This document shows positions 1 to 28,495 of a DNA stretch of 28,495 nt, piece by piece. Position numbers and translations under genes: made by a program. Under the pieces are notes generated by a model that was not told where the DNA came from, searched no databases, and saw nothing but the letters and a program-made list of their open reading frames with translations. The DNA comes from a virus, in the IMG/VR virus record IMGVR_UViG_3300033148_002491, positions 1 through 28,495 of that record. The stretch is one strand, 5' to 3'. Numbering within the stretch: position 1 is the first letter of the stretch; every line of letters starts with the position of its first letter.

Positions 1-29
1 CCGTATTTCAAGGTATGTTGACTTTTTTG

Positions 30-61
30 TTGACGTGTTATCCTTTTATTTATTACTTTTG
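30..61 (+). promoter_or_regulatory. Bacteroidota-type promoter for the packaging genes
   Basis: A TTG (30-32) lies 21 bases upstream of TACTTTTG (54-61), which matches the Bacteroidota -7 consensus TAnnTTTG. Transcription should start near position 67, leaving a leader of about 70 bases before the gene at 136. The TTG is inside one of two GTTGAC direct repeats (17-22 and 29-34), so a bound protein could block this promoter. This is inferred from sequence match and placement only. Confidence 0.55.
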
Positions 62-135
62 TTTTAAGAAAGGATGGAAACCGTTGATACTTGTGCAGGG
101 CAACAGGTGGTCAACAAAATATTTTCAAAAATTAG

Positions 136-774
136 ATGGCAGAATATTCAAGAAAAGAATTTTATGAAATCTGTGGAATTTCAAAAGGAAATTTGGCTGT
201 GAACATTAAGCGCGGCAAAGTTGTTTTGAATTCAAACAAAAAGATTGACACCAATCCAAAGAAGTATCCAATGAATACAGAATTCATGGAAAAGCGTTTG
301 GAAGGTACACCCAAAGCAACATCAAAAACATCTGCAAAGAAAAAAGAAATCAAACCAGTTGTTGTTGTGTCAGATGAATCTGAAGCAGAACGGGAACAGA
401 GGGTGCGTGAAAAATACAATGTTGAAACAAGAATTAAAAATGCAGATCTTGAAAAGAAAGAAATTGATCTGCAGATTGCAAAAGTAAAGTTGGCGAAAAC
501 AATGGGTGATGTGATTCCAACTGATCTTGTCAAAGATTTATTTGCACAGCAATTCAAAAGCGTGACTACTTCATTTCATCAGGCAGCTGACAATTTTATA
601 ATGGATATTGCTAAACGTGCAAGATTGAAGCGGGATGACATTGCAGATCTTCGTGGGAAATTGATTGAAATGATAAATGAAGGAATTGTTGAAGCACAGG
701 TTGAAAGCAAAAAAGCTGTCAGGGTAATTGTAAAAGATTATTCAGAAAAAAGGGGTGTTGGTGAAAAGGGATAA
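136..774 (+). CDS. terminase small subunit, Nu1-like (DNA packaging)
   Basis: Predicted small terminase, which recognises phage DNA and brings it to the large terminase to start packaging. The 212-residue protein opens with a winged/helix-turn-helix-like segment (about residues 4-30, SRKEFYEICGISKGNLAVNI) of the type that opens lambda Nu1. It continues with a Lys-rich linker and a long charged helical region rich in Glu and Lys (about 75-125), and ends in a basic tail. Lambda Nu1 is 181 residues, so the size fits. The large terminase follows after one small gene, as expected for this pair. The family call rests on the N-terminal pattern and gene order, because small terminases diverge fast. 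The ATG at 136 follows an A-rich stretch, with a promoter at 30-61. Confidence 0.7.
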   Translation: MAEYSRKEFYEICGISKGNLAVNIKRGKVVLNSNKKIDTNPKKYPMNTEFMEKRLEGTPKATSKTSAKKKEIKPVVVVSDESEAEREQRVREKYNVETRIKNADLEKKEIDLQIAKVKLAKTMGDVIPTDLVKDLFAQQFKSVTTSFHQAADNFIMDIAKRARLKRDDIADLRGKLIEMINEGIVEAQVESKKAVRVIVKDYSEKRGVGEKG

Positions 775-850
775 CGCCCCAATAAAAAACACGGTTTGCC
801 CGGCAACAGTTCAGTTGTCACCGCGTGCGCTCAAGCTTTTTTATTGGGTG
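775..850 (+). ncRNA. GC-rich foldable element between terminase genes (possible structured RNA)
   Basis: A perfect 12-bp inverted repeat (778-789, CCCAATAAAAAA, with 837-848, TTTTTTATTGGG) encloses 47 bases that are about 60% G+C in an otherwise AT-rich window. The inside can fold further: 790-793 with 824-827 (CACG/CGTG), 801-803 with 821-823 (CGG/CCG), and 804-807 with 814-817 (CAAC/GTTG) capped by a six-base loop, with a three-base bulge at 818-820. It begins right after the stop of the small terminase gene. No U-run follows the 3' arm, so it is not a textbook terminator. It could be a structured RNA, a processing element or a protein-binding DNA site. Confidence 0.4.
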
Positions 851-872
851 TTATTAAAAAATATTAAATTTG
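844..872 (+). promoter_or_regulatory. promoter for the 901 gene and large terminase
   Basis: A TTG (844-846) sits 18 bases before TAAATTTG (865-872), matching the Bacteroidota -33/-7 pattern with the same spacing as the promoter before the gene at 3205. The -33 triplet lies in the 3' arm of the inverted repeat at 778-848, so folding of that DNA or a protein bound there could affect initiation. The downstream leader ends in an A-rich tract directly before the ATG at 901. Confidence 0.5.
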
Positions 873-900
873 GTAATTATTAATTAATAAAAAGTAAGAA

Positions 901-1146
901 ATGGCAAAAAAAGTTTTTAATGGTCACACGGATGCAGAAAAGTATTCAAAAGAAGAAGCAATTGAAATTGTTAAAAGTAAGGTTGATAATTACATTGGCA
1001 ACAAAACTGTTGTGGCATCATTGCATCTGTTCGACATGGGTAATTCATGGACATGTACAACAAACAAACACAAAGAATTTGTTGAAGCTGAAGAAGGTGC
1101 AAAGGAAGTTCAGAAGTTTGACATTCCTGAAAAGGCTGAAAAATAA
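901..1146 (+). CDS. small hypothetical protein between terminase subunits
   Basis: An 81-residue acidic/basic mixed protein that I do not recognise. It has a short Lys/Glu-rich helix near residues 12-28, a compact central stretch with VASLHLFDMGNSW (about 39-51), and a charged Glu/Lys tail. It has no signal peptide, membrane segment or recognisable motif. Its stop overlaps the start of the large terminase gene by one base (TAATG), so the two are probably translationally coupled. That coupling and its place between the terminase subunits suggest a packaging accessory, but this is inference from context. The ATG follows AAAAAGTAAGAA, a typical A-rich initiation region. Confidence 0.65.
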   Translation: MAKKVFNGHTDAEKYSKEEAIEIVKSKVDNYIGNKTVVASLHLFDMGNSWTCTTNKHKEFVEAEEGAKEVQKFDIPEKAEK

Positions 1147-3164
1147 TGGTTGATTATCTGGCACAAGCTGAAGAACTCATTGAAAGTGCTGGGTATCTAC
1201 TTTCAAATGAAAAACCATCTGAATGGGCTGAAAACAACAGGGTGATGACATCTGAAGTTTCACCGTTTCCTGGTCCGTTCAGATTCAACAAAACGCCTTA
1301 TCTTCGGGAGGTGTTGGATCGTATGTCACCAAATGATCCAGCACACACCATTGTAACAATGAAAGGTGCACAAATTGGATTTAGTGTTGGAGTTATTGAA
1401 AACGCGATTGGGTATATTATTGCACAAAGCCCTGGAAACATCTTGTTGTTGACTGGACATTCAGAACTTTCTGAAGAATCTGTTGAAAAGGTTGATCACA
1501 TGATTGACGGTGCCGGTTTGCGTCACTTGATACGGTCCAGCATTCAAAGGAAGAAGAATCAAAAAACAGGTGACACGAACAAAGGAAAAGAATTTCCTGG
1601 TGGATCCCTTGTTTCAGGATCTGCAGGAAATCACAAATTGTTGCGTCAAAGGTCAGTCAGGTATGGATTCATTGATGATTTTGATGCAGCTAAACAATCA
1701 ACCAAGGAATCTGGATCCACACGTGAAATGATTGATCAACGTTTTGCAGCATACGCCGACAAACGAAAAGTCAATTATATTTCCACACCTGAAGTAAAAC
1801 AGACCAGCAATATTGAACCAGCTTATTTGCTAGGTGATCAAAGAAAATATTTTGTTCCATGTCCATGTTGCGGTGTGATGATCATATTACACTGGAAGAT
1901 TGACATTGATGGTGAATCATACGGGATCACATATCAACGGGATGAAAACGGCGAATTGGTTGAAGGATCTGTTGGTTATACGTGCCAGGAATGCCATCAA
2001 TTTTTCACTGATGCACACAAATATGAAATGAATTTGGCTGGTGAATGGAAAGCAACGGCCACACCAAGTGAGCCAGGTTATTATTCTTACCACATCAGTT
2101 CACTTTATGCACCACCGGGAATGTATGATTGGGAACATTACGTTCGTCAGTACATCAAAGCCAATCCAATAAATGCACCACAGAAAACAAAAAAGATGCA
2201 AACGTTTGTCAATCTTGTATTGGGGGAAACGTTTGAAGAATTGGGTGAAGTCCCAAAAGCCAATGCACTGCAGAAAAATGTCAGGTCATATGAAATTGGT
2301 ATTATTCCAGAAAAGTTGTCCATCAAGGACGGGAATGGTAGTATTGTTTTGTTGACCTGTGCATGTGATTTGAATGGATTAATGGATGATTCACGTTTGG
2401 ATTATGAAATCATTGCATGGTCTGAAGCTGGTCCAAGTTACAGCGTGAAGCATGGTAGTATTGGAACTTTTATCCCAAATCAAACGCCACAGCAAAAAGA
2501 AAAGGATGACAGATTGCGGTGGACTTACAATGTTGATGAAGAAAATAATGTGTGGGACGTGTTTGAAGAAATTATTGGTTCAGAAATTCCACGGGATCAA
2601 GGAAAGCCAATGAAAATTCTGTTGACAGGTATTGACACGGGAAATGTTTACGGGAACACGCCGTTTACATTCATCAGCAACACAAACAACTTTGTGATTG
2701 CTGTAAAAGGTAAAGATCCAGACAAGCACAGAAAATTCAATGCTGACACACCGACATTCAAGAAATCCAGAAAACGTTCTGACCTTTATTTGGTTGATAT
2801 TAACCAGGTGAAGGATGATCTCGCTGTTTCTATGCGTAACAAATGGAAGGAAGGAAGCGAAAAACAACAACCATCTGACTTCATGAATTTCCCAACACCG
2901 TCCGGGGGATTGTATCTTTTCAATAATTTCTTTGCACATTACGAATCAGAACACCGTGTGATTGAAAAAGACAAGGATGGTGAAGGAATATCAGCTTTGT
3001 GGGTGAAGGTAGCACAGAACGCACAAAATCACCTTTGGGATTGCAGGGTTTACAATATTGGCCTTCGTGACATTGTTGTTTCATTAATCTGCCACGAATA
3101 CAAGTTGAAGGATTTCGGATGGAATGATTATGTTGAAATTGCAACAGGTCAAAAAAAATCTTGA
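1146..3164 (+). CDS. terminase large subunit, lambda gpA family
   Basis: The packaging motor ATPase and nuclease. The 672-residue protein shows the gpA-family order. A degenerate Walker A appears as MKGAQIGFS (residues 72-80, with Gln-Ile in place of the usual loop), comparable to KSARVGYS in lambda gpA. Walker B is YGFIDDFD (173-180). A zinc-finger-like set of Cys follows (C239, C241, C242, then C280 and C283). The C-terminal nuclease opens with CACDLNGLMDDSRLDYEIIAW-type sequence containing D408, the expected first metal-binding Asp. Length is close to lambda gpA (641). It starts at an ATG overlapping the preceding stop. The next gene in a simple lambda layout would be gpW; here a recombination operon intervenes. 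Confidence 0.92.
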   Translation: MVDYLAQAEELIESAGYLLSNEKPSEWAENNRVMTSEVSPFPGPFRFNKTPYLREVLDRMSPNDPAHTIVTMKGAQIGFSVGVIENAIGYIIAQSPGNILLLTGHSELSEESVEKVDHMIDGAGLRHLIRSSIQRKKNQKTGDTNKGKEFPGGSLVSGSAGNHKLLRQRSVRYGFIDDFDAAKQSTKESGSTREMIDQRFAAYADKRKVNYISTPEVKQTSNIEPAYLLGDQRKYFVPCPCCGVMIILHWKIDIDGESYGITYQRDENGELVEGSVGYTCQECHQFFTDAHKYEMNLAGEWKATATPSEPGYYSYHISSLYAPPGMYDWEHYVRQYIKANPINAPQKTKKMQTFVNLVLGETFEELGEVPKANALQKNVRSYEIGIIPEKLSIKDGNGSIVLLTCACDLNGLMDDSRLDYEIIAWSEAGPSYSVKHGSIGTFIPNQTPQQKEKDDRLRWTYNVDEENNVWDVFEEIIGSEIPRDQGKPMKILLTGIDTGNVYGNTPFTFISNTNNFVIAVKGKDPDKHRKFNADTPTFKKSRKRSDLYLVDINQVKDDLAVSMRNKWKEGSEKQQPSDFMNFPTPSGGLYLFNNFFAHYESEHRVIEKDKDGEGISALWVKVAQNAQNHLWDCRVYNIGLRDIVVSLICHEYKLKDFGWNDYVEIATGQKKS

Positions 3165-3170
3165 TTTTAT

Positions 3171-3200
3171 TTTGTTTATACCAAAAAAGGTATACATTTG
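3171..3200 (+). promoter_or_regulatory. promoter with inverted-repeat operator for the recombination operon
   Basis: A TTTG (3171-3174) and TACATTTG (3193-3200) are separated by 18 bases, a strong Bacteroidota -33/-7 pair. Between them and running into the -7 box lies the inverted repeat TATACC (3177-3182), six A, GGTATA (3189-3194). A dimeric repressor on this repeat would cover the promoter. An XRE-like helix-turn-helix gene is the third gene of the operon (3786), so autoregulation is a reasonable inference. The start codon at 3205 is only four bases beyond the -7 box, so the transcript should be leaderless or nearly so. Confidence 0.65.
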
Positions 3201-3204
3201 TAGA

Positions 3205-3390
3205 ATGGATAGTATAAATAACAACAAGTATCAAGGCACCAAATATGAAGGTGAAGATGCAGGAATTGCATCAATACTTCATAGAGAAAATTACAGAAGG
3301 GCCATTGTTGGTTGTTTACAATTACCAGATTTGAAAAAGTTTGATAATTATTTAATTGAAAAAGAGATTGGGAAAAGAAAAATCAATTGA
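3205..3390 (+). CDS. small hypothetical protein, first gene of recombination operon
   Basis: A 61-residue protein without recognisable domain, with a charged C-terminal end (EKEIGKRKIN). An in-frame ATG exists at 3124, inside the terminase gene, but I chose 3205 because the promoter -7 box ends at 3200 and any transcript from it cannot include the upstream ATG. The 3' end overlaps the next reading frame at 3356 by 35 bases. The switch between the two would be a +1 shift near the stop, and residues just past the shift (DWGGAD) read naturally on from this one, so a single split or frameshifted gene is possible. Confidence 0.55.
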   Translation: MDSINNNKYQGTKYEGEDAGIASILHRENYRRAIVGCLQLPDLKKFDNYLIEKEIGKRKIN

Positions 3391-3802
3391 TTGGGGTGGT
3401 GCTGATTGCTTTGGTTCTTTGTACAGGATTAAAGGAAGGCGCGGTTTATTTAACAAACGTAAACAGATACACAGGCATGACATGGTTCCAATGGTCATGT
3501 TTGGTGAACCAAGTCAAACATGTGTTGTTCCAGTTGGTTCTTTGGTCCAGTTGTCATCATATATATTTGTGACGTATGCAGGACACAAGGATTTGAAGAT
3601 GCAGGATGTGTTTCACAACCTGAATGAATATTTCAAAACAACAAATGGCATTCCCAAAATATATGATTTGATGCAAATCATGGTGCCGGAATTTGATGAA
3701 GATAAATTTCTGGAATCACATGCACAGATGGTTTTTGATTGGTACATTCAATGGATTGGGGTTGTCAGCAAAATATTTGGAGAACATGAAAAACAAAATT
3801 AA
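3356..3802 (+). CDS. hypothetical protein with non-ATG start, recombination operon
   Basis: A 148-residue frame that I do not recognise. It has a basic N-terminal third (KGRRGLFNKRKQIHRHD, about residues 27-43), then a hydrophobic beta-rich core, and an acidic, aromatic C-terminal part (WYIQWIGVVSKIF). No Walker, nuclease or DNA-binding motif is visible. The only initiation codons before the conserved-looking IDWGGADCFG stretch are TTG at 3356 and 3368; the first in-frame ATG is near residue 43. Either a TTG start is used, or the frame is entered by a +1 shift from the gene at 3205, or translation starts at the internal ATG. It overlaps the next gene by 17 bases. Confidence 0.55.
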   Translation: MKKRLGKEKSIDWGGADCFGSLYRIKGRRGLFNKRKQIHRHDMVPMVMFGEPSQTCVVPVGSLVQLSSYIFVTYAGHKDLKMQDVFHNLNEYFKTTNGIPKIYDLMQIMVPEFDEDKFLESHAQMVFDWYIQWIGVVSKIFGEHEKQN

Positions 3803-4148
3803 AGAAACAATTAGTTTGATCCGTGAGAAGATCAACAGACGTGGAAACATATTGTCATTTTCAAAAGAAATCAATGTGAAATCTGCAACTTTGTATGATT
3901 TCCTGAACGGGAAAAAGGGAATTAACACAAATACTTTTTTTAAGATTATCACACCGCTTGGTTTGAGGTTGGAAGGTGATGAAAATTTGATTGAAGTGGA
4001 TGTGGTTTGGAGTGGTGGAAAAAAGCATGAAAAGGGCGGTTTGTATGATTCAAAAGAAATTTTCATGTGTTTGGGTGATGCTGGATCATCAAAACAAATG
4101 TTGTTATTAAAGAACGGTGAAGGGAAGCATGAATTGGTAATTTGTTAA
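3786..4148 (+). CDS. XRE-like helix-turn-helix regulator
   Basis: A 120-residue protein with a helix-turn-helix near residues 18-56. SFSKEINVKSATLYDFLNGK gives the two helices, followed by the third-to-fourth helix pattern INTNTFFKIITPLGL typical of Cro/CI-type XRE domains. The C-terminal half is beta-rich and ends in GEGKHELVIC, perhaps a dimerisation or effector part. The chosen ATG at 3786 places the start just before the domain and overlaps the upstream gene by 17 bases; a longer frame reaches 3693 but adds residues that only shadow the upstream gene. The inverted repeat in the promoter at 3177-3194 is a plausible binding site, so it may regulate its own operon. Confidence 0.65.
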   Translation: MKNKIKETISLIREKINRRGNILSFSKEINVKSATLYDFLNGKKGINTNTFFKIITPLGLRLEGDENLIEVDVVWSGGKKHEKGGLYDSKEIFMCLGDAGSSKQMLLLKNGEGKHELVIC

Positions 4149-4186
4149 ATCAAGCGGGGGTGGTATCCTGTTGAAAAAAGGAATAG

Positions 4187-5896
4187 ATGGAAAAAAAGGA
4201 AGTAAAAATCATTGGTCTTCATATCAATCAACAGTTTGGTATTCTGCAAAGTTGCAAGTTGAAGTTTGACACAAAGAACAATCTGATTGTTGTCAAAGGA
4301 AATGTTGGTTCAGGAAAATCCACATTGCAAAAATCATTAATGCTTGGTACGCTTGGAAGCGATACCTTGAAAGATAAAACATTGTATGGTAAGGTGGACC
4401 AAGAAACACAGCTGTTGGATGGTGAAACAAGTGTGTTTGTGGGTTGCAAGTCAGACAAGAAAGGAAATTTGGCATATGTGATTTACACAAAAGATCCAGA
4501 TGGCAAAGTAATCAAGGAACCAGTTGTTGACGGTGTTAAGTTAACGCCAGCCACATATTTGAAATCACTTCAAACGGAACTGACTTGGAAGATGGATGAA
4601 TTAACATCTGAAAACACAACTGTTCAGCGTGAAATCCTTTTGAAACTGTACAAATCTGAATTGGCCAAACTTGGTGTTGTTTTTGACAAAAAAGATCCTG
4701 CATATCTTGAGAGCATATTAGGGAAAATTGATTTGGCTGAAAACACCAGATCCGAAAAAGAACACAACAGAAAAAAAGTTGGTGGTTTTGCCAATCAGCT
4801 GGAACCACTTGGGATTTTTATTGATCAACCAAACACAATTCCAGTTCGTGTTGATTTGGCATCACTGGAAGATGAAAAGAACAAACTGGTCTATTCTGAT
4901 AGTACAGCACAGGAACAGAAGGTTCAAAAACTTCAGGAATTAAAAACACAAGCTGATGCAGTGATTGTTGAAATGCGTGACTTGAATTTGAAACTTGGTG
5001 TTGATAATGATGAAATTCAAAGCGAATATGATGATGCATTCATGAAACACCAAGGAAACAAAGATGCATTTGATGATGTGTTGTTCAAAATTTGGAACAT
5101 GAAAAACAAATTGCTTTTATCTGGGCCATGTCATGATAAAATAAAAAAGTTGATTGAAAACAATTTTCAAAATCCAGAACCATCCATGTCAGATAAGCAC
5201 CAGTTGATTCAATTTGATGTTGATGGGAAATGTGTGTCAAAATCATCTGGTTGGGATCAAGAACAACAAGGTTTTCATCTTTTGGAAAAACTGGAAAAAT
5301 TAAAGTCTGATTATATTGCTGCATCAAAAGAACAGGTTGGTGAAGATCAGAATAAAGAAGAAAAGGTTTCTGAAATACAGTTGAAGATTGACAAGGCAAA
5401 GGAAGCAAACATGCAGTGTGACATGGTTGATGCATACATTGAATGGAGTGATGCAAACAATGAGGTGTTGAAATTAAAAAATCAATATGTTGAAATGTTG
5501 TCATCTGTTGAAACTGGTGTTGATGGTTTGAAGATTTGTGTGGACCGTGAAGATGAAAAGTTGTCTATTTATTTGACTTATGATGGCATGTATGATCCAA
5601 AGTATTTCAGCAATAAAGACAAGGAACCACGCAAATTGTCATCCTATTCAGGAACGCAAAAGCCAATGATTTGCTTGTTGCTTCAAAATTATCTGCTTAG
5701 TAAAAAACCAAAAGCAATGCGATATCTTTGGATTGACAATGTACCAATTGACAACAAAACAAAAAAACTACTTGATGATATGGCTTCCAGTTTAGGCATG
5801 ACAATTATCGTCAACATTACGGGTGATTTTGATCATTCTGCAGTTGCAGATGGTGAAATCCTGTTGGATGGTGGAGAAATATTTTTTAACAATTAA
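4187..5896 (+). CDS. Rad50/SbcC-like ATPase (recombination/repair)
   Basis: A 569-residue SMC/Rad50-type ATPase, the class that tethers and remodels DNA ends. A classic Walker A is GNVGSGKST (38-46) near the N-terminus, preceded by a beta strand (NNLIVV). The middle (about 190-470) is charged and helical, compatible with short coiled coils, far shorter than in SbcC. The ABC signature region LSSYSGTQKP lies at 484-493 and Walker B-like YLWIDN at 513-518. The residue after the Walker B Asp is Asn rather than the usual Glu, so hydrolysis may be altered. No SbcD-like nuclease gene adjoins; the nuclease at 6508 is of the YqaJ type. The ATG follows GAAAAAAGGAATAG. Confidence 0.8.
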   Translation: MEKKEVKIIGLHINQQFGILQSCKLKFDTKNNLIVVKGNVGSGKSTLQKSLMLGTLGSDTLKDKTLYGKVDQETQLLDGETSVFVGCKSDKKGNLAYVIYTKDPDGKVIKEPVVDGVKLTPATYLKSLQTELTWKMDELTSENTTVQREILLKLYKSELAKLGVVFDKKDPAYLESILGKIDLAENTRSEKEHNRKKVGGFANQLEPLGIFIDQPNTIPVRVDLASLEDEKNKLVYSDSTAQEQKVQKLQELKTQADAVIVEMRDLNLKLGVDNDEIQSEYDDAFMKHQGNKDAFDDVLFKIWNMKNKLLLSGPCHDKIKKLIENNFQNPEPSMSDKHQLIQFDVDGKCVSKSSGWDQEQQGFHLLEKLEKLKSDYIAASKEQVGEDQNKEEKVSEIQLKIDKAKEANMQCDMVDAYIEWSDANNEVLKLKNQYVEMLSSVETGVDGLKICVDREDEKLSIYLTYDGMYDPKYFSNKDKEPRKLSSYSGTQKPMICLLLQNYLLSKKPKAMRYLWIDNVPIDNKTKKLLDDMASSLGMTIIVNITGDFDHSAVADGEILLDGGEIFFNN

Positions 5897-5905
5897 TTGA
5901 ATAAA

Positions 5906-6019
5906 ATGAGCAAAGGAAGAAAAAACACAGCAAAGAAAGCTGATCCAAATTCAAAAAGAAGTAAGAGAAAACAAACAGTTCATTCAATGCCGCCAAATAA
6001 AGGTGGTCGAAACAAATAA
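5906..6019 (+). CDS. very small Lys/Arg-rich protein
   Basis: A 37-residue frame (MSKGRKNTAKK..., ending PPNKGGRNK) that fills the gap between the ATPase and annealing-protein genes. Nearly a third of its residues are Lys or Arg and it has no acidic residue except one Asp, so it should bind nucleic acid or another acidic partner if made. It starts at an ATG nine bases after the ATPase stop, behind an A-rich tract, and ends four bases before the next start. The tight fit in the operon argues that it is a real gene; its function is unknown. A comparable basic short protein occurs at 17291-17467. Confidence 0.55.
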   Translation: MSKGRKNTAKKADPNSKRSKRKQTVHSMPPNKGGRNK

Positions 6020-6023
6020 GGTT

Positions 6024-6515
6024 ATGAGTAAAGAAACAGAAGAATTTGCATTTAAAAATCGCGCAGAATTTGATGCTTTTATGGATAAGGCACCAAATGA
6101 ACAATGGATTCAGAAAAGGGATTTGGGCAATGGAAAAGTTCATTTATTTTTGCCTTTGTTCATCCAGAATGCAAATGCTGATTATGTTTTCAAGGAATGG
6201 CATGTGGTCGACGAAACAAATTTCAATGTCACTGGCGGTGTTGGTTCCACTGTCAAGATTTTAGCACTTCCAAACTATCCGGATGCACAGCATATCACAT
6301 TCACCGGAACGGCTGCAATCATGTCTAAATCAAAAAAGAATGCAATGGAATTTGACATTCCAAATGCACGCGCAAGGGCCGTTGGCAACGCACTTGCAAC
6401 ACTTGGAAATGTATTTGGCAGGAATCTAAACAGAACTTACCGGATTACTGTTAATGGTGAAGAACAAACAGCACGTGTTTCAAAAGATTTTTCATTGCGA
6501 CAAAAAGATGATTAA
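6024..6515 (+). CDS. predicted single-strand annealing protein (ERF/Rad52-like)
   Basis: A 163-residue protein that I infer to be the phage recombinase partner of the YqaJ-type exonuclease encoded next. It shows an N-terminal region with LGNGKVHLFLPLFIQ, a beta-rich middle, and a helix near residues 112-132 (PNARARAVGNALATLGNVFG) that resembles the Ala/Arg-rich helix seen in ERF and Sak/Rad52-type annealing proteins. The exact superfamily cannot be set by eye. I chose the ATG at 6024; a GTG at 6003 would add seven residues that overlap the preceding small gene. The stop overlaps the exonuclease start by eight bases, a coupling expected for a recombinase/nuclease pair. Confidence 0.6.
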   Translation: MSKETEEFAFKNRAEFDAFMDKAPNEQWIQKRDLGNGKVHLFLPLFIQNANADYVFKEWHVVDETNFNVTGGVGSTVKILALPNYPDAQHITFTGTAAIMSKSKKNAMEFDIPNARARAVGNALATLGNVFGRNLNRTYRITVNGEEQTARVSKDFSLRQKDD

Positions 6516-7293
6516 AAAATTCACTTCACTTGATTTCGATCTGCTTGGTCAGTCTGAAATCGTCACTGATCCATGTGATGATTTGCAAAGGACTGATGAA
6601 TGGTTGGAACACAGGCGTGGAAAATTTACAGGATCTAAAGGAAAGGAATTCATGTCATGTGGCAAAAAAACAAAAAATAAAATTTGGGGTGATCCTGAAA
6701 AGACTGTTGATTTTGGTTCTGCAGCTGAAAAATACATCTACAATGTAGGCATGGAAAGGAACACAGGCTTGTTATCACAAAGCAAATCAAGCAAACAGAT
6801 GGACCACGGCAAAATGCACGAACCACTTTTGATCCAGCGTTTGATTGATGATGGTATTATTAAAGATTTTGAAGAAGTAGGTTTTGAACCTTTCAAAGAA
6901 TATCCAAACGGCGGTGCATCTGCAGATGGTCGTTGTTTTTGGCTTGAAAAAGAAAAGATTGTTGGATTGGAAACAAAATGTACCGTTTCATGGGATGGTC
7001 ATTTTAAACGAATGTATGAACCAATTCATGACAAACATGCTGACTTTTGGCAATTCCAGTTTGAAATGTTGGCACTTGGAGTTGATGAATTATTATATGT
7101 GGTTGCCTATCCAATGCAAGTGGAACAATATGATGTTTCTGTTTGTAAGGCATCCAAGGTGCACCAGAAGTGCATCATTGAACGGTGTAAAATTGCAGAT
7201 GCTGCAATTGAATTGTGGCGTGAATACCCAAGAAACAAGGGTGAAGCACTGCGCGTGGCGTGTGCAAATTACAGTGAATCAATAATTAATTAA
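6508..7293 (+). CDS. YqaJ/lambda-exonuclease-family nuclease
   Basis: A 261-residue alkaline-exonuclease-type enzyme that resects double-stranded ends to give single strands for annealing. The family motifs appear in order: RRGKFTGS (36-43), DHGKMHEP with E105 (99-106), GGASADG with the metal-binding Asp D140 (135-141), LETKC with E155 and K157 (the E-x-K catalytic pair), and WQFQFEM (181-187), the conserved Gln-rich helix. Lambda exonuclease is 226 residues, so the size fits. The ATG at 6508 is preceded by GCGACAAAAAG and overlaps the annealing-protein stop; an upstream ATG at 6454 lies deep inside that gene and is less likely. Confidence 0.88.
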   Translation: MIKKFTSLDFDLLGQSEIVTDPCDDLQRTDEWLEHRRGKFTGSKGKEFMSCGKKTKNKIWGDPEKTVDFGSAAEKYIYNVGMERNTGLLSQSKSSKQMDHGKMHEPLLIQRLIDDGIIKDFEEVGFEPFKEYPNGGASADGRCFWLEKEKIVGLETKCTVSWDGHFKRMYEPIHDKHADFWQFQFEMLALGVDELLYVVAYPMQVEQYDVSVCKASKVHQKCIIERCKIADAAIELWREYPRNKGEALRVACANYSESIIN

Positions 7294-7313
7294 TAATTAA
7301 AAACAAAAAGAAG

Positions 7314-7562
7314 ATGGATGTTGTAAATAATATATCAGAAAAATTAGTATCAAAACTTTTATTCCCTTTTAGAAAAGGCAAAAACCTTGAAAAAATTCAA
7401 GATATTATTCAAGATGGAATTTCCGACATGGTGAAAAAGCATGATAAAATGTATGATGAATTGCGTGAACAGCTTTATGAAATTAAAGAAACACACATTC
7501 CATCACCAAGCACTGGAATTGGCAACCGTTTCAGATTTTTGTTCACGGGAAAATTAAAATGA
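7314..7562 (+). CDS. small hypothetical protein
   Basis: An 82-residue protein that I do not recognise. The first 45 residues are amphipathic and basic (LLFPFRKGKNLEKIQDIIQD), followed by a probable coiled-coil helix (MVKKHDKMYDELREQLYEIK, about 39-58) and a short tail with SPSTGIGNRFRFLFTGK. No transmembrane segment is clear. It sits after the recombination operon and before the gpW-like gene, with an A-rich initiation region (AAAAACAAAAAGAAG). It could close the recombination operon or open the head module; the sequence does not decide. Confidence 0.6.
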   Translation: MDVVNNISEKLVSKLLFPFRKGKNLEKIQDIIQDGISDMVKKHDKMYDELREQLYEIKETHIPSPSTGIGNRFRFLFTGKLK

Positions 7563-7574
7563 CAAAAAATTCAC

Positions 7575-7582
7575 TATTTTTG
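7575..7582 (+). promoter_or_regulatory. -7 box directly before the gpW-like gene
   Basis: TATTTTTG matches TAnnTTTG and ends four bases before the ATG at 7587, the same geometry as before 3205 and 14776. No good -33 TTG is seen at the usual spacing, so strength is uncertain. It would restart transcription for the head genes after the recombination operon and give a leaderless message. Confidence 0.4.
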
Positions 7583-7586
7583 TGAC

Positions 7587-7886
7587 ATGGTAGAATATGA
7601 CAGTACATTGATTTACATCCAGAGCGCAACAGACTTGTGTGATAAGATTGACAAAATCAATGCTGTCATAACAGCCTTGGAAGATACTGCACTAAAAAGT
7701 GCAATGAATGATGATATTACATCATACATGCTGGATGATGGTCAGACCAAAATCAATACTACATACAAAGGAACAGACGCTGTGATTAAGTCAATCCATG
7801 AAATGGAAAAGCTACGAACCATGTATGAAAACAGGCTGAATGGAAGGCATGTCAAACTAGTTGATTCAAAATCATTAAGAAGATGA
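7587..7886 (+). CDS. gpW-like head-tail joining protein
   Basis: A 99-residue, mostly helical protein placed immediately before the portal gene, where lambda has gpW. The helices are LIYIQSATDLCDKIDKINAV near the start and IHEMEKLRTMYENRLNG (about 70-86), ending in a basic tail (HVKLVDSKSLRR). Lambda gpW (68 residues) is likewise small and helical, and acts at the capsid vertex between head and tail. The family call rests on size, helix pattern and synteny rather than a diagnostic motif. The stop overlaps the portal start (ATGA), indicating coupling. Confidence 0.55.
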   Translation: MVEYDSTLIYIQSATDLCDKIDKINAVITALEDTALKSAMNDDITSYMLDDGQTKINTTYKGTDAVIKSIHEMEKLRTMYENRLNGRHVKLVDSKSLRR

Positions 7887-9517
7887 ACCTTGATTTCTTT
7901 AAAGATCCGTTAAACAAAAAAGCGGTTGAAGATTTGACATCTGAAGTTTCTTCATTGAAACACGATCTGATCAAAGCACATCAAGCATCTAACTTTAGAC
8001 CAGTTTTTCATTTGGATTATGATGGTGAAAAAAATCAAGGTGAATTGGGTGTTCTCACAAAGTACAGTTTGGAATATGAAGGTTTGCGCCACCGTTCCTG
8101 GAAGGCATATCTTGATGATGAAGTTGCTGCAACCATCATTAAAAGGTACGTAATGTGGATCATTGGTGATGGGTTGAAATGGCAAAGCGAACCTGTTGAA
8201 TCCATTTTGAAAAATGAAAACATCAATGTAAATATTGAAAATTTCACAAGATCTGTTGAAGATCGTTTTCGTGTATATGGTAATTCCAAATTATTTGATT
8301 ACAAAGGCATTGACAACTTGAATGGAATTGCCAGGACAACCTATATAAATGCAATTGTGGGAGGTGATGTTCTTGTCATTCCACGGGTTGTCAAAGGAAA
8401 ACTGAATGTGCAATTGATTGATGGTGCACATATCAAAACACCACCATTTGGTGATGATGAAACAAAAGCAATTGCCCGTGGTAATACTATTAAAAACGGT
8501 ATTGAGCAAAACAAAAAAGGTGAACATGTTGCATACTATGTTCAAAAAGCTGGTGATGCAATTACAGGGTTGGAAAACCCATTGGAGTTTCAAAGAATAC
8601 CAGCCAAAGGAATAAAGACAGGCAGAACAACGGCGTTTCTTGTTTATGGGTTAAGATACAGGATTGATGACAACCGAGGCATTCCGATTTTGTCCACTAT
8701 ATTGGAAACACTAAAAAAGTTGGACCGATACAAAGAAGCTATTGTTGGAAGTGCTGAAGAGAGGGCAAAAATTGTTTATCAAATTGTCCATCAAGAATTT
8801 TCAACGGGTGAAACACCGTTGGCCAAACAACTTGCAAAATCAATCAATGCTGATGCAGATCAAGATGTTGCAATTGATCGAACAGGCCAACAGTTGGCAG
8901 ATAATATTGCGGTGACAACAAATAAATCAACTTATAATATGCCACAGGGCGCAAAAATGGAATCCATTGAAGCGAAGCAGGAAGGCACATTTGGTGATTT
9001 TTATTTGCCAAATGTGCACATGGCATGTGCTGCAATAGGCATTCCACCAGAAGTTGCATTGTCAAAATATGATTCAAATTTTTCTGCAAGTCGTGCAGCA
9101 TTGAAGGATTGGGAACACACAATTAAAGTTGACAGGGATGCATTCAGTTTTCAGTTTTACAAACCTTTATATGATTATTGGTTTGAACTGGAAGTGTTGA
9201 ACAAAAACATTTCTGCACCTGGTTATTTTACTGCAATGTTGGCAGGTGATCAAATGACTATGGATGCATACAAAGCTGGAAGATTTATTGGTGCTAATGT
9301 GCCACATATAGATCCATTAAAAGAAGTAGAAGCAGAACGGGCCAAACTTGGTCCACTTGCTGATCAATTACCACTGACAACTGTTGAAAAATCAACAGAA
9401 ACATTGGGTGGTGGTGATTCAGAAAATAATATCAAGAAATTTTCAAAAGAATTAGATGAAGGCAAAAATAATGGTTTGTTATTAGAAACAAAATCAGAAA
9501 ATCCAAATAAAGAATAA
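7883..9517 (+). CDS. portal protein, lambda gpB family
   Basis: The 544-residue portal, which forms the ring at one capsid vertex through which DNA passes. The N-terminal region has the family pattern LRHRSWKAYLDDEVAATIIK followed by a strand ending in IIGDGLKWQSEP. The C-terminal third carries GIPPEVALSKYDSNFSASRA, which matches the conserved portal stretch G-x-P-x-E-x-L-x(5)-N-x-S-S-x-R-A. The length is near lambda gpB (533). The protein ends in a low-complexity, charged tail (KNNGLLLETKSENPNKE), as common in portals. Its neighbours on the structural side are the gpW-like gene upstream and, after an inserted cassette, the prohead protease. Confidence 0.9.
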   Translation: MNLDFFKDPLNKKAVEDLTSEVSSLKHDLIKAHQASNFRPVFHLDYDGEKNQGELGVLTKYSLEYEGLRHRSWKAYLDDEVAATIIKRYVMWIIGDGLKWQSEPVESILKNENINVNIENFTRSVEDRFRVYGNSKLFDYKGIDNLNGIARTTYINAIVGGDVLVIPRVVKGKLNVQLIDGAHIKTPPFGDDETKAIARGNTIKNGIEQNKKGEHVAYYVQKAGDAITGLENPLEFQRIPAKGIKTGRTTAFLVYGLRYRIDDNRGIPILSTILETLKKLDRYKEAIVGSAEERAKIVYQIVHQEFSTGETPLAKQLAKSINADADQDVAIDRTGQQLADNIAVTTNKSTYNMPQGAKMESIEAKQEGTFGDFYLPNVHMACAAIGIPPEVALSKYDSNFSASRAALKDWEHTIKVDRDAFSFQFYKPLYDYWFELEVLNKNISAPGYFTAMLAGDQMTMDAYKAGRFIGANVPHIDPLKEVEAERAKLGPLADQLPLTTVEKSTETLGGGDSENNIKKFSKELDEGKNNGLLLETKSENPNKE

Positions 9518-9574
9518 AGTGATTATTAGGATTTTACAGTTAATTTATAATATTATTTTTAAATAGGTGCTTTC

Positions 9575-9691
9575 ATGGATTCTGAAAATTATACTGTTAT
9601 TAATTTCGTTAGAGAATTTAATCTACAAGGTGAGAAAAGAATCATACAAATGGCCCTTTTTTTATGTGTTAATTTTTGGTTATTTATTTAG
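9575..9691 (+). CDS. possible 38-residue membrane peptide
   Basis: An ATG frame encoding 38 residues: a polar start (MDSENYTVINFVREFNLQ) and a hydrophobic end (MALFLCVNFWLFI), stopping 11 bases before the ATG at 9702. It competes with a GTG-started extension of the next gene in another frame; only one of the two is likely to be real. It could be a short membrane peptide translated just ahead of the gene at 9702. Support is limited to the ATG start and the plausible polar-to-hydrophobic layout. Confidence 0.3.
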   Translation: MDSENYTVINFVREFNLQGEKRIIQMALFLCVNFWLFI

Positions 9692-9701
9692 AAAACGGGA
9701 A

Positions 9702-9998
9702 ATGGAAATTATGAGAACGGCGGGAAGTATAATCCTTGCAACATGTAGTGCAGTTTTGCAAATTCCTAGTTTAGACATTTTGACAAACTATATTCCCGAC
9801 TTCATGAATTGGGGGCAAAGTGCTAGTGAATTAGTAAAATTGGTTTATTCTGTTTGTGGTGTCATCATGTTAATTTCTTCAATAAAGATGCTTAAAATTA
9901 GACGCGAATTAAAAGAATTTGATCTTGAAATGAAGAAAAAGGATTTGCAAGATTATGAAGAACTCCAAAAAAAATTAAAAGATGCTGAAAATGGATAA
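9702..9998 (+). CDS. small membrane protein, possibly holin-like
   Basis: From ATG 9702 the 98-residue product has two hydrophobic stretches (AGSIILATCSAVLQI near 7-21 and LVKLVYSVCGVIMLISSI near 46-63) and a charged coiled-coil tail rich in Lys and Glu. That two-segment plus charged-tail shape is seen in some phage holins, but no lysis enzyme is nearby, so the role is open. The same frame stays open back to a GTG at 9567, giving 143 residues with an extra hydrophobic, Leu/Ile/Phe-rich N-terminus. A separate ATG frame (9575-9691) overlaps that extension. I favour 9702 because of the A-rich, GGGAAATGG initiation region, with moderate certainty. Confidence 0.5.
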   Translation: MEIMRTAGSIILATCSAVLQIPSLDILTNYIPDFMNWGQSASELVKLVYSVCGVIMLISSIKMLKIRRELKEFDLEMKKKDLQDYEELQKKLKDAENG

Positions 9999-10359
9999 TG
10001 ATTATATTCAAATGAGTATAGTTGATGGCATTTACTACTGTTATTACAAGTCAATTGTGATCAATTTGCGAATAGCCAAAGAAATTGTGAAAGTCAGGCA
10101 AAGCTTAACACGCGGAAAAAAATATCCGTTTATTATTGACATAAGAAAGGTAAAAGGTTTCAAAATGGATGCTGTGAGTTATTTGAGCGGAAATGAGTCT
10201 GTTGATGATGTAATCAAAATGGCTATTGTTGTAAATTCTAAATTCATTGTTTTATTATATAGTTTATTTTCCATGATAATTCCACCAAGGATTCCGGCAA
10301 AATTATTTGTAAATGAAAAAGATGCAAAAACCTGGATTAATTCAACTTTAAAAAAGTAA
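9991..10359 (+). CDS. STAS/SpoIIAA-like domain protein
   Basis: A 122-residue soluble protein that resembles the SpoIIAA/STAS-like fold found in many Bacteroidota. The visible pattern is a strand ending in FIIDIRKVKGF, a helix with a residue pattern like DAVSYLSGNESVDDVIKMAIV, a strand, then PPRIPAKLFVNEKDAKTWI near the C-terminus. This last part corresponds to the P-x-K-x-F-x-(S/N)-E-x-x-A-x-x-W-L stretch of that family. Such domains bind partner proteins or small ligands; the partner here is unknown. The start is at 9991 or 9982 (three residues more); both overlap the previous gene. It has no virion role I know of and lies in an AT-rich cassette. Confidence 0.5.
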   Translation: MDNDYIQMSIVDGIYYCYYKSIVINLRIAKEIVKVRQSLTRGKKYPFIIDIRKVKGFKMDAVSYLSGNESVDDVIKMAIVVNSKFIVLLYSLFSMIIPPRIPAKLFVNEKDAKTWINSTLKK

Positions 10360-10438
10360 AATATATCATACTTACAAACACCGCAAAAATGAAACAAACT
10401 TTTGAAATGTACATTTATAGGCACACAAAAAGGAAAAC

Positions 10439-10588
10439 ATGGAATCTGAAATTGGCGGTGAAGGGAATGTTGATTATTCTGGAATTATTGGATCCATTAT
10501 TGGTGGCGTTGTTGTTTTGCTTGGATCATATATGTTGGCAACAGGCGAAATCACTTTTGAACAATTTATTGAAATGTGTTCTTTTTAA
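10439..10588 (+). CDS. 49-residue single-span membrane protein
   Basis: A short frame with a polar N-terminus (MESEIGGEGNVDYS), one clear hydrophobic span (GIIGSIIGGVVVLLGSYMLA, residues 15-34) and a short acidic tail (TGEITFEQFIEMCSF). Gly-x-x-x-Gly-like spacing in the span favours helix packing. The ATG follows AAAAAGGAAAAC, a good initiation region. An overlapping frame from 10389 gives 71 residues of Leu/Cys-rich sequence but has poorer composition for a real protein here. Small one-span phage proteins can act in lysis control or superinfection exclusion; nothing in the sequence singles out one of these. Confidence 0.5.
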   Translation: MESEIGGEGNVDYSGIIGSIIGGVVVLLGSYMLATGEITFEQFIEMCSF

Positions 10589-10593
10589 AATTA

Positions 10594-10626
10594 TTGGAAT
10601 TTGATTGTAAAATTTTTATATATTTG
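10594..10626 (+). promoter_or_regulatory. promoter for the capsid genes
   Basis: TATATTTG (10619-10626) matches the Bacteroidota -7 box, with TTG triplets at 10594-10596 (22-base spacing) and 10601-10603 (15-base spacing). The ATG of the protease gene is eight bases past the box, so the leader would be one or two bases at most. It probably drives the protease, decoration and capsid genes up to the terminator at 13217-13245. Confidence 0.55.
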
Positions 10627-10634
10627 CACGTAAT

Positions 10635-11648
10635 ATGACAAATGAGGTTTTAATTTATGGAAGTATCAATGATGTTTCGGCCTTTGATTTTATTACATCG
10701 GTAAATGAGATCAAAGAAGCTAGTGATCTTATTGTGCGTATCAACACAAATGGCGGTTCCCCCGAATATGGTTGGGGAATGGTTGCAAAATTCAGAGAAT
10801 TTGAGGGAAACAAATCTGTCAAAGTAGATGGAAAAGCACATTCTGCAGGAATGTTTTTTTGTGTTTATGCAGAAAATGTTGAAGCACTCAATGTGTCACA
10901 ATTCCTTGTTCATCGTGCTGCATATTCTGAATGGTTTGAAGATTCCAGTTTGTTCACTGAAGAATTAAGATCAAACCTTAATGATATTAACAAAGATTTA
11001 CAAAGAGCATTTGAAGCAAAAGTTGATGTTGATAAATTTGAAGAAATATCTGGTGTGACTGTTAAAGAAATTTTTTCTATGGATAGTAGAAAGGATGTAT
11101 TTCTGACTGCATCACAAGCAAAAAAGATTGGTTTGATTAACAGGATTGTAAATATTACACCAAAAAAACAAGCAAGTTTGGATTCTAAAATGGAACAAGT
11201 TGCAGCAAAATATTCAGGTGGTGCACCTGTGAAAAAAGAAATTAAGAATGAAAAAAATATTACTAATCCAAAAAAACAGAAAAAAATGGATCTTAATACA
11301 TTAAAAGCTGAACACCCTGCATTGTATGCTGAAGTGCTTGCAGCTGGAAAACAAGCTGGAATTGCAGCTGAAAAAGACAGAATTGGGGCATATTTGGCAT
11401 TTGTTGATGCAGATCCAAAAGCAGTTGTTGAAGGGATCAATTCAGGCAAAGATTTGTCAGCAACACAGATGGCTGAATTTGTAAAGGCACAGGTGTCAAA
11501 AGGTTTGGTGAATGATGCACAATCAGAAAACACACCACCTGTTGAAACTTCACCTGTTGGCGAACCCAAAACAGAATCTGAAATTTCTGCAGAAGCTGCA
11601 GAAGCTGAATTGGATGCTGAACTTGGTATTAACGAAAAAATTAAATAA
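10635..11648 (+). CDS. ClpP-like prohead protease fused to scaffold (lambda gpC/Nu3 type)
   Basis: A 337-residue protein combining a maturation protease and a scaffold. The N-terminal 180 residues match the ClpP/SppA-like head protease class: a strand and NTNGGSPEYG (38-46), the nucleophile in GKAHSAGMFF (Ser70), and the general-base His in FLVHRAA (His93). After a Lys-rich linker (KKQKK, about residue 213) comes an Ala/Glu-rich helical scaffold region (HPALYAEVLAAGKQAG and onward). The protease processes the prohead and then removes the scaffold. An internal ATG at 11286 behind an A-rich tract could yield the scaffold alone. It directly precedes the decoration and capsid genes. Confidence 0.85.
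   Translation: MTNEVLIYGSINDVSAFDFITSVNEIKEASDLIVRINTNGGSPEYGWGMVAKFREFEGNKSVKVDGKAHSAGMFFCVYAENVEALNVSQFLVHRAAYSEWFEDSSLFTEELRSNLNDINKDLQRAFEAKVDVDKFEEISGVTVKEIFSMDSRKDVFLTASQAKKIGLINRIVNITPKKQASLDSKMEQVAAKYSGGAPVKKEIKNEKNITNPKKQKKMDLNTLKAEHPALYAEVLAAGKQAGIAAEKDRIGAYLAFVDADPKAVVEGINSGKDLSATQMAEFVKAQVSKGLVNDAQSENTPPVETSPVGEPKTESEISAEAAEAELDAELGINEKIK
11286..11648 (+). CDS. nested scaffold protein from internal start (Nu3-like)
   Basis: An in-frame ATG at codon 218 of the protease gene begins MDLNTLKAEHPALYAEVLAA, exactly at the start of the scaffold region, and is preceded by the A-rich stretch AAAAAAACAGAAAAAA. A 120-residue Ala/Glu-rich helical scaffold could be made independently, as lambda Nu3 is made from within gene C. 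This is inferred from the start position, the initiation region and the lambda precedent. Confidence 0.45.
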   Translation: MDLNTLKAEHPALYAEVLAAGKQAGIAAEKDRIGAYLAFVDADPKAVVEGINSGKDLSATQMAEFVKAQVSKGLVNDAQSENTPPVETSPVGEPKTESEISAEAAEAELDAELGINEKIK

Positions 11649-11650
11649 TC

Positions 11651-12097
11651 ATGAGCACAGGAACTATAAAAACACAGGGTGAAAATCAATTGCATGTTGA
11701 GTATGATATATCAAAGATTTTTGTATTTTCAAACAGGTATGAAACGGAAACACTTTTGAATGCAAGTGGTGGTGTGAAAACCTTTTTGCCGGGCACTTTA
11801 CTTGGTAGAGTTTCAGCAAGTTTGAAACTGGTGCCCGTTGCATCTGGTGCAAGTGATGGATCTGAAATTCCGGTTGGTATTTTAGCGACTGAAGTGACTG
11901 ATTTGGCAGATACTAGTGAAGAAACTGTTCAGGTGTGCATTTCGGGTGATGTGGTTGAAAGCAAATTGATTCTGGATGGGTCAGATACGGTTGACACATT
12001 AATTGATGGCAGACCTATCAAAGACAGAATTGCTGCAGACACAAAAGGGATTCAATTGGTTGACGGTTTTGAAATGACAAAATCCGACAATTCATAA
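11651..12097 (+). CDS. head decoration protein, lambda gpD family
   Basis: A 148-residue beta-rich protein directly before the capsid gene, where lambda has gpD. The pattern includes FLPGTLLGRV (about 37-46), then IPVGILATEVTDLA (73-86) and VQVCISGDVVESKL (93-106), which follows the gpD layout of a capsid-surface trimer: set-point Gly-rich loops and a V-x-V-x-G-x-V strand. It is slightly longer than lambda gpD (110). It should stabilise the expanded capsid. It starts two bases after the protease stop and is separated from the capsid gene by an A-rich leader containing TAATAATAATAA. Confidence 0.8.
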   Translation: MSTGTIKTQGENQLHVEYDISKIFVFSNRYETETLLNASGGVKTFLPGTLLGRVSASLKLVPVASGASDGSEIPVGILATEVTDLADTSEETVQVCISGDVVESKLILDGSDTVDTLIDGRPIKDRIAADTKGIQLVDGFEMTKSDNS

Positions 12098-12122
12098 TAA
12101 TAATAATAAAAAAGTAAAAAAA

Positions 12123-13193
12123 ATGGGCGTAATTAGCACACTTCATGCAAGGGGTATTTTCACAACAAAAGTGATTGCCATATATAAGGACATGACCATG
12201 TCAACAGCATTCCTTAGATCGTTTTTCCCAACCAAAACATCAAATTCAAAGTATGTTCAAATTGCAGTGATGCGCGGGTTTGAAAAGATTGCCGTTGATG
12301 TTCAGCGTGGAACACGTGGAAACAGAAATCAATTTTCATTAAGTTCACAGAAAACATTTTTACCACCATATTATCATGAATATCTTGATGCAACAGAATT
12401 GGATCTTTATGATTTGATCTGGAATACTGAAGGCACTATAAACACAAACGTGTTTGCCGAGTTTTTGAAAGATGTTGCAGAAAAAGTTGCTGCATTGATA
12501 ATGAAAATTGAAAGATCATATGAAGTCCAATGTCGTGAGGCATTGCATACAGGAATCGTGACATTGAGCAATGGAACAAATATTGACTATAAAAGAAAAG
12601 CAGGTTCATTAATTGCATATGGTGCTGGTGTTGATTTTTCTTCAGGTTCAGTTGATCCAAATTCAGTATTGGAATCTGGTGCTGAATTTTTAAGAACTGA
12701 AGGAAAGGTTTCTGGCGGTATGTACAACACCATAATGGGAAAAGAAGCGTTTGCAGCTTACAAAAATAATTCAAACATCAAAGATGTTGCAGATCTCAGA
12801 AGATTTCAATTGATTGATGTGAGAATGCCACAACGACAAGCAACAGGTGCAACACTTCATGGTGTGGCTGCGATTGGTTCATATGAAACATTGATTTGGA
12901 CATATCCAGAATTTTATGACACGGAAAGTCAAGAACATAATCCATATATTGATCCAAAGAAAGTCATTGTTCTTCCTGAAAATCCGAAGTTTGATTTTGG
13001 ATTTGCATCTGTTCCAAGATTATTAGGAAAAAAAGCTGATGTTGGTGCTGGTGTTTCTGGTGAACGTGGTGCATTTTTAATTGGTGAAACTTTGGATGAA
13101 ATCAACACTGCACACAATGTTGATGTGAAATCTGCGGGTGTTGCAATATTGACTGCAGTTGACCAGGTTTGGACTGCAGAAGTATTGTCATAA
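12123..13193 (+). CDS. major capsid protein, lambda gpE family
   Basis: A 356-residue HK97-fold capsid protein of the gpE class. The start TTKVIAIYKDMTMSTAFLRSFFP mirrors the gpE opening (an N-terminal helix followed by FLR-x-F-F). The middle has VQRGTRGN and a P-x-Y-x(3)-L-x-A-T-E-L segment leading to helices, and ends with AILTAVDQVWTAEVLS. The length is close to lambda gpE (341). It is followed at once by a strong terminator, which suits a gene whose product is needed in large amounts. The initiation region AAAAAAGTAAAAAAA is strongly A-rich. Confidence 0.88.
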   Translation: MGVISTLHARGIFTTKVIAIYKDMTMSTAFLRSFFPTKTSNSKYVQIAVMRGFEKIAVDVQRGTRGNRNQFSLSSQKTFLPPYYHEYLDATELDLYDLIWNTEGTINTNVFAEFLKDVAEKVAALIMKIERSYEVQCREALHTGIVTLSNGTNIDYKRKAGSLIAYGAGVDFSSGSVDPNSVLESGAEFLRTEGKVSGGMYNTIMGKEAFAAYKNNSNIKDVADLRRFQLIDVRMPQRQATGATLHGVAAIGSYETLIWTYPEFYDTESQEHNPYIDPKKVIVLPENPKFDFGFASVPRLLGKKADVGAGVSGERGAFLIGETLDEINTAHNVDVKSAGVAILTAVDQVWTAEVLS

Positions 13194-13216
13194 TTTTTTG
13201 TTAATTTGTTAAAAAA

Positions 13217-13245
13217 GGTGATGAATATTCATCACCTTTTTTTTT
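13217..13245 (+). terminator. intrinsic terminator after the capsid gene
   Basis: A perfect 20-base palindrome GGTGATGAATATTCATCACC (13217-13236) is followed by nine T and preceded by six A (13211-13216). It should form a strong hairpin with a U-run on the plus strand, and the A-run on the other side would let it work in both directions. It closes the protease-decoration-capsid unit. Confidence 0.9.
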
Positions 13246-13258
13246 AAACTGTAAAGAA

Positions 13259-13756
13259 ATGGGAAAAAAATATGAAGTAATTTGTTTAAACGTTGGCGGT
13301 AAAAGCAACAAAATTTTCACAAACAAAGATTTGGTTGATGAAAATGATTTTGAAGAAGGTGTTGCAGAACAATTGGTGAAATCTAAACATCTAAAGCCAG
13401 CAACAAAAGCGCAATCTGACAAACTGAAAAAAGCTGAAACTGAATTGTCAAAAAAAGACAAAGCTGAAAGTGAAGAAAAAGTTGCTAAAATTAAAGCAGA
13501 AAAAGAAAAGCGTGCATTGGCAAAGAAAATAATCAACTTAGAAGGAAAGGTGAAGGAATGCAAACGTGTTTCAGAATCTTCTGATCAGTCAGCCAAATCA
13601 ATTGCAAAGGATTTGGCAAAAGATAAAGGCAACGCAAGTTTAAAAAAGGTTTATGAAAAAGCGGCCAAACGTGCAGAACATGATGCCAAGTTTTTAAAAG
13701 AAGCTGAAGAAGCATTGGAAGCAGAAAAGAAAGCACAAGAAAAGGGTGGTAAATAA
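13259..13756 (+). CDS. coiled-coil head protein, possible gpFI-like
   Basis: A 165-residue protein with a small N-terminal beta-type part (MGKKYEVICLNVGGKSNKIF, about 1-45, ending in HLKPATK) and then more than 110 residues of continuous Lys/Glu/Ala-rich helix, very likely coiled coil. In the lambda order the slot after the capsid gene holds gpFI, a flexible packaging accessory rich in Ala and Glu, so a gpFI-like role is possible. No motif proves it. The gene has no obvious promoter, lies just after the terminator and may depend on read-through. Its stop overlaps the next start (TAATG). Confidence 0.55.
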   Translation: MGKKYEVICLNVGGKSNKIFTNKDLVDENDFEEGVAEQLVKSKHLKPATKAQSDKLKKAETELSKKDKAESEEKVAKIKAEKEKRALAKKIINLEGKVKECKRVSESSDQSAKSIAKDLAKDKGNASLKKVYEKAAKRAEHDAKFLKEAEEALEAEKKAQEKGGK

Positions 13757-14136
13757 TGCCCAGTTTCACTGATCGTGCGCAATCTGATTGGAAACGTTTT
13801 TCAGGTGATGTTGCTGGTTGGGGTACAGCCATCAAGGTGACCACACCAGATGGTGTGACATCTGTTGATGTGTCTGGAATTGCGGTCAAACATCATATAA
13901 ATATTGACACAGAAGGTCTGACTGTCAACAGCAAAAATTCACATTGTTCTATTTCTGAAGAATTATTGGTTGATGCTGGTTATGTGGTCCGGGATTCTGA
14001 TCAAGAAGTTGACATGGTGAACCACCGTGTTGAATGGGTTGACAGTTCAGGTGTTTTGAAAAGGTATGTGATTCGTGAATCATATCCGGATGAAAAAGTT
14101 GGTGTGATTGTTATGATTTTAGGTGATTTTGAATAA
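13756..14136 (+). CDS. head-tail connector, gpFII-like
   Basis: A 126-residue beta-rich protein. Its opening (FTDRAQSDWKRFSGDVAGWG) is an amphipathic helix, followed by strands with alternating hydrophobic residues and a Val/Asp-rich loop. The C-terminal stretch VEWVDSSGVLKRYVIRESYP is similar in layout to small head-tail joining proteins of the lambda FII class (117 residues), which sit between the connector and tail. Gene order (after capsid, before tail terminator) supports this. The exact family is uncertain. Overlaps of one base on both sides (TAATG) show coupled translation. Confidence 0.55.
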   Translation: MPSFTDRAQSDWKRFSGDVAGWGTAIKVTTPDGVTSVDVSGIAVKHHINIDTEGLTVNSKNSHCSISEELLVDAGYVVRDSDQEVDMVNHRVEWVDSSGVLKRYVIRESYPDEKVGVIVMILGDFE

Positions 14137-14747
14137 TGGCAAAACTGAATTATATAATACCATCACAGGGTTTTGAAGTTGTAAGGGATTTGATTGCTGC
14201 AATTTTACAAACTGAATTTGATAATCAAGAAGTGTTGGCTTCAGATCCATCCACACATCCAAAAGTTTTCACAAGTCGATTTGTGCCAATTGATAAAGTT
14301 GAAATTCCTTCAATCAATGTGCGTTTGTCACGTGGGAATCCAGACACCAACACAACAAGTTCTGGTGATGGCTCGTATAAATATTTAATTGATGTCTATG
14401 CAAAAGCCAAAACAACTTCTGTTGAACGCGCTGATGAACGTGCTGAACATAGGTTGCATAAAATGATGGGGCGCGTGATGGTTATTTTAGAAGATCCACA
14501 ATATAGGACACTTGGAATCACCGTAAAACCTGCAGGAATTGGTGGAACTGAATTTGATGACATGGCAATTGGTGATCCAAACGAAATCAAAGAAGGAACC
14601 AATGCTGTGATGGGAAGGTTGACTTTTTCGGTTAGGATTACAGATAGTGCTGTATTATTGACGGCTAATCCTATTGATGATTATGTTGGAAAAGCACAGA
14701 TTGGTGAAACGGGGAAAGGACATCAAATTTCAGCGGATCCAATATAA
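14136..14747 (+). CDS. tail terminator/completion protein
   Basis: A 203-residue protein in the slot of lambda gpU or the P2 completion proteins. It begins with a helix (VVRDLIAAILQTEFDNQ), has a strand rich in Val and Arg (EIPSINVRLSRG), then YLIDVYAKAKTT followed by a helix with ADERAEHRLHKMMGRVMVIL and a strand-loop end, a layout typical of tail terminators. No diagnostic motif proves the family. The start overlaps the preceding stop. A -7 box at 14764-14771 follows, so this gene probably ends the connector operon. Confidence 0.55.
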   Translation: MAKLNYIIPSQGFEVVRDLIAAILQTEFDNQEVLASDPSTHPKVFTSRFVPIDKVEIPSINVRLSRGNPDTNTTSSGDGSYKYLIDVYAKAKTTSVERADERAEHRLHKMMGRVMVILEDPQYRTLGITVKPAGIGGTEFDDMAIGDPNEIKEGTNAVMGRLTFSVRITDSAVLLTANPIDDYVGKAQIGETGKGHQISADPI

Positions 14748-14763
14748 TATGTTTTAAAATTTA

Positions 14764-14771
14764 TACATTTG
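14764..14771 (+). promoter_or_regulatory. -7 box directly before the fibre gene
   Basis: TACATTTG matches TAnnTTTG perfectly and ends four bases before the ATG at 14776. The sequence upstream lacks a convincing TTG at -33. The geometry is identical to the promoter at 3193-3200, so a leaderless transcript for the fibre gene and the cassette behind it is expected. Confidence 0.5.
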
Positions 14772-14775
14772 CAAT

Positions 14776-16443
14776 ATGGCTGATTCAATAATTTTAAAGA
14801 AATTACCAAACACAAATGTGATTGTCACCAAAGATGGTATTGATATATTGTCCAGGAATCCAGATGCAATTGTTCAAAAGGATGTTTCAAGAAATCAATG
14901 CATTGTGAAACACAAAGACGGCGGTGTGGTTGACACATTTCCGGTTGATGAAGTTGAAAAGGTCATCCGGGCTGATGCCACGGAAATTGCAATTTCTGAT
15001 TTAGACACTTTGTTCACAGAATTGACAGAGAATTTTTTTTTTAAGTTAAGTCCCAAAAATGCAAATCACAGTCACCTTGGAAACTTTGATGACTATGATG
15101 ATTTAACAACGCAATACCCAACTGCAACACTTGGTGATCAAGCATATGTTTTGAATAGTCAAGGAACATCATGGTTGCCTGGTGGTTTGGGGGGGACTTT
15201 TTATTCAAAAGGAATTTATGTTTGGACCGGGGTTTTATGGGATTCAAATCTGGATGATATTTCTGCAGCTTTACAAGATACAATTCCCGTTGAAGATACT
15301 GTTGATCCAACATCAAATGATGATTCAACACAGGGGTATAAAAACGGCAAACATTGGATAAACACCACATCAAAAGAAAGTTTTTATCTTGTTGATAACA
15401 CAGCGGGATCTGCAATTTGGACAAATTCAGCGGTTGATGTTGAAAACCTTCCAATTATTGATTTAACATCTACAGATAATACTTCAACCATTATACAAAG
15501 CACGCCAACAATTTTGAATTGGGATGTTGAAACAGAAAAAGATTCTCCTTTTTCTCATAGCAATACGGTAAACAATAGCAGAATTGTAATTGATGAAGAT
15601 GGTACCTATCAAATTAATGCAAACATCCGTACAACATCAGCAGAGCAAAGGACGCAATTTGTCATAAAAATATTAATAGACGGAGTTGTTCAGTCACAGC
15701 CTTATGGAAGTGCGTATATAAGAAACGCGGGTGCATCCAGTGATTTTTGGACATGTACAGCAACACCATCACCTTTGAAATTGAATTCTGGTCAATATGT
15801 AGAAATTCAAATTCAAATTGAAAGTCAAATAACAAGTGCAGCAACTGGAACATTCCAGGGTTCAGATTCTAGTTTTTCAATAATATCATTAAGTGGGGCA
15901 AAAGGGGAAAAAGGTGACACTGGTTCTGGATCTAATATCATAATTCAAGAAAATGATTCTACTGTTGGAACCGTTGTTGATACTTTGAATTTTGAAGGCG
16001 GGTCAAGCGTTGTTGATGAAGGTAGTGGAAAGGCAACGGTGATTTCAGAAAAATACTATCATGAACGAGATACGAACACAGGCGGGGGGACTGTTGATGC
16101 AGCATTTGACAGTCTGATTGAATGCGTTCCAACTTCAGGAACATTGGAAGTTGAAGTTCCTGAAGATGGTGTGTATATAATAGGGGGGAAAGTAGATATT
16201 GGAACAGACTTAAACAAAGACAATGGTGCCATCCAATTAATGTATGGTATTGATGGGACAATGGGGCCATTATCTGATGCAATATTGAACCAACACGCAA
16301 AAAAGAATAAAAGCAACGGGATCCAGGGCACGTGGGGAAATGTTTCTTTGAATTCTGGTGAAACAATTACTTTATTTTTGAGCACTTTGGATGATTCTGC
16401 TACATGGTTGAATGGTGATATTTGGATTGCAACATGGAAATAA
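14776..16443 (+). CDS. fibre protein with two C1q-like domains and a collagen-like link
   Basis: A 555-residue structural protein. The N-terminal 90 residues (KLPNTNVIVTKDGIDILSRN onward) look like a virion-anchoring part with short beta strands. A jelly-roll-like region (about 235-372) has C1q-type pattern: DGTYQINANIRTT, long strands, then LKLNSGQYVEIQIQIES and FQGSDSSFSIISLSG at its end. A short collagen-like stretch GAKGEKGDTGSG (about 374-386) follows, and a second C1q-like domain (about 425-555) repeats the pattern with EDGVYIIGGKVDI and VSLNSGETITLFL. Such trimeric jelly rolls bind surface sugars or proteins, so this is a probable receptor-binding or decoration fibre. Its location before the sheath gene is unusual for a tail fibre. 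Confidence 0.7.
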   Translation: MADSIILKKLPNTNVIVTKDGIDILSRNPDAIVQKDVSRNQCIVKHKDGGVVDTFPVDEVEKVIRADATEIAISDLDTLFTELTENFFFKLSPKNANHSHLGNFDDYDDLTTQYPTATLGDQAYVLNSQGTSWLPGGLGGTFYSKGIYVWTGVLWDSNLDDISAALQDTIPVEDTVDPTSNDDSTQGYKNGKHWINTTSKESFYLVDNTAGSAIWTNSAVDVENLPIIDLTSTDNTSTIIQSTPTILNWDVETEKDSPFSHSNTVNNSRIVIDEDGTYQINANIRTTSAEQRTQFVIKILIDGVVQSQPYGSAYIRNAGASSDFWTCTATPSPLKLNSGQYVEIQIQIESQITSAATGTFQGSDSSFSIISLSGAKGEKGDTGSGSNIIIQENDSTVGTVVDTLNFEGGSSVVDEGSGKATVISEKYYHERDTNTGGGTVDAAFDSLIECVPTSGTLEVEVPEDGVYIIGGKVDIGTDLNKDNGAIQLMYGIDGTMGPLSDAILNQHAKKNKSNGIQGTWGNVSLNSGETITLFLSTLDDSATWLNGDIWIATWK

Positions 16444-16781
16444 ATGCCTGTATTAATTGCAAATCAAATTGCTGCAAGTTGGAAATTGATCTGACTAAAA
16501 AGGAATTTTTCAATTTAAATAAATTGGGTTTTGGGGGGAATTTGAAAAAAAGATCAACTATTTTTGTTGATCAATATCCTAATTATGCCAACAGGATCTC
16601 ATTTTTGGATAAAATGTACGAAGAAAATCATGCTATTATTTTAAAAAATCAACAAGGATTTTGCCAGTTGCTTAACATGGAAACTAGATTGTGTTCTATT
16701 TATAATGATAGGCCAGAAGTTTGCAAGGTTTATGAAGTTGACGGTGTACGCTGTAAAAAAATAAAAACATGTATAAATTAG
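16434..16781 (+). CDS. YkgJ-like cysteine-cluster metal-binding protein
   Basis: A 115-residue protein with the YkgJ-family (zinc- or iron-chelating) layout. CINCKSNCC (Cys 6, 9, 13, 14) opens the chain, then GFCQLL (Cys77), and CSIYNDRPEVCKVYEVDG (Cys87 and Cys97), ending with Cys107 and Cys113. The family signature is C-x2-C-x2/3-CC plus C-x-I-Y-x-x-R-P-x-x-C, and all parts are present. The biochemical role of the family is poorly known and it is not a standard virion component. It starts at an ATG inside the last codons of the fibre gene and overlaps the next gene by 13 bases. It is strikingly AT-rich relative to its structural neighbours. Confidence 0.75.
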   Translation: MEINACINCKSNCCKLEIDLTKKEFFNLNKLGFGGNLKKRSTIFVDQYPNYANRISFLDKMYEENHAIILKNQQGFCQLLNMETRLCSIYNDRPEVCKVYEVDGVRCKKIKTCIN

Positions 16782-17284
16782 AGATTTTAGAAATAAATGA
16801 ACAGGCTGATCCTAAGTTTTTTTTCCATTGGTTAAAAACAAATTATAAGCCCAATTATATTGGTGGCGCAATGGGTGCAAAAATTGTTTTGAATTTCATG
16901 AATCAACCATCAGCAGAAATTCAAAATGATATAGTTTCATTTTATGAAACGCTCAATTCTGATGATATTTTGGAAGATTACGAAATAATAAAGGAATTTG
17001 AACAGATGAAAGCAGATGGCCAAAATTATTTTTTTGAAGCAAAAGCAAAATATTTTGGTGTAAGATACAAGGATGGAATCCTTTCTGATTCAAATATTAA
17101 TTATTGTTATAATCGATTGGAAAAAGTTGAAAGCAGGTTGAATAATGGTGATTGGAAGCCTGCGTTGTATTATTTAGAACATGAAATTGGCACTGTCACC
17201 CAATTAGATATTGACAACGGATATAGTCAAGAAATTCATGACTATATTGTTCAGGATATGTATAATTATATAAACAATTTGTAA
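16769..17284 (+). CDS. hypothetical protein in accessory cassette
   Basis: A 171-residue, acidic, aromatic-rich, mostly helical protein that I do not recognise. It has a WLKTNYKPNYIGGAMGAKI region near residues 21-40, acidic helices (DDILEDYEIIKEFEQMKADG, about 70-89), and a C-terminal helix rich in Tyr (IVQDMYNYINNL). No signal peptide, membrane span or catalytic motif is evident. The start lies inside the YkgJ-like gene, so the two should be made together and may act together. The next small gene begins six bases after its stop. Confidence 0.6.
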   Translation: MYKLEILEINEQADPKFFFHWLKTNYKPNYIGGAMGAKIVLNFMNQPSAEIQNDIVSFYETLNSDDILEDYEIIKEFEQMKADGQNYFFEAKAKYFGVRYKDGILSDSNINYCYNRLEKVESRLNNGDWKPALYYLEHEIGTVTQLDIDNGYSQEIHDYIVQDMYNYINNL

Positions 17285-17290
17285 TAAATT

Positions 17291-17467
17291 ATGATAAAAA
17301 AAGAAAAAGAAAGTGGATCAATAATAAAAGGACTTTCTGCAATTAAAAAAAAGGAAGAAAATAATTCTGATACCAAAAAAAAAGAAAGGGATTCTGAAAT
17401 AAAAAGAAAGGTGGATAAAAATGGCAAACCGAAAAGGAGACCAGGAAGAAGAAGGGGAAAGGGGTGA
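17291..17467 (+). CDS. 58-residue Lys/Arg-rich protein
   Basis: A short, highly charged protein. The first half alternates Lys and Glu, and the end is an Arg/Gly tail (KPKRRPGRRRGKG) suited to nucleic-acid or acidic-membrane binding. It begins six bases after the preceding stop and its TGA overlaps the GTG start of the next gene (GTGA), so it is probably coupled to the membrane protein. It resembles in character, though not clearly in sequence, the 37-residue basic protein at 5906. No known function. Confidence 0.5.
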   Translation: MIKKEKESGSIIKGLSAIKKKEENNSDTKKKERDSEIKRKVDKNGKPKRRPGRRRGKG

Positions 17468-18183
17468 AAAAAATAATCAAAATAATAGATGAAAATTCAG
17501 TTATTATATATGCATCTTTTATTTTTTTAATAAGAAGTATATGTTTATTTATAGATAATAGCCAAGAACAAATTTTGTCAAATGACATGTATGTTCCTGC
17601 ATTATCTGATTACATTTATTATATATCAGACGCATTTTTGATGGCTTTTATAGGGGTTTTTCTTTACTCCAAGTCAATAAAAAAAATAGCAAGTTTATTT
17701 TCCTTATTGTATATAATTTTTTTATCAACATGCCAAATAATTGATGAAATTTTTTGCATGATAAATTTTCCTTTTGACAAAAATTGGATTGTATATATGC
17801 CTTTTTTAATCAAATTATCTTTATTTATGGAAATATATGTATCAATATTTAAAAAAAGATATGATTGGGAAATGCTAAAATCTGCTGATTATGATCCTGG
17901 AAAAGTTCAAGCAATTTATTCCAAACCTGAAAAAGTATTGCAATTACTTGGTGCCGTTTTTTCTTTCAGCCCAAAATGTTCAGTCAGATACACTTTTGCA
18001 GGAAAAACAATTCGGTTCAAAAAAAATACATCACTACCTGTGTTGGAAGATTTGGTTTTGAAAAAAGGTGAAATAATTGAAAACACTGTTTTTTCCGGTG
18101 ACCATTTTTTTGAAAGATGGGAGAAAATCAAGGATAAAAAATATAATATTCTCAAGTTTAATTGTAGAAGGTTATTGAAATAA
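17464..18183 (+). CDS. membrane protein with possible papain-like C-terminal domain
   Basis: A 239-residue protein starting at GTG. Four hydrophobic segments (about residues 12-30, 48-68, 75-95 and 108-129) make an N-terminal membrane part. After KKRYDWEML a soluble C-terminal domain begins, with SVRYTFAGKTIRF (173-185), LPVLEDLVL (191-199) and the ending YNILKFNCRRLL, where Cys234 sits in an N-C motif as in circularly permuted NlpC/P60 and LRAT-like folds. A His at the usual N-terminal position of that fold is not obvious; the only nearby His is 214. The enzyme idea is therefore tentative. It could act at the host membrane, for example in exclusion or lysis. Confidence 0.55.
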   Translation: MKKIIKIIDENSVIIYASFIFLIRSICLFIDNSQEQILSNDMYVPALSDYIYYISDAFLMAFIGVFLYSKSIKKIASLFSLLYIIFLSTCQIIDEIFCMINFPFDKNWIVYMPFLIKLSLFMEIYVSIFKKRYDWEMLKSADYDPGKVQAIYSKPEKVLQLLGAVFSFSPKCSVRYTFAGKTIRFKKNTSLPVLEDLVLKKGEIIENTVFSGDHFFERWEKIKDKKYNILKFNCRRLLK

Positions 18184-18239
18184 AACAATATTTTTAAACA
18201 TTGTATTGCTCATTATTAAAAAATATTATTAGAAAAAAG

Positions 18240-18247
18240 TATATTTG
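18240..18247 (+). promoter_or_regulatory. -7 box for the tail operon
   Basis: TATATTTG matches TAnnTTTG and lies 21 bases before the ATG of the sheath gene (18269), leaving a short A-rich leader. An out-of-frame ATG at 18261 stops after two further codons. The 55 bases before the box are nearly all A and T and hold no gene; a TTG at normal -33 spacing is not seen. Confidence 0.45.
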
Positions 18248-18268
18248 TTAAATTAAAAAAATGAAAAA

Positions 18269-19798
18269 ATGACATTAAGTACAGCAATTGACATTGATGT
18301 TGTCAGCAGGATAATTGGCTATGAATTGAAAAAAGGTGATTTTTCAACAGTTTCACCCAATCTTCCGCAAAGGATCGCATTGTTAGGTGAAGCAAACACA
18401 GCAAATCAAGGTGCATCAATCACTGATCCACTTGAAAATCCAACACTTCAGGATGTTGGCGTGAAATATGGATATGGATCACCAGTTTACAACATGTATA
18501 GGATATTAAAACCATTGCAAGGTGGCGGTGTTGGTTCGGTTCCTGTTGTAGTATATGCACAAGACGCTGCAGGCGGTTCTGTTGCATCTGTTTTGCAAAT
18601 CACACCAACTGGAACGGCAACAGGAAATGCAACACACACATTGGTGATAAATGGAAGGAGATCAATTGATGGTGGCCGTTATGACATTACTGTTGTGACT
18701 GGTGACACACCAACAACCATCACTGCAAAAATCATTGATACAATCAATGGTGTTTTGGCTGCACCTGTTATTGCATCAGATGCAACAGCAAAGGTGGATT
18801 GCACTGCCAAATGGACTGGATTAACATCTGAAGGAATTAGTATTGAAGTTGACACAAATGATGCTGCAGTTGGTATGGCATATGGTGTTGCATCAACTGC
18901 ATCTGGTGCAGGAACACCAAGCGTGACTGCATCATTAAACATGTTCAATAATGAATGGAACACTTTTGTGTGTAATCCTTACACATTAGTATCAACTTTT
19001 GTTGAATTAGAAGATTTCAACGGGGTTCCAGATCAAACAAATCCTACAGGAAGATATGATGGAAAAATATTCAAACCGTTCATTGCTGTTTATGGTGATT
19101 TATCAGAAGATCCATCAACACTGACTGATGTTGCTGCAAGAAAATCACAGGTGACAAATTCGTGTGCACCTGCACCAAATTCACCAGGACTAGAAATGGA
19201 AGCAGCTGCAAACATGGTGGTTAAGGCTGCAACGGTAGCCAATAACACACCACATTTGGATGTTAATGCACATTTTTATTCTGATATGCCTGTTCCATCT
19301 GATGGTGACATTGGTCCAATGTCAACGCATTCACAAAGGGATATATTGGTAAAAAAGGGAAGTTCAACAGTTGATTTGGTTTCAGGTAGGTATCAAATAC
19401 AAGATTTGGTGACAACATATCATCCAGATGGTGAAGTTCCACCAGCATACAGATATGTAAGAAACTTAAACAATATTGATTTTAACATTAGGTATTCTTA
19501 TTTCTTACAAGAACAAATTCATGTTGTTGATCATGCAATTGCAGCTGATGATGATGTTGTCAGCGCGTCAAATGTGATCAAGCCAAAGCAATGGAAAGCA
19601 TTGGTTGATGATTTGTCAACACAACTTGGAAGGCGTGCATTGATTTCTGATGTTCCTTTCATGCAAGCATCCATTGTGACAGAATTGAATGCTACAAATC
19701 CGGACCGGCTTGACACTACTTTTTCATACAAAAGATCTGGAACAGTGAGAATTGCAAGCACAACTGTGACGGCTGGATTTAATTTTGGTCAGGCTTAA
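18269..19798 (+). CDS. contractile tail sheath protein (Mu gpL-like)
   Basis: A 509-residue sheath subunit whose rings contract to drive the tube through the host envelope. The N-terminal pattern VSRIIGYELKKGDFSTVSPN, then LPQRIALLGEAN, fits Mu gpL-type sheaths. The middle (about 105-225) is a Gly/Ala/Thr-rich beta domain, and PLQGGGVGSVPVVVYAQ is the conserved strand before it. The C-terminal third has the sheath helices (VIKPKQWKALVDDLSTQLGR) and ends with VTAGFNFGQA. Mu gpL is about 495 residues. It is followed by the tube gene, the usual order for this tail class. Confidence 0.88.
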   Translation: MTLSTAIDIDVVSRIIGYELKKGDFSTVSPNLPQRIALLGEANTANQGASITDPLENPTLQDVGVKYGYGSPVYNMYRILKPLQGGGVGSVPVVVYAQDAAGGSVASVLQITPTGTATGNATHTLVINGRRSIDGGRYDITVVTGDTPTTITAKIIDTINGVLAAPVIASDATAKVDCTAKWTGLTSEGISIEVDTNDAAVGMAYGVASTASGAGTPSVTASLNMFNNEWNTFVCNPYTLVSTFVELEDFNGVPDQTNPTGRYDGKIFKPFIAVYGDLSEDPSTLTDVAARKSQVTNSCAPAPNSPGLEMEAAANMVVKAATVANNTPHLDVNAHFYSDMPVPSDGDIGPMSTHSQRDILVKKGSSTVDLVSGRYQIQDLVTTYHPDGEVPPAYRYVRNLNNIDFNIRYSYFLQEQIHVVDHAIAADDDVVSASNVIKPKQWKALVDDLSTQLGRRALISDVPFMQASIVTELNATNPDRLDTTFSYKRSGTVRIASTTVTAGFNFGQA

Positions 19799-19824
19799 TA
19801 TTAATCTTTAAAACTTAAAAAAAT

Positions 19825-20238
19825 ATGGCAAATACAGGTGGCGATATGGTTGAAGTGACATTCAACCATCCAACAAAAGGAACTGGTGTTTTCTTTGTGA
19901 AATCTGCAGAAGATCATGAAAGTGATTTGGGCGGTTACCGTTCAGAAGATGATGACAACATGGTTGACAGCGGTGGTGAAATGATTGACATCATGAAAAG
20001 GGTTCGATGGAAACAATCATTTGTTGCATCATGGGACGCAAACAACCGTGAAGATTTGGAACTTGCTGTTTCACTCTCTTCAGATCCTGAACAGGGTGAT
20101 TGGACATTTTCATTCATTAATGGAACGGTCTACAAAGGAAAAGGAAAACCGGTTGGTGATCTTAAAGGTGCAGGAAGTGCAGCAACATTTCCTTTGGTTA
20201 TTGCCGGGGGTGGTGAACTAAAGAAAATTAGTGGTTAA
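19825..20238 (+). CDS. tail tube protein
   Basis: A 137-residue beta-rich protein right after the sheath gene. It opens with MVEVTFNHPTKGTGVFFVKS, has the polar GGYRSEDDDNMVDSGGEMID loop, and continues with WKQSFVASWDANNREDLEL and WTFSFINGTVYKGKGKPVGD. This last stretch matches the strand-turn-strand G-x-(V/P)-x-G-D pattern of tube proteins, which form the inner tail channel. Size is near Mu gpM (118). The call rests on this pattern and the fixed sheath-tube order. Confidence 0.8.
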   Translation: MANTGGDMVEVTFNHPTKGTGVFFVKSAEDHESDLGGYRSEDDDNMVDSGGEMIDIMKRVRWKQSFVASWDANNREDLELAVSLSSDPEQGDWTFSFINGTVYKGKGKPVGDLKGAGSAATFPLVIAGGGELKKISG

Positions 20239-20264
20239 TTATTAATAAAGGAAAATTTGGTATA

Positions 20265-20672
20265 ATGGGAAAAGTAACACGTGAAATTGCAGAAACAGAG
20301 GTTTTGAAATGGTTGGACTTCAAAAAAGTGGACCAGGAAAAACGATCAGAACAGGAATCTTCAATAAAAACAATGCAAAATGCAATTTTTGAAGGTCATT
20401 TGGTGCTGGATGATAAATTGAATTTTATATACACATTGAAATGGCCACTTGAAGATTCTGAAGGGAAAGTGATGTTGGAAAAATTGACATTCAAACCAAG
20501 AATGAAAACATCAGAGGCTGATTCAAGGTTGAAGCACCTGAAAGATCCATCAAGTTTTGAAACAATTCGTTGTTTCACAGCTGCATTAACATCTGAAAGC
20601 ATGGGATTGCTGAAAGATCTGGATTCTGAAGATACAAGGGTTTCAAATGCAATTTCGGCTTTTTTCCTGTAG
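20265..20672 (+). CDS. tail assembly chaperone (upstream frame)
   Basis: A 135-residue, charged, mostly helical protein between the tube and tape-measure genes, the standard position of tail assembly chaperones. It has an N-terminal helix (EIAETEVLKWLDFKKVDQEK), a strand region (NFIYTLKWPLEDSEGK), and conserved-looking KPRMKTSEADSRL near residues 86-98. It binds and organises the tape measure protein during tail building in related phages. The 3' end carries the slippery heptamer TTTTTTC (20660-20666), so some ribosomes should shift to -1 and make a 191-residue fusion. Confidence 0.75.
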   Translation: MGKVTREIAETEVLKWLDFKKVDQEKRSEQESSIKTMQNAIFEGHLVLDDKLNFIYTLKWPLEDSEGKVMLEKLTFKPRMKTSEADSRLKHLKDPSSFETIRCFTAALTSESMGLLKDLDSEDTRVSNAISAFFL

Positions 20673-20717
20673 ATAGGCGTTCTTTGACTAACATGATAAA
20701 AAGTGTTGTCAGAGAAC
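20660..20717 (+). promoter_or_regulatory. programmed -1 ribosomal frameshift signal
   Basis: The heptamer TTTTTTC (20660-20666) is in the correct register (T TTT TTC) six bases ahead of the TAG stop of the upstream frame. Twelve bases further on, GTTCTTTGAC (20679-20688) can pair with GTCAGAGAAC (20708-20717), ten pairs including one G-U, a downstream stem that would pause the ribosome. The -1 frame stays open to 20839. Such shifts are known between the tail chaperone genes of P2, Mu and lambda. Confidence 0.8.
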
Positions 20718-20839
20718 ATCATTGGATTCCAAATGTTGTTGATGAACTTTATGTTGACAAAATTGATCATCATGGATTGGAATTTTGGTACAATGATATT
20801 GATGAAGTTCAGAAAAAATTGAAGGAAAAAACAAAATGA
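20666..20839 (+). CDS. tail assembly chaperone, -1 frameshift extension (E'/GpE-like)
   Basis: Read after a -1 slip at 20660-20666, this 57-residue extension begins PVDRRSLTNMIKSVV, continues REHHWIPNVVDELYVDKIDH and ends in a charged helix (DEVQKKLKEKTK). It makes a 191-residue fusion with the upstream chaperone. The short H-W-x-P and Glu-rich pattern resembles the small GpE-type second chaperones of P2-like phages, which contact the tape measure. An ATG at 20694 could also start it alone, but it lacks a clear initiation site. Its stop overlaps the tape measure start (ATGA). Confidence 0.75.
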   Translation, partial: PVDRRSLTNMIKSVVREHHWIPNVVDELYVDKIDHHGLEFWYNDIDEVQKKLKEKTK

Positions 20840-22746
20840 GTGCCTTAACAATTCCGAGTGTATTTACAGCCGTTGATAAAATAACTGCCCCAGTTAATAA
20901 GATGGCCAAATCCGTGAAGGGATTCACGGATACTTCTGCAGCTGGTGCATCTAGGTTGAATAGGCGTTTAAGTAGCATCAGCAGCGGCGCGAAAAAAACA
21001 GCACAGGTTTCTGCTGGCATTGGTTTTGCTATCGCTGCACCTTTGGGAATTGCAACAAAATCTGCAATGGATTTTGAACGTCAAATGTCAAATGTTTCAA
21101 CACTAATTGACACGAATAAGGAAAGCATGTCTGATATGAGTCAGGAAGTTTTGAAAATGTCAACAAAACTTCCTGTTGCTCTGGATGATTTAACTGTTTC
21201 GCTTTTTGACATACGTTCTGCAGGTATTCCAGCCAATAAAGCAATGGAAACATTGTCTGCATCAGCAAAATTGGGTGTGGCTGGTATAGGTTCAACGGCT
21301 GAAGCCACAAACATCATGACTTCAGCAATAAATGCATTTGCATCAGAAGGGTTGTCAGCTGCAGAAATACAGGATATTTTATTTAAAACATCAAAGGCTG
21401 GAAAAACAACTATTGGTGCATTGGCGCAAGCATTTGGATCAACCGCGCCAATCATTCAATCAGCTGGTGTGAAATTGGCAGATTTCCAAGCTGCAACTGC
21501 AGCCCTTACAACAGTTGGAACGCCAGCTGCGCAGGCACAAACACAATTAAGGGCTGCAGTTGTGGCATTGCAGAAACCAACCAAGGACATGGAAAAGATT
21601 TTCAAATCCCTTGGGGTTACTTCTGAAAAAGAATTGATTCAAAAATTTGGTGGATTGGGTGGTGCCTTTGTAGAGGTAAACAAAAAAGGGAAAGAACTTG
21701 GTTTAAATCTGGGGAAAGTTTGGAGTTCAACGGAAGCTGGTGCAGCGGTCACATCATTGACAGGTTCAACACAAGAAGCTTATGTGAACACATTGAAAGA
21801 TATGACAACAGGTGCAAATGCAGTTGAAGAGGCTTTCAATAAACAAAACAAAACAGGTGCTGCAGCGGCTCAATTGGCAGAAAACAACATGAAAGCGTTG
21901 ACCATCACCATTGGAACAACTTTGATCCCAATGGTGAACAAGGCGGTCAAGAAAATAATGCCTTTGGTTGAAAGTTTTATGGAGTGGGCCAAAAATAATC
22001 CTAAATTATTAGCAACAATTGTTTCTATTACTGCAGCAATAGGAGCGTTAGCCTTTGTTGTTTCGGGTGTGGCAACAGTTGTTTCTATTGTCACGGGTGT
22101 GATGGCCACATATAGCTTGGTTACTAAAGCAGTTACTGCAGCGACATGGCTATGGACCTCAGCACAAACAGCGCTGACATTTATAATGAATTTGAATCCT
22201 ATTAGTTTGATAATCATTGGAATAATTGCCTTGATTGCTGTTATTACTACAATTATTGTAAAATACAATGAATGGGGTGCTGCATTGACTTTTGTTTTGG
22301 GGCCATTAGGGATGATAATAAATTTAATAATGTCATTCAGAAGGAATTGGGACATGGTTGTTCAGTCATTTAAGGAGGGCGGTATTTTGTCAGGAATGAA
22401 GGCAATTGGAAAAGTTTTGATTGATTCATTATTGATGCCGCTGCAGCAATTATTGGAAATTGTTGGAAGCATACCTGGAATGGACATTGCAACCAAAGGT
22501 GCTGAAGCAATTCAAAGGATGCGTGATGATTTAGGATTGGACGTGGATGCAACAGGTGCTGGTGGTGAAAAAGAAGCACTGAGTGTCAGACAAGCAGAAC
22601 AGGACGGTTTGACAAGCAGGTTGGAAAAAATTACACAAACGAATGTTGGAATAACTGTGAAAGATCCAAATGACAGAACTGATGTTGATGTCAGCGGTGA
22701 ACCAATTCCAGTGATGACAACATCAACAATGGGAATTGCACAATGA
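20836..22746 (+). CDS. tail tape measure protein
   Basis: A 636-residue protein that sets tail length and is later ejected with the DNA. The N-terminal third matches the TP901 core type: KSAMDFERQMSNVSTLI, then LPVALDDLTVSLFDIRSAGI and TSKAGKTTIGALAQAFGSTA. Ala/Gly-rich helices with many Thr/Ser follow. Strongly hydrophobic helices occupy about residues 391-478 (TIVSITAAIGALAFVVSGVA and ISLIIIGIIALIAVITTIIV), likely for membrane insertion at injection. It is short for the family, which suggests a short tail (roughly 1.5 angstrom per residue would give about 95 nm at most). It overlaps both neighbours by ATGA. Confidence 0.88.
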   Translation: MSALTIPSVFTAVDKITAPVNKMAKSVKGFTDTSAAGASRLNRRLSSISSGAKKTAQVSAGIGFAIAAPLGIATKSAMDFERQMSNVSTLIDTNKESMSDMSQEVLKMSTKLPVALDDLTVSLFDIRSAGIPANKAMETLSASAKLGVAGIGSTAEATNIMTSAINAFASEGLSAAEIQDILFKTSKAGKTTIGALAQAFGSTAPIIQSAGVKLADFQAATAALTTVGTPAAQAQTQLRAAVVALQKPTKDMEKIFKSLGVTSEKELIQKFGGLGGAFVEVNKKGKELGLNLGKVWSSTEAGAAVTSLTGSTQEAYVNTLKDMTTGANAVEEAFNKQNKTGAAAAQLAENNMKALTITIGTTLIPMVNKAVKKIMPLVESFMEWAKNNPKLLATIVSITAAIGALAFVVSGVATVVSIVTGVMATYSLVTKAVTAATWLWTSAQTALTFIMNLNPISLIIIGIIALIAVITTIIVKYNEWGAALTFVLGPLGMIINLIMSFRRNWDMVVQSFKEGGILSGMKAIGKVLIDSLLMPLQQLLEIVGSIPGMDIATKGAEAIQRMRDDLGLDVDATGAGGEKEALSVRQAEQDGLTSRLEKITQTNVGITVKDPNDRTDVDVSGEPIPVMTTSTMGIAQ

Positions 22747-23219
22747 CAGATTTGATGATTTTTGAAAGCGGTGTTGGCGGTGATGTTCGTTTGCTTGGAA
22801 ATGACATTGAAATGACAGATTCCATTTTTAACATGGTTTATCTGGCTTTATTTGGTGGAAATCCAGATGCATCCACCACTGGATCTGAAATTGAAAGTGA
22901 ACAAAGATCTGATTTTTGGGGGAATGGGTTGTTGCTTCCAAATGACACTGAACTGCAGTTTAATTCAACCACTGAAAACACACTGAACAATGTATCATTG
23001 GATAGTTCAGGAAGGATTGAAATTGAAGAAGCGGTGAAAAAGGATCTTGAATTTATGTCAGCCCTTGCAAGGGTTGGTGTTGATGTTTCCATTGTTTCTG
23101 ATGATAGGGTTCAAATTGACATTTTGTTGACTGAACCAGGCAATTTGACAGAAAAAACTTTTCAGTTCATTTGGGATGCAACAAAACAGGAATTAATTGA
23201 AGAAATAACATTGAAGTAA
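22743..23219 (+). CDS. baseplate protein, Mu gp46-like
   Basis: A 158-residue baseplate component. The pattern DIEMTDSIFNMVYLALFGGN, then DFWGNGLLLPND (58-69, comparable to the R-x-x-W-W-G-D stretch of Mu gp46), and EAVKKDLEFMSALARVGVDV followed by VQIDILLTEPG fits this family. The partner gp47-like gene follows two bases after the stop, the same order as in Mu. It likely connects the baseplate core and wedges. Confidence 0.75.
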   Translation: MTDLMIFESGVGGDVRLLGNDIEMTDSIFNMVYLALFGGNPDASTTGSEIESEQRSDFWGNGLLLPNDTELQFNSTTENTLNNVSLDSSGRIEIEEAVKKDLEFMSALARVGVDVSIVSDDRVQIDILLTEPGNLTEKTFQFIWDATKQELIEEITLK

Positions 23220-23220
23220 A

Positions 23221-24402
23221 ATGGCTGTACAAATACCAACAATAAATGATTTATACACATCAATTCTGGCAGATTTAAAATCTGAAATAGGAATTACAAA
23301 TGATTTTTTTGGCAAGGTGTTTTTGATTCCACTTGCAATGGTCCAAGCAGCAAAATTAAAACTTTATTATTTGGCAATTGCAAACATCCAACGGAATATA
23401 TTTGTGGATCTAGCTGAACCCATTTCTGTTGGTGGAACGCTTGAACGTTTTGGGTTGGTAAAGTTGGGGCGTTTGCCTTTTACGGCAAAATCTGGAAGTT
23501 ATGATGTAACTGTGACGGGAACGATTGGTGCAGTAATTAAGGCCAACACAACATTCAAAAGTAATGATTCTTCATTGAATCCTGCAAAACAATTTGTGGT
23601 TGATTCAGATCATACCATGGTGACAACTTCTGACACAATCACAGTGCGTGCATTGGAAGCTGGTTTGGATAGTCAACTTGCAATCAATGATCAAATGACA
23701 TTAACAGCACCCATTCCAAACATTGACAAGGTTGCAACGGTTTCATCTGAGACAATCACACCTTTGGCTGCAGAAGATGTTGAAGATTACAGATCAAAAG
23801 CAATTGAGGCGTATCAATTGGAACCACAAGGTGGTGCCGGTTCTGATTATCGTATTTGGGCTGCTGATGCACAAGGCGTGCAAAAGGTTTATCCATACAC
23901 CAGAAAAGGATACAATAATGAATTGATCATTTATGTTGAAGCAACAATTGCAGATTCAACAGATGGAAAAGGAACACCATCACAAGCAATATTGGATGAT
24001 GTTGAAGAGGTTGTTGAACGGGATCCAGACACAACAAAAGACTTGGATGAACGTGGTCGAAGGCCATTAGGCGTTTTTAATATTGTATTTGATCCAATTA
24101 CAATACTAGAAGTTGATGTGACAATTACAGGATACCAAAGTTTGACACCTGAAATTCAAACAAGTATTCAAAATGCAATTACAGATTTCATTAATAGTGC
24201 CAGACCATTTGTTGCATCTGCTGATGTGTTATCCAATAGAAATGACATAATCAGCGAAAACAAATTGATTTCTGTTGTTCATGAAGCTGTTCCCGGAAGT
24301 GTTTTTGATTCGCTTGGACTGGAAATTGATTCTGTGCCAACAGCAAGTTTGCAATTGATTGATGGGAACATTGGACATTTAAATTCAGTTGTATATGTTT
24401 AA
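23221..24402 (+). CDS. baseplate J-like protein (Mu gp47-like)
   Basis: A 393-residue wedge protein of the baseplate J family. Typical features: an N-terminal helical part (IPTINDLYTSILADLKSEIG) and LAEPISVGGTLERFGLVKLGR (about 61-81), followed by a strand-rich part with a GTIGAVIKANTTFKSND motif, and DYRSKAIEAYQLEPQGGAGS (about 190-209), then YRIWAADAQGVQKVYPY. The last two segments are the best family signature. Length is close to Mu gp47 (360). The C-terminal helices end in LNSVVYV. It overlaps the gp48-like gene by eight bases. Confidence 0.85.
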   Translation: MAVQIPTINDLYTSILADLKSEIGITNDFFGKVFLIPLAMVQAAKLKLYYLAIANIQRNIFVDLAEPISVGGTLERFGLVKLGRLPFTAKSGSYDVTVTGTIGAVIKANTTFKSNDSSLNPAKQFVVDSDHTMVTTSDTITVRALEAGLDSQLAINDQMTLTAPIPNIDKVATVSSETITPLAAEDVEDYRSKAIEAYQLEPQGGAGSDYRIWAADAQGVQKVYPYTRKGYNNELIIYVEATIADSTDGKGTPSQAILDDVEEVVERDPDTTKDLDERGRRPLGVFNIVFDPITILEVDVTITGYQSLTPEIQTSIQNAITDFINSARPFVASADVLSNRNDIISENKLISVVHEAVPGSVFDSLGLEIDSVPTASLQLIDGNIGHLNSVVYV

Positions 24403-25282
24403 CGGGCGTATTTCACACTTAACAAAACGCCTTTATCCAAAAGGACGTGCATTCAGAATCCCATTTGGAAGCACAATTGAAAAAGTGCACAAAGGGTTGG
24501 CCATAAGTGAATCTGATGCATATGCCAGTGCTGTTTCATTGCTTGATTCAATTTTGCCAGATAATGACAATTTTACAACTGAAGATGCATCAAATTGGGA
24601 AAGGAGATTGGGGTTGATCACAAACAGTGCAACTGATTTGAATAGTCGAAAATTGGCTATTGAAAGGAAAATGAATCATCCCGGCACAATCAAGGCGCGT
24701 CAAAATTATATGTATTTGCAAGGCCAATTGCAAGATGCAGGTTTTAATGTGTTTGTGCATGAAAACAGATTTCTGTTGGATCCAATAATTCCACTTTCAT
24801 TGGGTGTTTTTAATTTGGGGGAAAACAATCTTGGTGAAGAAATCAGCAATCCAAACAAGTATGGCGTTGTTGATCCTGAAACATATTTGATTGACAATAT
24901 CAAATTGGGTGGTTTTCGTTTAGGTGAAGAGGAATTGAAAGGTGTTCCATCAGAAAAAGGTGAATTTGATGTAATTGCAAACAATATTGATCCAGAATCA
25001 GAAAATGATTTTTTTGACATCACAACAATTTCCCAGCTAGGAAATAATAGGTTGGGCGGTTTTAATCTTGGTGATTTGTTTAATTATGAAGAAGCGTTGA
25101 AATCAACATTTTTCATTGGTGGACCAACACCGGGATCATTTGCCAACATACCTGCAAGCAGGCATTTGGAATTAAGGCAGTTAGTATTGAAAATTAAACC
25201 TGTTCAAACTGTAGGTTTCACATTCTTTGTTCTTGATGGTGCTGCATATAGTAGTGCATATAGTAGTGCATATAGTATTTAA
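24395..25282 (+). CDS. baseplate protein, Mu gp48/YmfQ-like (DUF2313), with Leu-Gly repeats
   Basis: A 295-residue protein. The N-terminal part is family-like: LYPKGRAFRIP (13-23), ASAVSLLDSILPD (45-57), NWERRLGLI (67-75) and a helix with ERKMNHPG. The usual C-terminal pattern is RQLVLKIKPVQTVGFTFFV (261-279). Between them lies an unusual insert (136-229) with four Leu-Gly-rich repeats such as LGVFNLGENNLGEE, LGGFRLGEEEL and LGNNRLGGFNLGD, possibly a beta-roll. The end is AYSSAYSSAYSI, encoded by a 12-base tandem repeat (25244-25277). Mu gp48 is near 180 residues; the insert explains most of the extra length. The ATG at 24395 overlaps the previous stop by eight bases. Confidence 0.75.
   Translation: MFNGRISHLTKRLYPKGRAFRIPFGSTIEKVHKGLAISESDAYASAVSLLDSILPDNDNFTTEDASNWERRLGLITNSATDLNSRKLAIERKMNHPGTIKARQNYMYLQGQLQDAGFNVFVHENRFLLDPIIPLSLGVFNLGENNLGEEISNPNKYGVVDPETYLIDNIKLGGFRLGEEELKGVPSEKGEFDVIANNIDPESENDFFDITTISQLGNNRLGGFNLGDLFNYEEALKSTFFIGGPTPGSFANIPASRHLELRQLVLKIKPVQTVGFTFFVLDGAAYSSAYSSAYSI
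25244..25277 (+). repeat. 12-base tandem repeat at the end of the gp48-like gene
   Basis: The unit GCATATAGTAGT occurs at 25244-25255 and 25256-25267, with a partial third copy at 25268-25277, in frame and encoding AYSSAYSSAYSI. Exact unit length and in-frame copies allow length change by slippage without breaking the gene. Confidence 0.85.
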
Positions 25283-25302
25283 ATCTATATGAAAAAAATA
25301 AT

Positions 25303-25310
25303 TAACTTTG
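25303..25310 (+). promoter_or_regulatory. -7 box before the fibre genes
   Basis: TAACTTTG matches TAnnTTTG and lies 21 bases before the ATG at 25332; the spacer is A-rich and would serve as initiation region. No good -33 TTG is visible, so this is a weaker call than those at 3193 and 865. Confidence 0.4.
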
Positions 25311-25331
25311 TATAACATAAAAAAATAAAAA

Positions 25332-25961
25332 ATGGCAAGAGATTTATCAGTTCAACCAAACATTGACAATTCTGATCCAGGAAACTATCCAAACACAAGA
25401 GTGAAAAACACCGTTGGTGCTGTACCGGGTACAGATTGGACAGAAGAAGTCACAGGTGATGCAATTCAGTTTTTTCAGAAATTATTGATTGATGCATCCA
25501 TTACTGCAAACGGGAATCCAGACAATGTTGCAAATGGATATCAATTAATTGATGCGCTAGTTGATAAAATTTCAAGAAACGGTGTCAAAAGGCAATCATC
25601 AACAACATTGGCCAATTCTACTATCAACACAACAGAATTGGATCTGGTCACGTTTACATTTGATGCATCTAACAATTGGGATGATTTACACATTAGCTTT
25701 TCATGTGCAACAGGGAACACAGCAGGAACAGGAACAACAATTCATAAATTTAGAATCTATAATGACGGGGTTGAAGTTCATAGTATTTCAATTAATCAAG
25801 ATCATGATCTTGATAATGACACGCCAGTTTCATTGCAGATTGGCGGGATTGCCTACACATCAAACACAATTGTCAAAGTTACTGCACAAGTTACAGGTGG
25901 AACACCGAACGATTTCACCGTTGGTGCAGCTTCATTGAATGTGGATGCAATTAATGTATAA
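25332..25961 (+). CDS. tail fibre-type protein
   Basis: A 209-residue protein. The N-terminal part has PNIDNSDPGNYPNTRVKNTV and a helix-loop region with NPDNVANGYQLIDALVDKI (58-76), typical of fibre/baseplate attachment domains. The C-terminal 120 residues are Thr/Asn-rich beta sequence (TTELDLVTFTFDASNNWDD onward) ending in SLNVDAINV, consistent with a jelly-roll or beta-sandwich tip. The role is probably host attachment together with the next two gene products. The family is not certain. Confidence 0.6.
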   Translation: MARDLSVQPNIDNSDPGNYPNTRVKNTVGAVPGTDWTEEVTGDAIQFFQKLLIDASITANGNPDNVANGYQLIDALVDKISRNGVKRQSSTTLANSTINTTELDLVTFTFDASNNWDDLHISFSCATGNTAGTGTTIHKFRIYNDGVEVHSISINQDHDLDNDTPVSLQIGGIAYTSNTIVKVTAQVTGGTPNDFTVGAASLNVDAINV

Positions 25962-25970
25962 AATAAAATT

Positions 25971-26975
25971 ATGGCAGTTCGCGATTTTAACGACTTAATT
26001 TCACAAATTGATATTATAATAGTTGAAAACACTGTTGGTTCTATTACTCCAACAGTACACAATCCTCTGTTGAAAGATGTTTCAGATACTTTAAAAGCAC
26101 TTTCAAACAATTTCACAGATCTTTCTGAAGATGCTTCCAATCAATATTCTGGAACACCTGCATCTGCATTGAATGCATATGATGAAGGAACTATTTTGTT
26201 GATCAAGGTTGATGTGACAAACACGGGTGCAGTTTTGATTGATGTTAGTGGTTTAGGTCAAAGAGGTTTGAAAAAAGAAAGTGGTGGTTCACTTGTTGAC
26301 ATCACTGCAGGTGAATTAAAATCTGGTATTTTTTATTCATGCGTTGTCACCTCTTCATATTTTCAATTGCTTGGTGCAATTGGTGGTGGTGGTGGCGGTG
26401 ATATGCTTGCAGCCAACAACCTTTCAGATGTGGCAAATGCTACAACTTCATTTGGCAACATAAAACAAGCAGCAACCACAACAACAACAGGTGTGGTGGA
26501 ACTTGCAACGGATGGTGAATCTGCAGCCGATAAAGTTGTTCAAAGTAATGATTCACGAATGCATGACGCAAGAACACCAACATCACATGGAATTGGTGGT
26601 TCAGAACATTCATCTTCTACATTGGCACAACTAAATTCAAAAATCAGTGATGCCACGTTGATTGATGGTGATGCAGCTTTGCCAAGGGTGTTGCAGGTTA
26701 AAACAGAGGCTTTGCCATATACATTGGTTGCAGCTGATGCAGGAAAACATATTGAACTAACAGGATCTGGTGCATTTACAATTCCAACTGGATTGGCTAT
26801 TGGTTCACAGTTTTCTGTTGCACTAGATAATGCAACAGCACAAAACATCATTTCAGCTGGCGTGACAATCAAAACAATAAACGTGTCATCAGATAAAATT
26901 TCAGGAAATGGAATTATTTCAATTGCAATAATTGCATCCGATACAGCAAGAATTTCAGGAAATACACAAGCATGA
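25971..26975 (+). CDS. tail fibre protein
   Basis: A 334-residue protein with fibre features. The N-terminal 140 residues contain DLISQIDIIIVENTVGS and a strand-rich domain (ILLIKVDVTNTGAVLID). A Gly-rich hinge GGGGGG (about 140-145) and the phage-fibre stretch ATTTTTGVVELATDGES (about 167-183), seen in many tail fibres, follow. Next come DSRMHDARTPTSHG and a beta-rich C-terminal domain (ELTGSGAFTIPTGLAIGSQF) like beta-sandwich fibre ends. It overlaps the next gene (ATGA). The fibre class is clear from composition and these repeats, not the exact receptor. Confidence 0.7.
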   Translation: MAVRDFNDLISQIDIIIVENTVGSITPTVHNPLLKDVSDTLKALSNNFTDLSEDASNQYSGTPASALNAYDEGTILLIKVDVTNTGAVLIDVSGLGQRGLKKESGGSLVDITAGELKSGIFYSCVVTSSYFQLLGAIGGGGGGDMLAANNLSDVANATTSFGNIKQAATTTTTGVVELATDGESAADKVVQSNDSRMHDARTPTSHGIGGSEHSSSTLAQLNSKISDATLIDGDAALPRVLQVKTEALPYTLVAADAGKHIELTGSGAFTIPTGLAIGSQFSVALDNATAQNIISAGVTIKTINVSSDKISGNGIISIAIIASDTARISGNTQA

Positions 26976-28213
26976 TGGCATTATCTTCATTCATACGATC
27001 TGCAGGAATTAATGCAATTGAAGTCAATGTTGCTTTGATTGTAAAATCTAAGAACAATGCAGCAACTTTATTTGACATCACAAACAGTGATCCTGTTGGA
27101 AATCAAGTGACATGGACGGATGGTGTGGATTTTTATGTTGGTGACAGTGTTACGTTTATTAACTGGTCAGACACAAGTGAAAAAACTGTCATTGCTTATT
27201 GCAAAGATACTTCTTTGATCACAAACGCGGCACAATCTTGGCAAAACATAGAAATTACATTCATTGATTTTTCAAAATTGACTGATTTATCAGGGACAAT
27301 CAATTTGAATGGAAATCCATTAGCAACATTGATTGATGCACCAATATCAAACACAGTTGATGAAATTCAATTGCAAAATAGTGTCATAACCACATTCAAT
27401 TGGAAAAATTATCCTAAGTGTAATTATTTGCAAATGCGTTTCAACACTGTGTGTTCAACATTAGATTTAGGAACTGGAATTGATGTTGATCTGAATTATT
27501 TAAGATTTCAAGGAACTGCAGATGTTGATTTGTCTAGTTTTACAGGAATAGACACAAATTGCTATTTAAGGCATGAAGGTTCTGGTGAATTTACTGCACC
27601 AACAGGAATAGGAACTGGAACGCTTGATGACCTTACAATTGATGTAGTTTCAAACACAATCATTGATTTGTCTGTATTCACAAAATTTTCAGGTTCTTGT
27701 GAATTTAGGGTAAAAAACAATGCATTAGTCACGTCTATACTTTTCCCCACAACCACAGCAGGATCTGGAATGTTGACAATATCAAACAATGATGCTGTAA
27801 CTTCTGTGGATTTAAGTGGAATTAGCAGTATTTACAATACTTTACAGGTGTCTACATCTTTAAATCTAACAAGTATTACATTACCAACAATAACAGTGTT
27901 ATCATATACGAATTACATATTTTCTAGCAATGATTTGAATTATTTTAATATGTCGGTATTGTCTGACATGTTTGCATTCAATAATGTTGATGTTGATTTA
28001 CGAAACAACAACATGGATGTTGCTGATGTCAATCATATATTGGTTGATTTAGCTGCACACGTATCTGGTGAAAGTGCTGGTGGTGATTATACTGGAAGAA
28101 CAATCAGAATTCAAGGAAGTAATGATGCACCAGATGGATCTTCAGGTGGATATGATGGAGATCAAGCAGTGATTGATTTGGTGGCAAAAAGCATAACTGT
28201 AACAACATCATAA
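26972..28213 (+). CDS. leucine-rich-repeat-like fibre/adhesin protein
   Basis: A 413-residue protein. From about residue 90 it is made of degenerate repeats of roughly 20-25 residues with spaced Leu/Ile/Val and Asn (such as LTDLSGTINLNGNPLATLI and MLTISNNDAVTSVDLSGISS), an LRR-like solenoid. The C-terminal module VDLRNNNMDVADVNHILVDL, followed by a Gly-rich IRIQGSNDAPDG and VIDLVAKSITVTTS, is a pattern I associate with Bacteroidota phage and surface proteins carrying LRR-type folds. It probably binds a host surface molecule at the tip. The start ATG at 26972 overlaps the fibre stop (ATGATGG); ATG 26975 is equally possible. Confidence 0.65.
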   Translation: MMALSSFIRSAGINAIEVNVALIVKSKNNAATLFDITNSDPVGNQVTWTDGVDFYVGDSVTFINWSDTSEKTVIAYCKDTSLITNAAQSWQNIEITFIDFSKLTDLSGTINLNGNPLATLIDAPISNTVDEIQLQNSVITTFNWKNYPKCNYLQMRFNTVCSTLDLGTGIDVDLNYLRFQGTADVDLSSFTGIDTNCYLRHEGSGEFTAPTGIGTGTLDDLTIDVVSNTIIDLSVFTKFSGSCEFRVKNNALVTSILFPTTTAGSGMLTISNNDAVTSVDLSGISSIYNTLQVSTSLNLTSITLPTITVLSYTNYIFSSNDLNYFNMSVLSDMFAFNNVDVDLRNNNMDVADVNHILVDLAAHVSGESAGGDYTGRTIRIQGSNDAPDGSSGGYDGDQAVIDLVAKSITVTTS

Positions 28214-28214
28214 A

Positions 28215-28406
28215 ATGAAAACAGACCAACCGCAAAATGGAGAATGGAGAATGTTATATAATATTATTGAAGATTGGTATTGCATTTCAGAATCTGAAGG
28301 TATAATGAAAACGGCAATCAAAAACACAATTGAACATCTTCACACAGAACAAGATTGTTTGGATCGTGTTGTTGAACTAGGAGTTACATTGGATGAAAAT
28401 GAATAA
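28215..28406 (+). CDS. small hypothetical protein
   Basis: A 63-residue acidic protein that I do not recognise. It has a Trp/Tyr-rich first half (GEWRMLYNIIEDWYCISESE) and an amphipathic helix (IKNTIEHLHTEQDCLDRVV). It sits one base after the LRR-like gene and its stop is followed at once by the next ATG, so it is in the same transcript. It might be a fibre-assembly helper, judged only from position. Confidence 0.55.
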   Translation: MKTDQPQNGEWRMLYNIIEDWYCISESEGIMKTAIKNTIEHLHTEQDCLDRVVELGVTLDENE

Positions 28407-28495
28407 ATGCCTTCAATCAATATAAATACAGATGCAGCGGTTGTTTTTACAGAAAAACTTGAGAGAATGGGACGTTCTGACCTTCCTGTTGTTAT
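28407..28495 (+). CDS. partial gene at window edge
   Basis: An open frame starting at the ATG directly after the preceding TAA and running off the window. The 29 visible residues (SININTDAAVVFTEKLERMG and on) form a short strand then an amphipathic helix, a start that resembles small virion morphogenesis or gp10-type proteins, but too little is visible to name it. Confidence 0.5.
   Translation, partial: MPSININTDAAVVFTEKLERMGRSDLPVV

Follow-up and report, generated by a model that had tools for sequence, protein, structure and literature searches.

Frameshifting in a tail assembly chaperone gene is itself known from other phages. The slip site and extension domain of lambda gpG/gpGT differ from those of the locus described here. 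What lambda shares with this locus is the principle, minority fusion chaperones encoded between the tail tube and tape measure genes (PMC5009743). The original prediction had placed P2 E/E', Mu 41/42 and lambda G/GT together as users of the same trick at the same locus. That holds for P2 and, as a principle, for lambda, but not for Mu, which is reported to shift by -2 (PMC5009743), unlike the predicted -1 of the present locus, and whose gene 42 is the tape measure and not a second chaperone. Here we describe a contractile-tailed phage, probably of Bacteroidota, that very probably produces its tail assembly chaperone in two forms by a P2-type programmed -1 ribosomal frameshift. In this phage a selected hairpin lies within the extension, and in relatives the extension hairpin is often terminator-like.

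The window, by which we mean the whole 28,495-base stretch of the virus record that was analysed (GC 36%), bears a contractile-tail operon in which the following features were located:

18269-19798, + strand: tail sheath gene (phrog_165 tail sheath, E 3.8e-84)
19825-20238, + strand: tail tube gene (phrog_4699 tail tube protein, E 3.9e-34)
20265-20672, + strand: tail assembly chaperone gene, 0-frame product of 135 aa (phrog_4648 end to end, E 2.1e-14)
20660-20666, + strand: slippery heptamer T TTT TTC, in phase (read from the sequence; T run kept in relatives)
20670-20672, + strand: 0-frame stop TAG (read from the sequence)
20666-20839, + strand: -1 extension, 57 codons plus TGA (phrog_5697, E 1.5e-14; P2 E' profile comparison)
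20676-20720, + strand: RNA hairpin H1 (folding, codon randomisation, stems in the clade, modest covariation)
20836-22746, + strand: tape measure gene (PF10145, E 2.1e-28; phrog_28, E 7.2e-58)
23221-24402: baseplate J gene, part of the contractile-tail operon

The chaperone and extension lie between the tail tube and tape measure genes, an order common to the related locus L013 and the isolated phages phiSM and FCL-2 (L-numbers are our labels for related loci). The host is likely a member of the Bacteroidota, given that few genes of the window have Shine-Dalgarno-like leaders (4/26), that L013 sits in a Bacteroidetes genome bin, and that the chaperone of L079 has homologues in Cellulophaga and Flavobacterium phages. 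Three + strand ORFs to which no function could be assigned lie amid the tail genes at 16422-18183; they hold several T_TTT_TT strings in phase and may have been inserted there.

The 3' end of the chaperone ORF reads GCT TTT TTC CTG TAG. The heptamer T TTT TTC is in register, as had been noted, but it ends 3 nt before the TAG and does not lie six bases from the stop, as first described. The -1 frame is indeed open for 57 further codons (20666-20836), and its TGA at 20837-20839 overlaps the tape-measure ATG (20836) as ATGA. Upstream, the -1 ORF is open from 20630, giving a predicted fusion of 191 aa. In phase, T_TTT_TT is present 11 times among the window's genes (8,467 codons), and only here does it lie within 10 nt of a stop. 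Inspection by eye showed no Shine-Dalgarno-like stimulator near the slip site. The -2 frame is shut within 2 codons of the stop (read in L002, which is identical to the window here), and a Mu-type -2 cassette was rejected for the window on this ground.

We infer the slip, its efficiency and the roles of the two products from this arrangement. Most ribosomes would stop at the TAG at 20670 and release the 135-aa chaperone; a minority would shift by one base into the -1 frame on T TTT TTC, yielding the 191-aa fusion, in which the chaperone is joined to a 57-residue domain resembling P2 E'. If the products act as lambda G and GT do, the tape measure protein would be coated by the short form, and tail tube subunits would be recruited by the fusion.

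Relatives were collected by searching viral contigs and genomes, and the matches listed comprise 96 distinct junctions, a sample of the family whose related members are not independent of one another. Both elements of the predicted slip, the heptamer and the open -1 frame, recur among them. The extension lies in -1 and overlaps the 0-frame end in 94 of the 96 junctions, and 79/96 keep an in-phase T_TTT_TT beside the 0-frame stop; elsewhere in the relatives' 0-frame ORFs, over 10,848 codon positions, that in-phase string does not occur. By slip site, the 96 divide into 66 with T TTT TT[TC], 13 with T TTT TT[GA], 4 with [AC] TTT TTC and 13 others; the close relatives L003 (A TTT TTC) and L026 (C TTT TTC) have heptamers that are imperfect for tandem slippage. 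The two remaining extensions, those of L083 and L091, are in -2/+1, a frame that is shifted and not closed. Their slip site is GTT TTT TCG TAR, and L080 and L087, fellow members of their supported clade, are in -1; the difference may reflect a switch in the direction of frameshifting or an indel introduced into the T run by assembly. L022 and L023, whose two genes at first sight appear separated, have a T8 run and an overlapping -1 ORF with a longer linker. In L077 there is no T run (TAT TTC CTG TAG), yet the strongest hairpin beside a stop is found there (L077:2998-3063, -24.4 kcal/mol, z -8.5).

The junctions also bear on whether the extension might instead be a separate gene, translated from an internal start (ATG 20693 or a TTG) by re-initiation after the chaperone stop. 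The window has that in-frame ATG with the conserved domain downstream of it, and the two ORFs overlap as they do in coupled genes. However, in 48/96 relatives the -1 ORF has no ATG upstream of a conserved W motif, which a fusion fits better than separate initiation does. The in-phase T run is kept beside the stop, though re-initiation does not require one, and in the window ATG 20693 falls inside the hairpin. We consider separate initiation very improbable.

Slippage could also be transcriptional, with RNA polymerase realigning on the T run so that the frame is changed in the message and not by the ribosome. T8, the commonest run (45/96), is nearly long enough for bacterial polymerase to slip on. 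In the window the run is only T6, however, and T5 is found in its 84%-identical relative and in others, whereas such slippage has been reported for T>8 (PMC3711429). The phase expected for tandem tRNA slippage is, moreover, observed in 13/21 T6 runs, where 1/3 would be expected, and in 18/18 T7 runs, where 2/3 would be. Polymerase slippage is thus unlikely at the T6 of the window and possible for relatives with T8; as an account of the frameshift we rate it a shade below even separate initiation.

The identities of the two products are consistent with programmed ribosomal frameshifting in a chaperone gene. A Foldseek search with a fold model of the chaperone (ORF 20265-20672, pLDDT 95.9) found, among viral models, a 'Tape measure chaperone' at probability 1.0 and a 'Tail assembly chaperone' at 0.99, below three stronger matches that are unnamed; the PDB fold search gave no significant match. 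PF10109 Phage_TAC_7, described as 'tail assembly chaperone proteins, E, or 41 or 14', was matched by 9/62 family members at E up to 0.1, the best at 1.1e-4, just below the curated cut-off. Against Pfam, the window's own chaperone and extension gave nothing useful, the chaperone having no match. phrog_4648 and phrog_5697 are both annotated 'unknown function', and Rfam returned only one meaningless sub-threshold match.

The extension encodes a conserved domain, since all 58 aligned members match phrog_5697 and third-position differences predominate in the -1 frame in close pairs (two misaligned pairs ignored). Compared with P2 E' by hhalign, it aligned over the HW.P motif (E 5.1e-5, probability 67%); one of the 58 members matched PF06528 GpE, at 0.019, and the fold search with the extension gave no significant match. 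Direct profile comparison of the chaperone with P2 gpE, using a shallow 3-sequence P2 profile, detected no similarity. Membership in a P2-type cassette is argued mainly from locus, architecture and the HW.P motif, the chaperone sequence alone being only suggestive.

Immediately 3' of the slip site, in the region encoding SLxNMIKSVVRE, is H1. The stem that had been predicted, 20679-20688 with 20708-20717, is exact, with 10 pairs (one G-U), and the structure is longer than was stated. Beyond a bulged T at 20689, 5 more pairs form between 20690-20694 and 20703-20707, for a total of 15, and 2 weak outer pairs (20676-20677/20719-20720) cut the spacer from 12 nt to 9; the MFE is -19.0 kcal/mol. When 2,000 sequences were generated that preserve the amino acids of the extension and the codon usage of the window, only 1-3 were as stable as H1 in windows of 42-54 nt (z -3.6 to -4.1). 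Wider windows around H1 are less extreme (34-55/2,000 as stable), and among 282 windows sampled in other genes the lowest z, -3.96, is on a par with that of H1.

Conservation of H1 is lineage-specific. In the tree, the window, L003, L026, L090, L092, L175 and L177 fall into a single group with modest support (91/88), and their stems differ in sequence. The stem is kept with a different sequence within the window's clade but is not family-wide: H1 is confined to some lineages, and many relatives have a terminator-like hairpin further down. Among 16 H1-type sequences, picked partly for having a hairpin, the covariation score was 0.260 compared with 0.200 in shuffles (6/500 as high) and reached at most 0.218 when the structure was slid along the alignment; the number of further pair types in this set was not above shuffles. 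A simple antidiagonal analysis of covariation was diluted, as bulges shift the register. We regard the covariation as modest support for H1.

According to the original prediction, a 12-nt spacer was long enough to suggest that the stem may act through a longer structure or a pseudoknot. A pseudoknot is not required. Stimulators usually lie 5-9 nt from the slip site, but spacers of 12-15 nt are documented for a minority, and of 11-14 nt for arteriviruses and cardioviruses (PMC5009743), so the spacer of H1, though at the long end, is no obstacle, and the outer pairs bring it to 9 nt in any case. We infer that H1, 9-12 nt downstream, stimulates the slip, a role to which we give somewhat better than an even chance.

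Hairpins were also sought throughout the extension of each of the 96 junctions, with codon-preserving sequences for comparison. In 56-59/96 junctions a hairpin was significantly stable by this standard (p <= 0.05), compared with 4-21% for five stretches of the chaperone and tape-measure genes used as control regions. These hairpins occupy alternative places among relatives. Those downstream of the H1 position, at WxPxxIGxLFF and SLYLDDADFFG, have a T tract on their 3' side. When stems had to reach -12 kcal/mol and tracts to have 6 or more T in 7, 34/96 extensions qualified (for example L043, L044, L053, L013 and L029), as did 0-1 sequences per control region of 84-96 sequences; the mirror-image A tract was found in only 2 extensions, a strong strand asymmetry. 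The T-tailed hairpins resemble intrinsic terminators, and they lie in an ORF that would be translated by frameshifted ribosomes only. In FCL-2 (L193:3094-3136), a textbook terminator, a stem followed by TTTTTT, lies between the extension stop and the tape-measure ATG; as it is <20 nt upstream of that ATG, there is little room for a promoter. No T-tailed hairpin was found in the extension of the window, and H1 was rejected as an intrinsic (Rho-independent) terminator, as CATCATTGG follows its stem and there is no T tract. Some 75 nt into the tape measure gene, at 20910-20931, the window has a perfect 9-bp stem (ATCCGTGAA/TTCACGGAT), also with no T tract.

These elements give weight to the view that the frameshift is real and that H1, instead of promoting the slip, acts in transcription or in the processing of mRNA, through pausing or 3'-end protection. 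Relatives have selected hairpins elsewhere in the extension ORF, 34/96 of them with a T tract, and the isolated phage FCL-2 has its terminator before the tape measure gene. The H1 of the window has no such tract, however; it stands where stimulators act, and few T follow the stem in most significant H1-position hairpins. We hold a non-stimulatory H1 to be a serious but less probable alternative to stimulation. It is compatible with our confidence in the frameshift, as it disputes only the role of the hairpin.

The two hairpin classes are unevenly distributed over slip sites, H1 being commoner at the weaker ones. H1 and T-tailed hairpins number 10 and 3 with non-strong sites and 7 and 31 with strong sites (Fisher p 2.6e-4), for classes that were defined after seeing the data, with the control regions and the strand asymmetry as guards. 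That H1 compensates for weak slip sites is a lead that was not supported, since the tree leaves roughly one independent comparison that is informative.

The terminator-like elements of the relatives are statistically established, and they allow a more speculative reading, which we think rather unlikely, in which translation of the frameshift-only ORF would govern transcription as well, making that ORF an attenuator ahead of the tape measure gene. Most ribosomes would leave at the 0-frame stop, the terminator hairpin in the extension would form, and RNA polymerase would stop; the rare frameshifted ribosome would melt the hairpin and let transcription reach the tape measure gene, tying tape-measure expression to synthesis of the fusion chaperone. 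The H1 of the window, having no T tract, would be a variant lacking intrinsic termination. Such gating by the frameshift is hypothetical, and our literature search of openly accessible papers found no frameshift-coupled attenuator before a tape measure gene.

Programmed -1 frameshifting in this gene would add a large unannotated family (phrog_4648 with phrog_5697) to the phages that use a frameshifted tail chaperone, and the family provides roughly a hundred naturally occurring forms of a single slip site, some accompanied by hairpins and some not. With terminator-like hairpins in a frameshift-only ORF, one may ask how the stoichiometry of the tail is linked to frameshifting and to late transcription. 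The isolated phages phiSM and FCL-2 offer material for this question, in a group of phages that are probably of Bacteroidota. Homologues in isolated phages were reached with the divergent L079 chaperone as query; tblastn of P0001 and of the L013 chaperone against isolated phages gave no matches. The L079 chaperone is homologous, at 38% and 29-30% identity, to those of phiSM (Cellulophaga) and of FCL-2 and VK52 (Flavobacterium). All three phages have the gene order of the window and an open -1 extension, and their slip regions differ from that of the window, reading GTT TTT TAG in phiSM and GTT TTT ATA TAA in FCL-2 and VK52. In phiSM and VK52, the two parts are annotated as separate hypothetical proteins, and in FCL-2 the extension is unannotated; none is annotated as a frameshift.

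Among well-described systems, the order sheath, tube, chaperone, extension, tape measure in the window matches both P2 and Mu, with Mu gene 41 preceded by sheath and tube and followed by the tape measure gene (42). The closest likeness is to E/E+E' of the P2 FETUD operon, which shares with the window the position between tube and tape measure and the -1 direction, with T TTT TTG in the place corresponding to T TTT TTC (PMC3931495). In P2, as here, the -1 ORF reaches back about 40 nt, the extension overlaps the start of the tape measure gene, and it bears an HW.P motif related to that of the window extension. P2 E' also has a stable predicted hairpin about 30 nt after the E stop (L185:2434-2481, -25.2 kcal/mol). 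Unlike P2, the window has its slip site directly before the stop, followed at 9-12 nt by a 15-bp hairpin, and its chaperone differs from P2 gpE in having no profile similarity detectable with three P2 sequences.
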